A stretch of DNA of 64,000 nucleotides from Catenuloplanes atrovinosus (GTDB lineage Bacteria > Actinomycetota > Actinomycetes > Mycobacteriales > Micromonosporaceae), in contig NZ_JAVDYB010000001.1 in assembly GCF_031458235.1 (NCBI RefSeq), forward strand, positions 8,333,001 through 8,397,000. The letters run 5' to 3'. Below are positions 1 through 64,000 of the stretch, piece after piece. The notes under the pieces are model-generated. The model worked only from the letters and a program-made list of their open reading frames with translations, had not been told where the DNA came from and did not search any database. The number at the start of each line of letters is the position of its first letter. The stretch's first letter is position 1. A program made the translations under genes and the position numbers.

Positions 1-110
1 CGGGCGCGCAGCGCGCCGATCGGCGGCTGGTCGATGCGGCCGAGCACATCGTTGCGGGCGGCGTCGAGGCGCGCGTCCAGGATGTCGTCGTCGTGCCGGT
101 CAGCGGGCAC
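1..110 (-). CDS. Partial gene downstream of the ECF sigma factor (5' end only)
   Basis: A GTG at 110 opens a frame that overlaps the last 11 bp of the sigma-factor gene and stays open to the window edge (36 codons, beginning MPADRHDDDILDARLDAARN). Tight overlap implies co-translation with the sigma factor. In ECF loci this position is usually held by an anti-sigma or membrane partner. The visible part is charged and rich in Asp/Arg, with no zinc-binding motif or membrane segment, so the role cannot be read from it. Confidence 0.5.
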   Translation of the reverse strand, partial: MPADRHDDDILDARLDAARNDVLGRIDQPPIGALRA

Positions 111-759
111 GGACCACCTCCACCCCCGCGGCCGCGACCTGGCCGGGCAGGGTCGCGGGCGTACGTCGTACCGTCGCTGGTCTCGGCATGGTCTTCTCCG
201 GCGCCGCGGGCGCCTGTTCCGGTGCGTGCCCGGGGTAGTCCGCGAGCAGTTCGGACATCGCGGCCCGGCCCCGGTGGAGGCGGGACTTGACCGTGCCGGT
301 GGGCAGGTCGAGGAGCTGGGCGATCTCCTCCACCGGCAGGTCGGCGAAGTAGTGCAGGGTGATCACCTGACGGTAACCGGCCGGGATCCGGGCCAGCGCC
401 GCGTGCACGTCCGGGCGCTCCGGGCCGGGCGGCGGCGAGACGGCCTCGATCAGCGGGCGGTCCCGCATCAGGATCGTGTCGAGCAGCTTCCGCCGCCGCC
501 AGCGCCGGCGGATCACGTTGATCGCGACGGTGCGCAGCCAGGCCTCCGGGTTGTCCAGCGAGGTGAGCGTGCCGGGCCGGGCCAGGGCGCGGGCGAAGGC
601 CTCCTGCACCACGTCCTGCGCCTCGGTCAGGTCGGTGGTGAAGGCGTAGACCTGGGTCACGAGCCGCCGGTAGCAGGCGTGGTAGATCTCGGTGAGCGCG
701 CGCTCGTCCTCGTCGCGTGCCGACTCCCGGCCGACTCCCTCGTCGCGTTGTGCCAACAA
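100..759 (-). CDS. ECF-type RNA polymerase sigma factor
   Basis: A 219-aa sigma-70 family protein that would direct core RNA polymerase to a specific promoter set. Region 2 spans about residues 22-90 (YHACYRRLVTQVYAFTTD, then DVVQEAFARALA and the W..TVA.N....R pattern). Region 4 is at about 118-168, with the helix-turn-helix LPVEEIAQLLDLPTGTVKSR. A Pro/Ala-rich tail of about 45 residues follows. The start is TTG at 759: GGGAGG lies 6 nt upstream of it and no better start fits. The gene is divergent from trpS, and a partner gene overlaps its 3' end, as expected for a sigma/anti-sigma pair. The exact ECF subgroup cannot be assigned by eye. Confidence 0.88.
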   Translation of the reverse strand: MLAQRDEGVGRESARDEDERALTEIYHACYRRLVTQVYAFTTDLTEAQDVVQEAFARALARPGTLTSLDNPEAWLRTVAINVIRRRWRRRKLLDTILMRDRPLIEAVSPPPGPERPDVHAALARIPAGYRQVITLHYFADLPVEEIAQLLDLPTGTVKSRLHRGRAAMSELLADYPGHAPEQAPAAPEKTMPRPATVRRTPATLPGQVAAAGVEVVRAR

Positions 760-785
760 CCGTGGCCTCCCGGCGTCCGTCAGCT

Positions 786-803
786 TAGTTGAATCTTCAA
801 CCT
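786..803. promoter_or_regulatory. Inverted repeat in the sigma/trpS divergent promoter
   Basis: GTTGAA-TC-TTCAAC (788-801) is a perfect 6-bp inverted repeat with a 2-bp centre. It sits in the roughly 105-bp gap between the divergent sigma-factor and trpS starts and is AT-rich against the surrounding GC-rich DNA. It may be an operator or part of the sigma gene's own promoter; nothing shows which protein binds it. Confidence 0.35.
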
Positions 804-840
804 ACTCTCTCCACGCAGGGTACGACCCATACCTGTGTGA

Positions 841-1890
<1,050 letters not shown>

Positions 1891-2412
1891 GTGCCGCGCA
1901 CCACCAAGGTCGGCGTGGCGGTGGACATCCCGGAACCCTGGGGCAGCGTGCTCACCGAGCGCCGCGCCCAGGCCGGTGATCCGCAGGCCGCGTTCGTGCC
2001 CGCGCACGTCACGCTGCTCGGCCCGACCGAGGTCGACGCGGACGCGCTGCCCGCGATCGAGAAGCACCTGGCCGCGGTCGCGTCCGCGCACCCGTCGTTC
2101 GAGCTGCACCTGCGCGGCACCGGCACGTTCCGGCCGCTGACCCAGGTGGTGTTCGTCGCGGTCGCCACCGGCATCGGCGAGTGCGAGCGGCTGGCCTCGG
2201 CGATCGCGGCGGCGGACGAGATCGACCGGCGGCTGAAGTACCCGTACCACCCGCACGTCACGATCGCGCAGGACGTGACGCCGGAGGCGCTGGACGCGGC
2301 GTACGAGGATCTGGCGGACTTCGAGGCGCGCTTCGAGGTCGACTCGTTCACGCTGTTCCTGCACGGCGGCGAAGGGGCCTGGCAGCCCCGGCGCGACTTC
2401 CCGCTGCGCTGA
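1891..2412 (+). CDS. 2'-5' RNA ligase-like 2H phosphoesterase
   Basis: A 173-aa protein of the 2H phosphoesterase/RNA ligase family. Two HxT motifs, HVTL (about residue 40) and HVTI (about residue 122), are spaced as in LigT-type proteins; the two histidines would form the catalytic pair for 2',3'-cyclic phosphate or 2'-5' linkage chemistry. The natural substrate is unknown for most bacterial members. The GTG start immediately follows the trpS stop with no spacer, implying translational coupling. Confidence 0.85.
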   Translation: MPRTTKVGVAVDIPEPWGSVLTERRAQAGDPQAAFVPAHVTLLGPTEVDADALPAIEKHLAAVASAHPSFELHLRGTGTFRPLTQVVFVAVATGIGECERLASAIAAADEIDRRLKYPYHPHVTIAQDVTPEALDAAYEDLADFEARFEVDSFTLFLHGGEGAWQPRRDFPLR

Positions 2413-2425
2413 GGCCGGGTTCCAC

Positions 2426-3334
2426 ATGGGGCGCGACGTGCTCGGCAGGGCGGTCCGGGCGGTCGACGGCGCCGTCCTGCGCGCCCGCCGGGCCAACCGG
2501 GTGTTCGACCACTTCTGGCGCGCCCAGGAGCGGTACGGCGAGGTGCTGGCCGGCCGGTGCGCGGCCGCGATCGCCTACTACTCGTTCTTCGCGCTGTTCG
2601 CGATCGGCCTGCTGGCGTACTCGGTCTTCGGCTTCCTGCTCAGCTTCAACCTGGACCTGTTCGACGCGGTCCGGCACTACCTGTCGCAGAACATGCAGAT
2701 CATCGACCCGAACGCGATCCTGGACAGCCGCGGCCGGGTCGGGCTGATCGGCCTGGTCGGCCTGCTCTTCTCCGGCATCGGCTGGGTCGAGGCGATCCGC
2801 TCCTCGCAGCGGCTGATCTGGAAGCTCGACCAGCAGCCCGGCAACCTGGTCGTGCGCCGCCTGGTCGACCTGGGCGTGCTGCTCGGCATCCTGATCATGC
2901 TGGCCGCGTCGATCGCGGCGGTGGACGCGCTGGAGGGCCTGATCGGCTGGCTGGCCGGCGGGCTCAGCGTGCTGACCACGGTGTACGCCTGGCTGATGCA
3001 GCTGGCGCTGAACATGCTGCTGGCCGCCGCGCTGCTGGTGGCCGTGCCGCGGCTGCGGATGACCATGCGCCGGGTGGCGCCACCGGTGCTCCAGGTCGGC
3101 ATCGGCGTGACGCTGCTCAACACGGTCGGCCGGTACTTCATCGGGCTGGCCCAGCACAATCCGGCGTACACGGTGGTCACCGGCGCGGTCGGCCTGCTGG
3201 TCTACCTGTACCTGCTCAACCAGATGCTGCTCTTCGCCGCCGCGTGGGCCGCGACCAGCCCGCACGGCTCCGTGTGGGACTACTCCGGCGGCCCGGTGGA
3301 GAATCATGACGAGGACCGGCTCCACTTGGCATGA
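2426..3334 (+). CDS. YihY/BrkB family integral membrane protein
   Basis: A 302-aa membrane protein with about six hydrophobic segments, roughly residues 48-75, 108-120, 146-168, 178-225 (two segments) and 240-262. The sequence matches the YihY/BrkB pattern: an AIAYYSFFALFAIGLLAYS first segment, a central SGIGWVEAIRSSQRLIWKLD stretch, and YLYLLNQMLLFAAAW near the end. An early annotation of the family as ribonuclease BN was wrong; many members have no proven function. It begins 13 bp after the RNA-ligase-like gene, and its TGA overlaps the ATG of the next gene (ATGA), so it is in one operon with both. Confidence 0.85.
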   Translation: MGRDVLGRAVRAVDGAVLRARRANRVFDHFWRAQERYGEVLAGRCAAAIAYYSFFALFAIGLLAYSVFGFLLSFNLDLFDAVRHYLSQNMQIIDPNAILDSRGRVGLIGLVGLLFSGIGWVEAIRSSQRLIWKLDQQPGNLVVRRLVDLGVLLGILIMLAASIAAVDALEGLIGWLAGGLSVLTTVYAWLMQLALNMLLAAALLVAVPRLRMTMRRVAPPVLQVGIGVTLLNTVGRYFIGLAQHNPAYTVVTGAVGLLVYLYLLNQMLLFAAAWAATSPHGSVWDYSGGPVENHDEDRLHLA

Positions 3335-3771
3335 TGAGGCCCATGGGGGCTTTGGTGACGTTGGACCTGCCGGACGATTCGCCGACGCTGGACCTGCCGT
3401 GGATCATCACGTTCGGGCCGCTGTCGGACGACGACGAGTGGGAGCCGGTGGTCTGCGGGCCGTACGAGCGGCAGCACGCGCTGTCGCTGGCCGAGTCGGT
3501 GGTGGCGGACGAGCAGCTGATGGCGGTGGTGGAGCCGCTGCTGCCGTCCACGGCGGCCGGCGAGATCCGCGACGAGATCGAGAAGGCGCGGCGGCTGGCG
3601 GAGGAGGAGCCGCCCCAGCTCGGGGACGAGAGCTTCGGGGACGCGGGGCTGACCGGCCTGCTCGACGAGGAGGCCGACGCGCACGATCACGACCACCTGG
3701 AGGCGGAGCCGCCGACGCCCGCGGAGATCAAGGCCGGCATGCGGCGGATCGCGGCGAAGCTGTCCGCCTAG
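3331..3771 (+). CDS. Acidic hypothetical protein
   Basis: A 146-aa protein I do not recognise as a named family. It starts at an ATGA overlap with the YihY gene; an internal ATG at 3343 is an alternative start. The N-terminal half (TFGPLSDDDEWEPVVCGPYE, then a helix VVADEQLMAVVEPLL) looks like a small folded domain. The C-terminal half is Asp/Glu/His-rich (DEEADAHDHDHLEAE) and ends in a helix. There is no signal peptide or membrane segment. It is the last gene of the trpS operon and is followed at once by the convergent LacI gene. Confidence 0.7.
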   Translation: MMRPMGALVTLDLPDDSPTLDLPWIITFGPLSDDDEWEPVVCGPYERQHALSLAESVVADEQLMAVVEPLLPSTAAGEIRDEIEKARRLAEEEPPQLGDESFGDAGLTGLLDEEADAHDHDHLEAEPPTPAEIKAGMRRIAAKLSA

Positions 3772-3784
3772 GGCGTCTGGCGGG

Positions 3785-4822
3785 TCACGCCGGGACGGCG
3801 AGGGAGGCGCGGGCCGCGGCGGTGGAGCCGCGGACCACGAGCTCGGGGCGGAAGACGTATTCGGAGCGCGGGGCCGCGTGGCCGTTGATCTCGTCGACCA
3901 GCGCGCGGACCGCGGCCACCGCCATCGGGCTGACCGGCTGGCGCAGCGTGGTGAGCGGTGGGTCGGTGAACGCGGTCAGCGGTGAGTCGTCGAAGCCGAC
4001 CACGGAGAGGTCGCCGGGGACGGAGAGACCGCGGCGGCGGCCGGCCCGCACGGCGCCCAGCGCCATCAGGTCGGAGCCGGAGATGATGGCGGTCACGCCC
4101 GCGTCCAGCAGCCGGGTGGTCGCGGCGTCGCCGCCCTCCACGCCGAACAGCAGGGACAGCGAGATCAGCGCGTCCAGGTCCGCGTCGGGGATGCCGGTCA
4201 GCCGCCGCATGGCGGCGCGGTAGCCGTCTATCTTGCGGCGGACCGGCGTGAAGCGGTCCGGGCCGGAGACGAAGCCGATCCGCCGGTGGCCGAGCGCGAC
4301 CAGGTGGGACACGGCCAGCTCGCCGGCTTCGCGGTCGTCGCAGGAGATGAACGGCGCGTCGACGTCCGGCGTGTAGCCGTTGATCAGCACGATCGGCAGC
4401 GGGCGGGCGGTGAGCCGGCGGTACCGCTCCAGGTCGGCCGTGGTGTCCGCGTGCAGGCCGGAGACGAAGACGATGCCGGAGACCTGGCGGTCCAGCAGCA
4501 TCTCCACGTACTCGTCCTCGGTGACGCCGCCGGGCGTCTGCGTGCAGAGCACCGGCGTGTACCCGGTCTGGGACAGGCTCGACTCGATCTCCTGCGCGAA
4601 CGCCGGGAAGATCGGGTTGTTCAGCTCCGGCACGATCAGGCCGACCAGACCGGCGCTGCGCTTGCGCAGGCGGGCGGGGCGCTCGTAGCCCAGCACGTCG
4701 AGCGCGGTGAGCACGGCCTGCCGGGTGTCGACGGCGACGCCCGGGCGGTCGTTCAGGACGCGGGACACCGTCGCCTCGCTGACCTGCGCCTGCTGGGCGA
4801 TGTCCGACAGACGTGCGCGCAT
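3785..4822 (-). CDS. LacI family transcriptional regulator
   Basis: A 345-aa LacI/GalR repressor. The DNA-binding helix-turn-helix is at the extreme N-terminus (LSDIAQQAQVSEATVSRVLN), followed by the hinge and a periplasmic-binding-protein-like effector domain (VGLIVPELNNPIFPAFAQEI ... GHRRIGFVSGP ... VVGFDDSPL). The ATG at 4822 was chosen because the HTH must begin within a few residues of the N-terminus; upstream in-frame starts run into the promoter. The gene is divergent from the LVIVD-repeat protein, and the shared upstream region carries three TTGCAA palindromes that are plausible operators. The ligand is unknown; a sugar is usual for the family. Confidence 0.93.
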   Translation of the reverse strand: MRARLSDIAQQAQVSEATVSRVLNDRPGVAVDTRQAVLTALDVLGYERPARLRKRSAGLVGLIVPELNNPIFPAFAQEIESSLSQTGYTPVLCTQTPGGVTEDEYVEMLLDRQVSGIVFVSGLHADTTADLERYRRLTARPLPIVLINGYTPDVDAPFISCDDREAGELAVSHLVALGHRRIGFVSGPDRFTPVRRKIDGYRAAMRRLTGIPDADLDALISLSLLFGVEGGDAATTRLLDAGVTAIISGSDLMALGAVRAGRRRGLSVPGDLSVVGFDDSPLTAFTDPPLTTLRQPVSPMAVAAVRALVDEINGHAAPRSEYVFRPELVVRGSTAAARASLAVPA

Positions 4823-4839
4823 TCGAGAACAGTAACCCA

Positions 4840-5020
4840 TCGGCAACTTCTTGCGGCACGCTTCGCAAGACCTTGCAACGGGTGTCCATTGTGAAGTTTG
4901 TGTTGCAAGGCGAACGCAGGGTGGTCGTAACCTCACATCGGGCTGGTGTTTGTCGTTTGCAAATGCTTCGATATCGAGGAACGGCAGCACCGCATGCCGT
5001 CCTGATCGAAGGGCAGTGTG
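4840..5020. promoter_or_regulatory. Divergent control region with three TTGCAA palindromes
   Basis: The gap between the LacI gene and the LVIVD-repeat gene holds TTGCAA at 4873-4878 and 4903-4908, and an extended TTTGCAAA at 4956-4963. Partial copies are also present (CTTGCGG near 4850, CGCAAG near 4864). Four A/T positions per hexamer make chance clustering unlikely at this GC content. LacI-family operators are typically short palindromes of this kind, so these are the best candidate sites for the adjacent regulator. Confidence 0.5.
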
Positions 5021-5021
5021 T

Positions 5022-6815
5022 ATGACCAGCCACACCCCACGAGGGTTACGCAGGCTCAGTCTCGCCGGGCTCGCCGCGACCGCCGCCACGCTCGTGGCCG
5101 TGGCCGCGGCGCCCTCCGCCGCCTACGCGGAGATCCCCGGTGTCGACGAGATCGTCTCCAGCGACAACCTCACCCAGCTGGCGAACGTGCCGAAGTCGGC
5201 CGGCTTCGACTCGCTCAACTCCGACCTGGCGTTCCAGGGGAAGTACGCGTTCTCCGGGAACTACAACGGCTTCGTCATCTACGACATCAGCAACCCGTCG
5301 GCGCCCGCGGTGGTCAGCGAGGTGCTCTGCGTGGGCGCCCAGAACGACATCTCGGTCCTCGGTGACCTGCTGTTCCTCTCCACCGACTCGTCGCGCAGCG
5401 ACGACTCGTGCAACAGCACCGCCCTGCCCGCCTCGGACAAGGCGGCCTGGGAGGGCATCAAGATCTTCGACATCAGCGACAAGGCCGCGCCGAAGTACAT
5501 CAAGTCGGTGGAGACCAACTGCGGGTCGCACACCCACACGCTGGTCCCGGGCAAGAAGGACGCGTACCTGTACATCTCGTCCTACTCGCCGTCCTCGACG
5601 TACCCCGACTGCCTCCCGCCGCACGACGCGGTGTCGATCGTCAAGGTGCCGCTGAAGAAGCCGGCGGACGCCGCGGTGATCGCCGCGCCGAACCTGTTCC
5701 CGGACGGCGGCAACCCGGGCGGCAACGGCAGCTCCAACACGACCGGCTGCCACGACATCACGGTGTACCCGGCGAAGAAGATCGCGGCGGGCGCCTGCAT
5801 GGGTGACGGCATCCTGATGGACATCTCCGACCCGGAGAAGCCCCGGGTGACCGAGCGGGTGCGGGACACCACGAACTTCGCGTTCTGGCACTCCGCCTCG
5901 TTCAACAACGCCGGTACGAAGGTGGTCTTCACGGACGAGCTGGGTGGCGGCGGCGGCGCGACCTGCAACCCGGAGATCGGGCCGAACCGGGGCGCGGACG
6001 CGGTCTACGACCTGGTGGGCGGCAAGCTCACGTTCAAGAGCTACTTCAAGATCCCGCGGGAGAACGGTCCCACGGAGAACTGCGTGGCGCACAACGGGTC
6101 GATCATCCCGGCGATGGGCCGCGACATCCTGGTCCAGGCCTGGTACCAGGGCGGCGTCTCGGTCTGGGACTTCACCGACTCGGCGAACCCGGTGGAGCTC
6201 GGCTTCTGGGAGCGCGGGCCGCTCAGCACCACCACGGCGACCACCGGTGGCTCCTGGTCCGCGTACTACTACAACGGCCTGATCTACTCCAACGACATCG
6301 CGAAGGGCTTCGACGTGCTGAAGCTCGACGACCCGGCGACGAACAGCGCCAAGGCCGTCCGGTTCGGCGCGCTCAACGTCCAGACGCAGCCGGAGTACCC
6401 GGTCTGCACCACGGTGGTGCGCGACGCCTCCCGTGGCATCTCCGCCAGGTCCGGGGTGACCTGCGTGGACGGCGGCGTGATCCGCGGCCGGGTGGAGATC
6501 TCCAAGGGCGCGAAGCTGCTGGCCTACAACGCCACCGTGGCCGGCGACGTGCGCGTCACCGGCGGCGGCACGCTCTCGCTGGTCGACAGCCGGATCGTCG
6601 GCGACGTCTGGGCGGACGAACTGGCCGAGGTCTACGTCGCCGGCAACCGGATCTCCGGTGACCTGGACGTCTACGACACCACCGGCACGGTCGTGGTCTC
6701 CGGGAACACCATCTCCGGCAGCCTGGAGTGCGCGTACAACAAGACCGCCCCCACGAACGACGGCGTGAAGAACGTCGTCGACACGCGTGAGAAGGGGCAG
6801 TGCCGCACGCTGTAG
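5022..6815 (+). CDS. Secreted LVIVD-repeat protein with beta-helix-like C-terminus
   Basis: A 597-aa exported protein. A signal peptide covers about residues 1-33 (two arginines, the hydrophobic stretch LAGLAATAATLVAVAAA, then AYA cleavage). The body has LVIVD-type beta-propeller repeats such as GFVIYDISNPSAPAVVSEV, GIKIFDISDKAAPKYIKSVE, GILMDISDPEKPRV and GVSVWDFTDSANPVELG. The last roughly 100 residues change character (RGRVEISKGAKLLAYNATVA, GDVRVTGG, GDVWADELAEVYVAGN, SGDLDVYDTTGTVVVSGN), resembling a short parallel beta-helix or bactofilin-like stack. The ATG at 5022 precedes the signal peptide. No catalytic site is evident; the role is probably extracellular binding or scaffolding. Likely controlled by the divergent LacI regulator. 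Confidence 0.82.
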   Translation: MTSHTPRGLRRLSLAGLAATAATLVAVAAAPSAAYAEIPGVDEIVSSDNLTQLANVPKSAGFDSLNSDLAFQGKYAFSGNYNGFVIYDISNPSAPAVVSEVLCVGAQNDISVLGDLLFLSTDSSRSDDSCNSTALPASDKAAWEGIKIFDISDKAAPKYIKSVETNCGSHTHTLVPGKKDAYLYISSYSPSSTYPDCLPPHDAVSIVKVPLKKPADAAVIAAPNLFPDGGNPGGNGSSNTTGCHDITVYPAKKIAAGACMGDGILMDISDPEKPRVTERVRDTTNFAFWHSASFNNAGTKVVFTDELGGGGGATCNPEIGPNRGADAVYDLVGGKLTFKSYFKIPRENGPTENCVAHNGSIIPAMGRDILVQAWYQGGVSVWDFTDSANPVELGFWERGPLSTTTATTGGSWSAYYYNGLIYSNDIAKGFDVLKLDDPATNSAKAVRFGALNVQTQPEYPVCTTVVRDASRGISARSGVTCVDGGVIRGRVEISKGAKLLAYNATVAGDVRVTGGGTLSLVDSRIVGDVWADELAEVYVAGNRISGDLDVYDTTGTVVVSGNTISGSLECAYNKTAPTNDGVKNVVDTREKGQCRTL

Positions 6816-6830
6816 CGGCGCGATCGTCAG

Positions 6831-6864
6831 CGAGGGCCCGCTCCAGGCGAGGAGCGGGCCCTCG
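6831..6864. terminator. Bidirectional hairpin terminator
   Basis: A perfect 14-bp stem, CGAGGGCCCGCTCC / GGAGCGGGCCCTCG, with a 6-nt loop, sits between the convergent LVIVD-repeat and DUF305 genes. It has no long T-tract, as is common in actinomycetes. Confidence 0.8.
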
Positions 6865-6874
6865 TGCGTCCCGG

Positions 6875-7573
6875 TCAGCCGACGATGATCTCGCTCATCC
6901 GGTCGATCTCGACGGCCTGCTCGTGCGCGACCGAGGTGGCGATCTGGGCGACCCAGGGGTTCTCACCCGCGCGCAGCGCCTCGTCGGCCATGGCGATCGC
7001 GCCCGCGTGGTGGTCGGTCATCATCTCCACGAAGCGCCGGTCGAACTCGTCGCCGGACATCGCGGTCAGCTCCGCGATGCGCTCCGGGCTCTGCATGCCG
7101 GGCATCGTGGCGTGGTCGTGGCCGGGCAGTTCCTCGCCGAGGTTGCGCTGGGTGAGCCAGCCGCGGTAGGCGTTGATCTCGACGGTCTGGGTGTCCGCGA
7201 TCCGGTCGGCCAGCGCGACGATCCGCGGATTCCCGGCGCGGGTGGCGGCCAGCCCGGAGATCTCCACGGCCTGGCGGTGGTGCGGGATCATCTTGCGCAG
7301 GAAGTCGGCGTCGGCCTGGTTCCACGGGTCGGACGCGCCGGGCGCGCCGGGCCCGCCCGAGGGCGGCGTGGGCAGCACCACCCGGGCGGACTCGCCGGGG
7401 CGGCCGGGCAGGATGGCCGAGCGCTGCGGCACCGGCGCGGCACTGGCCGTGCCCGGGGCGGCGACCGGGTCCTCGCCGTCCGATTTGGACGTCAGTGCGA
7501 TGCCGGTGGCGGTGGCGGCCAGCACCACGATCGCTCCGGCACCGATCAGGACCCGCCGGTCCGTCAATCGCAT
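6875..7573 (-). CDS. DUF305 domain protein with N-terminal membrane anchor
   Basis: A 232-aa protein. Residues about 7-26 are a hydrophobic anchor or signal (RVLIGAGAIVVLAATATGIA), followed by a Pro/Ala/Gly-rich linker. The C-terminal DUF305 domain (about residues 80-230) carries both diagnostic motifs, MIPHHRQAVEIS and MMTDHHAGAIAMADEAL, plus HEQAVEIDRM. The paired histidines suggest metal binding, and the family is often linked to copper handling, though not proven generally. The start at 7573 is supported by GAGGGGA about 8 nt upstream; an upstream in-frame GTG would place the start inside the ribosome-binding site. Confidence 0.87.
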   Translation of the reverse strand: MRLTDRRVLIGAGAIVVLAATATGIALTSKSDGEDPVAAPGTASAAPVPQRSAILPGRPGESARVVLPTPPSGGPGAPGASDPWNQADADFLRKMIPHHRQAVEISGLAATRAGNPRIVALADRIADTQTVEINAYRGWLTQRNLGEELPGHDHATMPGMQSPERIAELTAMSGDEFDRRFVEMMTDHHAGAIAMADEALRAGENPWVAQIATSVAHEQAVEIDRMSEIIVG

Positions 7574-8224
7574 GTGGACTCCCCTCACCTGCGCATCAAT
7601 CCGATCCTATCCGGTCGCGGCGCGCCAACCGATAGTGATCGATCCCGCAATGTCGCAAGATCCAGCGGGTACGGGGATCGCGGGCGGGGAGCGGCCGGGC
7701 GCCGGTGCGCGGCGGCTGGGCGGCGAGGGCGGCCGGATGAGGCCGGGCGGCGGTCGGGTGTGGGTGGGCGGCGAGGTGGCCGGGTGCGGCCCGCTGTGAC
7801 GGTGGCCGGAGGCGGCCGGCGGTGGCGGTGGCCGGGGCGGCCGGGCGGAGACGGCGGCCGGGTGGGGATGGCGGTTGGCGGAGGGAGGCGGGGGTTCGTA
7901 CCCTCGGATGTTTTTGATCTTGGGGGTGGGGGTCCGCGTTACCGGTTCGTAAAATTTTTTCGCGGTGGTCATGTTTTGTTCGGTCACCGTTGTGTCACAG
8001 TGCGGTCTCGGCGCGGCCGGTGACGAGCGCGCGACATGTGGCGAATTCGCCCACGAAGCCCCTGATCGGCGGTGCAAGGTTGATCAGGAGAGTTACGTGG
8101 GGGTAACGGTGCTCCAACAGGTAGCGCACGGTTGTCCGACCCGTGACCTGGGGCAGCGTACGCTCACCGTCTCGTGGGAACCACCGCTCGTCGTGCGGTG
8201 TGCAGTGTATGGAAGGAGACCCTC
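7574..8224. other. 650-bp intergenic region: G-rich low-complexity tract and transporter promoter region
   Basis: No convincing gene lies here. About 7680-7910 is a G-rich, purine-biased tract made of GGCGG/GGTGGGCGG-like runs, compatible with G-quadruplexes. It is followed at about 7900-8010 by an unusually AT-rich island (atgtttttgatcttg; gtaaaattttttcgcgg; catgttttgttcgg) that looks like the promoter area of the downstream nucleoside-transport operon. Between there and the start at 8225 is a leader of up to about 200 nt. A reverse-strand open frame at 7607-8077 is proline-biased and is treated as non-coding. Confidence 0.5.
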
Positions 8225-9307
8225 TTGCGCGCTGCGCGTGGGATTCAGATGCTTGCGGTGCTGGCGGCCTCCGGGCTCGCCCTCTCCGCGTGTGGCGAGG
8301 CTCCGGAGGAGAACGCCGCCGGTGGCAGCACGGCCGCCGAATACAACGCCTGCATGGTGACGGACACGGGTGGCATCGACGACAAGTCGTTCAACGCGTC
8401 CGCCTGGGCCGGCCTGGAGGCCGCCAAGGCCGAGGCGAGCAACATCAAGACGAAGTACACCGCGTCCAGCGCGATCGCGGACTACGAGCCGAACCTGACA
8501 GACTACGCGAACCAGAAGTGCAGCTTCATCCTCGCGGTCGGCGGCCTGATGGCGGACGCCACGAAGAAGATCGCGGCGGCCAACCCGACCGCGCAGTTCG
8601 CGATCGTCGACGCGGCGATCCCGGACCAGACGAACGTCTACCCGCTGCAGTTCGACACCGCGCAGGCGTCGTACCTGGCCGGTTACCTGGCCGCCGGCTT
8701 CTCGAAGACCGGCACGGTGGCGACCTACGGCGGCATGAACATCCCGCCGGTGACCATCTTCATGGACGGCTTCGTCGACGGCGTCGCGAAGTACAACGAG
8801 GCCAAGGGCAAGAACGTCAAGGTTCTCGGCTGGGACAAGGCGACCCAGAAGGGCACCTTCGCGGAGGACTTCACCAGCCAGGCCAAGGGCAAGGCGATCT
8901 CCGACACGTTCGTCGGCCAGGGTGCGGACGTCATCCTGCCGGTCGCCGGCGGCGCCGGCCTGGGCACCGCGGCCGCGGCCAAGGAGTCGAACGGCAAGTA
9001 CAGCGTGATCTGGGTCGACTCGGACGGCTGCGCGGTCGCCGCGCAGTACTGCTCCGCGTTCCTGAGCACGGTCGTGAAGAGCGTCGAGGGCGGCGTCAAG
9101 GAGGCCGCGCTGAAGGGCGCGAAGGGCGAGAAGCTCGACGCGGCCGCCGGCTACAAGGGCACGCTGGAGAACGGCGGCGTGTCGCTGGGCGCGTACCACG
9201 AGTTCGACAGCAAGGTCCCGGCCGAGCTGAAGTCCGAGATCGAGCAGCTGAAGGCGGACATCATCGCCGGCACGATCAAGGTCGAGTCGGCGGCCGCGCC
9301 GAAGTGA
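8225..9307 (+). CDS. BMP family nucleoside-binding lipoprotein (ABC transporter)
   Basis: A 360-aa substrate-binding lipoprotein of the Bmp/PnrA family, which delivers nucleosides to an ABC importer. The signal peptide ends in the lipobox LSAC at about residue 23, after which the cysteine is lipidated. The mature part shows the family pattern: VTDTGGIDDKSFNASAWAGL, the central AQASYLAGYLAAGFSKTG, and VIWVDSDGC. The start is TTG at 8225, with AAGGAG ending 6 nt upstream; upstream in-frame codons would put the ribosome-binding site inside the coding region. The next three genes encode the matching ATPase and two permeases, followed by nucleoside-degrading enzymes, which supports nucleoside as the cargo. 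Confidence 0.92.
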   Translation: MRAARGIQMLAVLAASGLALSACGEAPEENAAGGSTAAEYNACMVTDTGGIDDKSFNASAWAGLEAAKAEASNIKTKYTASSAIADYEPNLTDYANQKCSFILAVGGLMADATKKIAAANPTAQFAIVDAAIPDQTNVYPLQFDTAQASYLAGYLAAGFSKTGTVATYGGMNIPPVTIFMDGFVDGVAKYNEAKGKNVKVLGWDKATQKGTFAEDFTSQAKGKAISDTFVGQGADVILPVAGGAGLGTAAAAKESNGKYSVIWVDSDGCAVAAQYCSAFLSTVVKSVEGGVKEAALKGAKGEKLDAAAGYKGTLENGGVSLGAYHEFDSKVPAELKSEIEQLKADIIAGTIKVESAAAPK

Positions 9308-9329
9308 TGATCTGATAACCCCGCACCAT

Positions 9330-9363
9330 CCGGCCGCCGCGCGGACACCCGCGCGGCGGCCGG
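9330..9363 (+). terminator. Intra-operon hairpin after the binding-protein gene
   Basis: A perfect 13-bp stem, CCGGCCGCCGCGC / GCGCGGCGGCCGG, with an 8-nt loop lies in the 188-bp gap between the binding-protein and ATPase genes. Binding proteins are usually made in excess over membrane components, and such hairpins commonly attenuate transcription or protect the upstream mRNA. Confidence 0.6.
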
Positions 9364-9495
9364 CCCGGATGTGCCCCCGGCGGGGCCGCCGGCCACCCGC
9401 GTGCGGCGGGTGACCCGCAGCATCGCCGGCCGAACACCGCCTCACCCCCACGGCGGCCGTGCGCCGCCCGAGGCACCGGATCCAGGAGGTCCGCC

Positions 9496-11022
9496 CTGAA
9501 ACTTGAACTGCGTGGCATCACCAAGCGGTTCGGTGACCTGGTCGCCAACGACCACATCGACCTGACGGTGGAGCCGGGAGAGATCCACGCCCTGCTGGGC
9601 GAGAACGGCGCGGGCAAGTCGACGCTGATGAACGTGCTCTACGGGCTGCTGCAGCCGGACGAGGGCGAGATCGTCGTCGACGGGAAGCCCGTGCAGATCA
9701 AGGGACCGCGGGACGCGATCGCGGCCGGCATCGGCATGGTGCACCAGCACTTCATGCTGGTCCCGGTCTTCGACGTGGCGGAGAACGTGATGCTCGGCGC
9801 CGAGCAGGTCAAGGGCGGCCGGCTGGGCTGGCTGGACCGCCGCCGGGCGCGCAAGGAGATCAAGGAGGTCTCCGAGCGGTACGGCCTGCGCGTCGACCCG
9901 GACGCGCTGGTCGAGAACCTGCCGGTCGGCGTGCAGCAGCGCGTCGAGATCATCAAGGCGCTGACCCGCAACGTCGACCTGCTGATCCTGGACGAGCCGA
10001 CCGCCGTGCTCACGCCGCAGGAGACCGAGGAACTCCTCGCGGTGATGCGCACGCTCAAGGAGTCCGGCAAGTCGATCGTCTTCATCACCCACAAGCTCCA
10101 GGAGGTGAAGGCGATCGCCGACCGGATCACCGTGATCCGGCGCGGCCGGACGGTCGGCACCGCCTCCCCGGAGGCGAGCAAGGACGAGTTGGCCGCGCTG
10201 ATGGTCGGCCGCGACGTCGTGCTGGAGGTGCGCAAGCAGCCGGCGACGCCGGGCGACGCGGTGCTGGAGGTGTCCGGGCTGACGGTCCGCGACGACCGGG
10301 GCACCGTGCAGGTCGCCGGCGTGGACCTGACCGTGCGGGCCGGCGAGGTGCTGGGCATCGCGGGCGTGCAGGGCAACGGCCAGACCGAGCTGATCGAGGC
10401 CATCATGGGCCTGCGCGAGATCGAGGCGGGCACGGTCGCGCTGGCCGGTGCGCCGCTGGCCGGTCGGTCCACCAAGCAGGTGCTCCGGGCCGGCGTCGGC
10501 TACGTGCCGGAGGACCGCAGCGTGGACGGCGTGGTCAAGGAGTTCAGCGTCGCGGAGAACCTGGTGCTGGACCTCTACGACGTGGAGCCGTACGCGAGGG
10601 GCATGGTGCTGCGGCCGGACCGGATCGCGGCCAACGCCACCGAGCGGATCGAGCGGTTCGACGTGCGCACGCCGTCCGCGGAGGCGCCGGTCGGCACGCT
10701 CTCCGGCGGCAACCAGCAGAAGGTGATCGTGGCGCGGGAGATGTCCCGGCCGCTGAAGCTGCTCGTCGCCTGCCAGCCGACCCGCGGCGTGGACGTCGGG
10801 TCGATCGAGTTCATCCACGCGCAGATCGTGCACGAGCGGGACATCGGCACCGGCGTGCTGCTGGTCTCCAGCGAACTGGACGAGGTCATCGGGCTCGCGG
10901 ACCGGATCGCGGTCATGTACCGCGGACGAATCCTGGCGATCGTCGGCCCGGACACCCCCGTAGAGAAGATCGGCCTGCTGATGGCCGGCGTCACGGACGA
11001 GCCCGTTGAGGATGCGGAATGA
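9496..11022 (+). CDS. Nucleoside ABC transporter, double ATP-binding protein (NupA/YufO type)
   Basis: A 508-aa cytoplasmic ATPase with two ABC domains. Domain 1 has Walker [10 protein letters not shown], signature [11 protein letters not shown] and Walker [10 protein letters not shown]. Domain 2 has an altered Walker A (GVQGNGQTE), signature LSGGNQQKV and Walker [11 protein letters not shown], the asymmetric pattern known for sugar/nucleoside importers. The probable start is CTG at 9496: it follows AGGAGG by 6 nt and gives the expected N-terminus [17 protein letters not shown]. The first GTG at 9568 would delete the first beta strands before Walker A. The stop overlaps the first 74-bp repeat unit (ATGA at 11019). 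Confidence 0.92.
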
Positions 11023-11096
11023 GCGTGCTTGCGAGCGAATCATCGGCTCAGCGCCGACCACGCTGGAATCGGAACGTCGCAGGGAGCCCGGCATGA
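11019..11096 (+). repeat. 74-bp ATGA-to-ATGA repeat, copy 1 (encodes a 25-aa mini-ORF)
   Basis: It begins at the ATGA that overlaps the ATPase stop and ends at the ATGA that starts the permease gene. The first 41 nt match copies 2 and 3 with one mismatch each; the remaining 33 nt diverge. The frame MSVLASES...QRRP...SPA is 25 residues and closes with a TGA overlapping the permease ATG at 11093. A ribosome-binding site for the permease (AGGGAG) is supplied by the variable part. Confidence 0.85.
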
Positions 11097-12310
11097 GCAC
11101 TGAGGCCCCTGAAAAGCCGCGGGAGAGGTCGGCGGCGAGCGTCGTCCAGGCGATCTGGTCGGCGAACACGGTCACGGTGACCGTGCTGGCGATCGTGGCG
11201 GCGCTGCTGATCGGCGCCGTGCTGATCATCGTGTCGGATCCGGACGTGCTGGCCACCTACGGCTACTTCACGGCGCGGCCGTCGGACGCGCTGACCGGCA
11301 GCTGGGAACTGGTCAGCGAGGCGTACGCGAACCTGTTCAAGGGTGCCATCTTCGACCCGGAGGCGGCGTCGGTCACGGCCGCGTTCCGGCCGATCTCGGA
11401 GACGCTCACCTACGCGGCGCCGATCGTGTTCACCGGGCTCGCGGTCACGCTGGCGTTCCGTGGCGGCCTGTTCAACATCGGCGCGCAGGGCCAGGCCGTG
11501 ATGGGCACGATCCTGGCCGCGCTGGCCGGCTTCCTGATCCCGCTGCCGATCGGCGTGCACCTGGTGGTGGCGCTGGTCGCGGGCGCGGCCGGCGGCGCCT
11601 TCTGGGGCTTCCTCCCCGGCATCCTGAAGGCCCGGTTCGGCGCGCACGAGGTGATCACCTCGATCATGCTCAACTACATCGCCGGGCTGTTCCTGGGCTG
11701 GATCATCATGCAGGCCGGCGTGCACGACCCGAACCGGCAGGACGCGATCAGCAAGCCGGTGGACGCCTCCGCGCAGCTCCCGACGCTGCTCGGCGACCAG
11801 CGCGTGCACCTCGGCATCGTGCTGGCCGCGCTCGCCACCTGGGGCGTGTCCTGGCTGCTCAACCGGTCCACGTTCGGCTTCGAACTGCGCGCGGTCGGCG
11901 CCAACCCGGACGCGGCGCGGACCGCCGGGATCAGCGTGACCGGTACGTACACGATGCTGATGGTGGTCTCCGGCGGCCTGGCCGGACTGGGCGGCGCCAC
12001 GCAGCTGCTGGGCACCAGCTACTCGCTGAACCCGCTGGTGGCCGGCAACATCGGCTTCGACGGGCTGCTGGTCGCGCTGCTCGGGCGTGGCAAGCCGTGG
12101 GGGGTGCTGTGGGCCGCGATCCTGTTCGGCGCGCTGCGCGCCGGCGGCAACCGGATGCAGTCGTACGCCAGCGTGTCGCTGGAACTGGTCACCGTGCTGC
12201 AGGCGCTCATCGTCATCTTCATCGCGGCGCCCGCCCTGGTGAAGGCCATCTTCCGGCTCCGGGCCGCGCGCGCGGCCCGGCTGTCGACCAGCATCGCGAA
12301 GGGTTGGTGA
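11093..12310 (+). CDS. Nucleoside ABC transporter permease 1
   Basis: A 405-aa inner-membrane permease of the BMP/Nup (branched-chain-like) class with about nine hydrophobic segments. The family signature is clear: FTGLAVTLAFRGGLFNIGAQ (about residues 113-132), ARFGAHEVITSIMLNYIAG in the ATPase-coupling loop, and FGFELRAVGANPDAARTAGI. The ATG at 11093 has AGGGAG 6 nt upstream and overlaps the stop of the 25-aa repeat ORF. A frame extending upstream to 11006 merely reads the repeat in another phase. Pairs with permease 2 and the ATPase to form the channel. Confidence 0.92.
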   Translation: MSTEAPEKPRERSAASVVQAIWSANTVTVTVLAIVAALLIGAVLIIVSDPDVLATYGYFTARPSDALTGSWELVSEAYANLFKGAIFDPEAASVTAAFRPISETLTYAAPIVFTGLAVTLAFRGGLFNIGAQGQAVMGTILAALAGFLIPLPIGVHLVVALVAGAAGGAFWGFLPGILKARFGAHEVITSIMLNYIAGLFLGWIIMQAGVHDPNRQDAISKPVDASAQLPTLLGDQRVHLGIVLAALATWGVSWLLNRSTFGFELRAVGANPDAARTAGISVTGTYTMLMVVSGGLAGLGGATQLLGTSYSLNPLVAGNIGFDGLLVALLGRGKPWGVLWAAILFGALRAGGNRMQSYASVSLELVTVLQALIVIFIAAPALVKAIFRLRAARAARLSTSIAKGW

Positions 12311-12312
12311 CC

Positions 12313-13575
12313 ATGTCCACGACCCTTCTCACGGTGGACGATCTGGCGCCCGCGAAGTTCTGGACGCGCCAGCGCCGCAGCGGGGCCGTGCTGGCCGGCG
12401 TGGGCCTGGTGGCCGCGGTGGTGTTCGCGCTGCTGGCCGAGTCCGCGCCGGCCCGGTTCACGCTCAGCGAGGACGCCGAGGGCGCCGCGCTCAGCATCGA
12501 CGGCAAGGTCGGGGCGGCGCTGTTCGGCGTGATCACGGTCGTCGCGGGCGGGGCCCTGCTGGCCGGGGTGGCGCGGCGCTGGTTCAACGTGCTGCTCGCG
12601 GCCGGCGTGCTCGGCTTCGTGCTGTCGTTCCTCTGCTGGCAGGTGGCCGGCAGCTTCATGCCGCTGGTCGGCACCGCGAGCGGCTCGCTGGACCTGGCCG
12701 TGCCGCTGATCCTGGGCGCGCTCTGCGGCGTGCTCTGCGAGCGCACCGGCGTGGTGAACATCGGCATCGAGGGTCAGCTGCTGATGGGCGCGTTCGGCGC
12801 GGCGCTGGTCGGCACCATGACGGCGAGCGTCTGGCTGGGCGTGGTCGGCGCGATCGCCGGCAGCGTGCTCATCGCGGCGCTGCTGGCCGTGCTGGCGATC
12901 CGCTTCCTGGTGGACCAGGTGGTGATCGGCACGGTGCTGAACCTGCTGGCGCTGGGCGTCACCGGCTTCCTCTACGAGCGGCTGATGCAGACCGACGCGG
13001 CGTCGTTCAACACGCCGCCGCACATGGAGAACCTGCGCATCCCGGTGCTGGCGGACATCCCGCTGGTCGGTCCGGTGCTGTTCGACACCAGCCCGCTGGT
13101 CTACCTCGCGCTGATCCTGGTCGCGGTGATCCACTTCGGTCTCGGCCGCACCCGGTGGGGCCTGCGCACCCGCGCGGTCGGCGAGCACCCGACCGCGGCG
13201 GACACGGTGGGCATCCGGGTGCGCGGCACGCGGTACCTCAACGTGCTGCTCGGCGGCGTGGTGGCCGGGCTGGGCGGCGCGTTCTTCACGCTGGTGTCGA
13301 CCGGCGCGTTCGGCAAGAACATGACCGCGGGCGCCGGCTTCATCGCGCTCGCGGCGCTGATCTTCGGCGGGTTCCGGCCGGTGGGTGCGCTCTTCGCGGC
13401 GCTGTTCTTCGGCTTCGCGAACACGCTGGCGATCTACCTGAGCGCGATCGGCAGCCCGGTGCCGAGCCAGTTCCTGAACATGCTGCCGTACATCGCGACG
13501 ATCGTCGCGGTGGCCGGCCTGGTCGGCCGCGTGCGCGCTCCCGCCGCGGACGGCAAGCCCTACGTCACGAGCTAG
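12313..13575 (+). CDS. Nucleoside ABC transporter permease 2
   Basis: A 420-aa permease of the same family as its upstream neighbour, with about ten hydrophobic segments. Family motifs are CERTGVVNIGIEGQLLMGAF, IRFLVDQVVIGTVLNLLALG and RTRAVGEHPTAADTVGIRVR. The N-terminus has an extra hydrophobic pair before the first conserved segment, as is usual for the second permease of these operons. The start is either GTG 12307 or ATG 12313; the latter is reported, and both lie within a few bases of the permease 1 stop, giving tight coupling. A strong hairpin follows the stop. Confidence 0.9.
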   Translation: MSTTLLTVDDLAPAKFWTRQRRSGAVLAGVGLVAAVVFALLAESAPARFTLSEDAEGAALSIDGKVGAALFGVITVVAGGALLAGVARRWFNVLLAAGVLGFVLSFLCWQVAGSFMPLVGTASGSLDLAVPLILGALCGVLCERTGVVNIGIEGQLLMGAFGAALVGTMTASVWLGVVGAIAGSVLIAALLAVLAIRFLVDQVVIGTVLNLLALGVTGFLYERLMQTDAASFNTPPHMENLRIPVLADIPLVGPVLFDTSPLVYLALILVAVIHFGLGRTRWGLRTRAVGEHPTAADTVGIRVRGTRYLNVLLGGVVAGLGGAFFTLVSTGAFGKNMTAGAGFIALAALIFGGFRPVGALFAALFFGFANTLAIYLSAIGSPVPSQFLNMLPYIATIVAVAGLVGRVRAPAADGKPYVTS

Positions 13576-13586
13576 CGTTGCGGGTT

Positions 13587-13618
13587 CCCCGGGCGTCCAT
13601 GGGTATGGACGCCCGGGG
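13587..13618 (+). terminator. Hairpin terminator after the permease genes
   Basis: A perfect 14-bp stem, CCCCGGGCGTCCAT / ATGGACGCCCGGGG, with a GGGT tetraloop follows the permease 2 stop by 11 bp and precedes the cytidine deaminase gene. It may terminate the transporter transcript or allow partial read-through into the catabolic genes. Confidence 0.8.
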
Positions 13619-13652
13619 ACCGTGCGCATACGTCAGGATTGAGGGCGTGACT

Positions 13653-14354
13653 ATGGAGATCAACTGGCCCGAGCTGCGTGCCGCCGCCGTCGAGGTGATG
13701 CAGCGGGCGTACGCGCCCTACTCGCGCTTCCCGGTCGGCGCGGCCGCGCTGGTGGACGACGGCCGGGTGATCGTCGGCTGCAACGTGGAGAACGCGGGGT
13801 ACGGCGTGGCGCTCTGCGCGGAGTGCGGCGTGGTCTCCCAGCTGCACGCCGGCGGCGGCGGGCGGATCGTGGCGCTCTCCTGCGTGGACGCGACCGGCCA
13901 GCCGATCATGCCGTGCGGCCGGTGCCGCCAGCTGCTGTGGGAGAACGGCGGGCCGAACTGCCTGGTCGAGGCATACCCGCGGCCGCTGACCATGGACGAG
14001 CTGATGCCGCACGGCTTCGGCCCGGCGGATCTGGCCGTGGTGACCAGCTCGCCGGCCCCGAGCGTGCCGGTGCGGCTGTCGAAGTGGATCGGGCAGGGCA
14101 CCGTCTTCGTCCACCCGGAGCTGGACGGCGGCAAGCAGGTGTGGACCGGCTACTGGGACCGCTCCAGCGGCGCCGAGGAGTCCGAGCGCGCCGGAATCCT
14201 GGAGGAGGGCCCGATCTGGCGGGACACCGAGGAGGGTGTCCGGTGGGGCCGGGCGCGGACGCCGCGGGTGATCGTGGTGGACGCGGAGGGCGCGATGTCG
14301 TGGGCGGGCGAGGGTGACCCGCCGGCGGCGTTCAACGAGGGGATTCCGGCATGA
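13653..14354 (+). CDS. cdd: Cytidine deaminase with a C-terminal extension
   Basis: A 233-aa enzyme deaminating cytidine/deoxycytidine to uridine/deoxyuridine. The zinc site of the homotetrameric type is intact: CAE at residues 55-57 (Cys55 ligand, Glu57 proton shuttle) and PCGRC (Cys88, Cys91). The catalytic domain ends near residue 130, the usual full length. About 100 further residues (RLSKWIGQGTVFVHPELDGG ... RARTPRVIVVDAEGAMSWAG) are not part of the standard fold. ATG 13653 is preceded by GAGGG at a normal distance. Its stop overlaps the ATG of repeat copy 2. It feeds the deoA step downstream. Confidence 0.92.
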   Translation: MEINWPELRAAAVEVMQRAYAPYSRFPVGAAALVDDGRVIVGCNVENAGYGVALCAECGVVSQLHAGGGGRIVALSCVDATGQPIMPCGRCRQLLWENGGPNCLVEAYPRPLTMDELMPHGFGPADLAVVTSSPAPSVPVRLSKWIGQGTVFVHPELDGGKQVWTGYWDRSSGAEESERAGILEEGPIWRDTEEGVRWGRARTPRVIVVDAEGAMSWAGEGDPPAAFNEGIPA

Positions 14355-14428
14355 GCGAGCTTGCGAGCGAATCATTGGCTCAGCGCCGACCACACGGATA
14401 CGCCAGCGGTAAGGATGATCCGGCATGA
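14351..14428 (+). repeat. 74-bp ATGA-to-ATGA repeat, copy 2 (25-aa mini-ORF)
   Basis: It opens at the ATGA overlapping the cdd stop and closes at the ATGA that opens copy 3, exactly 74 bp later. The frame starts MSELASESLAQRRP, has 25 residues and ends in GGCATGA. It is in tandem with copy 3. One base (T at the TCATTGG position) differs from the conserved 41-nt core. Confidence 0.85.
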
Positions 14429-14502
14429 GCGAGCTTGCGAGCGAATCATCGGCTCAGCGCCGACCGTACGGATACCGCACCCGGAAGGACGGTTCGGCAT
14501 GA
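14425..14502 (+). repeat. 74-bp ATGA-to-ATGA repeat, copy 3 (25-aa mini-ORF)
   Basis: Tandem neighbour of copy 2. The frame starts MSELASESSAQRRP, has 25 residues, and its TGA overlaps the ATG of the thymidine phosphorylase gene (14499). The core is identical to the consensus; the variable part carries the GGAAGGA ribosome-binding site used by that gene. Confidence 0.85.
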
Positions 14503-15806
14503 GCATCACGGCGATCGAGGTCATCCGGGCCAAGCGGGACGGTGGCGTGCTGAGTGACGCGCAGATCGACTGGGTGATCGACGCGTACACCCGGGGCGTG
14601 GTCGCGGACGAGCAGATGTCCGCACTGGCCATGGCGATCCTGCTGCGTGGCATGACCGGGGCGGAGATCGCGCGCTGGACCGCCGCGATGATCGCCAGCG
14701 GCGAGCGGCTGGACCTGAGCGCGGCCGGCCGGCCGACCGCGGACAAGCACTCCACCGGTGGCGTCGGCGACAAGATCACGTTGCCGCTCACGCCGCTGGT
14801 GGCCGCGTGCGGCGTGGCGGTGCCGCAGCTGTCCGGCCGGGGTCTCGGCCACACCGGCGGCACGCTGGACAAGCTGGAGTCGATCCCGGGCTGGCGGGCC
14901 CGGCTGAGCAACGAGGAGTTCCGCACCCAGCTGCGCGACGTGGGCGCGGTGATCTGCGCGGCCGGCGACGGGCTGGCGCCGGCGGACCGCAAGCTCTACG
15001 CGTTGCGCGATGTGACCGGCACGGTGGAGGCGATCCCGCTGATCGCGAGTTCCATCATGAGCAAGAAGATCGCCGAGGGCACCGGCGCGCTGGTGCTGGA
15101 CGTGAAGGTCGGCTCCGGCGCGTTCATGAAGAACCTGGACGACGCGCGCGAGCTGGCCCGCACCATGGTGGAGCTCGGCGGCGCGCACGGCGTGAACACG
15201 GTGGCGGTGCTGACCGACATGTCGGTGCCGCTCGGCCTGGCGGTCGGCAACGCGGTCGAGGTCGAGGAGTCGGTCGAGGTGCTGGCCGGCGGCGGACCGG
15301 CGGACGTGGTGGAGCTGACGCTGATCCTGGCCCGGGAGATGCTGGCGGCGGCCGGCCGCACCGACGTGGATCCGGCGGACGCGCTGGCCGGGGGCCGGGC
15401 GATGGACCGCTGGCGGGAGATGATCCGCGCGCAGGGCGGCGACCCGGACGCGCCGCTGCCGGTGGCGCCGGAGATCGAGACGCTGACCGCCGACGCGGAC
15501 GGGTACGTGACCGCGATGGACGCGTACGACATCGGGGTGGCCGCCTGGCGGCTCGGCGCGGGCCGGGCGCGCAAGGAGGACGCGGTCAGCGCGGGCGCCG
15601 GGATCGTGCTGAAGGTGAAGCCCGGCGACCCGGTGCGGCGCGGCCAGCCGCTGCTGGAGCTGCGCGCCGACGACCCGGCGCGGATCGAGTCGGCCCGCGA
15701 ACTGGCGCGCGGTGCGATTGCCATCGCCGGCCGGCCGGCGGAGCGCTCGCCGCTCATCATTGAGCGGATTGGACTCCCCATGGTGCGGACGTCGCTGACC
15801 AGCTAA
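14499..15806 (+). CDS. deoA: Thymidine phosphorylase
   Basis: A 435-aa pyrimidine-nucleoside phosphorylase that splits thymidine/deoxyuridine with phosphate into base and deoxyribose-1-phosphate. The family signature GRGLGHTGGTLDKLESIPG is present, as is the phosphate-binding KHSTGGVGDK. The C-terminal alpha/beta domain has the AGxGIVLKVKPGDPVRRGQPL pattern. Length matches the family. ATG 14499 has GGAAGGA upstream and overlaps the stop of repeat copy 3. The neighbouring transporter and cytidine deaminase make a complete uptake and breakdown route; the sugar phosphate would be handled by deoC located near 42 kb. Confidence 0.96.
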   Translation: MSITAIEVIRAKRDGGVLSDAQIDWVIDAYTRGVVADEQMSALAMAILLRGMTGAEIARWTAAMIASGERLDLSAAGRPTADKHSTGGVGDKITLPLTPLVAACGVAVPQLSGRGLGHTGGTLDKLESIPGWRARLSNEEFRTQLRDVGAVICAAGDGLAPADRKLYALRDVTGTVEAIPLIASSIMSKKIAEGTGALVLDVKVGSGAFMKNLDDARELARTMVELGGAHGVNTVAVLTDMSVPLGLAVGNAVEVEESVEVLAGGGPADVVELTLILAREMLAAAGRTDVDPADALAGGRAMDRWREMIRAQGGDPDAPLPVAPEIETLTADADGYVTAMDAYDIGVAAWRLGAGRARKEDAVSAGAGIVLKVKPGDPVRRGQPLLELRADDPARIESARELARGAIAIAGRPAERSPLIIERIGLPMVRTSLTS

Positions 15807-15902
15807 GGTTTCCGGCCGAGAGCATTGGGGTGCTGTGTCGACAGTCCCGGCGATGTGTACCGCGGGTGGGGGAGCGCCGGTGGGGTCGCCGGGCAGGACG
15901 CG

Positions 15903-16598
15903 ATGGGGAAGGATGCTGTGGTCCTAGCCGTTCCCGACCCCCAGGCGGTACGCGCGGCCAGTCTCGAGGAGCTGCGCCGGCTGCGGTTGCCGTTGCCGCC
16001 GGACGGGTTTCCGTTGGTGTGGGAGCCTGGCGACGAGGTGGAGCTGCGCCCCACCGATCAGGTGGAGGCCCGCGCCGCCATCCTGCACGTCGTGCTGGCC
16101 CGCTGTTTCGGGATGCCGCCGGACGCCGCGATGAGCTGGCTGCTCGGGTCGCATCTGGTGGAGAGCGTCACCGGCCCGGAGTGGCAGTTCGTGATGGGTG
16201 GGCGCGGCGACCACCGGTCGTTCGTGCTGCACCACGACGCGGTCTTCGCGCTGGCCTGGGTGTTGGGCCTGACCAAGCACCTGGACCCGATGGAGCCGCC
16301 GGACGGGCGCCTGATGGGCCTGTTGCCGAACCTCGCGGCCGGGGAGACGTACCGGCAGTGGCGGTCCCGCACGCTGGTCGCGCCGCGGGACGCGGTGGAG
16401 GCCGCGGCCCTGCTCGACCTCTACTACTGCCTGGACTACGCGTACCTGGAGGCGGAGCGGCTCGGGCTGCCGTCGCCCGGCGCGATCGACGCGAACGCGA
16501 TCGGGCAGCGGCGCTGGGCGCTGGAATGGGCGATCGTGTTCCGCGGGCCGTACCACGAGCCGCCGGTCGGCTGGGAGGAGATCGACCTGTCAGTCTGA
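15903..16598 (+). CDS. DUF4272 domain protein
   Basis: A 231-aa cytoplasmic protein of unknown function. The core (about residues 45-225) fits DUF4272: EARAAILHVVLARCFGMPPD, a helix ending SWLLGSHLVESVTGPEW, HHDAVFALAWVLGLTKHLDP, and the final NAIGQRRWALEWAI. No catalytic motif or membrane segment is visible. The start is uncertain: ATG 15903 is used, but GTG 15918 has a better-placed GGAAGG. The stop overlaps the convergent methyltransferase gene by 9 bp. Nothing ties it functionally to nucleoside salvage beyond position. Confidence 0.75.
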   Translation: MGKDAVVLAVPDPQAVRAASLEELRRLRLPLPPDGFPLVWEPGDEVELRPTDQVEARAAILHVVLARCFGMPPDAAMSWLLGSHLVESVTGPEWQFVMGGRGDHRSFVLHHDAVFALAWVLGLTKHLDPMEPPDGRLMGLLPNLAAGETYRQWRSRTLVAPRDAVEAAALLDLYYCLDYAYLEAERLGLPSPGAIDANAIGQRRWALEWAIVFRGPYHEPPVGWEEIDLSV

Positions 16599-17408
16599 CG
16601 GCCGCCACGTGCCGATGCGCACCGCCGCGGTCACGGTCGCGGGACCGGTCGCGCCGGCGTGCGCATGCCACGCGCTGGGCCCCATGCCGACCACGGCGGC
16701 GACCTCGGCCGCGGTCAGCGTGAGCGTCCGCCGGTGCGTGCCCGCGGCCGTCTCGGTGAAGTGGCCGCCCAGGCCGCGGGCGATCTTCTCCGGCTTGTCC
16801 GGGTCCACGCGGAGCAGGCCCAGCGCGTCGACCAGCTCGCCCAGGTGGTCCGGCTCCGGCGTGACCACCAGCAGCCGCCCGTCCGGCCTCAGCACCCGCC
16901 GGAACTCCGCGCCGTTGCGCGGCGCGAACACGTTCAGCACCAGGCCGGCCGCGCCGTCCGCCAGCGGCAGCCGCTGCCAGGTGTCGGCCAGCGCGGCCGG
17001 GACCCGCCGGGCCGCGCGCCGCAGCGCCGGCTTGGACACGTCGAGCGCCAGGCCCGCGACCCCCGGCAGGCACGCCAGCACGCCGGCCAGGTGCCGGCCG
17101 GTCCCGGCGCCGGCGTCCACCACCAGACCCGCACCGGGGTACGCCGTGCGCGCGGCCTCGGCGAGCGCGTCCACCACGAAGTCGTAGTGGCCCGCGCCGA
17201 GGAACTCCTCGCGCGCCGCCACCATCTCCGCGGTGTCCCCCGAATGGGGAGTGCGGCCGGTGGCGAGGTTCACGTACCCCTGCCGCGCCACGTCGAAGGC
17301 GTGCCCGGCCGGGCAGCGCAGCGCGTTCCCGCCCAGCGTGAGCGGGGTGCCGGAGCCGCGGGCGGCGCAGACCGGACAGCGCAGCGCGGCGATCACGGAG
17401 GCGTTCAA
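16590..17408 (-). CDS. 23S rRNA (guanine-N1) methyltransferase, RlmA/TlrB type
   Basis: A 272-aa methyltransferase. The N-terminal zinc finger (LRCPVC ... LRCPAGHAFDVARQGYVNL) and the SAM-binding motif VVDAGAGTGRHLAGVL (about residues 97-112) are typical of RlmA. In Gram-positive bacteria the RlmA(II)/TlrB branch methylates G748 of 23S rRNA and gives tylosin resistance; the branch cannot be separated by eye here. The start is taken as TTG 17408, giving the family-typical short N-terminus LNASVIAALRCPVC; GTG 17396 is possible. It is divergent from the adenosine deaminase gene with about 60 bp between them. Confidence 0.88.
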   Translation of the reverse strand: MNASVIAALRCPVCAARGSGTPLTLGGNALRCPAGHAFDVARQGYVNLATGRTPHSGDTAEMVAAREEFLGAGHYDFVVDALAEAARTAYPGAGLVVDAGAGTGRHLAGVLACLPGVAGLALDVSKPALRRAARRVPAALADTWQRLPLADGAAGLVLNVFAPRNGAEFRRVLRPDGRLLVVTPEPDHLGELVDALGLLRVDPDKPEKIARGLGGHFTETAAGTHRRTLTLTAAEVAAVVGMGPSAWHAHAGATGPATVTAAVRIGTWRPSD

Positions 17409-17467
17409 TACCGGGCTTTTTCCTCTCGGACACGTGCGACGGCCCCGCCGGGCACTAATGTCTCTCC

Positions 17468-18556
17468 ATGGTCGCAATCCCGTATGACGAGATCGTCAAA
17501 GCTCCCAAGGCCCTGCTCCACGACCACCTCGACGGGGGTCTGCGGCCCGCAACGATAGTCGAACTGGCCGACGCCATCGGCCACCCGCTCCCGGAGACCG
17601 ACCCGGGCGCGCTCGGCGAATGGTTCGTCACCGCGGCGAACTCGGGCTCGCTGGAGCGCTACCTGGAGACGTTCGCCCACACGGTCGCCGTGATGCAGAC
17701 CGAGGAGGGCCTGCACCGGGTGGCCAAGGAGTGCGCGCTCGACCTGGCGGCCGACGGCGTGGTCTACGCCGAGGTGCGCTACGCGCCGGAGCAGCACCTG
17801 GAGCGTGGGCTGACGCTGGACGCCGTGGTCGAGGCCGTGCTGGCCGGGTTCCGGGACGGCGCGGCGGAGGCGGCCGCGGCCGGCCGTACGATCCGGATCG
17901 GCACGCTGGTCACCGCGATGCGGCACGCCGCGCGCTCGCAGGAGATCGCGGAGCTGGCGGTTCGGCACCGGGACGCGGGCGTGGTCGGGTTCGACATCGC
18001 GGGCGCGGAGGCGGGCTTCCCGCCCACCCGGCACCTGGACGCGTTCGAGTACCTGCAGCGCGAGAACTTCCACTTCACGATCCACGCGGGCGAGGCGTTC
18101 GGCCTGCCGTCGATCTGGCAGGCGATCCAGTGGTGCGGCGCGGACCGGCTCGGTCACGGCGTGCGGATCGTCGACGACATCACCGGCGGGAGCGAGCCCG
18201 TGCTGGGCCGGCTCGCGTCGTACGTGCGGGACAAGCGGATCCCGCTGGAGCTATGCCCGTCGTCGAACGTGCAGACCGGCGCCGCGCCCTCGATCGCGGA
18301 ACACCCGATCGGGGTGCTTCGGGATCTGCGTTTCCGGGTCACGGTCAACACGGACAACCGGCTGATGAGCGGGACGTCCATGTCGCGCGAGATGGCGCTG
18401 CTCTCCGAGGCGTTCGGGTACGGCTGGGCGGAGATGCAGTGGTTCACGATCAACGCCATGAAGAGCGCGTTCGTGCCGTTCGACGAGCGCCTTTCGATCA
18501 TCAATGAAGTGATCAAGCCGGCCTACTCAAAGTTGATCTCCGAGCAGCCGCTGTAA
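17468..18556 (+). CDS. add: Adenosine deaminase
   Basis: A 362-aa zinc enzyme converting adenosine or deoxyadenosine to inosine or deoxyinosine. Active-site landmarks are complete: [10 protein letters not shown] (zinc histidines), TIHAGEA (His and catalytic Glu), RLGHG (His) and VNTDNRL, the actinobacterial form of the usual S/N-T-D-D motif. Length is normal. It is the purine arm of the nucleoside-salvage group at 8-19 kb. The ATG at 17468 is the first start after the divergent promoter. A convergent kinase gene follows 46 bp after the stop. Confidence 0.95.
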
Positions 18557-18602
18557 AAGATCGGTTACGACTTTCTTTCCGGTTCCTTAGCTCATCGCGC
18601 CG

Positions 18603-19235
18603 TCACGTGGTCGCGGGCTCGCCGTGCGTCCCGGTGGTCTCCGGGGCGCCGGCCATCGCCCGCACCTCCCGCACGATCCGCCCGGCGCTCGCGGCCCGGC
18701 AGCCGAGCGCCACCTGACGGCGGAGCACCACCGGCTCCGCGCGCAGCAACTGGATCCCGCGGCGGACCAGGAGGGCGGGCGGCTTGCGCCGTTCGGTCAG
18801 ATCGCGACCGAGCCGGCGGGCGAACGTCACCGTCCGAGGTCGCCGAAGCGCATATGCCTCCGCGAGTAGCCCTAGGTCCCGCAACTCGCGTACGATCTCG
18901 GCGGCAAATATCCCCTCGGCTATAAAAATTGGCGAACCGGCCAGATCGAGTAGCCGAGTGGCTATCCGCCGATCTACCCCAATCGCGTAAACCGGCACTT
19001 CGGCCCTACCGGTCTCGGCCAGGCGGGCGATCGTCTCGACCGCCATGGCAGAATCCCAGGCTTGAGGCGACTCCCAATCCGTACCTTCGGACGTCCGAGG
19101 TAGCGTCGGGTCGTCGCCATCCTTGTAAAAGTCGTCAAGGCAAAGCACAGGAAATCCGGCTCGCCGGGCTATGTAGGACTTGCCGGACCCGGAAGGGCCG
19201 GCCAGCAGAACGACGCGGGCAGGAGAACTGGTCAC
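18603..19235 (-). CDS. Uridine kinase-like P-loop protein
   Basis: A 210-aa kinase-like protein. Walker A is GPSGSGKSYIARRAG (residues 13-20 for the loop), followed by the uridine-kinase DDFYKDGDDP motif, in which the aspartates position the nucleoside hydroxyl. WESPQAWD and IFIAEGIFAAEIV match the rest of the fold. It would phosphorylate uridine/cytidine, fitting the salvage neighbourhood, but the family also includes poorly characterised members. It is convergent with add and divergent from the conservon kinase, with about 190 bp between the starts. Confidence 0.82.
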   Translation of the reverse strand: MTSSPARVVLLAGPSGSGKSYIARRAGFPVLCLDDFYKDGDDPTLPRTSEGTDWESPQAWDSAMAVETIARLAETGRAEVPVYAIGVDRRIATRLLDLAGSPIFIAEGIFAAEIVRELRDLGLLAEAYALRRPRTVTFARRLGRDLTERRKPPALLVRRGIQLLRAEPVVLRRQVALGCRAASAGRIVREVRAMAGAPETTGTHGEPATT

Positions 19236-19425
19236 TATGGGTAGCTCCGGGAAGACACGTTGCAGTCAAACGTCATGAACATCCCATCACACTCCCAGTC
19301 CGACCCAACCTGGGCTTTCTCTTTGACACTCGTCGTGATGGAATCTCGAAGGTTCGGCCCGCCCGGGTCGAACTATGTTCGGCGGCCACCCACACGGGGT
19401 GGCGCGGATGCTGAGGGGCGGTGAC
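19236..19425. promoter_or_regulatory. Divergent promoter region, kinase / conservon
   Basis: This 190-bp gap separates the uridine-kinase-like gene (minus) and the conservon operon (plus). It is AT-richer than its flanks around 19255-19330. GAGGGG at 19412-19417 is the ribosome-binding site of the sensor kinase. No clear palindrome was seen. Confidence 0.35.
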
Positions 19426-22400
19426 GTGAGCGAGCAGCCAAAGAAGAAGGCGCCTGGGGGCGCCGTCTCTTCGCGTCTCCGATGGCCGGGCAGCCGACTC
19501 CGCGACCTGCCGATCTGGTCCAAGCTCGGACTGATCATGATCGTGCCGACGATGGCGACGATCGTCGTGGGAACCAGCGGTCTGATCGACCACATCGAGG
19601 AGGCCCGTGACGCCGATCAGGCGCGGACGATCGCGCAGCTGGAGCAGTACTCCGGCGAGCTGGTCGACAGCCTCCAGACCGAGCGGGCCGCCGCCGCGCG
19701 ATTCCTGAGCACGCCGACGTCGCAGCGCGATGAGAAGGCCGGCCTCCTCGAGGCGTTCAACCAGACGCACGCCGTCGTGGACGCCGCGAAGAAGCCGTAC
19801 TCGCAGCAGCGCACGCTGCTCACCGACCTGCCGGACAGCAACTTCGAGACGCTGCTGGACAACGCGGACGCCAACCTCGAGGAACTGCCCGCCACGCGCA
19901 GCCAGGTGAGCAACAACTCCCTGCAGCTGTCGTTCGCGATGCAGAGCTACGACGGCATCATCAACGGGCTTCTCCAGATCCGCACCTCCGCGTCCCAGCT
20001 CGCCGGCGACACCGGCCTGAGCGACCGGATGCGCGCCAGCGCGGCCCTCGCGCAGGAGAAGGAGTACCTCTCCACCCAGCGCGTCATCATCCACAGCGCG
20101 TTTGCCCAGGGCGAGATCACTCAAACCCTCCGCAAGGACTACATCGCGACGCTCACCGGCCAGCAGCAGGCCGCCGCCACGTTCGAGACCGTCGCCAGCC
20201 GCGAGGACCGGGACTACAAGCGCCAGGAGGTCGCCGGTCCGGACGAGCGCGAGGCGAAGGCGAACACCGGTAAGATCGAGGCCAACCAGGACGGCGACAT
20301 CAACTCCCTCGGCTTCACCGCCCAGCAGTGGGACGAGGGCATGGCCGGCAAGAACGACCTGCTCCGCAAGGTGGAGAAGCGACTGGACGAGGAGACCGTC
20401 TCCCAGGCCACGACGCTGCGCAACGATGTGCAGCGGCGAGTCCTCGTGGAGACCGGCGTGCTGCTCGGCATGCTGCTCCTCGCGATCCTCTTCGCCTGGC
20501 TCGTCGCCCGGTCGATGGCCCGCTCGCTCCGCGAGCTGCGGCACGGCGCCCTCTCCGTCGCGCAGTACGGTCTGCCGCAGGCGGTGGCCCGGCTCCGTGA
20601 CCCGGCCATCTCCTCGCAGCTGTCCCCGGTGCAGGTGGCGAACCAGATCGCCGAGCCGCTGCCGGTCCGCAGCCGGGACGAGTTCGGCCAGGTGACCGAG
20701 GCGTTCAACGCGGTCCACCTGGAGGCGGTCCGCACCGCGGCCGAGCAGGCCGTGCTCCGCGCCTCCGTCTCCACCATGTTCGTCAACCTCGCCCGCCGTT
20801 CGCAGATCCTGGTCGACCGGCTCATCGGTCACCTGGACCGGCTGGAGCGCGGCGAGGAGGACCCGGACCGGCTCGCCGAGCTGTTCCAGCTCGACCACCT
20901 CGCCACCCGGATGCGCCGCAACGACGAGAACCTCCTGGTCCTCGCCGGCGCGGACTCCACCCGCGTGCAGCGCGAGCCGGCCGCCCTGATCGACGTGCTC
21001 CGCGCCGCGCAGTCCGAGGTCGAGCACTACACGCGCATCGACTTCGGCAACATCGACAAGGACATCGAGGTCGCGGCGCACGCCGTCAACGACCTCGTGC
21101 ACCTGGTCGCCGAGCTGTTCGACAACGCGACCGCGTTCTCCCCGCCGGACTCGCAGGTCGTGGTCGAGGCGCGCCTCACCGGTGACCGTGCCGTCCTGGT
21201 CGTCGAGGACCGCGGCATCGGCATCGCGCCGGACCAGATGCGCGACCTGAACGAGCGGCTCCAGCGCCCGCCGACCGTGGACGTCACGGTCTCCCGGATG
21301 ATGGGCCTGGTCGTGGTCGCCCGGCTGGCGGTCCGGCACGGCGTCAAGGTCGAGCTGCGCCCGGCCAAGGAGCGCGGCACGGTCGCCGACGTCACGCTCC
21401 CCGCGGGCGTGCTGGTCTCCCACGCGGCGGTCGCCGGCGGCCGTACCCCGGCCGCGGTGGGCGGCGCCCGGCCCGAGCCGGCGGCGTTCGGTGGCGGCCA
21501 GGGCGGCTTCGGCTCCCCGCTGGCGCTGGAGGGTGGCTCCGGCCGTCCCCCGTCGCAGCGCGAGTCCGCGCCGACGCTCGGCGGTTTCTCGGCCGAGCCG
21601 CTCCCGTCGTCCTTCGCCGGGTTCGGCAACGACCCGGCGCCGACCTCGGGCGCGCCGTCCCGCTCCATGCCGGCCTGGTCCGACCTGACCGGTGCCGCGC
21701 CGAGCGGCGGGCACGCCCCGGCCGGCGGCGCGAACGGGTCGAACGGCAACGGAAACGGCTTCGGCGGCTTCAACGGGTTCGGCGGCAACGGCGGCGGCCC
21801 GCGCAACGGCCGCGCCACCGACGCGTTCGGCACGAACGGCAGCCGCGGTGAGGGTCTGCCGCAGCGTCCGCGCACGGACGAGCCGATGCCGATGGACGAC
21901 TTCGCCGGCCCGGCGTCGCCGACCATCCCGCGGCAGAAGCCGGCCACGCCGGAGCAGCAGCGCGGCCCGCAGGGCCCGATGGGCGGCGGCCCGGTGCCGC
22001 CGATCTCGGTCCCGCCGGTCGCCTCGGCCCCGCCGGCCTCCGGCCCGGTGTCGCCGTCGGCTCCGCCCGTGTGGCCGCCGATCGCGCCGTCGGAGAGCCA
22101 GTCGCCGGCGGTGCCGGAGAAGCTCTCCTCGTCGCTGGACCTGACCGCCGAGATCCCGCGCTACCGGCCGGAGAACGGCGCACCCACGGTGCCGCCGATC
22201 GCCCCGGTCTCCGCGATCCCGTCGTCGGCGCAGCCGATCCCGTCCCCGGTGGCCCCGGCCACGCCCGCTCCGCCGGCCGCCCAGGCCGCGCCGAAGCCGG
22301 TGGTGGACGAGACCATGGAGCTGCCGATCTTCCGGGAGCTGGAGTCCGCCTGGTTCCGCACGCAGCGGAACTCCGGCGGCGGCAAGCCGGCGACCGGCCC

Positions 22401-22908
22401 GACGGGCGCGGCGCCGACGCCGAGCCCGGCGGCCACGCCGGCCACGGCCACCAGCGCCCCGACGGAGCAGTACGGGACGATCGCGGCGAAGAAGCCGGAG
22501 CCGGCGCGCAGCCTCCCGACGCCGGGAGCACGCACGCCGGAGCCGGTCGCCGCGGCCGACACCACCGCACAGCGCATCTCCACCGAGCCCGCCGGCTGGC
22601 GTACCGCGGCCGACGAGGGCTGGCGGACGGCCGCCTCGGTCGCCGCGGCGGCGGGGGAGTCGGCGTCTGAGACCACCCAGGCGGGCCTGCCGAAGCGCAA
22701 GCCGATGGCACAGCTCGTTCCTGGTGGAATCGAGAAGGGGACCCCGACCGTCAACAAGCGGTCGCCCGAGGGGGTGCGCGGGCTGCTGTCCGCCTACCAC
22801 CGAGGCGTTCAGCGCGGACGGACGAGTCCCAAGGACAACCCGACCGGTTCAGAGGGAACATTGGACGGGCAGCAATCCTCGCAGGCTGGCAAGGAGCATG
22901 AGGGATGA
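19426..22908 (+). CDS. Conservon sensor histidine kinase with NIT domain (CvnA type)
   Basis: A 1160-aa membrane sensor kinase. Layout: cytoplasmic N-terminus, TM1 near residue 35-52 ([19 protein letters not shown]), a large extracytoplasmic NIT (nitrate/nitrite-sensing) domain, TM2 near 345-368 ([20 protein letters not shown]), a HAMP-like linker, a helical region with [20 protein letters not shown] as the H-box equivalent, and an ATPase domain with [15 protein letters not shown] (N-box, about 562) and EDRGIGI. A roughly 450-residue Pro/Gly/Ala-rich disordered tail ends in a conserved module ([15 protein letters not shown] ... [20 protein letters not shown]). The GTG start has GAGGGG upstream. 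It heads a four-gene conservon and overlaps the next gene by ATGA. Confidence 0.92.
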
Positions 22909-23309
22909 CAACAACGCAGGACCTCGGTTGGTTGCTGGCGAACTTCGCCGACCGTGTTCCGGGTGTCGCGCATGCGGTCGCCGTATCCGCCGACGGTCTG
23001 CTTCTCGCCGGGTCCCGTGACCTTCCGCGGGACCGGGCTGACCAGCTGGCGGCTATCGCCTCCGGCCTGGTCAGCCTGACGCAGGGCGCGGCCCGCTGCT
23101 TCGAGGGCGGTGCGGTGCTCCAGACGGTCGTGGAGATGGACAACGGGTTCCTGTTCCTGATGTCGATCTCCGATGGCTCGTCCTTCGCCGTGCTCGCCGC
23201 GCGGAGCTGCGACGTCGGCCAGGTCGGGTACGAGATGGCCCTGCTGGTGGACCGGGTGGGCGATGCCCTGACCCCGGCTCCGCGCACCGCAGCCGGGATG
23301 GTTGGCTGA
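22905..23309 (+). CDS. Roadblock/LC7 protein of the conservon (CvnB type)
   Basis: A 134-aa Roadblock/LC7 domain protein ([20 protein letters not shown] ... [20 protein letters not shown]). In conservons this protein is thought to bridge the sensor kinase and the small GTPase, as LC7 proteins act as GTPase regulators elsewhere. It starts with an ATGA overlap on the kinase gene, so stoichiometry is probably coupled. Length and fold are standard; no signal peptide. Confidence 0.92.
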
Positions 23310-23419
23310 ACAAGCCAAGGCGATGGCCGGCGCGAGCCGGCCGGAGCAATGAATACATGCGACGGGTAACCGCGATCTTGAAACCGCTATCCAGGAAACA
23401 GAGGGGGTGAACGGCGACG

Positions 23420-23797
23420 ATGGCCGAACGCGAAGAGCCGACCGGCGCGCTGGTCAGGCCGTACGCCGTTACCCGAGGCCGAACCCGGCCACGGTTGGAG
23501 ATCGCACTCGAAGCGCTGATTGAGACGACGGTACGGGGCCGGTCCGCCGGTTCCAACAACGGCGGACACGGTCGAGAGCATCAATACATAGCCGCGCTGT
23601 GTGACGGCCGGCTGCAGTCACTCGCGGAGATCGCCGCGCGGATGTCACTTCCGCTCGGGGTCGCTCGGGTCCTCATCGCTGACATGGCCGCGGACGGCCT
23701 GGTGGCGGTGTACGAGCCGACGTCCCTGGAGGATGCGAACGACGCGGTGGGCACGGAATTGCTGGAGAGGGTGCTGAGTGGACTTCGCAGGCTCTGA
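23420..23797 (+). CDS. DUF742 protein of the conservon (CvnC type)
   Basis: A 125-aa DUF742 protein. The start ALVRPYAVTRGRT is characteristic, and the C-terminal part (LAEIAARMSLPLGVARVLIADMAADGLV) is a winged-helix-like segment. A central insertion rich in Gly/Ser/Asn/His (residues about 42-54) is non-conserved. It sits 110 bp after the roadblock gene, an unusually wide gap for a conservon, and overlaps the GTPase gene by 20 bp. The biochemical role of DUF742 is not established. Confidence 0.9.
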   Translation: MAEREEPTGALVRPYAVTRGRTRPRLEIALEALIETTVRGRSAGSNNGGHGREHQYIAALCDGRLQSLAEIAARMSLPLGVARVLIADMAADGLVAVYEPTSLEDANDAVGTELLERVLSGLRRL

Positions 23798-24386
23798 CAC
23801 GGCGCACCGCCCTATGGCCGGGCGCGTGACATCGGCGAAGATTGTCATCGCCGGTGGGTTCGGCGTCGGAAAGACGACGCTGGTCGGCTCGGTCTCGGAA
23901 ATCACTCCGCTGACCACCGAGGCCATCATGGCGTCGGCGGGCGTGGGCGTGGACGACACCCGGCAGGTGCCGGGCAAGACCACCACCACGGTCGCCATGG
24001 ACTTCGGTCGGATCACGATCGATCGCGACCTGATCCTGTACCTGTTCGGTACGCCGGGTCAGACGCGTTTCTGGTTCATGTGGGATGAACTGGTGCGCGG
24101 CGCGATCGGTGCGGTGGTGCTGGTGGACACCCGCCGGCTCGCGGACTGCTTCGCGGCGATCGACTTCTTCGAGCACCGGCGGCTGCCGTACCTCGTGGCG
24201 ATCAACTGCTTCGACGGGATGCAGTACCACAACGCGCAGGATGTGCGGGACGCCCTCGCCATCTCGAGCGAGGTGCCGGTGGTCAGTTGCGACGCGCGTA
24301 ACCGCGAGTCGACCAAGCACGTGCTGATCTCCCTCGTGGAGTACGTGCTGTCGATGCGCCGGTCCCGCGCGGTCGCTCCGGCCTGA
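23778..24386 (+). CDS. Conservon small GTPase (CvnD type)
   Basis: A 202-aa Ras-like GTPase. The P-loop is GGFGVGKTTL (about residues 26-35). The switch region contains VPGKTTTTVAMDFGRI. The G3-like FGTPGQTRFWFMWDEL carries DxxG replaced by GTPG, as is typical of this family. The G4-like motif is NCFDG. The GTG start lies inside the DUF742 gene. Conservon GTPases act downstream of the kinase/roadblock pair in signalling that affects development or antibiotic production in streptomycetes. Confidence 0.93.
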   Translation: MDFAGSDTAHRPMAGRVTSAKIVIAGGFGVGKTTLVGSVSEITPLTTEAIMASAGVGVDDTRQVPGKTTTTVAMDFGRITIDRDLILYLFGTPGQTRFWFMWDELVRGAIGAVVLVDTRRLADCFAAIDFFEHRRLPYLVAINCFDGMQYHNAQDVRDALAISSEVPVVSCDARNRESTKHVLISLVEYVLSMRRSRAVAPA

Positions 24387-24418
24387 CGGCCCACCGGGTC
24401 CAACGGCGCAAGACCCAT

Positions 24419-24458
24419 CAGGGGTACGGGATGATCCCGTACCCCTGCGGGTTTTTCT
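24419..24458 (+). terminator. Rho-independent terminator after the conservon
   Basis: A 13-bp stem, CAGGGGTACGGGA / TCCCGTACCCCTG, with a 3-nt loop is followed by CGGGTTTTTCTC. The T-run makes this the most canonical terminator in the window. Confidence 0.9.
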
Positions 24459-24480
24459 CGCTCGCCCGGGTGCGACGCGA

Positions 24481-24519
24481 AACGCCCCGCCGTCCGCGTG
24501 TCGCGGGCGACGGGGCGTT
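24481..24519 (-). terminator. Hairpin terminator for the binding-lipoprotein gene
   Basis: AACGCCCCGCCG / CGACGGGGCGTT (11 of 12 paired), with a smaller inner CGCG/CGCG stem, lies just past the stop of the minus-strand lipoprotein gene. Confidence 0.7.
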
Positions 24520-24533
24520 CGGTGCATCGAGAC

Positions 24534-25748
24534 TCAGGACGTGCGGACCCAGGCGTTCAGGTTGACGTTGAAGACACCGAGCGAACCGGGCTCCATGCCG
24601 CCGTGCCGGATCGTGGTCAGCGCGTAGGCGCCGGCCATGCCCTCCAGCGACGACCGCTCCAGGTAGGCGCGCAGTCGGCCGCGGTCCACGCTCTTGGCCT
24701 GGTAGGCGGCCTGGACCAGCAGGCTGATGGCGTCGGCCGCGTACGGCGCGAAGCCCTTGAACGAGCCGAACTGGGTCACGTACCGGCGGATCAGCTCGCG
24801 TCGGCGCTGCCCCTCCGGGCCGGTCTCGGTCAGCGACGACTGACCGAGCGACCCCGGGTTGATCGCGTAGGAGCCCTCCACCGCGTCCGCGTTCTCGTCG
24901 GAGAGCGTCTCCTCGGTGACCGCCTCCGGAGGGAAGAAGAACACGCCCGTGTAACCGGCCGCGCGAAGCGCACGAGCGGCCTTTCCGGCGTCGGGCGACA
25001 TCGCCCATATGACGATGGCTCCGGGGCGCCCACGGACCGCCTCAGCGGCCGCGGCGGCGAAGTCCTGGTCGCCGGCCGGCAGCCGGACGGTGGTGCCGAG
25101 CGTGATGCCCCGTCCGGTGAGCGCGGAGCCCACGTGCCGCACGCCGGCGTCGCCGTGGCGGCCGGCGCCGGCCAGGATCGACGCCTTCGCGATCTCCTGC
25201 CGGCCCATCTCGTCGGCCAGCGCCTGGGCCACGTCGCGCGCGTCCGGCGTCACCTTGAACGTGTAGGTGCGCTCGGACAGCGGCGTGAGGATGTCGTCGG
25301 CGGACGCCAGCGACACGAACGGCACCTGCAGCTCCTGCGCCACGTCCGAGATCGCGGTGGAGGTCTCCGGGATGGTGCCGCCGATGAACGCGTTGACGCC
25401 GTCCTGGTTCGCCAGCTGCCGGGCGAGGTCGCCGGCCTTCTTCGGGTCGCCGCCGCTGTCCACCAGCTTCAGCTGGAGGTTGCGCCGCTGCGCGCCGACC
25501 TGGAAGCCCTCCGCGTTGATCTGGGGCTGGAACAGCTCCATCGCGCGGGCCTGCAGCTCGCCCATGGTGGCACCGGTGCCGGTGCGCTCCAGGATGCCGC
25601 CGACGACCAGGTCGGTGCTGGAGGCCGTGCGGGGACCGGTGGACGCGTCGTCGTCGGTGCCACAGGCAGCCACGGTGAACATGGACGCGGTCGCCACCAG
25701 CAGGCCCCGCCGCGTGATGGAGGGCACGCCAACGGTGCGGTTGAGCAT
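24534..25748 (-). CDS. Branched-chain-amino-acid-type ABC substrate-binding lipoprotein
   Basis: A 404-aa lipoprotein of the LivJ-like periplasmic-binding family. The signal peptide has a twin-arginine-like start (ITRRGLLVATASMFTVAAC) and a lipobox ending at Cys near residue 29. The mature part shows VVGGILERTGTGATMGELQA, NAFIGGTIPETSTAISDVAQ, and GAIVIWAMSPDAGKAARALR. No permease or ATPase gene is adjacent, so this may be an orphan binding or sensory protein. The start at 25748 was chosen because it opens the signal peptide. It is convergent with the conservon. Confidence 0.87.
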   Translation of the reverse strand: MLNRTVGVPSITRRGLLVATASMFTVAACGTDDDASTGPRTASSTDLVVGGILERTGTGATMGELQARAMELFQPQINAEGFQVGAQRRNLQLKLVDSGGDPKKAGDLARQLANQDGVNAFIGGTIPETSTAISDVAQELQVPFVSLASADDILTPLSERTYTFKVTPDARDVAQALADEMGRQEIAKASILAGAGRHGDAGVRHVGSALTGRGITLGTTVRLPAGDQDFAAAAAEAVRGRPGAIVIWAMSPDAGKAARALRAAGYTGVFFFPPEAVTEETLSDENADAVEGSYAINPGSLGQSSLTETGPEGQRRRELIRRYVTQFGSFKGFAPYAADAISLLVQAAYQAKSVDRGRLRAYLERSSLEGMAGAYALTTIRHGGMEPGSLGVFNVNLNAWVRTS

Positions 25749-25907
25749 GGTTCCAAGCCTTTCGCCACGGGGTGGCGACAAGGGATGTGGAGCCGCCACG
25801 CCCCCAGCAGAATCGTGCTCGTTGTCACGCCCTGTAGTCAATAGGCCGACATGTGGGCAACGACACCGAGGTCAGCGCCCAGATGTGGGGAACTACTCAA
25901 AGTGACA

Positions 25908-28274
25908 TCAGGAGCGATATGTCGCCGGACGGAACTCGTAGTCGTTCTCGTCGTCGGCGCGCTCGCCCTGGTCCCGGGTGAAGTCCCAGCCGCCCGCGGA
26001 CTCCCGTCCGGGCCGGCCGCCGACCGCGAAACCACCGATCTCCTGCCCGCGACGCCAGCCGCGGAAGTATCCGGTGGTGTTCGCCGCCAGCGACTGGGCG
26101 TCGCGGACGATGCGCAGCTGACGGTCCTCGCGGACCGCGGAACCGGGCACCAGGTTGGCCTGCGGGACCCGCTTGGGCAGACCGGCCGTGGTCTCGGCGC
26201 CGACCGCCGGGCGGGCCGCCTGCTCCGCGGCCTGCCAGCCCTGGTCCATGTGGCCCCAGTTGAGCTCCTCGGGCGCCTCCTCGACGTCCTCGCCGCGGCC
26301 GGTGAACCAGGCCGACGCGGTGGCCGAGAAGATCAGCAGGTCGCCGTCGCCCTCGTCGACCGGCAGCGGCGTCGAGCTGTCCAGCGCGTCCGCACCGGGC
26401 GAACCGCGCCGCGCCGTGTCCACCAGGCGCAGCGGCGGCGTGTACCCGTTGCCGGACGGCAGGTCGTCCCGCCGGGACGCGCTCTCCGACGGCTCCACCA
26501 GGCGCAGCACCGGCGGCTCCGGCGGCAGGTCGTCGGACTGCCACGGCGGCCGGACACGCAGCGTCTCCGCCATGGTCGGCGCCTCCGGCCCGGCCGGGCC
26601 GCGCAGCTGCGGCTGCTCACCGGTGTGTGCCCGCTCATCCGCGGTCTCCGGGTGCGTCGGCCAGGCGGCGCGGGAGCCGGGCTCCGGCGCCTGCGGTGTG
26701 GTGCGGGCCGGCGGCATGCCGCCGAGCCTTATGTCGGTCAGGCCACCGCCGGTCGCCGGCGGCGTGTTGACCCCCTCGGCGGGCGCGTCCGCGTCGCGCG
26801 AGGTCAGCTGCGACAGGCGCTGCCGGTGCTCGGCCCGGCTGCTGTTGATCGCGGCCGTGGTGAGCGGCGCGCGGAACGGCTCGCCGGAGTCGGCCGGGCT
26901 CGGCGTGCGGGCCGGCGGCTTCGGCCCGGGCCGGACGCCGGGCTGGATCGGGGTGAGGCCGGGCGGCGGGGGCGGCGGCGCGGAGACCGGCCGGTTCGCC
27001 AGACTGTCCGGACGGCGGCCGGCCGGGCTGACCGGGGCCGACTCGGCGGCCTCACGCGCGGCGCGGCGGCCGACGGTCGGGTCGATCCGCCGGAACGCGC
27101 CGGTCGTCGAGTCGAGCTGGATGGAGGACGTGTCCGGACGGCTCAGCGGGCTGAGCGAGGTGTCCGGGCCGGGCATGTCGCTGGAGGCGGCGACCGCGAA
27201 CGGCGGCGGGCCGGTCGGCACCGGCGCGGCCGGCTGCTGGCCCTCGGACGCCTGGATGCGGGCGCGGCGGCTGCCCATGGCGGCAGCGGCACCGCCGCCG
27301 CGCACCGGGTGCAGCGGCGCCGCCGGCGGCGCGGCGGGAGCGGGCTCGGCCGGCGCGCTCAGCAGGCGGCGGTCGGGGGCCGGCTGCGGCGCGACGATGC
27401 GCGCGGCGAGCGTGGCCACCAGCGTCTCGCAGGCGGCGTCGCAGGCCTGGACCGCGGCGACGGCCTGCCGGACCGTCTCCGCGACGGTGGGGGCGAGCGC
27501 GCGGTTGACGCCGCGGCGGGCGGCCTCGTTGACCGAGACCTGGAGCGCGGTGATCGCGGCGTGCACCTGCTCCGCCGGGGCCACGCCGTCCGAGACGATC
27601 TGGGAGGCGATCGCCTCGGTGGCGACGGTGACCTCGCGGCCGCGGCCCGGGGTGCCGCCGCCGAGCCGGCTCGGCTCGGGAACGGCGGCGAGCACGGCCA
27701 GCGACAGCGGGTCGGCGGGATCCGGGTACGCGTGCAGGGCCGCCGGGTACAGCTCGCGGAGCACCTCGCGCAGCGCCACCGCGGTGGCGTGCCGGCCGAC
27801 GGCCAGCGCGGCGTGCGCGTTGAGCACCGGCTGGTAGCCGACGAGACCGGCCGGCGGTGCCACGTTTATCGCGGTCAGCGCGCCCGCCTGCAGCGCGCGG
27901 GCGAGCCCGACGGCGCGGCGGGCACCGGGGGAGGACTGCACCTCCGCCGACTCGCCGCCCGCGAAGCGCTCGGCGAAGTCGTCGGCGTCGTCGTCGTCCG
28001 CCACGGCCAGCGGGCGACCGGCGGCCGTGAGCAGCGAGGTGACCAGGAGGTCGTCACTGTCGGCGGCGACCGACACGCTGGGAGAGCCGCTGGCGCGCTC
28101 CGCGAGCAGCGCGCTGAGCCGGGCGAACCCGGCCGCGTCGTCGCTTATCTCGGAGACGTGCAGCCGTCGGCCGGCGTCGTCCACCACGGCCACCATGAGG
28201 GTCTGACCCTCGGTTGACCGCCGGGCGGACGCATCCGCCGACGCCAGACCGCAGTACACCCGCACGAGCGCCAC
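25908..28274 (-). CDS. Large unknown protein carrying a conservon-kinase-like C-terminal tail
   Basis: A 788-aa protein that I cannot name. Residues 1 to about 300 form a folded region (VALVRVYCGLASADASARRS; FARLSALLAERASGSPSVSV; DDLLVTSLLTAAGRPLAV), faintly like the RNase-H-fold start of IS110 transposases but without the first catalytic Asp. The middle is long, Pro/Ala-rich and probably disordered. The last roughly 90 residues contain AGLPKRVPQANLVPGS followed by SLAANTTGYFRGWRRGQ, matching the tail of the nearby sensor kinase. GTG 28274 has GGAGGAGG upstream. It is 61 bp downstream of another unknown gene, likely in the same operon. A link to conservon signalling is inferred only from the shared tail and proximity. 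Confidence 0.75.
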   Translation of the reverse strand: MALVRVYCGLASADASARRSTEGQTLMVAVVDDAGRRLHVSEISDDAAGFARLSALLAERASGSPSVSVAADSDDLLVTSLLTAAGRPLAVADDDDADDFAERFAGGESAEVQSSPGARRAVGLARALQAGALTAINVAPPAGLVGYQPVLNAHAALAVGRHATAVALREVLRELYPAALHAYPDPADPLSLAVLAAVPEPSRLGGGTPGRGREVTVATEAIASQIVSDGVAPAEQVHAAITALQVSVNEAARRGVNRALAPTVAETVRQAVAAVQACDAACETLVATLAARIVAPQPAPDRRLLSAPAEPAPAAPPAAPLHPVRGGGAAAAMGSRRARIQASEGQQPAAPVPTGPPPFAVAASSDMPGPDTSLSPLSRPDTSSIQLDSTTGAFRRIDPTVGRRAAREAAESAPVSPAGRRPDSLANRPVSAPPPPPPGLTPIQPGVRPGPKPPARTPSPADSGEPFRAPLTTAAINSSRAEHRQRLSQLTSRDADAPAEGVNTPPATGGGLTDIRLGGMPPARTTPQAPEPGSRAAWPTHPETADERAHTGEQPQLRGPAGPEAPTMAETLRVRPPWQSDDLPPEPPVLRLVEPSESASRRDDLPSGNGYTPPLRLVDTARRGSPGADALDSSTPLPVDEGDGDLLIFSATASAWFTGRGEDVEEAPEELNWGHMDQGWQAAEQAARPAVGAETTAGLPKRVPQANLVPGSAVREDRQLRIVRDAQSLAANTTGYFRGWRRGQEIGGFAVGGRPGRESAGGWDFTRDQGERADDENDYEFRPATYRS

Positions 28275-28335
28275 GGCGTCGTCCTCCTCCCAGGACACAT
28301 GTCGTGTGCCAAAGACTGATGCTCCCCGTAAAGGG

Positions 28336-29301
28336 TCAGTCGCGCCAGTCCACGACAGCAGAGATCTTGCCGATGATGGTGCGCCAGCCGAGGCTCGCCT
28401 GTTGCGCACCGATCCGCTTCAGGCGGCGCCGGCCCATGAAGCCGCCGAGACCGCCCCGCGACGCGGACCGCAGCGCCTCGTCCAGGTCATCCAGGGGAGA
28501 CCCGGGCGAGAGCGCGGTCAGCACCGGCGCCAGCCGAAGAGCGTAGCCCAGGTCGCGGGCGACCTCGCCGGCCTCGATCAGCAGATCGAGGTCCCACGTG
28601 TCGGCGCCGCCACGGAGGTTCTCCACCACCAGGTCCAGCTCATAGGCGTCCTCCTCCAGCGGAACGACGTCCGCCGGCTGAAGTCGCTCGGCCAGTGTCC
28701 CCCAAGTATCGAGCTGAGCGAGGTCGTGCGGAGCACCCGAACGGACGAATGCGACGAGCGATTCGGGGCTCTTGAAGAGGAGCAGCTTCCCCCTGTGGGA
28801 GAGGAACGCCGGGATCTCCTCCGCCTCCTCCTTGTCGTCCTTCGCCTCGTCCGGCTCGTCGGACTCCTCGTCCGGCTCGCCGTCCTTCTCATCCGGCTCG
28901 TCGGACTTCTCGTCCTTGTCGGCCTCGTCGAAGAGCTCCTTAGCCTTCTCGTCGAGGATGACGAGTTCGCCGTCCTCCTCGTCGTCGAGGTCGTCGTCCT
29001 CGTCCTCGCGGAGGCGGCGGGCACGCGCGGCGAACGGGTCGTCGTCGTCCTCCGCCTCGATCTCGGTCGGCGTCACCTCGGTGGAGGGCCGGTACGCCCG
29101 GAGGGTGTAACCGACGCCGGACGGCAGCGCGATCGACACCGGGTCGATCCGCGTCTCCTCCCAAAGCGAGCGGTCGATCTCCGCGGCGGTCACCTCGTCG
29201 TCGTCGACGGTGTCGTCGTCCGCCGCGCTCGTCACGGCATCCTCGTCAAGACCGGTCTCGGGCTCGTCGGCATCCTGCCGGTTGGGCGTCTGGGCGGCCA
29301 C
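28336..29301 (-). CDS. Acidic hypothetical protein
   Basis: A 321-aa protein with no recognised family. Residues about 10-160 are extremely acidic and probably disordered, with a degenerate DEPDEKDGEPDEESDEPDE-type repeat near 120-150. A short conserved-looking island (RIDPVSIALPSGVGYTLRAY) is embedded at about 50-70. The C-terminal half is folded: IPAFLSHRGKLLLFKSPESL, then ALRSASRGGLGGFMGRRRLK and a basic end. It has no signal peptide. It is first in the operon with the 788-aa unknown protein and divergent from the PadR gene. Confidence 0.72.
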   Translation of the reverse strand: MAAQTPNRQDADEPETGLDEDAVTSAADDDTVDDDEVTAAEIDRSLWEETRIDPVSIALPSGVGYTLRAYRPSTEVTPTEIEAEDDDDPFAARARRLREDEDDDLDDEEDGELVILDEKAKELFDEADKDEKSDEPDEKDGEPDEESDEPDEAKDDKEEAEEIPAFLSHRGKLLLFKSPESLVAFVRSGAPHDLAQLDTWGTLAERLQPADVVPLEEDAYELDLVVENLRGGADTWDLDLLIEAGEVARDLGYALRLAPVLTALSPGSPLDDLDEALRSASRGGLGGFMGRRRLKRIGAQQASLGWRTIIGKISAVVDWRD

Positions 29302-29444
29302 GGTGACCTCCGTATGGCTCTCGTGTTCGGCGCGCTGCGGCGGTGCAGGCGGCCGGATCGGTGACGTCGCGCACAGGACACCCTAGTGTGCCGTGAATGA
29401 ACGTGAACGCCTCACCCCGGTCCTGTGGGAAAGCCGGGCTCTAT

Positions 29445-29461
29445 TAGTAGCCTAGCTACTT
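29445..29461. promoter_or_regulatory. PadR operator-like inverted repeat
   Basis: AGTAGC-CTA-GCTACT (29446-29460) is a perfect 6-3-6 inverted repeat that ends 1 nt before the PadR GTG start. PadR proteins usually repress their own gene through palindromes overlapping the promoter. The position suggests a leaderless or very short-leader transcript. Confidence 0.6.
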
Positions 29462-29794
29462 GTGAAGGCGCACTCGCTGCACGGCCACCTCGACGCGCTG
29501 CTGCTCGCGGTCCTGGAAGGCGACACGCTGCACGGCTACGCGATCATCGAGGCGCTGAAGGCCCGCAGCGGGGGCACCCTCGACCTGCCCACCGGCACCA
29601 TCTACCCCGCGTTGCGGCGTCTCGAACGCGCCGGATACGTGGAGAGCGAGTGGAGCACGGTCAACGGGCGCAACCGGCGTACGTACCGGCTGACCGGCGC
29701 GGGCCGGCGCGCGCTCGCCGGAGAGCGGGCCAGCTGGGCGGAGCTGAGCAGCACCATCGGCCGCTTCCTGGGCGGCGACATCCGGCATACGTGA
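29462..29794 (+). CDS. PadR family transcriptional regulator
   Basis: A 110-aa winged-helix repressor. The family core is clear: LHGHLDALLLAVLEGDTLHG, LPTGTIYPALRRLERAGYVE, and YRLTGAGRRALAGER. It is a short (class 2) PadR with only a brief C-terminal dimerisation helix. The GTG start at 29462 immediately follows the inverted repeat. The MFS exporter gene downstream is its probable target; PadR/efflux pairs are common in drug-responsive loci. Ligand unknown. Confidence 0.9.
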   Translation: MKAHSLHGHLDALLLAVLEGDTLHGYAIIEALKARSGGTLDLPTGTIYPALRRLERAGYVESEWSTVNGRNRRTYRLTGAGRRALAGERASWAELSSTIGRFLGGDIRHT

Positions 29795-29854
29795 CGATCA
29801 CGACACACGGTGTGTGAAAGCTCTCCGGCCCCGCCGGTGAGTTGCGATCGCGTT

Positions 29855-29933
29855 GTACCCCCTGCCGGACTCACAGGACCCGCGGCACCCCGCCGAAGGA
29901 AAGCGCGACAACGACTTTCCACACAGGGGGTAC
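29855..29933 (+). promoter_or_regulatory. Possible ribosome-binding-site-sequestering leader of the MFS gene
   Basis: GTACCCCCTG (29855-29864) and CAGGGGGTAC (29924-29933) are perfectly complementary 10-bp arms separated by 59 nt. The 3' arm contains the AGGGGG that serves as the ribosome-binding site for the TTG at 29941. If the arms pair in the mRNA, translation initiation would be blocked. A competing CCGGC.../GCCGG pairing is available upstream. This is a structural inference only. Confidence 0.45.
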
Positions 29934-29940
29934 CGCCGTC

Positions 29941-31560
29941 TTGGCACCGATGTTCTCGCCGCTGCGTGAGCGCAACTACCGGCTCTGGGCCGCTTCCGAC
30001 ATCGTGTCGGTCGGCGGCACCTGGATGCAGGTCCTCGGCCTGAACTGGCTGGTGCTCAGCGCCACCGGATCCGCGACCGCGATGGGCGTCATCGTGATGC
30101 TGCAGTCGCTGCCGGTCCTGCTGCTCGGCAGCTGGGGCGGCGCGCTCGCCGACCGGCTCCCCGCCCGCCCGGTCCTGGTGATCAGCCAGGTGATCCGCGC
30201 GCTGCTGTCGCTCGGGCTGCTCGCCGCCACGGTCGCCGGCGCGGACGCGCTCTGGCCGATCTACGCGGTCGCGCTGCTCTCCGGCGTGATCAGCTCCATC
30301 GAGGGCCCGGCGCTCGGCCGGTTCGGCTCCGCGCTCGTCCCGCGCGAGTCGCTGGCACCGGCGCTGGCGCTCGGCTCCGTGCTCGGCTCCGGCGGCCGCA
30401 TCCTCGGCATGGCGCTCGGCGGCGTGCTGGTCGGCATGTCCGGCCCGGGCGTGCTGTTCGCGATCAACGCGGCCAGCTTCGGCGTCGTCGTCATCGCGCT
30501 CGCCATGATGCGGCCCGCGGAGATGTACCCGCTGGCCCGCGCGCGGGCCGGCTCCGCCGACGCCGGCGTCATGGCCGGGCTGCGCTACCTCGCCACCCAG
30601 CCGGTCGTGCTGGTCACGCTGGCGCTCGCGTTCGTGATCGGCTCGCTGGGCCGCAACTACCAGGTCACCATGGCCGCCATGGTCGCCGGGCCGCTCGAGG
30701 GCGGCGCCGGCGGGTACGGCATCACCTCCACCGTCTTCGCGGTCGGCGCGGTCGTCGGCGGCCTGCTGCTCGCCTCCACCGGCAAGGCCACGCACACGGT
30801 GCTGGTCGCCGCCGGCGCCGTGATCAGCGTGCTCCAGCTGCTCTCCGCCGTCGCCCCGAACCTGCTCACCTTCTCGATGCTGATCCTGCCGATCGCGGCC
30901 GGCGCGGTCATCTTCGACACGGTGGTCAGCACCCGCATCCAGCTGGACACCCGCGAGGACATGCGCGGCCGGGTCCTGGCCTCGCTCGGCCTGATCTCCT
31001 CGATGGCCGGCATCGTCGGCGCCCCGGTCCTCGGCTGGCTCTGCGACGTGCTCGGCGCGCGTGGCGCCCTCGGCCTGGCCGGCGCCGTCACCACCGTCGC
31101 CGCGCTGGCCGGCGCGCTGGTCCTGGCCCGCGCCAAGGGCGTCCCGGTGCCGGTGCTGCGCACCGTCCGCCGCGTCGTCCTGCGCCGCATCCCGGCCGCG
31201 CCGTCCATCACCACCGCGGTCATCCCGACCGACGCCGTCGTCCCGGCCCAGCCGCTGCTCACCGCGGCCGCCGTGGTCGCCGCACCGGCCGGCGCGCTGA
31301 TCCCGCCGACTCCGGGCCGCCGCCCGCTGTCCGCCGCCGCGGTCGTCCCGGCCCCGCACGGCGCGCCGCCGCACCACGGGTCCACCCACCCGGCCCCGAA
31401 CCGTCCCGGCTCCTCCGCGCGCCCGGCCGTGGTCGCGCACGCGGCGGCGCAGCAGGCCGAGCAGGCGACCGGCCGCCGTCGCACGCTGCTGTCGCTCGGC
31501 ACCGGCCGGCGCGGCCGGACGGTCTCGGAGGGGACGGAGCAGCGGGCGTCGTTCCGCTGA
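29941..31560 (+). CDS. MFS exporter with long cytoplasmic tail
   Basis: A 539-aa major facilitator superfamily transporter of the drug-export (MFS_3/EntS-like) type. The start MFSPLRERNYRLWAASDIVS and the GTWMQVLGLNWLVLSATGSA first helix are typical, and the loop 2-3 motif GGALADRLPARPVLV is present. Twelve membrane segments end near residue 395. A tail of about 140 residues rich in Pro/Ala/Arg follows, unusual for the family. TTG 29941 is favoured because AGGGGG lies 10 nt upstream; ATG 29950 is the alternative. It is likely controlled by the adjacent PadR and possibly by an mRNA leader structure. Confidence 0.88.
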   Translation: MAPMFSPLRERNYRLWAASDIVSVGGTWMQVLGLNWLVLSATGSATAMGVIVMLQSLPVLLLGSWGGALADRLPARPVLVISQVIRALLSLGLLAATVAGADALWPIYAVALLSGVISSIEGPALGRFGSALVPRESLAPALALGSVLGSGGRILGMALGGVLVGMSGPGVLFAINAASFGVVVIALAMMRPAEMYPLARARAGSADAGVMAGLRYLATQPVVLVTLALAFVIGSLGRNYQVTMAAMVAGPLEGGAGGYGITSTVFAVGAVVGGLLLASTGKATHTVLVAAGAVISVLQLLSAVAPNLLTFSMLILPIAAGAVIFDTVVSTRIQLDTREDMRGRVLASLGLISSMAGIVGAPVLGWLCDVLGARGALGLAGAVTTVAALAGALVLARAKGVPVPVLRTVRRVVLRRIPAAPSITTAVIPTDAVVPAQPLLTAAAVVAAPAGALIPPTPGRRPLSAAAVVPAPHGAPPHHGSTHPAPNRPGSSARPAVVAHAAAQQAEQATGRRRTLLSLGTGRRGRTVSEGTEQRASFR

Positions 31561-31572
31561 CGGTCTCTCTTC

Positions 31573-31605
31573 CCGGCGCCCACCGCTTCGCGCGGTGGGC
31601 GCCGG
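31573..31605. terminator. Hairpin terminator after the MFS gene
   Basis: A perfect 14-bp stem, CCGGCGCCCACCGC / GCGGTGGGCGCCGG, with a 5-nt loop, 12 bp after the MFS stop. Confidence 0.8.
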
Positions 31606-31619
31606 TTCGTGTGCGGCCG

Positions 31620-31661
31620 CTTCGCTCTGCGTACCGTTTCGTCCAGGTAAGCAGAGCAAAG
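31620..31661 (+). repeat. GGTAAGCAGAGCAAAG repeat with degenerate inverted partner
   Basis: GGTAAGCAGAGCAAAG (31646-31661) is preceded by CTTCGCTCTGCGTACC (about 31620-31635), its inverted copy with two mismatches, leaving a 10-nt loop GTTTCGTCCA. The element lies between the convergent MFS and cydC genes. The same 16-mer recurs at 37672, 46565 and 46631. Confidence 0.75.
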
Positions 31662-31706
31662 GCAGACGCCACCCGGGGTACGGGGAGGCGGCCGGGATGG
31701 GAGCCG

Positions 31707-33629
31707 TCAGGGGGAGACGGCGAGGTAGCCGCGTTCGGCGGCCTCCTGGGCGAGCCAGGTGTCGGCGTACCAGCCGGGCTGGGCGATCAGGTCGTCGTGC
31801 CGGCCGCGCTGGATGACGCGGCCGCGGTCGAGGACCAGGATCTCGTCGAACCCGGCCAGGCCGCGCAGCCGGTGCGTGACCAGCAGGACCGCGGTCCGGG
31901 GCGGCAGCGCGTCCAGCGCCTGGCGCAGCACCCGGTCGGCGGCCCGCGGGTCCAGGCCCTCGGTGGGCTCGTCGAGCAGCAGGTGAGGAGGGGCGGCGAG
32001 CAGCGCGCGGGCCAGGGCGAGGCGCTGCCGCTGGCCGCCGGAGAGCTTCGCGCCCTCCTCGCCGACCAGCGTGTCCCAGCCGTCGGGCTGCTCCTCGACC
32101 CAGTCCAGCAGGTCGGCGGCGCGCATCGCGGCGGCCTGCTCGGCCGGGTCGGTGGCGTCGCGGCCGAGCAGCAGGTTCTCCCGGACGCTGGCGTGGAAGA
32201 CGTGCGCCTCGGCCAGCAGGCCGCCGACGTGCCGGGGCAGGTCCCGCTCGGGGTAGGCCGCGATGGGCACGCCGTCCAGCGTCGCCTCGCCGGACTCGGG
32301 TACGACCGTGCCGGTCAGCACGCCGAGCAGCGTGCTCTTGCCGGCGCCGCTCGGCCCGGCGAGCGCGATCCGGGCGCCGGGCGGGATGCTCAGGTCGATC
32401 CCGTCCAGCGCGGGCGCGTCGGACTCCCGGTAGCGGACCACCACGTCGCGCAGTTCCAGGCCGGTGCCGGCCGTACCCTCGGGGGTTGATCCGGCGGGTG
32501 GGGGCGGGTCGGTGAGCGACGGGGCGGACAGCAGTTCCGCGACGCGGGCCAGGCCGCCGCGCAGCTGGGCCCACTGCCGGGCGGCCACCACCAGCGCCAG
32601 GGTGGCCTCGACCGCGGCGAGGGTGCCGACCGCGAGCACGCCGACCTCGGCGCCGCCCGCGCCGGAGCGCAGCGCGGTCACCAGCACGGCGGCGGAGGTC
32701 AGGCCGGAGACGAGTACGCCGGTCCCGTCCACCGCCCAGCCGGTCAGCGCCAGGCGGCGCTCCAGCCGGGCCAGTTCGCCGGCGCGGGCGGCCGCGGCGG
32801 TGAGCGCGTCGCCGGTCGCGCCGAACGCGGCCAGGTCCGCGGCGCCGTGCGTCAGGTCGATCGCGTCGGCGGCCAGTTCGCCGCGGAGCGGGGCCATCCG
32901 GTCCGCGGTACGCCGGGTCAGCGCGACCGCGACCACCGGCAGCAGCAGGCCCGCGACCAGCAGCCCGGCCGCGAGCGGCAGCCCGGCGGCCGGCGCGATC
33001 ACCGCGGTGCCGGCCAGCGCCAGCACGGCCACGCACGCGGCGGCCGCGGCCGGGACGACCACGCGGATCAGCAGGTCCTGGACCGCGTCGACGTCCGAGA
33101 CGAGCCGGCTCAGCGCGTCCCCGGAGTGGGAGCCGGGCGCGGGGGTACGGCGTGCGGCCAGCGCGCCGAAGACCCGGGCGCGGACGTCCGTGAGCAGCCG
33201 CAGCACCGCGTCGTGGCTGGCCAGCCGCTCGGTGTAGCGCAGTACGCCGCGCCCGACGGCGAGCGCGCGCACGGAGACGATCGCGACGGTCAGCACCGGC
33301 AGCGGCGGCAGGTCGGCCGCGGTGATCAGCAACCAGGTCGCGGTCGCCATCAGCGCCAGCCCGGCGAGCTCGGTGGCCGCTGCCAGCAGGCCGGCGCCGA
33401 TCAGCCGGGCGAGATAGGGACGCGCCATCCGCAGGACGACCAGTTCGGGCCGCCGCGCCGGGCGAGGGACGGCGGCTCCGGTGGCCGCTCCGGCCGGTGC
33501 TCCGGCGACGACGGTGCCGCCGGCTCCGGCGATACCGGCGCCCGTGCCGGCGGGGGCGGCATCGGCGCCGTCCGCGTGGACGGCACCGCCGGGCGGGACG
33601 GGACCCCGGTCGGCGCCGGCGGGGGTCAT
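31707..33629 (-). CDS. cydC: CydC, thiol-exporter ABC subunit for cytochrome bd assembly
   Basis: A 640-aa half-ABC transporter. About 65 residues of Pro/Ala-rich N-terminus precede a six-helix membrane domain (ATELAGLALMATATWLLITA ... LVVAARQWAQLRGGLARVAE). The nucleotide-binding domain has GPSGAGKST, LSGGQRQRLAL and HLLLDEPTEGLD. With CydD it forms the heterodimer that exports reduced thiols needed to assemble cytochrome bd. The ATG overlaps the cydD stop (ATGA at 33629). Gene order cydA-cydB-cydD-cydC in one direction supports the assignment over a generic ABC exporter. Confidence 0.9.
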   Translation of the reverse strand: MTPAGADRGPVPPGGAVHADGADAAPAGTGAGIAGAGGTVVAGAPAGAATGAAVPRPARRPELVVLRMARPYLARLIGAGLLAAATELAGLALMATATWLLITAADLPPLPVLTVAIVSVRALAVGRGVLRYTERLASHDAVLRLLTDVRARVFGALAARRTPAPGSHSGDALSRLVSDVDAVQDLLIRVVVPAAAAACVAVLALAGTAVIAPAAGLPLAAGLLVAGLLLPVVAVALTRRTADRMAPLRGELAADAIDLTHGAADLAAFGATGDALTAAAARAGELARLERRLALTGWAVDGTGVLVSGLTSAAVLVTALRSGAGGAEVGVLAVGTLAAVEATLALVVAARQWAQLRGGLARVAELLSAPSLTDPPPPAGSTPEGTAGTGLELRDVVVRYRESDAPALDGIDLSIPPGARIALAGPSGAGKSTLLGVLTGTVVPESGEATLDGVPIAAYPERDLPRHVGGLLAEAHVFHASVRENLLLGRDATDPAEQAAAMRAADLLDWVEEQPDGWDTLVGEEGAKLSGGQRQRLALARALLAAPPHLLLDEPTEGLDPRAADRVLRQALDALPPRTAVLLVTHRLRGLAGFDEILVLDRGRVIQRGRHDDLIAQPGWYADTWLAQEAAERGYLAVSP

Positions 33630-35443
33630 GTCGTCACCAGAGCGGGGAGTTCGGTCAGGTGGCCGTCCTCGATGCGGAGGATGCGGCCGGCCTCGGCGAG
33701 CAGGGCCGGGCGGTGCGCGACCAGCAGCGCGGTACGGCCGGTGACCAGGCGGCGGCTGGCGTCGAGCACGGCGGACTCGGAGGCGCCGTCCAGCCGGGCG
33801 GTGGGCTCGTCGAGCAGGAGCAGCGGCGCGTCGGCGCGGAGGAACGCGCGGGCCAGGGCGACGCGCTGGCGCTGGCCGCTGGAGAGGCCGTGGCCGCGTT
33901 CGCCGAGGCGGGTGCGGAGGCCGTCGGGCAGACCGGCGATCACGTCGTCGAGCAGCGCGGCGCGGGCGGCGGCGGCCACGTCGGCGTCGGTCGCGGACGG
34001 GGCGCCGAGCCGGATGTTGCCCGCCATCGTGGTGGCGAACAGGTGCGCCCGCTGCGGCACCCAGGCGAGGCGGCGGCGCCACTGCTCCGGGTCGATCGTG
34101 GCGAGGTCGGCGCCGTCCACCAGGACGCGGCCGGAGGTGGGCGTGACGAAGCCGAGGAGCAGGCCGAGCAGCGTGCTCTTGCCGGCGCCGCTCGGGCCGA
34201 CGATCGCGATCCGGTCGCCGGCGGCGACGGTCAGCGAGACGTCCCGCAGCGCGACCACCCGGTCGTACTCCACGGTGACGCCCTCGAACCGGATCTCCTC
34301 GAACGCGGCGGGCGACGTGCCGGTCGCGGGGGCGGCCCCCGAGCCGTCACCGGGGGACCCGGCCGGTGCCCCGGCGGCGAGTCCGAGCGGGGTTCCGGCG
34401 GTGCGCCCGGCCGGCGTTCCGGCCGGCGGTGCGGTCGCGCGCTCGCCGAGGGTTCCGGCCGCGGGCCGGTCCGGCGTCCCGGCCGGGAGGGGGTCCTTCG
34501 CGGGGGCGGTGGAGAGGGTGAAGGCCGCGTCGAGCGCGGTGAGCCCCTCCATGCTGGCGTGGAAGCGGGCGCCGGCGGCGCGGAGCGGGAGGTACGCCTC
34601 GGGGGTGAGCAGCAGCAGGAGCAGTGCGACCTGAAGAGTGAGGGCGCCGTCCAGCACGCGCAGGCCCACCGGGACCGCGACCAGGGCGACGGAGAGGGTG
34701 GAGACCAGCTCGAGCGCGAGCGCGGAGAGGAAGGCGATGCGCAGCGTCTTCATGGTGGCGATGCGGTGGCCGTCGGCCATCCGGCGGACCACCTCGACCT
34801 GGGCGCGGGCCCGGCCGAAGACGCGCAGCGTGGGCAGGCCGGCGACCATGTCGAGGAAGTGGCCGCCGAGCAGGGAGAGCCGTCGCCACTGCCGCTCGGT
34901 GGCGGCCTGCGCCTGCCAGCCGAGCAGCGCGCCGAAGACGGGGATCAGCGGCAGCGTGGCCGCGATCGTGATGGCCGAGGTGAGGTCCGTGAAGACCAGG
35001 CGGGCCAGGACCGCGACCGGCACGGTCACGCCCATGATGAGCTGGGGCAGGTAGCCGGTGAAGTAGTTGTCCAGCGCGTCCAGCCCGCGGCCGGCCAGCG
35101 TGGCGATCTCGCCGGCCCGCTGCCCGCCGAGCCAGCCGGGGCCGCGCGCGCCGACCGCGCCGAGCAGCTCCACGCGCAGCGCGGCCTTGACGGTCGCGGC
35201 GCTGCGGGCCGCGACCACGCCCTGTGCCCAGGTCAGGCCCGCGCGCAGCACGATGATCACGACGAACGCGGCGAGCGCGGCGGTGTCCAGCCGGCCCTGC
35301 CAGGCGGCGGTGAGCGCGGCCGCGAGCGCGGTCGCCTGCGAGATGATCAGAATCCCGGCGGCCACCCCGAACACACCCAGCAGGGCGAGGTGGCGCCGGG
35401 TCGCGGGCACTCGCCGCAGCAGGCGGGGATCGAACGGGCGCAT
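33626..35443 (-). CDS. cydD: CydD, thiol-exporter ABC subunit
   Basis: A 605-aa half-ABC transporter, partner of CydC. The membrane domain spans about residues 18-330 (GVFGVAAGILIISQATALAA; GQRAGEIATLAGRGLDALDN, the CydD-like pattern). A Pro/Gly/Ala-rich linker of about 60 residues at about 345-405 contains PAGTP-type imperfect repeats. The ATPase domain has GPSGAGKSTLLGLLLG, LSSGQRQRVAL and LLLLDEPTARLD. ATG 35443 (MRPFDPRLLRRVPATR) is the family-typical start. The gene lies 5 bp after cydB, so cydB and cydD are co-translated. Confidence 0.9.
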   Translation of the reverse strand: MRPFDPRLLRRVPATRRHLALLGVFGVAAGILIISQATALAAALTAAWQGRLDTAALAAFVVIIVLRAGLTWAQGVVAARSAATVKAALRVELLGAVGARGPGWLGGQRAGEIATLAGRGLDALDNYFTGYLPQLIMGVTVPVAVLARLVFTDLTSAITIAATLPLIPVFGALLGWQAQAATERQWRRLSLLGGHFLDMVAGLPTLRVFGRARAQVEVVRRMADGHRIATMKTLRIAFLSALALELVSTLSVALVAVPVGLRVLDGALTLQVALLLLLLTPEAYLPLRAAGARFHASMEGLTALDAAFTLSTAPAKDPLPAGTPDRPAAGTLGERATAPPAGTPAGRTAGTPLGLAAGAPAGSPGDGSGAAPATGTSPAAFEEIRFEGVTVEYDRVVALRDVSLTVAAGDRIAIVGPSGAGKSTLLGLLLGFVTPTSGRVLVDGADLATIDPEQWRRRLAWVPQRAHLFATTMAGNIRLGAPSATDADVAAAARAALLDDVIAGLPDGLRTRLGERGHGLSSGQRQRVALARAFLRADAPLLLLDEPTARLDGASESAVLDASRRLVTGRTALLVAHRPALLAEAGRILRIEDGHLTELPALVTT

Positions 35444-35448
35444 CGGCG

Positions 35449-36324
35449 TCAAGTCAACCAGAGCCGGTGGAACTCCGGCGAGTGACCTTCTACCTGACTT
35501 CGCCGGGAACTTTTCCCGGCCCAGAGGGCGAGCACGGCCAGCGGCAGCGCGGGCAGCGCCACCAGCGCCAGCAGGCGGAGCGTGGCCGGGTCGGCGAGCG
35601 CGTGCTCCCACGTCGCGCCGGCGCCCGGGGCGGGGCCGGGGATCAGCGCGTAGGGCCAGGTCAGCAGGGAGACGATCGGGACCGGGAGGGCGAGCGAGAC
35701 GGTGATCGCCGCCCGCGCCGGGCGCCACCGGTGGCGGCGCGCGGCGTGAGCCGTCACCGCGAGCAGGCCGATCAAGACCACGATCAGCAGCAAGCCGGGG
35801 TACGCCGTGGGAGTTCCCACCCGTACCGCCGAGAAGAACGGAAGCACGACGAGCGCCGCGGTGGCGACACTCAGCGTGAGCAGTGCGAGTCTGGCCGTGT
35901 TTCGAGGGTCGGCCCGCAGGGCCGCGCCCTGCGTGGCGGTGAGCGCGAGCTGGACCGCGGCCAGCGCCGCGATGCCGGCCGGTTCGGCGGTCAGCAGCGC
36001 GCCGAGCAGGCCGCCCCAGCCGGCGGCCGCGGTCGCGGAGCCGAGCGCGGCCAGCCGGCGCCGGCGCAGCGGGATCGCGACCGTGGCGACGACGGTCCCG
36101 GCGAGCGCGGGCGTGACCACGGCCGCGTGCCGGGCCAGCAGCTCGCCCTCCAGCGCGGGGAACGCGCCGAACAGCAGGCCGGCGGCGGCGACCAGCCAGA
36201 CCTGGCGGCCGAGGAAGCGCGGGTCGAACGGGCCGCGGTCGCCGAGCAGCGCGGGGCCGTAGTCGCGGGCGGCGAGCGTGAGGTAGCCGGCGAACAGCGC
36301 GCCGAGCAGCAGAATCCAGAACAT
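35449..36324 (-). CDS. cydB: Cytochrome bd oxidase subunit II (short form)
   Basis: A 291-aa membrane protein with about eight hydrophobic segments. The start MFWILLLGALFAGYLTLAAR followed by DYGPALLGDRG (the usual xxDG.dlG region) identifies CydB, and placement directly after cydA confirms it. It is shorter than the common 330-380 aa, and several loops look reduced. CydB supports haem insertion and quinol oxidation with CydA. The ATG is 2 nt from the cydA stop. Whether the short form is normal for this clade cannot be judged here. Confidence 0.85.
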   Translation of the reverse strand: MFWILLLGALFAGYLTLAARDYGPALLGDRGPFDPRFLGRQVWLVAAAGLLFGAFPALEGELLARHAAVVTPALAGTVVATVAIPLRRRRLAALGSATAAAGWGGLLGALLTAEPAGIAALAAVQLALTATQGAALRADPRNTARLALLTLSVATAALVVLPFFSAVRVGTPTAYPGLLLIVVLIGLLAVTAHAARRHRWRPARAAITVSLALPVPIVSLLTWPYALIPGPAPGAGATWEHALADPATLRLLALVALPALPLAVLALWAGKSSRRSQVEGHSPEFHRLWLT

Positions 36325-36326
36325 GG

Positions 36327-37571
36327 TCAGGCCATCACCGTCGTGGCGGGCTCGTCGTCGCGCACCGGGCGGCCGAGCGGCGGATCGTCGAGGCCGCGGC
36401 CGGCGGCGCGGAGCAGCAGCGTCCAGTTGAGCACGCCGAGCGCGATCACCAGCACCGCGAAGAACACGCAGGACGCGGCGGCCATGGTGGGCGAGCGCGG
36501 CGTGATCGCGTCGGCGGCGGGCAGCATCCCGTAGATCGCGAACGGCGCGCGGCCGACCTCGCGGAGCAGCCACCCGCAGATCGCGGCCACGAACGGCAGC
36601 GGCGCGGCGCAGATGAGCAGCGCCAGCGACCATCGCCAGCGCAGCAGCAGGTCGCGGAAGAGCAGCGGCAGCAGGTAGAGGAAGATCGCCATGCCGAACG
36701 CGACGAACTGCATGATCTCGTACGGGACGTCGATCCAGGCCGGCGGCAGGTAGTCCGCGGGCCGCCCGCCGAACCGGCCGGCGAACGCGGTGGCGGCGGC
36801 GATCCGGTCGGCGTCCTCGCCGTACTTGGTCGGCTGCACCGTGCCGACCGGGCCGAGCTGCGCCCAGCCGGAGTTGAAACTCAGGTAGAGCCCGGCGAGG
36901 CCGGTGAGCAGGCCGAGCCGGGCCGGGCCGCGAAACGCGACGGTACGGCGGCGGAGCAGGTGCCAGGCGGAGAGGCCGGCCATCAGGAAGCCGCCGCAGG
37001 CCAGCGCCGCGCCGGCCACGTGCACCAGCGCGAGCGTGAGCGTCGGGTTGGTCAGCAGCGCGGCCGGGTCGGTGAGCACGGCCGTGCCGTCCGGGCGGAT
37101 CTCGTGGCCGACCGGGTTCTGCAGGTAGGCGTTGCCAACCATGATCCAGAACACCGAGAGGTACGCGGTGAGCGCGACGCCGACGAGCAGCAGCAGGTGC
37201 GCCCACGGGCGGATCCGGTGCCAGCCGGCCAGCCAGAGGCCGAGCAGCACGGACTCCAGGGTGAACGCGACCAGCGTCTCCACGGCCAGGGGCGCGCCGA
37301 CCACATTGCCGGCCACCCGGGAGACGCCGCTCCAGTTCAGCCCGAACTGGAACTCCATCACGATGCCGCTGGCGATGCCGACAACGTAGTTGATCACGTA
37401 GAGGGTGCCCCAGAAGCGGAGGGCGCGCAGTGCGCCGGGGCGCTTGGTGATCACCCAGGCGGCTTCGATGATCACCAGGAGGGTGACGAGCCCGAGGGTG
37501 ACCAGGACGAAGAGGAAGTGCATCCCCGCCGTTACGCCGAACTGCACCCGCGCCCACTCGACCGCGTCCAT
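36327..37571 (-). CDS. cydA: Cytochrome bd oxidase subunit I
   Basis: A 414-aa membrane protein, the catalytic subunit of bd quinol oxidase. Haem-binding landmarks are present: GMHFLFV with His near residue 17 (haem d/b595 side), LVHVAGAALACGGF with His for b558, and YEIMQFVAFGM with the b558 Met. GWLLREVGRAPFAIYGMLP matches the conserved GRQPW-type motif, with RAPF in place of RQPW. The Q-loop is short, as in many Gram-positive bd oxidases. First gene of the cydABDC operon. The upstream region has a 12-bp palindrome and a downstream-of-M56 repeat element. Confidence 0.93.
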   Translation of the reverse strand: MDAVEWARVQFGVTAGMHFLFVLVTLGLVTLLVIIEAAWVITKRPGALRALRFWGTLYVINYVVGIASGIVMEFQFGLNWSGVSRVAGNVVGAPLAVETLVAFTLESVLLGLWLAGWHRIRPWAHLLLLVGVALTAYLSVFWIMVGNAYLQNPVGHEIRPDGTAVLTDPAALLTNPTLTLALVHVAGAALACGGFLMAGLSAWHLLRRRTVAFRGPARLGLLTGLAGLYLSFNSGWAQLGPVGTVQPTKYGEDADRIAAATAFAGRFGGRPADYLPPAWIDVPYEIMQFVAFGMAIFLYLLPLLFRDLLLRWRWSLALLICAAPLPFVAAICGWLLREVGRAPFAIYGMLPAADAITPRSPTMAAASCVFFAVLVIALGVLNWTLLLRAAGRGLDDPPLGRPVRDDEPATTVMA

Positions 37572-37760
37572 GCCTTCAGTCCTCCCCGTGGCTGTGTGTC
37601 CACAGGCTACATGTAGCGGTCCTACGTATGGGATCGGGTTTTTCCCGGAGGGGACGACGGCATGCAGGTGGCTTTGCTCTGCTTACCGGGACGAATCGCC
37701 CCCGGATGAGGGCGGTGATATGCCCCGGACCGGGCAGGTGAGCCGAGACGTGGGGGTGGG
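37572..37760. promoter_or_regulatory. cydA upstream region with palindrome GCTACATGTAGC and a 16-mer repeat
   Basis: GCTACATGTAGC (37606-37617) is a perfect 12-bp palindrome 35 bp upstream of the cydA start, followed by TCCTACGTA (37620-37628). TACA/TGTA half-sites are the hallmark of BlaI/MecI/CopY-type operators, and a BlaI-like gene is 1.1 kb away. An inverted copy of the 16-mer repeat (CTTTGCTCTGCTTACC) is at 37672-37687, nearer the 3' end of the M56 gene. Confidence 0.45.
37672..37687 (-). repeat. Single copy of the 16-mer repeat upstream of cydA
   Basis: CTTTGCTCTGCTTACC, the reverse complement of GGTAAGCAGAGCAAAG, in the gap between the M56 gene and cydA. Read on the minus strand it is preceded by ATTCGTCCC, matching the TTCGTCC lead-in of the other copies. 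No inverted partner was found close by. Confidence 0.75.
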
Positions 37761-38666
37761 TCAGGAGAGGAAGAGGGAGATCGGAAGGGCGACCAGGGTG
37801 GTGGCGGCGGCCAGCGCGACCGCGCCGCGGACGCGGGCGGGGCGGCGGCGGGCGAGCAGGCGCTGTACGCGTGCCTCGACGTCGCGGTCGGCGGCACCGA
37901 GGGCGCCGGACGGGGTGAGTCGCGGGCCGGCGGTGGCGAAGCGGAGCAGGGCGGAGGCGAGCGGGCCCTCCGCGTGCTTGTCCAGGGCGCGGTCATCCGC
38001 GCGCATCTCCACCAGCAGCGCGACCATCGCGGCGGCGGCGTGCAGCCAGGCGGCCCAGGGCAGGGCCCGGCAGAGCGCGGTGAACGGGAGCAGCACCAGG
38101 TCGTGGCGCTCGTCCGCGTGCGCGCGCTCGTGTTCCAGCACGGCGGCGAGCTGGGCGCGGTCGAGCAGGTCGAGCGTGCCGGCGCTGACCACGACGCGCG
38201 GGTGCAGGCCGGGCAGGCAGTACGCGGCGGCGCTCGGGTGGTCGAGCACCAGCGCGCCGGGCGCGGCCGGGTCGTCCCGGGCGACCAGGGTGAGCAGGTC
38301 GCGGTGGCGGCGCTGGGCCCGTACCGCCCGGATCAGGCTGTTGATCGTGGTCCCGGCGAGCGTGGCGCCGATGCCGAGGCTGACCGCGATCGCGGCCAGG
38401 TGCCCGAGGCCGAGCCCGGCCGGCAGCCGCCCGCCCAGCAGGTCCGCGGCCAGCATCCGGAGCGCCGTGCCGGGCGCCGCGTCGTAGGGGTCGAGGCCCA
38501 GAGCCAGCGGTACGCCGATCGCGCTCAGCCCGAACCCGAGCCCGATCAGCTGCCAGCAGACGATCGCCACCCGGGGGATCCGCCACGTCCACCGGGCCCG
38601 CGCCAGCACCCGCGCGGTCAGGTAGGCGAGCAGGGCCCCGCCGGCGAAGTGCAGCGCGTGGATCAT
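37761..38666 (-). CDS. M56 family membrane metallopeptidase (BlaR1-like)
   Basis: A 301-aa integral membrane zinc peptidase. The catalytic motif HERAH (HExxH) lies at about residue 180 in LAAVLEHERAHADERHDLVL. Hydrophobic segments surround it (about residues 1-20, 35-60, 88-105, 195-220 and a C-terminal one). It lacks the extracellular penicillin-binding domain of true BlaR1, which is usual for actinobacterial members. The family cleaves or otherwise inactivates a BlaI-type repressor. The gene overlaps the BlaI-like gene by ATGA, the standard pair arrangement. Confidence 0.9.
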   Translation of the reverse strand: MIHALHFAGGALLAYLTARVLARARWTWRIPRVAIVCWQLIGLGFGLSAIGVPLALGLDPYDAAPGTALRMLAADLLGGRLPAGLGLGHLAAIAVSLGIGATLAGTTINSLIRAVRAQRRHRDLLTLVARDDPAAPGALVLDHPSAAAYCLPGLHPRVVVSAGTLDLLDRAQLAAVLEHERAHADERHDLVLLPFTALCRALPWAAWLHAAAAMVALLVEMRADDRALDKHAEGPLASALLRFATAGPRLTPSGALGAADRDVEARVQRLLARRRPARVRGAVALAAATTLVALPISLFLS

Positions 38667-39031
38667 TGTTTCCCGCCCCCGGCCTCGTCGGACAGCGCGC
38701 TGCGCAGCACCTCGGCCTCGGTCCCGCTCACCGACCGCGCGAACCGCACCAGCGCCGCGTCCCGGCTCCCGGCCAGGTCCAGCGCGTCCAGCATGAGCTG
38801 CGCGATATACGCCTCACGTGGCGCCGCCGCCCGGTAGCTCCAGGCCCGGCCCGCGCGCTCGCGCTCCACCATGCCCTTGCCGGCCAGCCGGTCCAGCACC
38901 GTCATCACGGTCGTATACGCCAGCCCGCGATCCTTCAGCGCGTCCGCGACGTCCCGCACCGTGTGACCCCCGCCGGCCCCGTCCCACAGGACGTCCATCA
39001 CCGCACGCTCGAGGTCACCCAGCCGTATCAC
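38663..39031 (-). CDS. BlaI/MecI/CopY family repressor
   Basis: A 122-aa winged-helix repressor. The core is clear: LGDLERAVMDVLWDG, TVRDVADALKDRGLAYTTVM, and TVLDRLAGKGMVERERAGRA. A C-terminal helical dimerisation region follows. Repression would be relieved when the adjacent M56 peptidase is activated. An imperfect operator lies 9 bp upstream of its start. Targets are unknown; the cyd operon next to it has a related palindrome. Confidence 0.92.
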   Translation of the reverse strand: MIRLGDLERAVMDVLWDGAGGGHTVRDVADALKDRGLAYTTVMTVLDRLAGKGMVERERAGRAWSYRAAAPREAYIAQLMLDALDLAGSRDAALVRFARSVSGTEAEVLRSALSDEAGGGKQ

Positions 39032-39039
39032 GCACTCAA

Positions 39040-39056
39040 TCCTACCGCCCGTAGTA
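39040..39056. promoter_or_regulatory. BlaI-type operator candidate
   Basis: TCCTAC-cgccc-GTAGTA: arms pair at 5 of 6 positions and resemble TACTAC/GTAGTA half-sites of BlaI proteins. Located just upstream of the BlaI-like gene, consistent with autorepression. Confidence 0.5.
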
Positions 39057-39068
39057 CATGCGCTCCGG

Positions 39069-39608
39069 TCAGCCGAGGCCGTTCTTCTCCAGGTCGGTCA
39101 GCGTGGACTTCTTGCGCTCGACATATTCGTGACTGCCCGACATGGTTCGGGCGAGCTCAAAGATCGTGATCTCGGCATCCCACGGATCGCCTTCGCCGTC
39201 GAGCGGCTTCGCCAGCCAGTAGGTCGAGACGCCTTGTTCGGCGTACCAGCGCGGCGCGTGATCCCTGGCATCCGATGAGGGCGACCACACCTCTACCGCC
39301 AGAGCGATCTTCGCCGCGTCGTGCCAGGTCTCGTGCGGGTTGGTAGGTGCCTCGTGGAACACGCCCACGTCGGCCACGCGGGTATCTCGATTGCTCCGCC
39401 GGACTCCGACCTCGGTATCCGCGAACCGCCCCGCCTTTTCGAGCAGGTTGGCGATGCGCCGGGCGACCCGCTGATGCCAGAGCCGGGCCGGCGACATGAT
39501 GACTAGCCGTCCGTCGTGAATCTCATAGCGAAGCTTTGAGGGCAGGCCCTCAAGATCGTCAAGGGTGAATCCATCCTCGACGACATCAGGCAGGTGGAGC
39601 GTAGTCAT
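39069..39608 (-). CDS. Uma2 family (PD-(D/E)XK nuclease-like) protein
   Basis: A 179-aa Uma2/DUF820 protein. The restriction-endonuclease-like fold is suggested by LRYEIHDGRLVIMSPARLWH, RVADVGVFHEAP (the Asp of the PD motif) and ALAVEVWSPSS (ExW in place of ExK), followed by RDHAPRWYAEQGVSTYWLAK. Biological role is unknown for this abundant family. ATG 39608 has GGAGG at 39614-39618. It lies between the BlaI gene and the ALDH pair on the same strand, but a hairpin separates it from the latter. Confidence 0.88.
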   Translation of the reverse strand: MTTLHLPDVVEDGFTLDDLEGLPSKLRYEIHDGRLVIMSPARLWHQRVARRIANLLEKAGRFADTEVGVRRSNRDTRVADVGVFHEAPTNPHETWHDAAKIALAVEVWSPSSDARDHAPRWYAEQGVSTYWLAKPLDGEGDPWDAEITIFELARTMSGSHEYVERKKSTLTDLEKNGLG

Positions 39609-39626
39609 CGGCGCCTCCGTTCGCTG

Positions 39627-39657
39627 CCCCAAGGGTACGGGCTACACCCCCTTGGGG
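39627..39657 (-). terminator. Hairpin terminator overlapping the end of the ALDH-like gene
   Basis: CCCCAAGGG (39627-39635) pairs with CCCTTGGGG (39649-39657), which includes the last codons of the ALDH-like gene. The loop is 13 nt. Confidence 0.55.
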
Positions 39658-40700
39658 TGCCAGACGGTTTTGGTTTCGAGGTGGGCTTTGAGGCGGCGGA
39701 GGCCGGGGTCGGCGTACCAGTCGGGGGTGTCGGGGCGGAGGACGCGCTTGAGGGTGTCGGCGGCGGCGGTCTCCAGGGTGCGGGCCAGGTCCGGGTCCGC
39801 GCCGGCCAGGTCGAGGGCGTTGACGTCGGCGTGGGAGGCGAGCCAGGGTGCGGTCTCGGCGGGGCGGCCGGTGAGGATGTTGACGACGCCGGCGGGGACG
39901 TCGGAGGTGGCCAGGGCCTCGGCGACGGTGACGGCGACCAGGGGATGCGCCTCGGCGGCGAGAACCACGGCCGTGTTGCCGGTGACGATCGCGGGGGCGA
40001 TCACGGAGACCAGGCCGAGCAGTGCGGAGTCGGCGGGGGCGAGCAGGCCGGTCACGCCGGTGGGCTCGGGAGCGGAGAGGTTGAAGTAGGGGCCGGCCAC
40101 CGGGTTGGCGCCGCCGAGCACCTGGGCGATCTTGTCGCTCCAGCCGGCGTACCAGACCAGCCGGTCGATCGCGGCGTCGACCTCCTCGCCGGGTACGCCG
40201 AGCGACCGGAACTCCTTGCGGCGCGCCTCGACCATCTCGGCGATCCGGTAGACGACCTGGCCGCGGTTGTACGCGGTGGCGCCGGACCAGCCGGGGAAGG
40301 CCTTGCGGGCGGCGGTGACCGCGTCCCGCAGGTCCTTGCGGGAGGCGAGCGCGACGTTGCTGTCGTTCACGGGATAGGTCCGCCCTGACTCGCTGCGCGG
40401 GAACTTTCCACCGATGTAGAGCTTGTAGGTCTTGCGGACGGCAAGGCGGGAGCTGGAACGTGAGGCCCGGTTTTGGCCTCGCGTTTCAGCGTCCGGGTTC
40501 TGGCTGGTCAGCTCGGAACGTGAGGCCCGGTTTTGGCCTCGCGTTTCAGCGTCCGGGTTCTGGCTGGTCAGCTCGGAACGTGAGGCCCGGTTTTGGCCTC
40601 GCGTTTCAGCGTCCGGGTTCTGGCTGGTCAGCTCGGAACGTGAGGCCCGGTTTTGGCCTCGCGTTTCAGCGTCCGGGTTCTGGCTGAGGTCACTGGACAT
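39642..40700 (-). CDS. Aldehyde dehydrogenase-like protein lacking the catalytic half, with in-frame tandem repeats
   Basis: A 352-aa ALDH-superfamily protein. Residues about 5-82 are four 20-residue repeats (SQNPDAETRGQNRASRSELT) encoded by the 60-bp tandem array. The ALDH part starts at about 83 (VRKTYKLYIGGKFPRSESGR) and covers only the N-terminal NAD-binding-type region (YAGWSDKIAQVLGG; GLLAPADSALLGLVSVIAPA). The catalytic Cys loop, the ELGGK glutamate and the FTGS motif are absent, so dehydrogenase activity is unlikely. It overlaps the complete ALDH gene upstream by 11 bp and probably forms a complex with it. Similar full/short ALDH pairs next to deoC are, as I recall, common in actinomycetes. 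Confidence 0.85.
   Translation of the reverse strand: MSSDLSQNPDAETRGQNRASRSELTSQNPDAETRGQNRASRSELTSQNPDAETRGQNRASRSELTSQNPDAETRGQNRASRSSSRLAVRKTYKLYIGGKFPRSESGRTYPVNDSNVALASRKDLRDAVTAARKAFPGWSGATAYNRGQVVYRIAEMVEARRKEFRSLGVPGEEVDAAIDRLVWYAGWSDKIAQVLGGANPVAGPYFNLSAPEPTGVTGLLAPADSALLGLVSVIAPAIVTGNTAVVLAAEAHPLVAVTVAEALATSDVPAGVVNILTGRPAETAPWLASHADVNALDLAGADPDLARTLETAAADTLKRVLRPDTPDWYADPGLRRLKAHLETKTVWHPKGV
40455..40686. repeat. 60-bp perfect tandem repeat, 3.9 copies, in frame within a CDS
   Basis: Three identical full 60-bp units (40501-40560, 40561-40620, 40621-40680) are flanked by a 46-bp partial copy (40455-40500) and a 6-bp partial copy. No base differs between units. Each unit contains a hairpin GAGGCC-cggtttt-GGCCTC. 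The period is a multiple of three, so the host frame (minus strand) is preserved. Confidence 0.97.
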
Positions 40701-42129
40701 CGAGGTATGCCTCCAGGCCGTGGCGGCCGCCCTCGCGGCCGTAACCGGACTCCTTGTAGCCGCCGAACGGCGAGGTGGGGTCGAACTTGTTGAACGTGTT
40801 GGCCCAGACCACGCCGGCCCGCAGCTCGTCCGCGACCGCCAGGATGCGCGAGCCCTTCTCGGTCCAGATGCCGGCGGACAGCCCGTACGGCGTGTTGTTG
40901 GCCTTCTCGATCGCCTCGGCCGGGGTGCGGAACGTGAGCACGGACAGCACCGGGCCGAACACCTCGTCCTGCGCGATCCGGTGCGACTGGGAGACGCCGG
41001 TGAACAGCGTGGGCCGGAACCAGAAGCCGCGGTCCGGCAGCTCGCAGGCCGGGGACCAGCGGGTGGCGCCCTCCGCCTCGCCGACCTCGGACAGCTCCGC
41101 GATCCGGGCGAGCTGCGCGGCCGAGTTGATCGCGCCGACGTCGGTGTTCTTGTCCAGCGGGTCACCGACGCGCAGCCGTGCCATGCGCCGCTTCAGCGCG
41201 TCCACGAACTCGTCCGCGATCGGCTCCTGGACCAGCAGCCGGGAGCCGGCGCAGCAGACGTGTCCCTGGTTGAAGAAGATGCCGTCGACGATGCCCTCGA
41301 CCGCCTGCGAGATCGGCGCGTCGTCGAACACGATGTTCGCGGCCTTGCCGCCCAGCTCCAGCGTGAGCCGCTTGGTGGTGCCGGCCACGGTGCGGGCGAT
41401 CTCCCGGCCGACCGCGGTGGAGCCGGTGAACGCCACCTTGTTCACGCCCGGGTGGGACACCAGGTAGCGGCCGGTCGCGCCGGCGCCGGTGACGATGTTG
41501 ACCACGCCGGCCGGCAGCTCGGCCTGCTGGCAGAGCTCCGCGAACAGCAGCGCGGTCAGCGGCGTGGTCTCGGCCGGCTTGAGCACCACGGTGTTGCCCG
41601 CGGCCAGCGCCGGCGCGATCTTCCAGGCCAGCATGAGCAGCGGGAAGTTCCACGGGATGACCTGGGCGGCCACGCCGAGCGGGCGCGGGGACGGCCCGAG
41701 GCCCGCGTAGGGCAGCTTGTCCGCCCAGCCCGCGTAGTAGAAGAAATGAGCGGCGACCAGCGGTACGTCGACGTCGCGCGACTCCTTGATCGGCTTGCCG
41801 TTGTCGAGCGACTCCAGCACCGCGAACTCGCGCGCCCGCTCCTGCACCAGCCGCGCGATGCGGAACAGGTACTTCGCCCGCTCGGCGCCCGGCATCGGGC
41901 CCCACACCGTCTCGAACGCGGTGCGGGCCGCGGCCACGGCGCGGTCCACGTCCGCCTCGCCGGCCTCGGCGACCTCGGCCAGGACCTCCTCGGTCGCCGG
42001 GTTCACCGTCTTGATCATCCCGCCGTCCCGGGGCCCGGTGAACGTACCGTCGATGAACAGGCCGTAGGCCGGCTGGATGTCGACGACCGACCGGGACTCG
42101 GGCGCGGGTGCGTACTCGAAGGCTGCCAT
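40690..42129 (-). CDS. Aldehyde dehydrogenase
   Basis: A 479-aa NAD(P)-dependent aldehyde dehydrogenase. Landmarks are complete: IPWNFPLLMLAWKIAPALAA, FTGSTAVGREI, LELGGKAANIVFDDA (catalytic Glu), GHVCCAGSRLLV (catalytic Cys), and EVFGPVLSV. Placed between deoC and the short ALDH-like gene, it plausibly oxidises the acetaldehyde released by DeoC or a related aldehyde; the substrate cannot be read from sequence. The start is 4 bp past the deoC stop, so it is operonic. Confidence 0.93.
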   Translation of the reverse strand: MAAFEYAPAPESRSVVDIQPAYGLFIDGTFTGPRDGGMIKTVNPATEEVLAEVAEAGEADVDRAVAAARTAFETVWGPMPGAERAKYLFRIARLVQERAREFAVLESLDNGKPIKESRDVDVPLVAAHFFYYAGWADKLPYAGLGPSPRPLGVAAQVIPWNFPLLMLAWKIAPALAAGNTVVLKPAETTPLTALLFAELCQQAELPAGVVNIVTGAGATGRYLVSHPGVNKVAFTGSTAVGREIARTVAGTTKRLTLELGGKAANIVFDDAPISQAVEGIVDGIFFNQGHVCCAGSRLLVQEPIADEFVDALKRRMARLRVGDPLDKNTDVGAINSAAQLARIAELSEVGEAEGATRWSPACELPDRGFWFRPTLFTGVSQSHRIAQDEVFGPVLSVLTFRTPAEAIEKANNTPYGLSAGIWTEKGSRILAVADELRAGVVWANTFNKFDPTSPFGGYKESGYGREGGRHGLEAYLDVQ

Positions 42130-42133
42130 GGCT

Positions 42134-43075
42134 TCAGTCCAGGGTGACGTAGTCGGGGCCGGTGTAGTGGCCGGTGGCGAGCTTGGCGCGCTGCATCAGC
42201 AGGTCGTTGAGGAGCGTGGACGCGCCGAACCGGAACCGGTCCGGGTCCAGCCAGGTCTCGCCGGCCGTCTCGTCGACCAGCACCAGGTATTTGATCGCGT
42301 CCTTGGTGGTGCGGATGCCGCCGGCCGGCTTCACGCCGACGATCCGCCCGGTCTCGGCGCGGAAGTCGCGGACCGCCTCCAGCATGATCATCGTGACCGG
42401 TGGCGTGGCCGCGACCGGGACCTTGCCGGTGGAGGTCTTGATGAAGTCGCCGCCGGCCAGCATCGCCAGCCAGGAGGCGCGGCGCACGTTGTCGTACGTG
42501 CCCAGCTCGCCGGTCTCCAGGATCACCTTGAGGTGCGCGTCGCCGCACGCCTCCTTGACCGCCACGATCTCCTCGAAGACCTCGGTGTACCGCCCGGACA
42601 GGAACGCGCCCCGGTTGATCACCATGTCGATCTCGTCCGCGCCGGCCGCGACCGCGGCCCGGGTGTCGTCCAGCTTCACCGGCAGCGGCGCCTGCCCGGA
42701 CGGGAACGCCGTCGCCACGCTGGCCAGGTGCACGCCGGTGCCGCGGAGCACCTCGTGCGCGACCGGCACCATCGACGGGTAGACGCAGACCGCGGCGACC
42801 CGCGGCGCGCCGTGACCCGGATGCAACGCCTTCTGGCACAGGTTGCGTACCTTGCCGGGGGTGTCCGCGCCCTCCAGCGTGGTGAGATCCACCATGCGGA
42901 CGGCGAGATCGATCGCCCACGCCTTCGCGGAGGTCTTGATGGAACGGGTGCCCAGCGCCGCGGCGCGCTGGTCGGCGCCGACCCTGTCCACACCCGGCAG
43001 ACCGTGCAGAAACGCACGTAGACCGGCCTCGGAGCGCGCCACCTCGGCGGCCAGGGCAGTCGGTGAAACCGTCAT
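42134..43075 (-). CDS. deoC: Deoxyribose-phosphate aldolase
   Basis: A 313-aa class I aldolase splitting 2-deoxyribose-5-phosphate into acetaldehyde and glyceraldehyde-3-phosphate. The long actinobacterial form is recognised by IKTSAKAWAIDLAVRMVDLT. Active-site elements are ADEIDMVINRGAFLSG, FIKTSTGKVP (Schiff-base Lys) and VGVKPAGGIRTT (second Lys). It completes the route from deoA, 27 kb away, although phosphopentomutase is not in the window. It is divergent from the glycosyltransferase gene with about 120 bp between. Confidence 0.95.
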   Translation of the reverse strand: MTVSPTALAAEVARSEAGLRAFLHGLPGVDRVGADQRAAALGTRSIKTSAKAWAIDLAVRMVDLTTLEGADTPGKVRNLCQKALHPGHGAPRVAAVCVYPSMVPVAHEVLRGTGVHLASVATAFPSGQAPLPVKLDDTRAAVAAGADEIDMVINRGAFLSGRYTEVFEEIVAVKEACGDAHLKVILETGELGTYDNVRRASWLAMLAGGDFIKTSTGKVPVAATPPVTMIMLEAVRDFRAETGRIVGVKPAGGIRTTKDAIKYLVLVDETAGETWLDPDRFRFGASTLLNDLLMQRAKLATGHYTGPDYVTLD

Positions 43076-43195
43076 GACAGCGAGTCTACGCAGGTCTCAC
43101 GTTTCATGATCAATCACGGCCGGATAGGCAGTCTTCATCGTTCTGAGAGGTAATTGACACTTGACGTTGACCGACGGCTCCGATTGTCTCTCGCT
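43076..43195. promoter_or_regulatory. deoC / glycosyltransferase divergent promoter
   Basis: AT-rich for this genome. A perfect -35-like TTGACA is at 43154-43159, with further TTGAC copies at 43161 and 43167. No -10 at an ideal distance was seen. TCATGATCAATCA near 43105 may belong to the deoC promoter. Confidence 0.4.
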
Positions 43196-44614
43196 GTGCG
43201 AGTAGTGCACTTCTCCGATACGTACCTGCCCCGCCGCGACGGCGTCATCACGTCCATCCGGACGCTGACCTCGGCGCTCGCCGAGCAGGGCCACCCCGGC
43301 ATGACCGTCGTGCCCCGGCACCCGGGCCAAGCGGTCGAGGACAACCTGCTGACGCTACGTGCCCTGCCGTGCGGGGTCGCAAACCTGCGACTTTCGCCGT
43401 GGCTGCTGCGCGAGACCGGGGCGAGCGGCGTGCTCGACCAGATCGCGGCGTTCCAGCCCGACATGGTCCACGTGCACACGCCCGGGACGGTCGGGCTGCT
43501 CGGCGTGGTCGCGGCGCGGAAGTTCGGGCTGCCGATGGTGCACACGTACCACACCGACCTGCACGCGTACGCGGACGCGTACCGGGTGCCGGCCAGCGCG
43601 CTCAACGCGCTCACCAAGCTCTACGCGCGCCGGCTCGGCACGCCCGTGCACGAGTCGCACCTGGTGCCGATCACCGGCCCGCGCGCGGTTCGGTACGCCC
43701 GCCGCGCCGCCGCCCGCACCCGGCTGGTGGCCGGGCGCGCCGCCAGCGTCGCCGGCCGGGCCGCCAGCGTGGCCCGCCGCGCCGCCGGCCGCCGCCCCGC
43801 GCGCACCGCGCCGGAGCGGCCGATCAGCAACCGGCACGCCGCCATCGACAACTACAACCGGCTGCTGCTCGGTGACGCGGACGCGGTGATCGTGCCGACC
43901 CGCGCCGCGCTCAACCGGATCACGCTGCCCGTGCCGGACGAGCGGATCTTCCTGGTCCCGACCGGCGTGGCCGCGCGTCCCACCACGCCCGAGGCGGTCG
44001 CGGCGTTCCGCGCCGAGCACGGCATCGCGGACACCGACCGGGTGCTGCTCTTCGTCGGCCGGGTCAACCGGGAGAAGGGCGTCGGCCTGCTGATCGAGAG
44101 CTTCAGCCGGATCGTGGCGCGCTGCCCCGAGGCCCGGCTGGTGCTGGTCGGCGCGGTCTTCGAGCGCCGCTGGCTGGCCTCGCTGCTGGACGCGGCCGGT
44201 CCCGAGGCCGCGGCCCGGGTCACGATCGTCGGCGAGCAGCCGTCGCACGTGGTCGCGGCCGCGTACGGCGCGGCCGAGGCGTTCGTCTTCCCGTCGCTGT
44301 CCGACACCCAGGCGCTGGTGTTGCAGGAGGCCGCGCTGGCCGGCGTCCCCGCGGTGATGTGCGACGAGGTGCTGCACGGCCAGGGCCCGCTGGGCGGCGC
44401 CGCGGTGCTCGCCGCGCCGGAGCCGGACCGTTTCGCGGACGCGGTGCTGTCGCTGCTGGCCGACCCGGAGGGCGCGCGCCGGGTGGGGCGGGCCGCCGCC
44501 GCGCAGGCCGCGCGGCACACGCCGTCGGCGTACGCGGAGACGATGTGTGAGGTCTACGCGTTCGCGTCGGCCGCTGCCGGTAGGTTGAACGACCGTGGAC
44601 GTACTCGTCGTTGA
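43196..44614 (+). CDS. GT4-family glycosyltransferase (mannosyltransferase-like)
   Basis: A 472-aa GT-B glycosyltransferase. The N-terminal start [20 protein letters not shown] and [20 protein letters not shown] resemble actinobacterial phosphatidylinositol/glucuronosyl mannosyltransferases (MgtA/PimB-like). The donor domain has [20 protein letters not shown] and the catalytic-type E of [20 protein letters not shown]. An Arg/Ala-rich insertion at about residues 162-205 contains a GRAASVA repeat. GTG 43196 was chosen to give the usual short N-terminus. The last 20 bp overlap upp. The acceptor is unknown, most likely a lipid or cell-envelope glycan. Confidence 0.88.
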
Positions 44615-45227
44615 TCATCCCCTTGCCCAGTCCCGGCTGACCGCGATGCGCGACGCGCGCACCGACTCGGCCACGTTCCGCGCGGCGCTCACCGAGCTCA
44701 CCACCATGCTCGTGTACGAGGCCGCGCGCACGTTCGACGTCGAGCAGTTCCCGGTGGAGACGCCGGTCGCGCCCACGTCCGGCACCCGCCTGGCGCGCCC
44801 GCCGCTGATCGTGCCGGTGCTGCGGGCCGGGCTGGGCATGGCAGACTCCGCGCTGGCGCTGCTGCCGGAGTCGTCGATGGGCTTCGTGGGGCTGGCGCGC
44901 GACGAGGAGACGTTCGCGCCGCGGGCGTACATGGAGTCGCTCCCGGTCGACCTGACCGGCCACCCGGTGCTGGTGCTCGACCCGATGCTGGCCACCGGCG
45001 GCTCGCTGGAGCACTGCTGCCGCCTGCTGACCGACCGCGGTTGCACGGACATCACGGTCATCTGCGTGCTGGCCGCGCCGCCCGGCATCGAGCGGCTGCG
45101 CGCCTCCGGCCTGCCGTTGCGCCTGGTCACCGCCTCGATCGACGAGCGGCTGAACGAGCGCATGTTCATCGTGCCGGGCCTCGGCGACGCGGGCGACCGC
45201 CAGTTCGGCGGCATGCCCCGCTTCTGA
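44595..45227 (+). CDS. upp: Uracil phosphoribosyltransferase
   Basis: A 210-aa enzyme making UMP from uracil and PRPP. The PRPP-binding loop is [17 protein letters not shown], with [15 protein letters not shown] and the uracil-binding C-terminus [16 protein letters not shown]. Length is standard. The GTG start lies inside the end of the glycosyltransferase gene. It salvages the uracil released by the phosphorylase pathway encoded at 8-19 kb. Confidence 0.95.
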
Positions 45228-45249
45228 GCCGTCGCGCGGGGCCGGCGCC

Positions 45250-45747
45250 TCAGCCCGTCCGGTAGTCCCAGGACAGCGCCCGCCCCGCCGCGAACGGCAT
45301 CACGCCGTGGAACACGCGCGGCCGCTCCGCGAAGACCAGGGGCAGGAAGTGCCGGTCGCTCTCCCACATCGGCACCGCGCCGGCCAGCACGTCCTCGACC
45401 GGCGTCCAGACCAGCGTGCCCTCCGGGTTCGAGGCCAGCGGCGTGCCGGACCACGCGGTGATCCGGAAGACGAAGCCGAACCAGTTCTCCCCGTTACGGC
45501 CGAAGCCGGGCCACGAGATCGTCCCGGCCAGGTCGAGCGCGTCGCAGGTGAGGCCGGCCTCCTCCAGGATCTCGCGTCGCATTCCGGACACCACGTCCTC
45601 GTCCGGCTCCAGCTTGCCGCCGAGGCCGTTGTAGTAGCCGAAGTGCACGTCGTCCGGGCGGGCGTCCCGCCTGATCATGAGGATTTCCCGCTGGTCGGCG
45701 GAGAATACGTAGCCCAGCGTGGCGATGATGGCCTGCACCGTGCTCAC
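45250..45747 (-). CDS. NUDIX hydrolase (MutT-like)
   Basis: A 165-aa NUDIX pyrophosphatase. The NUDIX box GGKLEPDEDVVSGMRREILEEAGL (shown here across residues about 43-66) has the full G-x5-E-x7-R-E-x2-E-E-x-G pattern. The YYNGLGGK lead-in resembles 8-oxo-dGTP diphosphatases, so nucleotide-pool cleaning is likely but not certain. GTG 45747 is the first start; it is divergent from the GPP34 gene and convergent with upp. Confidence 0.9.
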   Translation of the reverse strand: MSTVQAIIATLGYVFSADQREILMIRRDARPDDVHFGYYNGLGGKLEPDEDVVSGMRREILEEAGLTCDALDLAGTISWPGFGRNGENWFGFVFRITAWSGTPLASNPEGTLVWTPVEDVLAGAVPMWESDRHFLPLVFAERPRVFHGVMPFAAGRALSWDYRTG

Positions 45748-45791
45748 CCTATCCAGCCCCTACCGTCGCCTTGGTGGCGGCCACTATGGTC

Positions 45792-46478
45792 ATGGCCATG
45801 GCTCCCATTACGTTGCCCGAGGAATTGCTGGTCCTGGCGTACGACGACGAGTCCGGACGTGCCGTCGGGTCGCGGATCGCGCTCGACCTCGGCATGGCCG
45901 CGGCGATCCTGGTGGAGCTGGCGCTGGTGGGCCGCCTGACCATGGCGGGCGACTCGCTGGTGGTGAAGGACAACACCCCGGTCGGCGACCCGATCCTGGA
46001 CGCCGTGCTCGCGAAGATCGACGCCGAGGCGCCGCACGCCCCGTCGTCCTGGCTCCAGCGCCTCCGCCACGGCCTGCGCGACCGCATCCTCGCCGACCTG
46101 GTCGAGCGCGGCGTGGTCCGCGACGTGGACGAGACCGCGATGGGCGGCGTGATCCACCTGCACCGCTACCCGACCGTCGACCGCAGCCACGAGGAGGGCA
46201 TCCGGGCCCGCCTGGCCGACGCGCTGACCGGTCAATCCCTCCCCGACGAGCGCACGGCGGCGCTGGCCACGCTGCTCGCCGCCACCCGCATGGAGCCCGC
46301 GCTCGGCCTGGACAACGAGGCCCTGGAGCAGGCCCACAAGCGCCTGGAGGAGATCGCCGCGGGCGCCGGCTTCGGGGGCGGGGTCAGCATGGAGGAGTCG
46401 ACCATCCGGCCGAGCGTCTCGCTGGTCATAGCCGCGCTCGGCCGCGCCATCAACCAGGCTCTCGGCTCGCGCGCCTAG
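45792..46478 (+). CDS. GPP34 (GOLPH3-like) phosphoprotein family
   Basis: A 228-aa protein of the GPP34/Vps74 family, whose eukaryotic members bind phosphatidylinositol-4-phosphate. The start ITLPEELLVLAYDDESGRAV, then ALDLGMAAAILVELALVGRL and SLVVKDNTPVGDPILDAVLA, are family-typical; the GFGGGVSMEESTIRPS region and the final helix close the fold. The bacterial role is unknown, though such genes are frequent in actinomycetes. Three in-frame ATGs (45786, 45792, 45798) are possible starts and none has a clear ribosome-binding site. Confidence 0.85.
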   Translation: MAMAPITLPEELLVLAYDDESGRAVGSRIALDLGMAAAILVELALVGRLTMAGDSLVVKDNTPVGDPILDAVLAKIDAEAPHAPSSWLQRLRHGLRDRILADLVERGVVRDVDETAMGGVIHLHRYPTVDRSHEEGIRARLADALTGQSLPDERTAALATLLAATRMEPALGLDNEALEQAHKRLEEIAAGAGFGGGVSMEESTIRPSVSLVIAALGRAINQALGSRA

Positions 46479-46564
46479 GGCGTATCCGGAAGGGGTCGCG
46501 ACCGCTTCGGCGCTTCGCCCGAAATATCGCCGCAGGTCACGCCGGATGGCGTGCTCTGGTGCGG

Positions 46565-46646
46565 CTTTGCTCTGCTTACCTCGCGTACCGCCGGGTGATG
46601 TCGGGGGTGTCGCGCCGTCCGGTTCGTCCGGGTAAGCAGAGCAAAG
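46565..46646. repeat. Inverted pair of the 16-mer repeat
   Basis: CTTTGCTCTGCTTACC (46565-46580) and GGTAAGCAGAGCAAAG (46631-46646) are exact inverted copies separated by 50 nt, lying between the convergent GPP34 and PseG-like genes. They could form one long hairpin that acts as a bidirectional terminator. TTCGTCCGG precedes the forward copy, as at the other sites. Confidence 0.8.
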
Positions 46647-46665
46647 GCGGCGGGGGACCGGACGG

Positions 46666-47664
46666 CTATCGGGTGAGGAGGGCGTCGGCGGCGCGGAGCC
46701 GGCCGTCGCCGTCGACCGAGGACCAGCCCCGGGTGGCGCGCGTGTGCCGCAGGGACGGGGAGGTCAGCGCCGTGCGCAGCGTGTCGAGCGCGGCGGGGGA
46801 GGGCAGCGCGGTGAGCGGGCCCAGGCCGAAGCCGAGGCCGTGGGCGAGCATCGCGTCGTAGCCGAGGCGCTGGTTGTCCGCGACCGTGATCAGCGCGGGG
46901 GCGACGCCGAGGCAGAGCAGTTCCCAGGTGGAGGTGCCGGCCGCGCACACCGCCAGGTCGGCGCCGTCGAGCAGCGCGGGCAGGTCGGGCGTGTGCGGCA
47001 CGAAGCGGAAGCGCTGGCCGGGTGCGGGCCGGAGCGGGACCGGCGCGGGGGTGATCACGACGGCCTCCAGTGGCAGGCCGGTCGCGGCCAGCATGCCGGC
47101 CAGCACGGGCGCGGCGCCGAACGGGTCGGTGCCGCCGAAGAAGCAGACCACGGACGGTACGCCGGGCGCGGCGAGCGGGCGGGGCGCGGGCGGGCGGCGG
47201 GACCGGACCGAGTCGCGCAACAGTACGTAGGGCAGGCCGGCCAGGCGGGTGGCGCCCGCGGGCAGCGGCGGCGCGGACAGCTCGGCGCCGAGGTTCTGGT
47301 CCAGGTAGAGGTCCGCGTGCTGGCCGCGGAGGTCGCCGTCGACGATCGCCATCACCGTGATGCCGGCGGAGCGCAGCGCGGCGGCGCAGCCCGGGTCGGT
47401 CACGTACGAGTCGATCACCACGGCGTCCAGGCCGAGCCCGGCGGCGGTGGCGGCCAGCGCGGCGGGCTCCGGGGGCGCGGCGACGACCGGCAGGCCGAGC
47501 CGGGCGATCTCGCGCGCGGTCCACGGCACCGTGCCGACGTCGCCGAGCAGCGTCACCCGGCAGCCGCGCGCGATCAGTTCCTCGGCGAACGCCAGGCAGC
47601 GCACCAGGTGGCCGACGCCCATCGTCACGCCTGCGTCGCAGCGCAGGCCGACCGCGGCGGTCAC
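46666..47664 (-). CDS. PseG-like UDP-sugar hydrolase (nonulosonate pathway)
   Basis: A 332-aa GT-B-fold protein of the PseG type, which removes UDP from UDP-2,4-diacetamido-2,4,6-trideoxy-L-altrose in pseudaminic acid synthesis. The N-terminal GLRCDAGVTMGVGHLVRCLA contains the catalytic-type His in GHxxR. The C-terminal nucleotide-binding part is VVCFFGGTDPFGAAPVLAGM and VCAAGTSTWELLCLGVAPAL. The GTG start at 47664 overlaps the preceding gene by 4 bp. Together with PseI and PseH at 60.7-62.3 kb it supports a pseudaminic or closely related acid. Confidence 0.85.
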   Translation of the reverse strand: MTAAVGLRCDAGVTMGVGHLVRCLAFAEELIARGCRVTLLGDVGTVPWTAREIARLGLPVVAAPPEPAALAATAAGLGLDAVVIDSYVTDPGCAAALRSAGITVMAIVDGDLRGQHADLYLDQNLGAELSAPPLPAGATRLAGLPYVLLRDSVRSRRPPAPRPLAAPGVPSVVCFFGGTDPFGAAPVLAGMLAATGLPLEAVVITPAPVPLRPAPGQRFRFVPHTPDLPALLDGADLAVCAAGTSTWELLCLGVAPALITVADNQRLGYDAMLAHGLGFGLGPLTALPSPAALDTLRTALTSPSLRHTRATRGWSSVDGDGRLRAADALLTR

Positions 47665-48404
47665 CGGTCGGCCAGCGCCTTCTGCCGTACCTCGCCGTTG
47701 AGCGCGCGGACGTCCGGGTTCGCGTCCAGCCAGGCGGACAGTTCGGCCACGCCGACGATCCGGTCGCCGAAGTGGGCGACCACGGCCTCGATCAGCCGCC
47801 AGTCCTCGATCGTGTCCAGCGTGACGCGCAGGCCGGAGCGGTCCGGCGGCAGCGCGATGCCGGTGACCGTGAAGTCCTCCGGATGGGTGTACACGTACGA
47901 CGTGACGTGCGTGCGGTGGAACCCGGTCGCGAGCCGGTCCGCGCGGCGCAGCGCGTCCACCGAGACGATCTCCACGTCGGTGCCGAGCGGCAGCACCCGG
48001 TGCAGCGACGTGCTCAGGTAGTCCAGCCCGGGCGCGGCGGCGAAGTGGCGGGCCGCGGTGCGGATCACCTCCGGGTCGAGCAGCGGGCAGTCCGCGTTGA
48101 ACCGCATCACCGCGTCCACGCCGCCCTGTACGGGCAGCACTCCGGCGAGCGCGCCGACGAACCGGGTGAGCACGTCCTCCGCCGGGCCGCGGAACACCCG
48201 TACCCCCAGCGTGGCGCACTCGGCGGCGACGGCCGCGTCCTCGGGGCGGTCGCTGGTGGCCACGATCAGGTCGTCCAGGCAGCCGGCGGCGCGCGCGGCG
48301 CGGACCACCCAGGCGAGCACGCTGCGGCCGGCGAGCGGGCGCAGCACCTTGCCGGGCAGCCGCTGCGAGCCCATCCGGGCCTGGACGATTCCGACGATCC
48401 GCAT
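47661..48404 (-). CDS. SpsF/PseF-like nucleotidyltransferase
   Basis: A 247-aa cytidylyltransferase-like protein. It opens with MRIVGIVQARMGSQRLPGKV, the SpsF signature (G-x-R-x-x-S-x-R-L-P-x-K). Further landmarks are RPEDAAVAAECATLGVRVFR, VMRFNADCPLLDPEVI and LRVTLDTIEDWRLIEAVV. Such enzymes activate nonulosonic acids as CMP-sugars (PseF) or act in related polysaccharide pathways. It is coupled to the PseG-like gene by overlap. It is divergent from the LuxE-like gene, with an 86-bp spacer holding an imperfect 17-bp inverted repeat. Confidence 0.83.
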   Translation of the reverse strand: MRIVGIVQARMGSQRLPGKVLRPLAGRSVLAWVVRAARAAGCLDDLIVATSDRPEDAAVAAECATLGVRVFRGPAEDVLTRFVGALAGVLPVQGGVDAVMRFNADCPLLDPEVIRTAARHFAAAPGLDYLSTSLHRVLPLGTDVEIVSVDALRRADRLATGFHRTHVTSYVYTHPEDFTVTGIALPPDRSGLRVTLDTIEDWRLIEAVVAHFGDRIVGVAELSAWLDANPDVRALNGEVRQKALADR

Positions 48405-48422
48405 CCGTGCCGCTCCCGCTCT

Positions 48423-48466
48423 CGTTTGACCCCGGGGGCCGTCGCTGGTGGCCCCGAGGGTCAACG
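48423..48466. promoter_or_regulatory. Inverted repeat in the PseF/LuxE divergent promoter
   Basis: CGTTTGACCCCGGGGGCC and GGCCCCGAGGGTCAACG form an imperfect hairpin or dyad of about 17 bp around GTCGCTGGT, in the middle of the 86-bp divergent region. Could be an operator controlling both arms of the nonulosonate cluster. Confidence 0.4.
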
Positions 48467-48490
48467 AACGTGAGAGACGGGGGTGACCGC

Positions 48491-49579
48491 GTGCCGATCG
48501 ACACCCTGGGCGCGCCCGAGGTCTTCCGGCTGGCGCAACCGGCCAAGGAGGAGCGGCTGCTGCCGGAGATCGTCGAGCGGCTGGCGGCGCACCGGGCCGG
48601 CTGCCCGCCGTACCGCCAGATCATGGACGCCCTCGGGCACCGGCCGGACCGCACCTATCGGAGCCTGGAGCAACTGCCCTGGCTGCCGGTACGCATGTTC
48701 AAGACGCACGCGCTCAAGAGCATCCCGGACGCGGCCGTCTTCAAGACGCTGACCAGCAGCGGGACCACCGGCGCGCCGAGCCGGATCTTCCTGGACCAGC
48801 ACGCCGCGGCCGCGCAGAGCCGCATGCTGTCGCGCACCATGCAGACCGTGCTGGGCCCGCACCGGCTGCCGATGCTGCTGGTCGACACCCGGGCGATCCT
48901 GGCCGACCGGCGTACGTTCTCGGCGCGCGGCGCGGGTGTGCTGGGCATGATGGGCTTCGGCCGGGACCACGCGTGGGCGCTCGACGCGGACGGCGAGGTC
49001 GATCCGGGCACCATCGAGGCGTTCCTGCGCAAGCACGGCGACCGGCCGTTCCTGATCTTCGGGTTCACCTTCATGGTGTGGCTGCACCTCTACGAGCTGG
49101 CCCGGGACAACGGCTGGGACCTGGGCAACGGTGTGCTCGTCCACTCCGGAGGGTGGAAGAGGCTCCAGGACCGCGCGGTCTCGCCGGGGGAGTTCCGCGC
49201 GCGGTTCACCGCGGACACCGGGCTACGGCGGATTCACAACTTCTACGGCATGGTCGAGCAGATCGGCACGGTGTTCCTGGAGGGGCCGGACGGCGGCGGG
49301 CTCTACTGCCCGGACTTCGCCGACGTGATCGTCCGGGACCCGCGCACCTGGGCCGAGCAGCCGGTCGGCGAGCCGGGCCTGATCGAGCTGGTCAGCGCGC
49401 TGCCCACGTCGTACCCGGGGAATGTCCTGCTGACCGAGGACCTCGGCGTGATCCGCGGGGTCGATGACGGCGCGTGGCCCGGCAAACGCTTCGAGGTGCT
49501 CGGGCGGCTGCCGCGGGCCGAGGCGCGCGGGTGCAGCGACGTCTACGCCGTGCCGGCGCAGGGGAGGGCCGCGCTGTGA
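48491..49579 (+). CDS. LuxE-like acyl-protein synthetase
   Basis: A 362-aa member of the acyl-protein synthetase/LuxE family, related to ATP-dependent adenylating enzymes. The phosphate-binding-type motif TSSGTTGAPSRIFLD is at about residues 93-107. Then follow FGFTFMVWLHLYELARDNGW and RIHNFYGMVEQIGTVFLEGP, the latter matching the LuxE region that positions the acyl group. In bioluminescence LuxE activates a fatty acid and passes it to LuxC; here no luxAB is present. GTG 48491 follows a G-rich ribosome-binding site. The stop overlaps the LuxC-like start by 4 bp. Confidence 0.85.
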   Translation: MPIDTLGAPEVFRLAQPAKEERLLPEIVERLAAHRAGCPPYRQIMDALGHRPDRTYRSLEQLPWLPVRMFKTHALKSIPDAAVFKTLTSSGTTGAPSRIFLDQHAAAAQSRMLSRTMQTVLGPHRLPMLLVDTRAILADRRTFSARGAGVLGMMGFGRDHAWALDADGEVDPGTIEAFLRKHGDRPFLIFGFTFMVWLHLYELARDNGWDLGNGVLVHSGGWKRLQDRAVSPGEFRARFTADTGLRRIHNFYGMVEQIGTVFLEGPDGGGLYCPDFADVIVRDPRTWAEQPVGEPGLIELVSALPTSYPGNVLLTEDLGVIRGVDDGAWPGKRFEVLGRLPRAEARGCSDVYAVPAQGRAAL

Positions 49580-50772
49580 TCGTCCGTTTCCCGTCCGGCG
49601 CCACCGATCCGATGCCGGCCGCCGAGCCGCTCACCGTGGGCGATGCGCGCGTGGTCGCGTTCCTCGGCGCGCTGTCCGCCCGGCTGCTGTCGCCGTCCGT
49701 CGCGCGCGCCCACCCGGAGCTGGGGTCGCTCGGCTTCTTCCTGCGCCGGGCCGAGCTGGCCCGGACCGTGGAGCGGATCAGGACCACCGATCCGCACACG
49801 GTACGCCGCCCGCGCGGCCTGGTCTTCCACGTTCCACCGGCCAACGTGGACACCGTGTTCGTCTACTCCTGGGCGCTGAGCGCACTGGCCGGCAACCGCA
49901 ACGTGGTACGCCTGTCGTCCCGCTCCGCCGGTGCCGCGGACGCGGTGCTGGCCGCGCTGAACGCCGCGCTCGCGGACGCCGACCCGGTGATCGCGCGTAC
50001 CCAGCGGATGATCACCTACGGCCGCGACGACGCCGTCACCGCGGCGCTCTCCGCCGCCTGCGACCTGCGGGTACTGTGGGGCGGCGACGCGAGCGTGACC
50101 GAGTTGCGCCGCTACCCGCTCGGCCCGCTCGCCCGCGACCTGACGTTCCCGGACCGGTCCTCGTTCGCGGTGCTCTCCGCGGCCGGCTGGCTGACCGCGG
50201 CCGGCGACGCGCAGCGGGCCGCGGCCGAGGGCTACGCGAACGACGTCTACTGGTTCGACCAGGCGGCGTGCTCGTCCCCGGGCACGCTGTACGTGATCGG
50301 CGCGCCGGCCGACGCGGAGAAGGCGGTCGACGGCTTCCGGCGGGAACTGGCGGAGGCGGTGCACCGTCGCGGATGGACGGTGGACGCCGCGATGGCGGTG
50401 GAGAAGCGGGTTCGCGCCTACGGGCTGGCGGCGGACGGGCGCGCGGTCGGGGTGCGGTTCCCCAGCAACGAACTGGCCTGGCTGCGGCTCGCGGACGGGG
50501 CGGAGCCGGCGCGTGCGTGGCTGGGCGCGGGGGTGGTGGCGGTGTCCCGGCTGGACTCGCTGCTCGACCTCGTGCCGATGGTCGGCCCGCGGGATCAGAC
50601 GGTGAGCCATTTCGGGTTCACCGTGGGGCAGTTGCGGCCGCTGGTGGAGGCGCTGCCGGGGCGGGGGGTGGACCGGATCGTCCCGTTCGGGCAGGCGCTG
50701 TCCTTCGCGCCGGTCTGGGACGGGCACGATCTCCTGGAGGAGTTCACCACCCGCACCACGATCCGCACCTGA
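49576..50772 (+). CDS. LuxC-like acyl-CoA reductase
   Basis: A 398-aa LuxC-family reductase of the aldehyde-dehydrogenase superfamily, converting an activated acyl group to an aldehyde with NADPH. Recognisable parts are GLVFHVPPANVDTVFVYSWA, NVVRLSSRSAGAADAVLAAL, LRVLWGGDASVTELRRYPLG and the catalytic cysteine region WFDQAACSSPGTLYVIG. Together with the LuxE-like protein it forms a complete acyl-reductase couple. The GTG start overlaps the LuxE stop. The acyl substrate is not known; position within a nonulosonate cluster suggests a glycan-related aldehyde. Confidence 0.87.
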   Translation: MIVRFPSGATDPMPAAEPLTVGDARVVAFLGALSARLLSPSVARAHPELGSLGFFLRRAELARTVERIRTTDPHTVRRPRGLVFHVPPANVDTVFVYSWALSALAGNRNVVRLSSRSAGAADAVLAALNAALADADPVIARTQRMITYGRDDAVTAALSAACDLRVLWGGDASVTELRRYPLGPLARDLTFPDRSSFAVLSAAGWLTAAGDAQRAAAEGYANDVYWFDQAACSSPGTLYVIGAPADAEKAVDGFRRELAEAVHRRGWTVDAAMAVEKRVRAYGLAADGRAVGVRFPSNELAWLRLADGAEPARAWLGAGVVAVSRLDSLLDLVPMVGPRDQTVSHFGFTVGQLRPLVEALPGRGVDRIVPFGQALSFAPVWDGHDLLEEFTTRTTIRT

Positions 50773-50781
50773 CCCGCCCGA

Positions 50782-50807
50782 GGGCGGATTCCCGGAGGAA
50801 TCCGCCC
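50782..50807. terminator. Bidirectional hairpin terminator
   Basis: A perfect 11-bp stem, GGGCGGATTCC / GGAATCCGCCC, with a CGGA loop between the convergent LuxC-like and methyltransferase-like genes. Confidence 0.85.
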
Positions 50808-50821
50808 CCGGGGGCAGGGGG

Positions 50822-52687
50822 TCAGACGACCTCGCCGGGTTGGGGGAAGTTGGCGTCGCGTTTGGCGCGGCGGGCGGCGGCCCGGCGCTTGCTGATCTTC
50901 CTGGTGAGTTTGCGGGTGTCGTTGCGGACGAGCTTGTAGCCGCTGCGGGCCACCATCAGGAAGCGGCCCGGCCAGGACTTCCGGTAGAGCTGGATCTCCC
51001 AGTCCATCTTGGACAGGTGCAGGTCGCGGGAGCGGATGATCTGCTCGGTCCACTCCATCTGGGCGAGCAGGTGGCTGGCCTGGTAGCGCTGACGCCACAG
51101 GGCCTCGGCGAGCTCCCGGTAGCCGGGGACGTCGATGGTGGCGGCGCCGGGGGCGAGGGCCAGCAGCTCGCGGCGGCGAGCGTCGCGGGCGGGCAGCGGG
51201 AGGCCGGAGAGGTCCAGTTCGAGCGCGACGGCGGCGCGCAGCGAAGGCTCGCGCAGCGGGCGGTCGATCATGCCGAGCAGCAGCGTGGCCAGGTCGACGG
51301 CGCTGCTGGTGAGCGGCCAGGGATGCGGCTGGCCGGAGGTGATCAGGCGGGCGGCGAACCGCCAGGCGATCCGGGTGAGGACCACGTCGACGGCGACCGG
51401 CTCCTCGGGGGACCAGCGGGGCGGCGCGAGGCCGAGCTGCGTACCGTCGTCGAGCAGGTCGCCGGCGTCGGCCAGGGCCATCGGGCCGGTCACCCAGCCG
51501 TCGCGGGCGTGGCCGTCCAGCCAGGCGGCGAGCCGGCGCAGCTCGGTGCGGAGGCCGCCGAGGTCGGCGCGGGCGCACAGGCCGAACAGCCGTTCCTCCA
51601 GGACCACCCCGGCGGGTACGGGGAAGGAGCCGTTCACCCGGCGCAGGCCGCCGTGGCTGACCGAGTCGTCGGCCGGGACGAGCGTGGTCGCGGTCGCGCC
51701 CCAGTCGGCGGGCGTCAGCGTGTACGCGTGCGGGCCGTCCGCGTCGCCGGCCAGCAGCGCGTGCGCCGGGATCTCGCCGGACGCGCGGGACACCGTCACC
51801 CAGGCGGGGGCGAGCACGGCCTCGGCGCCGGCCCGCAGCGCGCGGCCGGCCATCCGGCGTGGATCGCTGAGCACGGGCCGGTCCCGGTACGCGTCCGTGA
51901 ACGCGCGGGCCAGCACCGCCTGCAACGGCCCGCGCAGCGGCGCGCCGGGCTCGCCGAGCAGGCCGGGGCCGACCAGCACGGTCGGGCGGTCCGGCACCGG
52001 GAACGCGGCGTAGCCGGCGGACGAGTGCAGGCCGAAGATGGCCAGCCGGGTGGTCAGCTCGGTCAGCGACGCGGGCCGGTCCGCGGACGAGCCGGGCGGG
52101 TACCAGGCGGAGTCGGAGCGTTCGCGCGCGCCGGGGTCGAGCTCCACGGCCGCGTGGATGCCGAGCGGGTTCTCGTGCCGGAGCACCAGCGTGCCGTCCG
52201 GCGCCACCGCCTTCGCGAGCGTGGCCAGCAACTCGTCATCGGTCAGCGGCGTGCCCTCGGCCGAGTTCAGCCGGTCCAGGCCGTCCAGGCAGACGACCAG
52301 GTCGTACCGGGTGATCGGGTCCAGCCGGGACGCGCTGCCGCAGAGCACCCCGGCCGCGGGGAAGCGCAGCGCCAGCGCCTCCGCGTCGCCCAGCGAGCGG
52401 ACCAGGCAGGTCACGTCCGCGCCGGCGGCGAGCAGCACGGTGATCAGCTCGTCGTGGTGCGGGCCGGCGACCAGCACGTGCGCGCCGGGCGCGGGCACCA
52501 GCGTGTGCAGCAGGTGCCGGAGCGCGCCGCTGTACCCGGGCGTCGCGTCGGACCAGGCGAACATCTCGCCGCCGATCCGGGTCAGGTTGGCCAGCGCGGC
52601 CGCGGCCGGGTTCACCTGACCCGGGATCGGCGGCTCCGGGGCCGCGTGGGCCGGTTCGGGCAGCAGGGCGGCGGGGCGGTCGGACAT
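50822..52687 (-). CDS. Methyltransferase-like protein of the glycan cluster (paralogue 1)
   Basis: A 621-aa cytoplasmic protein. Residues about 30-230 form a class I SAM-methyltransferase-like fold (HVLVAGPHHDELITVLLAAG as motif I, GVLCGSASRLDPITRYDLVV, TLVLRHENPLGIHAAVELD), but motif I reads AGPHH instead of the usual GxGxG. A helical middle region is followed by a coiled coil near 520-580 and a strongly basic end (KLTRKISKRRAAARRAKRD). It is homologous in order and motifs to the gene at 62.3-64 kb. ATG 52687 overlaps the stop of the next upstream gene by one base. Enzymatic activity is uncertain; a role in surface-glycan assembly is inferred from position. Confidence 0.65.
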   Translation of the reverse strand: MSDRPAALLPEPAHAAPEPPIPGQVNPAAAALANLTRIGGEMFAWSDATPGYSGALRHLLHTLVPAPGAHVLVAGPHHDELITVLLAAGADVTCLVRSLGDAEALALRFPAAGVLCGSASRLDPITRYDLVVCLDGLDRLNSAEGTPLTDDELLATLAKAVAPDGTLVLRHENPLGIHAAVELDPGARERSDSAWYPPGSSADRPASLTELTTRLAIFGLHSSAGYAAFPVPDRPTVLVGPGLLGEPGAPLRGPLQAVLARAFTDAYRDRPVLSDPRRMAGRALRAGAEAVLAPAWVTVSRASGEIPAHALLAGDADGPHAYTLTPADWGATATTLVPADDSVSHGGLRRVNGSFPVPAGVVLEERLFGLCARADLGGLRTELRRLAAWLDGHARDGWVTGPMALADAGDLLDDGTQLGLAPPRWSPEEPVAVDVVLTRIAWRFAARLITSGQPHPWPLTSSAVDLATLLLGMIDRPLREPSLRAAVALELDLSGLPLPARDARRRELLALAPGAATIDVPGYRELAEALWRQRYQASHLLAQMEWTEQIIRSRDLHLSKMDWEIQLYRKSWPGRFLMVARSGYKLVRNDTRKLTRKISKRRAAARRAKRDANFPQPGEVV

Positions 52688-53520
52688 CAGGCGCACCTCT
52701 CCAGGGGCTCCGCCCAGCCGAGCACGCTCCTCAGCTCCGCCGGCCGGGCCAGGTTGTCGGCGCCGAGCTCCCGTCGGGCCAGGGCTCGGCAGGTTCCGCG
52801 GTCGGTGGCGTAGCCGTAGACCTCGGGCCACTGGCGGCGCAGCCGGGGCTCGCCGCCGAACGTCAGGTCGCCGTCCTCCAGCACCATCGGGTCGCCGTAG
52901 ACGGCCGCGTCGGCGCCGGTGAGCAGGCCGTACCAGATGGCGCTGCACAGCCGGTTGGACACCACCCGGCGGTGCCGGCGCAGCTCGCCGAGCTGCCGGA
53001 CCAGGAACTCGCGGTCGTGGTCGCGCCACCAGAAGCCGCGGTAGCCGTGGCAGATCACCCGGAAGCCGGCCCGCTCGTACAGCCGGCGGATGCCGCGGAC
53101 GCGGTGCTCGTTCCAGTAGAGACACACCGTGACCGGGCCCTCCTCCACGGACCGGACCTCGTCGATCAGCCGCTGGTGGTCGCCGAGCACCTGCTGGCCC
53201 TCCCAGCCGTGGAACGGGTAGAAGATCGTGCCGGTCCGCTCCCCGTCCGCGGCGGGCGTCATCTCGTGCAGGTACGCGAACGGCGACCCGATCGCCACCA
53301 CGTTCCGGCGGCCCTGCGACACGGCGCGGCGGCGGGTCTCCTCGGACCAGACGAACAGCGGGCTGCCGTCCACGTACGGCACGCCGGGCGCCAGCCCGTC
53401 CCCGATGTTCCAGCCGTGCTGCAGGTACCCCAGCATCCGCGGCGGGTGGGCCGGATCGGCGAGGCCGCAGTACCGGGCGAGCACGTGCGCATGCCCGTAG
53501 TAGTAGTTCGCGTGATGCAT
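52687..53520 (-). CDS. Unknown glycan-cluster protein (possible GT-B transferase)
   Basis: A 277-aa protein that I cannot place in a named family. Features: an N-terminal MHHANYYYGHAHVLARYCGL, then MLGYLQHGWNIGDGLAPGVP and FVWSEETRRRAVSQGRRNVV with AIGSPFAYLHEM, which together resemble the acceptor half of CDP-glycerol or sialyl-type transferases. The second half has EGPVTVCLYWNEHRVRGIRR, VSNRLCSAIWYGLLTGADAA and VYGDPMVLE, like a GT-B donor domain. ATG 53520 was used; an upstream open frame would overlap the divergent aldo/keto reductase. One-base overlap with the methyltransferase-like gene. Confidence 0.6.
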   Translation of the reverse strand: MHHANYYYGHAHVLARYCGLADPAHPPRMLGYLQHGWNIGDGLAPGVPYVDGSPLFVWSEETRRRAVSQGRRNVVAIGSPFAYLHEMTPAADGERTGTIFYPFHGWEGQQVLGDHQRLIDEVRSVEEGPVTVCLYWNEHRVRGIRRLYERAGFRVICHGYRGFWWRDHDREFLVRQLGELRRHRRVVSNRLCSAIWYGLLTGADAAVYGDPMVLEDGDLTFGGEPRLRRQWPEVYGYATDRGTCRALARRELGADNLARPAELRSVLGWAEPLERCA

Positions 53521-53613
53521 GGGCAGGCCCACAGCTCCCGGAGCTCGACGGCGACGGTCCGCAGTGCCCAACGCGCCGCGCACCCGTTCGGTGACTTCGC
53601 CGTTGGTCCCTGC

Positions 53614-54558
53614 ATGACGGACCTGCGCGCAGCGCTGCCCGTACGGGAGCGCGGCGGATACCGGCAGTCGGCCCTGGTGCTCGGCGGCGCCCAGCTCGGC
53701 GGCGCCTACGGCATCGCGAACACCACCGGCGGCCCGACCGACGCGGTCGCGGCCGAGCTGCTGGTCGCCGCGGCCGGGCTCGGCGTCACGCACGTGGACA
53801 CCGCCCGGGCGTACGGCGAGAGCGAGCGCCGGATCGGCGCGGCCGCGTCCGGGCTGCGCACGATCACCAAGGTGGCGCCGCTCGGCGCGGTGGCCAGCTG
53901 CGAGTCCTCACTGGCGAACGCGGTCGCCGCCAGCGTCGCGCGCAGCGCCGAGCACCTCGGCGAGCCGCTGACCATCCTGCTGCACCGGGCCGCGGACGCG
54001 CTGGCGGTCGGCGGCGCGGCCTGGCACACGCTGCGCCGGTACGCGGAGCGCGGGCTCGCCGAACGGGTGGGCGTGAGCGTGCAGTCGCCGGCCGAACTGC
54101 GCGCGGTGCTGCGCCTGCCCGGGCTCGGCTACGTGCAGCTGCCGTGCAACGTGCTGGACCGGCGGTGGCTCGCGGCCGACCTGGCGGACACGCTCGCGCA
54201 GCGGCCGGACCTGGTGGTGACCGTGCGCAGCGTCTACCTGCAGGGGCTGCTGGCGGCGGGCCGGATGGTGCGCTGGCCGCACCTGGACCCGGGCGCGCGG
54301 AACACGGTGGTGGACACGCTGGACCGGCTGGCGCCGGAGCTGGGCCGCGCGGACCGGGCGGATCTCTGCCTGGCGTACGTGCTGGGGCTGCCGTGGGTGA
54401 CGTCCGTGGTGGTGGGTGCGGACTCGGTGGCGCAGCTGCGCGCGAACGTGGCGCTGGCCTCGCGCACGCCGCTGACCGCGGACGAGCGCGCGCACGTGCT
54501 GGCCGCGCTGCCGCACGTACCGCTGGAACTGCTGGACCCGAGCCGGTGGACGCCGTGA
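53614..54558 (+). CDS. Aldo/keto reductase
   Basis: A 314-aa NADP-dependent oxidoreductase of the aldo/keto reductase fold. SALVLGGAQLGGAYGIANTT, GVTHVDTARAYGESERRIG (catalytic Asp and Tyr) and ITKVAPLG (catalytic Lys) are present; the later HRAAD aligns with the catalytic His region. C-terminal SVVVGADSVAQLRANVALAS completes the cofactor site. Enzymes of this type occur in legionaminic/pseudaminic-type clusters as sugar-modifying reductases. It is coupled to the SDR gene by a 4-bp overlap and divergent from the 277-aa unknown gene. Confidence 0.87.
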   Translation: MTDLRAALPVRERGGYRQSALVLGGAQLGGAYGIANTTGGPTDAVAAELLVAAAGLGVTHVDTARAYGESERRIGAAASGLRTITKVAPLGAVASCESSLANAVAASVARSAEHLGEPLTILLHRAADALAVGGAAWHTLRRYAERGLAERVGVSVQSPAELRAVLRLPGLGYVQLPCNVLDRRWLAADLADTLAQRPDLVVTVRSVYLQGLLAAGRMVRWPHLDPGARNTVVDTLDRLAPELGRADRADLCLAYVLGLPWVTSVVVGADSVAQLRANVALASRTPLTADERAHVLAALPHVPLELLDPSRWTP

Positions 54559-55304
54559 GCGCGTTGTTCGACCTGACCGGGCGCACGGCCGTGGTGACCG
54601 GCGCGACCGGGCGGCTGGGGCGCACGTTCGCGTCCGTGCTGGCGGACGCCGGCGCCGCGGTGTGGGCGGTGTCCCGCTCGGGCGGCGAGGTGGCCGGGTG
54701 CCGGTCGTTCGCCTGCGACGTGACCTCGGACGACGCGGTGGCCGCGCTCGGCGAGGGGCTGCGGGACGGCGCCGGCCGGCTGGACGTGCTGGTGCACGCG
54801 GCGCACGTGGGCCGGTCCGGGTCGCTGGCCACGGCCACGCCCGCGGACTACGCGGAGGCGGCCGGCCTGGCGCTGACCGCGTTCCAGCGGCTGCTGTCGG
54901 CCACCCGGGATCTGCTGGTCAAGGCGACGGTGGACGGCTCGCCGTCGGTGATCGCGGTGTCCTCGATGTACGGGCTGGTCAGCCCGCGCCCGGTCTACGA
55001 CGATCCGGCGGCCGGGAACCCGCCCTACTACGGTGCGGTCAAGGCCGGCGTGGTGCAGCTCGCCCGGTACGCGGCGGTGGAGCTCGGCCCGCTGGGCGTG
55101 CGGGTGAACACGCTGACGCCCGGCGCGTTCCCCGGGCCGGGCGCGGACCCGGGCCTGGTGGCGAGGCTGGGCGCGCAGACGCCGCTGGGCCGGGCCGGTG
55201 AGCCCGCCGAACTGGCCACCGCGCTGCTCTGCCTGGCCTCACCACACTCGACGTACCTGACCGGCGCGAACCTGGTGGTGGACGGTGGCCGTACCGCCTG
55301 GTGA
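54555..55304 (+). CDS. Short-chain dehydrogenase/reductase
   Basis: A 249-aa classical SDR. The nucleotide-binding TGATGRLGRTFASVLADAG is at about residues 15-33, the VHAAH (NAG-equivalent) motif at about 78, catalytic Ser in VIAVSSMYGL, and YYGAVKAG supplies the Tyr-x3-Lys pair. Resembles the sugar-cluster SDRs (PtmA-like) that act next to nonulosonate genes. GTG start overlaps the aldo/keto reductase stop. Confidence 0.88.
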   Translation: MSALFDLTGRTAVVTGATGRLGRTFASVLADAGAAVWAVSRSGGEVAGCRSFACDVTSDDAVAALGEGLRDGAGRLDVLVHAAHVGRSGSLATATPADYAEAAGLALTAFQRLLSATRDLLVKATVDGSPSVIAVSSMYGLVSPRPVYDDPAAGNPPYYGAVKAGVVQLARYAAVELGPLGVRVNTLTPGAFPGPGADPGLVARLGAQTPLGRAGEPAELATALLCLASPHSTYLTGANLVVDGGRTAW

Positions 55305-55469
55305 TCCGCGGTCCCGGCAAGCCAACCTATCTCGCAAAATTCGGGTGTAAATCCCGATTAACGCGCGGATATTCGCGAATCGCCACGATCACACTGTGTA
55401 CTGCCTTAGGTTACGTGGAGTGTCTGCCGGTCAACTAGGCGCCGGCCCACCCACACGGGGGTACGAAGA
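55305..55469. promoter_or_regulatory. Promoter region of the FN3-repeat gene
   Basis: A 165-bp gap that is AT-rich at 55325-55420 (cctatctcgcaaaattcggg; tgtactgccttaggttacg), compatible with a promoter. No SDR terminator with a strong stem was seen. Confidence 0.4.
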
Positions 55470-58217
55470 ATGTCGATAAGGAAACCACGTGGGCGTGTGC
55501 CACGCTCACGCTGGGCGACAGCGAGGATGGCTCGTCACGTCGGGGTGGCGGGCATCGCTGGCGCGGTCGTCGGGTCGGTGCTCGCCGCGCCGGCCCTCGC
55601 GGTCCCGGTCGCGCCCACCGCGCTGACCGTCTCGCCGCGCGCTGAGGCCGTCTGGGCGAGTTGGACGGCGCCGCCCGGCACGGTTGACCACTACATGGCC
55701 TGGGCGTACGACCCGGGCAGCCAGGTGGACGGCAGTTGCATGGTCACCGGCACGTCCTGCCTGATCGGCGGTCTGGACACCGGCGTCGCGTACACGGTCC
55801 GCGTGGCCGCCTACGAGACCGACCAGGCCTCGTCGAAGGGCGCGGAGGCGGTCTCCGCCACCACCGCGACGCCCGGCCCGCCGTCCACGCCGACCGCGCC
55901 GACCGCGGCCGTGACCGCGCCCGGCAAGGTGAGCGTGACCTGGGGTGCCGGCGGCGGTGGCATCGCGGCCGAGTCCTTCCGGGTGACCTCCACACCGGCC
56001 AGCGCGGGCTGCGTGCCCGCCACGCCGGTCGGCACCAACTGCACGGTCACCGGCCTGGACCCGGCCACGTCCTACACGTTCCGGGTCACCGCCCGCGGCC
56101 CGGGCCAGACCGGCACCGCGGTGTCGGACGCCTCGCCCGCGGTCACGCCGGCCGTGCCGAACCCGCCGACCGACATCGTGGTGAACGCGACCACGGCGGT
56201 CAGCGGCACCGGTGAGGCCCGGATCAGCTGGCTGCCGCCGGCGACCGGCGGCACGGTGTCGAGCTACACGGCCCTGGTCACCGGCCCGGGCGGATTCAGC
56301 GACACCTGCGTCGAGACCACGGACACGTACTGCGACATCGCCGGGCTCACCGACCAGGCGACGTACAACATCCGGGTGTTCTCCAACGGCGCCGGCGAGT
56401 CGTCGCAGCAGCAGGCGACCGCCACCTACATCGGTGGTTCGCCGTCCGCGCCGGACCTGCTCGCGGCCACCGGCGTGTCGCCCACCGGCGTCACGCTGAA
56501 CTGGGACCCGACGGCCGCGATCGGCACGGCCGCCACCAACCCGTACACGGTCACCGTCAGCCCGGCGGCCACCGTGCCCACCACCTGCGTGAACGCCCCG
56601 GCGGTCACCGCCAGCTGCGCGATCTCCGGCCTGACGCCGGGCGTGGCCTACAAGTTCCGGGTCGGCGCGGCCGGCGGGACGTTCGGCCAGAGCACCTACA
56701 CCAGCGCCTTCTCGGTCGCGGCCCGCCCGGCGCGGGTGGAGAACGTGAAGACCTCGGTGGAGGAGGGCGGCACCGGCCGGATCACCTGGACGCTGCCGCA
56801 GTCCGACGTGGTGCCGTCCGGCATCAACGTCTACGAGGCGACCGACCTGGCCACCAACGGCGCGGGCGCCACCCCGATCGCGTGCGTCGGCGGCGCGGCG
56901 CCTCCGCTGGTGCTGTCCGGCAAGGCGGTCGAGTGCATCCTGCCGGTGGTCTCGCCGGGCACGACGAACTTCGTGGTCCGTACCTTCGGCTGGTCCGAGG
57001 GTCTTCCGTCCACGGACTTCTACTCCGACTCGGCCTCCACCGCGCTCGCGGTCGGCGCGCCGGGCCGGCCGTACATCCAGGAGGCCGTCGCGGCCGGTGC
57101 GGGCAAGGCCACGATCACCCTGCGCCGTCCCGCGGCGCTCGGCGCCGGTATCGAGTCGTACCTGGTCACGTCCGCGCCGGACGCCAAGACCTGCACGGCC
57201 AAGTACATCGCCAGCGACGACCCGACCAGTTGCACGATCGAGGGTCTGACCGGCGGCACCAGCTACACCTTCACGGTGAAGGCGCTCGGCGTCGGCGGCA
57301 ACGACGACTCGCCGACCGTCACCAGCGAGGCCGTCCTGGTCGGCCCGCCCGGCGTGGCCACCTCGGTGACCGCCAAGGCGACCGAGAACAGCTCGATCAC
57401 GGTCGCCTGGAAGCCTCCGGCGGACAACACCATCCCGATCACCAGCTACACGGTGCGGTCCACCACCGGTGGCCTGCAGTGCACCGTGCTGGCGACCGCG
57501 ACCCCGCTCCAGTGCGTCTTCGACAACCTGGCCGCGGGCTCCACCTACAAGTTCACGGTCTCGGCCAACAGCCAGAGCGCGGGCAGCTCCGACGTGACCA
57601 CCGAGTCGGTCACCGTGGGCGCCTCGGCCGGCGGCGTCCCGACGGGCGTCCAGGCCAGCGCGAACAGCGGCGGTCTCCGGGTCGCCTGGAGCGCGGTCGC
57701 CGGCGTCGCCAAGTACCAGGCGATGGCCACCGCGAACGGCAAGTCCACCTGGTGTGCCGCGGTCGGTGCGACGAACCTGTCGTGCACGATCAAGCCGCTG
57801 GAGGCGAGCACCGAGTACACGGTCGCGGTCCGGTCGGTCAGCGCGGCGGGCATCCCGTCCGCCTGGTCCACCGAGATCACGGCGGTGACCCGCAAGGCGC
57901 TGCCGACGATCGTCTGGCCGGCGACCTCGCCGGGCGGCGGCGGTCTCAAGAGCAGCGGCGGCTACGTGCTGTACCGCAACTCGCGGACCACCATCAGCGG
58001 GTACGGCTACCTGCCGGGCGAGTCGGTCTGGGTCTACCTCTACACCGGGGCTACCAAGGTCCGGGTCGGCGGCGCGACCGTGAAGGCGGACGGCACCTTC
58101 GCCACGGCGATCACCATCCCGGTGAACGCCACCCGCGGCGGCAAGCGCCTGCTGGCCGGCGGCTGGGACGCGGACGGCGACGTCCGCTGGCAGAACGCCT
58201 TCATCACGGTCCGGTGA
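55470..58217 (+). CDS. Secreted protein with eight fibronectin type III repeats
   Basis: A 915-aa exported protein. The long signal peptide (residues about 1-44) has an Arg-rich start and ends ALA. Eight FN3-like domains follow, about 90-105 residues each, recognised by the repeated W-x-P ... L-x-x-G-x-x-Y-x-F-x-V pattern. Each domain also carries a pair of cysteines 6-16 residues apart just before that motif (for example CMVTGTSC and CVETTDTYC). A last domain of about 85 residues (GYGYLPGESVWVYLYTGATK) resembles an extracellular Ig-like cap. No catalytic motif or LPxTG. Probable adhesin-like or matrix role. It has its own promoter and terminator within the glycan cluster. Confidence 0.85.
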   Translation: MSIRKPRGRVPRSRWATARMARHVGVAGIAGAVVGSVLAAPALAVPVAPTALTVSPRAEAVWASWTAPPGTVDHYMAWAYDPGSQVDGSCMVTGTSCLIGGLDTGVAYTVRVAAYETDQASSKGAEAVSATTATPGPPSTPTAPTAAVTAPGKVSVTWGAGGGGIAAESFRVTSTPASAGCVPATPVGTNCTVTGLDPATSYTFRVTARGPGQTGTAVSDASPAVTPAVPNPPTDIVVNATTAVSGTGEARISWLPPATGGTVSSYTALVTGPGGFSDTCVETTDTYCDIAGLTDQATYNIRVFSNGAGESSQQQATATYIGGSPSAPDLLAATGVSPTGVTLNWDPTAAIGTAATNPYTVTVSPAATVPTTCVNAPAVTASCAISGLTPGVAYKFRVGAAGGTFGQSTYTSAFSVAARPARVENVKTSVEEGGTGRITWTLPQSDVVPSGINVYEATDLATNGAGATPIACVGGAAPPLVLSGKAVECILPVVSPGTTNFVVRTFGWSEGLPSTDFYSDSASTALAVGAPGRPYIQEAVAAGAGKATITLRRPAALGAGIESYLVTSAPDAKTCTAKYIASDDPTSCTIEGLTGGTSYTFTVKALGVGGNDDSPTVTSEAVLVGPPGVATSVTAKATENSSITVAWKPPADNTIPITSYTVRSTTGGLQCTVLATATPLQCVFDNLAAGSTYKFTVSANSQSAGSSDVTTESVTVGASAGGVPTGVQASANSGGLRVAWSAVAGVAKYQAMATANGKSTWCAAVGATNLSCTIKPLEASTEYTVAVRSVSAAGIPSAWSTEITAVTRKALPTIVWPATSPGGGGLKSSGGYVLYRNSRTTISGYGYLPGESVWVYLYTGATKVRVGGATVKADGTFATAITIPVNATRGGKRLLAGGWDADGDVRWQNAFITVR

Positions 58218-58248
58218 GTACGGACCGATAGGAACGAGCACGGGGGAG

Positions 58249-58277
58249 CGCCCCGCCGGCCACTCGCCGGCGGGGCG
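58249..58277. terminator. Hairpin terminator after the FN3-repeat gene
   Basis: A perfect 12-bp stem, CGCCCCGCCGGC / GCCGGCGGGGCG, with loop CACTC, 31 bp after the stop. Confidence 0.85.
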
Positions 58278-58382
58278 TTCCGCGTGAAACACGAATGAAC
58301 AGCACCTGGGCTTCCGTTGAGCAATCCAGGCATGTCAACCTGCTCCTCGGCGTGTCAACGCATGGGCTGAGGAGAGATCGTC

Positions 58383-59429
58383 TTGTCTTTGTCTGGAGTT
58401 CTACGGGCCGCCGCGGCGGTCACGGTCGCGGTGCTGGCCACGGCGGGTCCCGGCGCCCCGGCCCACGCCGCGGCCGCGCTGCCCACCGTGGACTACGTGT
58501 CGCTCGGTGACTCGTACGCGGCCGGCGTGGGCGCCGGGACGCCCGTCGACTCCTGCCGGAACACGGAGGGTGCGTACCCGCGGCGGTGGACCGCCACCGA
58601 CGCGAAGCAGGTCCGGCTGACCACCGCCACGTGCAGCGGCGGCAAGACCGCGGACGTGCTCGCCGCGGCCGCCGCCGTGACCGCCGAGACCGACCTGGTC
58701 AGCATCACGGCCGGCGCCAACGACCTCGGCGTGACCGGCGCGTTCGCCGCGTGCATGACGCCGGGCCGGGAGACGGACTGCGCGGCCGCGCAGGCCGCGA
58801 TCGAGGCGGCGCTGCGCACCACGCTACCGGCCGCGGTCGGCACCGTGCTGACCACGGTCAAGGAGAGGGCGCCGGAGGCGAAGGTCGTGCTGACCGGCTA
58901 CCCGAAGCCGTTCTCCGAGACCGGAACCTGCACCGGCACGGACATCCCGGTGGCGATCCGGGCGCTGGGCAACCGGGTGATGAGCGGGCTGAACGCGGTG
59001 CTCGCCGCGCAGGCGAAGCTGGCCGGCGTGGCGTACGTGGACGTCGAGTCCGCGTTCGCCGGGCACGAGATCTGCTCGGCCGCGCCCTGGGTGGTCGGCT
59101 TCGAGGGCCAGGCCGACGGCACCATCCTGCACCCGAACCCGACCGGGCACACCGAGGGCTACCTGCCGCCGTTCACGAAGGCGGTGGGCACGCCGCAGGA
59201 CGTGGCACAGTGGATCGCCGAGCGGGACGCGCCGCCGGCCACGCCGTCGCCGTCCGGGTCCGTGACGCCGTCCGCCTCCGCCTCCCCGGCGCCGTCCGCG
59301 GTGGCGGCGCCGCCGCGTGACACGCCGTCGCTGCCGATCACCGGGCCGGACGTGGTGCTGACCGTGCTCGCGGGCGTGGCGTTGATCGCGGTGGGCGGCG
59401 CGGTCTACCTGCTGGCGCGCCGCGCCTGA
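58383..59429 (+). CDS. Sortase-anchored SGNH/GDSL hydrolase
   Basis: A 348-aa exported esterase/lipase-like enzyme. The signal peptide ends AHA near residue 29. SGNH blocks: VDYVSLGDSYAAGVGAGT (block I, catalytic Ser), ITAGANDLG (block III, Asn), and HPNPTGHTEGY (block V, Asp replaced region with catalytic His). Six paired cysteines suggest disulphides. A Ser/Pro-rich stalk (residues about 285-312) leads to LPITG, a hydrophobic stretch and LLARRA, a full sortase sorting signal. It would be covalently fixed to the wall. TTG 58383 has GAGGAG 6-8 nt upstream. Confidence 0.9.
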   Translation: MSLSGVLRAAAAVTVAVLATAGPGAPAHAAAALPTVDYVSLGDSYAAGVGAGTPVDSCRNTEGAYPRRWTATDAKQVRLTTATCSGGKTADVLAAAAAVTAETDLVSITAGANDLGVTGAFAACMTPGRETDCAAAQAAIEAALRTTLPAAVGTVLTTVKERAPEAKVVLTGYPKPFSETGTCTGTDIPVAIRALGNRVMSGLNAVLAAQAKLAGVAYVDVESAFAGHEICSAAPWVVGFEGQADGTILHPNPTGHTEGYLPPFTKAVGTPQDVAQWIAERDAPPATPSPSGSVTPSASASPAPSAVAAPPRDTPSLPITGPDVVLTVLAGVALIAVGGAVYLLARRA

Positions 59430-59444
59430 TCCCACCTTCTCGTG

Positions 59445-59469
59445 GAGGCCCCGGCGACGCCGGGGCCTC
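59445..59469. terminator. Hairpin terminator after the SGNH hydrolase gene
   Basis: A perfect 11-bp stem, GAGGCCCCGGC / GCCGGGGCCTC, with a 3-nt loop, followed by TTCG. Confidence 0.85.
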
Positions 59470-59489
59470 TTCGTATAGATGGATGTAGT

Positions 59490-59520
59490 TGACTTCGTTT
59501 AGAGACAAAACTAACGTGGG
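59490..59520. promoter_or_regulatory. Operator-like element upstream of the GH12-like gene
   Basis: CGTTTAG (59496-59502) and CTAACG (59511-59516) form an imperfect inverted repeat around AGACAAAA, in an unusually AT-rich 30-bp patch. Such elements upstream of secreted glycosidases often bind LacI- or ROK-type sugar regulators. Confidence 0.4.
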
Positions 59521-59570
59521 TACGGTCGCGCGGCATTCGTCTTACTGGTCCGGAATACCGGAGGTGCATC

Positions 59571-60263
59571 GTGCTGCGTACCGCACGCATCGCCGTCGGC
59601 GCGCTCGTCCTCGCGCTGACGCTCACCGTCGCCGCGCCCGCCCAGGCCGCGGCCTGGTCCTCCAGCGACCGCTGGGGCACCTGGACCAACGGCGGTTACA
59701 CGCTCTACAACAACATCTGGGGCTCCGGGCACGGGGCGCAGACGATCTGGGCGAACTCGTACAGCAACTGGGGCGTCTGGGCCGACCACCCGAACACCGG
59801 CGGCATCAAGGCGTACCCGAACGCCACGAAGTTCGTCGGCCGTCGGGTCAGCGCGCTCGGCCCGACCACGAGCAGCTTCAACGTCACGGTCCCGACCAGC
59901 GGCGTCGCGTTCACCACGGCGTACGACATCTGGTCCTCGGACAACGCCCACGAGATCATGCTGTGGATGAACAAGCACGGCGCGGTCGGCCCGCTCGGCA
60001 CGTTCCAGCTGCGGGCGTCGGTCGGCGGCCACACCTGGGACATCTACCGCGGCTCGAACGGTGCGAACAACGTCTACTCGTTCATCCGCACCAGCAACAC
60101 CGACTCCGGCACGGTCGACATCCGGGCGATCGCCCAGTGGCTGCGCACCAACGGCTGGTGGGGCGACGTGACCGTGGGCAACGTCCAGTTCGGATACGAG
60201 ATCACCAGCGCCGCCGGCGGCAAGGACTTCGTCACCAACTCCTTCTCGGTGACCGCCGCCTGA
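59571..60263 (+). CDS. Secreted glycoside hydrolase family 12-like protein
   Basis: A 230-aa exported protein with signal peptide ending AQA at about residue 26. The mature part fits the GH12 (endoglucanase/xyloglucanase) beta-jelly-roll: GGYTLYNNIWGSGHGAQTIW, YDIWSSDNAHEIMLWMNKHG with the nucleophile-type Glu, and NVQFGYEITSAAGG with the acid/base Glu in the QFGYE position. It lacks a carbohydrate-binding module. The substrate is probably a beta-1,4-glucan, not shown directly. GTG start at 59571 follows a GGAGG ribosome-binding site. Confidence 0.83.
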   Translation: MLRTARIAVGALVLALTLTVAAPAQAAAWSSSDRWGTWTNGGYTLYNNIWGSGHGAQTIWANSYSNWGVWADHPNTGGIKAYPNATKFVGRRVSALGPTTSSFNVTVPTSGVAFTTAYDIWSSDNAHEIMLWMNKHGAVGPLGTFQLRASVGGHTWDIYRGSNGANNVYSFIRTSNTDSGTVDIRAIAQWLRTNGWWGDVTVGNVQFGYEITSAAGGKDFVTNSFSVTAA

Positions 60264-60308
60264 CCCACCGCCGCGCGCCCCACCCGCGCGGCGCCCCTCC
60301 TCCCGCGG

Positions 60309-60495
60309 CCCCTCCTCGCGCGGCGCCCCTCCTCGCGCGGCGCCTCCTCGCGCGGCGCCCCTCCTCGCGCGGCGCCTCCTCGCGCGGCGCCCCTCCTCGC
60401 GCGGCGCCTCCTCGCGCGGCGCCCCTCCTCGCGCGGCGCCTCCTCGCGCGGCGCCCCTCCTCGCGCGGCGCCTCCTCGCGCGGCGCCCCTCCTCG
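60309..60495. repeat. Alternating 17/15-bp tandem array (period 32)
   Basis: Units CCCCTCCTCGCGCGGCG (17 bp) and CCTCCTCGCGCGGCG (15 bp) alternate for about five 32-bp periods with near-perfect identity. Confidence 0.9.
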
Positions 60496-60496
60496 C

Positions 60497-60554
60497 CGAT
60501 CTAGGCCGGATTCACGCGACCGGAGATCAATGCGCCGGAATCCGCCCTAGATCG
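60497..60554. terminator. Long inverted repeat between convergent genes
   Basis: CGATCTAGGcCGGATTC (60497-60513) pairs with GGAATCCGcCCTAGATCG (60537-60554), about 16 of 17 positions, with a 23-nt loop. Probably a bidirectional terminator; it is flanked on both sides by tandem arrays. Confidence 0.65.
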
Positions 60555-60621
60555 CCGCGGGAGGCGCGCAGCCGCGGGAGGCGCGCAGCCGCGGGAGGCG
60601 CGCAGCCGCGGGAGGCGCGCA
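60554..60621. repeat. 17-bp tandem repeat, four perfect copies
   Basis: GCCGCGGGAGGCGCGCA repeated at 60554, 60571, 60588 and 60605 without mismatch. Its reverse complement (TGCGCGCCTCCCGCGGC) resembles the units of the upstream array. Confidence 0.95.
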
Positions 60622-60709
60622 GCCGCGCCAGGCGGGCCCGCCGGGTGAGCCGGGCGAGGCCGTCGGAATGCGCCAGGTCGTGGGAGCTGGGCGAGGGCTG
60701 CGCGGAGGG

Positions 60710-61765
60710 TTAGACGATGTCCCAGGTGAGTGGGGTGCCCTTGGGGTAGGAGGAGCGGAAGGTGCGGCCGAGGACGAGGTCGATGTCGCCGGGTGGGAGG
60801 CCGCCGGCGGGACGGATGGAGCGCACGTTGTCCCGGGTGACGGTGTCGCCGGCGGCCACGTCCTCCACCACGTAGAGCGAGCGCCGGTAGCGCAGGCCCT
60901 CCTCCTCGGACTGGTCCGCGCCGATCCGGGGCGAGCCGAGCGCGGCGTGCGCCCGCCGGGCCTCGACCACCAGCGCCGCCAGTTCGGCCGGCTCCAGCGA
61001 GAACTCCGCGTCCACGCCGCCCTCGGCGCGGGACAGCGTCACGTGCTTCTCGATCACGGCGGCGCCGAGCGCCACGGACGCGACCGCCACGCCGATGCCG
61101 GGCGTGTGGTCGGAGAGCCCGGCGACGGTGTCGAACGCGTCCGCCAGCACCGGGATGCGCCGCAGGTTCGCGGCCTCCACCGGCGCCGGGTAGGTGGCGG
61201 TGCAGGACAGCAGGATCGGGTGGGCGCAGCCGGCGCCGCGCGCGGCCCGGACCGCCTCGTCGATCTCGGCGATGCTGGCCATCCCGGTCGACATGATCAG
61301 CGGCTTGCCGGTGGACGCGGCGAGCCGGATCAGCGGCAGGTCCACCAGCTCGGACGAGGCGATCTTGTACGCCGGCGCGTTCAGCTTCTCCAGCAGGTCG
61401 ACAGCGGTCGGGTCGAACGGGCTGGAGAAGACCGTCAGGCCGCGCTCCCGGGCCCGGTCGAAGATCGGCTCGTGCCACTCCCAGGGCGTGTGCGCGCGCT
61501 CGTACAGCCGGTAGAGGTTCTCGCCGCCCCACAGCTCGTGGCCGTCGCTGATCCGGAAGCGCGGGCCGTCCACGTCGATGGTGAGCGTGTCCGCCCGGTA
61601 CGTCTGGATCTTGAGGGCGGACGCGCCGGCGTCCGCGATCGCGTCCACGATCCGCAGCGCGCGGCCGAGGTCGCCGTTGTGGTTGCCGGACATCTCGGCG
61701 ATGACGAACGGCGGGTGTGCCGTGCCGACGTGCTGGTGGTCGATGCGGGTCTGGCGGGCCGTCAT
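60710..61765 (-). CDS. pseI: Pseudaminic acid synthase (NeuB family)
   Basis: A 351-aa NeuB-family enzyme condensing a deoxy-diacetamido hexose with phosphoenolpyruvate to a nine-carbon acid. FVIAEMSGNHNGDLGRALRI is the typical PseI start; LKIQTYRADTLT, FSSPFDPTAVDLLEKLNAPA, YKIASSELVDLPLI and GLSDHTPGIGVAVASVALGA complete the TIM barrel. The C-terminal SAF (antifreeze-like) domain is at about residues 290-345. The wording (GNHNGD, TLTID) matches PseI better than NeuB/LegI. Overlaps pseH by ATGA. Links this end of the cluster to PseG and PseF-like genes 13 kb upstream. Confidence 0.92.
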   Translation of the reverse strand: MTARQTRIDHQHVGTAHPPFVIAEMSGNHNGDLGRALRIVDAIADAGASALKIQTYRADTLTIDVDGPRFRISDGHELWGGENLYRLYERAHTPWEWHEPIFDRARERGLTVFSSPFDPTAVDLLEKLNAPAYKIASSELVDLPLIRLAASTGKPLIMSTGMASIAEIDEAVRAARGAGCAHPILLSCTATYPAPVEAANLRRIPVLADAFDTVAGLSDHTPGIGVAVASVALGAAVIEKHVTLSRAEGGVDAEFSLEPAELAALVVEARRAHAALGSPRIGADQSEEEGLRYRRSLYVVEDVAAGDTVTRDNVRSIRPAGGLPPGDIDLVLGRTFRSSYPKGTPLTWDIV

Positions 61766-62289
61766 GCGGGTTCTTCCTCTCGATAGGCGGCGGCCGTGAG
61801 CGCGTACCGCACGACCGTCTCCGGCTCGCCGTCCACGTCCCGCCGGTACTCGCCGGTGACGGTGAAGCCGAAGCGCTCGTGCAGCTTGATCACGGCCGAG
61901 TTCTTCGCCAGCGCCTCGCCGCGCAGCTCGGCGTACCCGGCGGGGCCGAACGCGTGGTCCAGCGTGGCGATCTCGGTGGCGATCCAGGTGGGCAGCAGCG
62001 CGCGGCGCGCCTCCAGCCCGTCCACGTCCAGGTAGAAGCTCCAGTCGGCGCCGCCGCCGGCGTCGTCGAAGAGGACCACGCCGACCGGCTCGCCGTCCGC
62101 GCAGGCGATGTGCAGGTGCCGGGCGTCGTCCGCGGCCACCCGCGACCACCAGGCCGCGTGCTCGTCCGGCGCGATCACGTGCGTGGTGAAGCTGGCCTGG
62201 CGTACCACCTCGTGGTTGCGCCAGCGCAGCACCCGGTCGCGATCGTCGTCCGTGGCCGGGCGCAGCCTCACGGTCGGTACGGGGCTCAT
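61762..62289 (-). CDS. pseH: PseH-like GNAT N-acetyltransferase
   Basis: A 175-aa GNAT acetyltransferase. VRLRPATDDDRDRVLRWRNH is the PseH/RimJ-type start, PVGVVLFDD and GGGADWSFYLDVDGLEAR are the central strands, and GEALAKNSAVIKLHERFGFT is the acetyl-CoA-binding and C-terminal part. In pseudaminic acid synthesis PseH acetylates the 4-amino group of the UDP-sugar, just before PseG acts. Overlaps both neighbours by ATGA (stop 61762 with pseI start, start 62289 with upstream stop), so three genes are translationally linked. Confidence 0.87.
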   Translation of the reverse strand: MSPVPTVRLRPATDDDRDRVLRWRNHEVVRQASFTTHVIAPDEHAAWWSRVAADDARHLHIACADGEPVGVVLFDDAGGGADWSFYLDVDGLEARRALLPTWIATEIATLDHAFGPAGYAELRGEALAKNSAVIKLHERFGFTVTGEYRRDVDGEPETVVRYALTAAAYREEEPA

Positions 62290-64000
62290 CGGCCACTCCT
62301 GGACACTCGTTTGACGGTCTGGCGGGCCAGCCGCAGCGGCGCGGTGACCGCGCGGCCGACCAGGAAGCTGCGCGAGTTCTCGTAGTGGTGCAGGCGGCGC
62401 TCGTGCTCCCGGTGCGAGGTGCGCACCCGCTCCTCCCACCAGGCGATCTCGTCGCGGGCCTGGGCCAGCTCCGCGGCCAGCCGGTCCATCGCGCCGGTCA
62501 TCGCGCGCCAGTCCCGCGCGGCCAGCGCGGTGTGCCGCGCGGTGACCGTGCCCAGCTCGCAGCGCAGTTCCTGCTCGGCCTGCTCGGTGAGCAGCCAGCG
62601 CGCGGCCTGGATCTCGCACTCCAGCGCCACGGCCCCGCGCGCGGCCTCGCGGGTCAGCGGGCGACCCGCCGCCGCGGCCAGCGACACGGTCAGGCTCTCC
62701 ACGTCCAGGCTGGTCGGCCACGGGTGCGGGAGCCCGGAGGTGAGCAGCGTGACCGCGAACCCGCGCAGCGCCCGGGCCAGCACCTCGTCCACCGGGATCG
62801 GCGCGGACAGGTGCCAGGACGGGTCCAGCAGCTCGTGCCGGGTGCCGTCGGTGAGCACGTTGTCGCAGGTGGCGAACGCGAGGTGGCCGCTGGGCGGCGA
62901 GCCGGCCAGCCAGTCCGCGTACCCGCGCAGCAGCCCGCGGACCGCCGGCAGGTCGTGCTCCGCGCATGCGGCCAGCAGCAGCTCCTCCAGCAGCCGATCC
63001 GGCGCGACCCGGCCGGTGAGCAGCTCCGGCATGCGGGTGACCCGGCCGACCAGGCGCAGCGTGGCGCCGGAGTCGGACAGCAGGCGGCGGGACCACTGGC
63101 CGTCGTCGGCGCGCTCGTAGGCGACCGCGGTGTCCCAGTGCGCGGCGTGCGCGCCGCCGGCGATGAACGCGGGGGGCAGCGGCTCGCGCGGGCACACCGG
63201 CCGGCGCCCGGCCGCCACCACCCAGCCCGGCGCGAGCTGCGCGCCCATCCCGGCGCGCAGCGCGGCACCGGCGAGCCGGCGCGGATCGTCCAGCAGCGGC
63301 CGGCGGCGGGTGGCGGCGGCGAACGCGGCGGCGGCCTCCGCGGCCAGCAGCGGCACCGTGCCGGAGGCGGCGTCCAGTTCGGGGGTACGGGCCAGCACGG
63401 TCGGCCGGGCCGGATCCGCGAACGCCGCGTAGCTCGGCGCCACGTGCAGCCCCGCCTCGCGCAGCCGCGCCACCAGCGCGCTGTGCCCGACCGGCTCGGC
63501 CGGGTCCGGCGCGGGCAGCCCGCCGGCCGCGGTCAACCGGTGCACGCCGAGCGCGTTCTCCACGCCGAGCAGCAGCACGCCGTCGCCGGCCGCCGCGCCG
63601 ATCAGCCGGTCCAGCGCGGCCGGCCAGGACAGCCGGGCGCCGTCCGGGCCGTGCAGCCGGCCCAGCCCGGCCAGCGCCAGCACCAGGTCGTGGTCGCCGG
63701 CCGGGGTGAACCTGTCCAGGCTGCCGCAGAGCACCCGCACGCGCGGGTTGCGCTCGTGCCGCCGGGCCAGCGCCTGCGCGTCCACGTGCGAGCGGATCAG
63801 GCAGGTGACGGCCGCGCACCGGTCGGCGAGCGCGTCGGTCAGCTCGGTGGTGTGCGGGCCGGCGACCAGCACCCGGCTCTCCGCGTCCGCGTACGCGCCG
63901 GCCAGCAGCTCGAACGCCGCGCCGCCGGCCGCGTGCCCGGCGTCGGAGTGCGCCATGGTCTCGCCGCCGATGAGACGGAAGGATTGATCAAGATCTGACA
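62286..64000 (-). CDS. Methyltransferase-like protein (paralogue 2), 5' end beyond the window
   Basis: At least 571 codons, open to the window edge. An ATG at 63956 is available, but the frame continues upstream as DLDQSFRLIGGET, matching the LTRIGGE that precedes the same point in paralogue 1, so the true start lies outside. Shared blocks with paralogue 1: VLVAGPHTTELTDALAD, VRVLCGSLDRFTPAGDHDLV, LLGVENALGVHRL, RPLLDDPRRLAGAALRAGMG and SGLPHPWP. A coiled coil of about 60 residues and a basic C-terminus (APLRLARQTVKRVSRSGR) follow. Same degenerate SAM motif (AGPHT). Coupled to pseH by ATGA. Activity unproven. Confidence 0.68.
   Translation of the reverse strand, partial: SDLDQSFRLIGGETMAHSDAGHAAGGAAFELLAGAYADAESRVLVAGPHTTELTDALADRCAAVTCLIRSHVDAQALARRHERNPRVRVLCGSLDRFTPAGDHDLVLALAGLGRLHGPDGARLSWPAALDRLIGAAAGDGVLLLGVENALGVHRLTAAGGLPAPDPAEPVGHSALVARLREAGLHVAPSYAAFADPARPTVLARTPELDAASGTVPLLAAEAAAAFAAATRRRPLLDDPRRLAGAALRAGMGAQLAPGWVVAAGRRPVCPREPLPPAFIAGGAHAAHWDTAVAYERADDGQWSRRLLSDSGATLRLVGRVTRMPELLTGRVAPDRLLEELLLAACAEHDLPAVRGLLRGYADWLAGSPPSGHLAFATCDNVLTDGTRHELLDPSWHLSAPIPVDEVLARALRGFAVTLLTSGLPHPWPTSLDVESLTVSLAAAAGRPLTREAARGAVALECEIQAARWLLTEQAEQELRCELGTVTARHTALAARDWRAMTGAMDRLAAELAQARDEIAWWEERVRTSHREHERRLHHYENSRSFLVGRAVTAPLRLARQTVKRVSRSGR

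Follow-up and report, generated by a model that had tools for sequence, protein, structure and literature searches.

A MIRU-like repeat that probably inserts at translation starts and preserves coupling in an actinobacterial genome

Three 74-nt units in the window (the whole 64,000-nt stretch of DNA that was analysed) are probably copies of a short, non-autonomous mobile repeat that resembles the mycobacterial interspersed repetitive units (MIRUs), targets translation starts and preserves translational coupling. We give this reading a probability of about 0.8. The units, their neighbours and the RBS-like motifs as read from the sequence are as follows.

9568..11022, + strand: ABC transporter ATPase (PF00005; start uncertain), TGA stop within the ATGA at 11019-11022
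11019..11092, + strand: unit 1, 74 nt, a mini-ORF between the ABC ATPase stop and the permease start
11081..11086, + strand: RBS-like AGGGAG of unit 1, 5' of the permease ATG at 11093
11093..12310, + strand: permease gene (PF02653), 3' of unit 1
13653..14354, + strand: cytidine deaminase cdd (PF00383; start assumed to be the ATG at 13653), TGA stop within the ATGA at 14351-14354
14351..14424, + strand: unit 2, 74 nt, mini-ORF MSELASESLAQRRPHGYASGKDDPA followed by a stop, begins at the cdd stop
14411..14415, + strand: RBS-like AAGGA of unit 2, 5' of the unit 3 ATG
14425..14498, + strand: unit 3, 74 nt, mini-ORF MSELASESSAQRRPYGYRTRKDGSA followed by a stop, runs up to the deoA start
14483..14489, + strand: RBS-like GGAAGGA of unit 3, 5' of the deoA ATG at 14499
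14499..15806, + strand: pyrimidine nucleoside phosphorylase, deoA-like (PF00591, PF07831), 3' of unit 3

The architecture described in the earlier note was confirmed. Each unit has ATGA at its head and another directly after it, and each encodes 25 residues and a stop. The ABC ATPase ends with the TGA at 11020-11022 and the permease starts at 11093; the tandem pair hands over from cdd (stop at 14352-14354) through mini-ORFs starting at 14351 and 14425 to deoA, starting at 14499. The division into a conserved 41-nt head and a variable 33-nt tail also held, with 1-2 and 10-20 mismatches, respectively, between any two copies. The region 10900-14600 had no Rfam match at the gathering threshold, and a distant blastn search of phage and plasmid collections had no match at E <= 1e-5.

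The repeat copies are not a chance match. A 24-nt core (<=3 mismatches) matched the 8.9-Mb host genome 145 times, whereas a reversed control pattern gave 0 matches. A model search raised the number of copies to at least 150, arranged one to six to an array; 139 of these lay in the loci that were fetched and 138 were analysed, with 13 chance clusters (6-7 mismatches) and one degenerate copy without a start (at L077) left out before the counts. Units in the same locus were more alike (median identity 68/74) than those at different loci (median 54/74). Identity between loci reached at most 71/74, so we see no very recent burst.

The arrays lie at translation starts. The background frequency of NTGA is 0.6% of positions. 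Among 60 arrays, it coincided exactly with the homologous first position in 56, lay 3-12 nt off in three and was absent from one. Outside the host's own genome, all 84 exact core matches (80 loci) lay after [AG]TGA. The earlier note would have been contradicted by copies lying mostly away from stop/start junctions; instead, 49 of 59 array heads were placed where an open frame of 100 codons from upstream stops, and 58 of 59 arrays led by unbroken hand-over or in-frame run-through into a downstream frame (the exception, L055, runs into a frame of 53 codons). The remaining 10 heads had no such upstream frame ending at the array's start codon. The earlier note's idea of an element that duplicates the junction on insertion and keeps coupling is supported by these counts, by the empty sites and by the retained RBSs (both below), but the target is the start codon NTGA and not the stop/start junction as such, since in those 10 of 59 arrays only the start codon is present. 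An unbroken chain alone is a weak criterion in GC-rich DNA, as 1909 of 3323 control [AG]TGA sites also reach a long frame. Under a stricter rule for the chain to the downstream frame, 56 of 59 arrays passed, 44 of them by hand-over (L031 and L042 were two further failures), and 218 of 3323 control sites reached a downstream frame through a mini-ORF. With an open frame of 100 codons lying upstream, the counts were 46/59 arrays versus 341/3323 control sites.

The repeat is inserted precisely at NTGA, as seen from empty sites in same-genus relatives. The query covered 26 of the 31 eligible sites of the genome, and 60 orthologous regions were fetched for 23 of these (all but sites 11, 15 and 18). 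Of these regions, 39 were empty and 27 carried not a single extra base (the junction was ATGA in 17 and GTGA in 8); these proportions are not a fair sample, because regions were picked by match type, 40 for a match spanning the join and 20 mainly for one that was split or longer. At least one relative was empty at 18 of the 23 occupied sites. In the window, the site of unit 1 is empty in G001, G002 and G003, and the two-unit insert (units 2 and 3) is missing from G002 and G003. Sites 3, 14, 16 and 23 have both occupied and empty states, a pattern that could also reflect repeated insertion or precise loss.

These empty sites bear on whether the arrays arose without any mobility, solely because ancestral gene ends were duplicated in tandem on the spot. 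The greater identity within than between loci fits such an origin, but the same core occurs at about 60 loci, and for many of these the relatives have precise empty sites. Local duplication is refuted as the source of the first copy wherever a relative is empty, and as a full account it is extremely improbable; it is the likely origin of later copies. At one site the host has four units and its four relatives have one to three.

Units that need re-initiation keep the signals for it. The 79 internal spacings were 74 nt in 39 cases, 75 nt in 38, 72 nt in one and 64 nt in one. The earlier note's rule that each unit runs from ATGA to ATGA needs amending here, as the 75-nt spacings are in-frame and many arrays have a 75-nt period with in-frame run-through. 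ATGA followed all 39 of the 74-nt spacings, whereas any NTGA followed only 5 of the 38 75-nt spacings. Most in-frame 75-nt units had no internal RBS and start codon, and the re-initiating 74-nt units kept both. The per-locus pairing energy with the anti-SD was -8.0 for 74-nt internal units and -7.9 for terminal units, versus -3.4 for 75-nt internal units (p = 1.1e-4 and 1.8e-5). We take the retention of RBS and start where re-initiation is needed as sequence-level evidence of translation, and it agrees with the earlier proposal that coupling is kept on insertion. In the 75-nt arrays, the internal sites may never have been present, as opposed to having been lost.

It is improbable that the mini-ORFs encode functional small peptides (MSELASESSAQRRP...). 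The frame is kept, and 53 of 138 differences in the core are synonymous (0.38, versus about 0.28 expected). However, the C-terminal half varies freely, and deletion derivatives of 38 and 50 nt have lost much of the peptide yet keep phase. The peptides also match no family above a curated cut-off: Pfam and NCBIfam searches gave nothing above cut-off on the repeat part, with only sub-threshold hits for the L047 protein. The suggested role as a source of small peptides found no support except the signs of translation themselves.

We believe that the main reading, a mobile repeat targeting translation starts, would work as follows. The target would be the NTGA of a translation start, with GNC preferred just 5' of it. 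After insertion, the host RBS and ATGA would remain at the left edge, the ATGA now opening the 25-codon mini-ORF, and the right edge would bring in a new RBS and an ATGA that now starts the old downstream gene. Ribosomes finishing the mini-ORF at TGA would re-initiate on the overlapping ATG, so that the operon could become longer with little loss of expression. Slippage or unequal recombination would then add units to arrays or remove them, and the arrays would be held to translatable unit lengths, either 74 nt, a 3n+2 length that calls for re-initiation, or 75 nt, a 3n length that is read through. We infer that the mini-ORFs are actually translated, that insertion is nearly neutral, and that an enzyme acting in trans drives mobility.

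Neither a transposase nor an autonomous parent was found, the transposase search covering PF01797 in eight genomes. REP sequences have a high copy number, a short unit and a tetranucleotide at the edge, and the units here share all three, with more than 100 copies and, in some lineages, a subterminal hairpin. Mobilization by a RAYT (Y1) transposase, possibly since lost, is nevertheless very improbable and largely refuted: the own-genome units are not palindromic and their folds are no more stable than those of shuffled sequences (mean z -0.04, n = 45), and PF01797 occurs in only one of the eight copy-bearing genomes (Y1_Tnp was absent in G000-G004, G117 and G168, the host's own genome included, with one in G169).

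The core is also found in other Micromonosporaceae, Pseudonocardiaceae, Nocardia, Mycobacterium and others, following the same positional rule. The earlier note's mention of similar repeats in other Micromonosporaceae was right, but too narrow. In some of these lineages the 3' part is a covarying hairpin that encloses the next RBS. In 77/80-nt units of Micromonosporaceae, the RBS is in the 3' arm, 85.4% of cells are paired, and there are 24 double-change cells versus 7.3 in shuffles (0/500). The hairpin of mycobacterial 65-nt units, again with the RBS in its 3' arm, is 88.3% paired, with 13 double-change cells versus 4.5 (0/500). The 39-nt core had no covarying fold. In a joint alignment of Pseudonocardiaceae and others, 55.6% were paired, covariation was weaker and the register differed between subgroups; double-change pairs and pair types were no better than shuffles and a slide of -3 scored equally high, and we do not rely on that structure because its covariation is weak and mis-registered.

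The hairpins raise the alternative of a cassette for coupling or control that benefits the host and is retained by selection. It would make downstream translation dependent on upstream translation and, in some lineages, hide the next RBS until the mini-ORF is read. The covarying hairpins of the 77/80-nt and 65-nt units are what such a cassette would have, but their structures were drawn from alignment members and are hence favoured over slid controls, the own-genome units have no such fold, and no gene at the 18 of 23 sites that are empty in some relative needs the unit. We consider this alternative unlikely. A broader reading, which we hold tentatively, is of one superfamily that targets and rebuilds bacterial translation starts from Mycobacterium to Micromonosporaceae and Pseudonocardiaceae, with MIRUs as the mycobacterial branch and, in several lineages, an RBS-hiding hairpin that opens on translation of the mini-ORF, so that the element would serve as a transplantable device for translational coupling.

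MIRU typing has served for decades to fingerprint tuberculosis bacteria. Here, an environmental genus provides a genome with 150 copies or more and same-genus relatives with matching empty sites, making start-codon insertion, mini-ORF coupling and tandem-array growth directly testable outside pathogens. The arrays are natural experiments in which re-initiating units have RBS and start and read-through units mostly have neither. Because the start signal is rebuilt behind the insert, genes can still be read. There is also a warning for annotation: many actinobacterial 25-residue ORFs and SELASESSAQR-like N-terminal extensions are repeat-derived.

Among known systems, the Rickettsia palindromic elements and other ORF-bearing MITEs are described in PMC2229807 as small, non-autonomous and carrying a frame that fuses in-frame with host proteins. 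The units here resemble them as small repeats whose frame joins host proteins, but the Rickettsia elements are palindromic, have terminal inverted repeats and may lie inside genes, whereas ours lie at translation starts and have no stable own-genome fold. According to PMC4213456, MIRUs occur solely in M. leprae and the M. tuberculosis complex, and a review places them in many mycobacteria. We found no description of such a repeat outside mycobacteria in titles and abstract openings.

The closest likeness is to the MIRUs. As reportedly described by Supply et al. in 1997, these target start codons and are coupled at -4 to the gene they enter, and their mini-ORF is said to be co-oriented with its neighbours and to overlap them at DTGA. 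Our repeat is likewise short, interspersed and in tandem arrays of varying number (74/75 nt, 1-6 per array), overlaps its neighbours (by the exact NTGA and the upstream frames ending there) and inserts at start codons (by the zero-extra-base sites). A mycobacterial 53-nt-period motif, presumably MIRU, was present in 147 of 297 Mycobacterium genomes, with no tuberculosis-complex genome identified among them. Compared by eye, the window core differs from it in primary sequence, and the 77-nt units have little in common with it but GAGCGNAGCG and an RBS. Unlike MIRUs, the repeat has hosts well beyond mycobacteria, a copy number of at least 150 in a single genome, a split between 74-nt re-initiation and 75-nt in-frame units with matching RBS presence, and a covarying hairpin in some lineages. 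Based on these comparisons, we conclude that it is probably a different sequence family from MIRU, with a wider range, and the same kind of element.

The three repeat units in the window start and end exactly at gene junctions. They lie precisely where the earlier note had placed them, each running from one ATGA to the next, and each encodes a 25-codon mini-ORF whose TGA, as read from the sequence, overlaps the following ATG.

11019-11092, plus strand: unit 1, 74 nt, ATGA at its start, ATGA directly after its end, 25-codon ORF
14351-14424, plus strand: unit 2, 74 nt, ATGA at its start, ATGA directly after its end, 25-codon ORF
14425-14498, plus strand: unit 3, 74 nt, ATGA at its start, ATGA directly after its end, 25-codon ORF

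The surrounding genes form a nucleoside uptake and salvage cluster, with a Bmp-type binding protein, an ABC ATPase, two permeases, cytidine deaminase and pyrimidine nucleoside phosphorylase, and an adenosine deaminase gene further along.

The units belong to a family with many copies in the same genome. The 24-nt core, with up to three mismatches, had 145 matches (69 forward, 76 reverse) in the 8,906,892 bases of the single contig, and its reversed control pattern had none. A sequence-only model of unit positions 5-43 found at least 150 matches there and 31-49 in each of four same-genus genomes (E <= 1). We fetched 40 regions around the first matches, plus 11 others, of which ten were new clusters from the model. 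With the window included, and 13 clusters at 6-7 mismatches left out, this gave 60 arrays (one to six tandem units each) and 139 units.

The arrays are placed at start codons. In 56 of the 60 arrays, NTGA fell precisely on the homologous first position, and three units bearing small deletions had it displaced by 3, 8 or 12 nt; its background frequency in these loci was 0.6% of positions. After exclusion of one array without NTGA, the first tetranucleotide of the remaining 59 was ATGA (55), GTGA (3) or TTGA (1). GNC was enriched to the left of the target, with G at -3 and C at -1 each at 0.83, versus 0.53 and 0.44 at 36 background junctions. In 49 of the 59 arrays, an upstream open frame (100 codons or more) terminated in the array's NTGA; the other 10 had no such frame ending there.

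From 58 of the 59 arrays (all except locus L055), reading continued into a downstream frame (60 codons or more), either in frame or by hand-over, in which the mini-ORF stop overlaps the next start. A stricter rule (frames of 80 codons or more, ATG or GTG starts only) left 56 arrays that reached a downstream frame, 44 by hand-over and 12 in frame. Reaching a long frame is by itself weak evidence because 1909 of 3323 control sites (other [AG]TGA sites in the same loci) did so too. With an upstream frame also demanded, the counts were 46/59 arrays and 341/3323 controls; only 218/3323 controls arrived via a mini-ORF no longer than 60 codons, 57/3323 with the upstream frame as well.

Many orthologous sites in relatives lacked the repeat. 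We searched four same-genus relatives with the joined flanks of 26 insertion sites and fetched 60 orthologous regions covering 23 sites, scoring as empty those within -25 to +6 nt of the joined flanks. This comparison with orthologues lacking the repeat, proposed in the earlier note, showed 39 of the 60 regions to be empty; 27 had exactly zero extra bases, 17 of these at ATGA and 8 at GTGA. At least one relative was empty at 18 of the 23 sites. The cdd-deoA junction of relative G002, for example, is empty and reads ...GGGGATTCCGGC|ATGACTTTC; the genome containing the window has an identical left flank, two units, and then ATGAGC. Among non-empty regions, the core was present in 9/60 and other inserts in 12/60, some recognisably diverged or deleted units. 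Site 2 was occupied in all five genomes (four units here, one to three in relatives), and sites 3, 14, 16 and 23 varied among the relatives, some carrying the repeat and others being empty.

Two side observations concern the target. At sites 6, 19, 20 and 24, the empty junction of some relatives reads GTGA, and in our genome the insert is flanked by ATGA on either side; the element may prefer ATG or force it on the site. The cdd-deoA junction of relative G004 (L182) has, at the ATGA used by the window units, a 65-nt insert that differs from them over most of its sequence and has a 3' end similar to the 77-nt unit type; start junctions may be targets for repeats.

The precise NTGA placement, the frames and the ribosome-binding sites are directly observed. 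We infer that ribosomes enter at the old start, translate the mini-ORF, terminate at its TGA and then restart at the ATG that overlaps it and opens the next unit or gene. Internal spacings in the arrays were 74 (39), 75 (38), 72 (1) and 64 (1), uniformly 74 or uniformly 75 within an array except for the single 72/64 array. A spacing of 74 (3n+2) would give re-initiation and one of 75 (3n) run-through, with units read in frame. The next unit opened with ATGA after 39/39 spacings of 74, and with any NTGA after 5/38 of 75. Mean anti-SD pairing energies per locus were -8.0 at 74-nt internal ends (21 loci), -7.9 at terminal ends (42 loci) and -3.4 at 75-nt internal ends (14 loci; Mann-Whitney against these, p = 1.1e-4 and 1.8e-5, respectively). 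Therefore, the ribosome-binding site and start are present where re-initiation would need them and are mostly absent elsewhere, which we regard as the strongest evidence at the sequence level that units are translated.

Unit identity had a median of 68/74 within loci and 54/74 (maximum 71/74) between loci, a pattern that suggests local expansion of arrays. The first insertion at any locus must originate elsewhere. Y1 transposases (REP-type or RAYT enzymes, PF01797) were absent from 7 of 8 genomes checked.

Related copies occur in other genera. With strict filters (E <= 0.001), 36 of 150 Micromonosporaceae genomes and 12 of 44 genera (our own included) had matches, bearing out a suggestion in the earlier note. 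Searching named genomes for the exact 24-nt core gave at least 120 stretches, of which we analysed 80 loci. Hosts among the matches listed were Micromonosporaceae, many Pseudonocardiaceae, Nocardia, Mycolicibacterium septicum, Geodermatophilus and Actinospica; copy-rich genomes included Kutzneria sp. CA-103260 (31) and Pseudonocardia humida (40). All 84 exact matches in the listed loci were preceded by [AG]TGA (81 A, 3 G), the GA being fixed by the search pattern. By a loose rule, 80 of the 84 led into a frame downstream, 23 by in-frame reading; 4 of the 80 reached the sequence end before 80 codons. By the stricter rule, with four first units that ran off the sequence end unscored, 70/76 first units reached a downstream frame versus 3123/5700 control sites, 51/76 by hand-over versus 414/5700 by the mini-ORF route, and 60/76 versus 624/5700 with chain and upstream frame together. 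Hand-overs spanned 32-125 nt, most of them 74 or 77; a 3n+2 phase is built into how they are defined.

Of 297 Mycobacterium genomes, 46 matched. In 20 hand-picked loci, most units were 65 nt long or took the form of in-frame N-terminal repeats of 30/33 nt; the chain entered a frame of at least 70 codons in 19, and the twentieth ended at TGATG. The 30-nt repeats (MSEL.SES..; L353, L357, L363, L366 and others) form N-terminal extensions on proteins that look related across several Mycobacterium genomes. 

In-frame copies at L289, L292 and L266 give conserved proteins N-terminal tails, some with tandem ELASESS-type repeats, including tails of ~50 residues ahead of an allantoicase and an ABC ATPase domain. 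At L215-L217 (genomes G073 and G092), a palindrome and a stop come after the core in place of the ribosome-binding site and following start; the genus of these two genomes may have a derived or terminator-like form.

Some units outside our genome end in a hairpin. In Micromonosporaceae 77/80-nt units, a 14-bp hairpin links the mini-ORF end with the ribosome-binding site and start codon that follow. Across 29 distinct ends, 85.4% of cells were paired (slid controls, <=57%), and 24 double-change cells compared with 7.3 in shuffles (0/500 reached 24). For mycobacterial 65-nt units (12 ends), 88.3% were paired (slid controls, <=44%), with 13 double-change cells versus 4.5 (0/500), and a count of pairs with double change that was not exceptional (72/500 shuffles). 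The signal was weaker in a mixed Pseudonocardiaceae alignment, on which we do not rely. Folding gave z below -2 for 30 of the 52 ends taken from units in named genomes. Units of our own genome lacked the hairpin by folding (mean z -0.04, n=45), and thus it is no part of how the window copies work.

A mycobacterial motif, GATGCAGAGCGNAGCGATGAGGAGGAG, which we believe to be that of the mycobacterial interspersed repetitive unit (MIRU), had matches in 147 of 297 Mycobacterium genomes. It was tandem, with periods such as 53, 50, 51, 52 and 54, and sat at a start codon with a similar overlap in most of 10 loci (L372-L381; not in L373 or one L376 copy). PMC4213456 puts MIRU sizes at 77 and 53 bp and describes MIRUs as confined to M. 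leprae and the tuberculosis complex. Our literature searches found no start-codon repeats of this kind outside mycobacteria. The window family works as MIRUs do and could be related to them by sequence.
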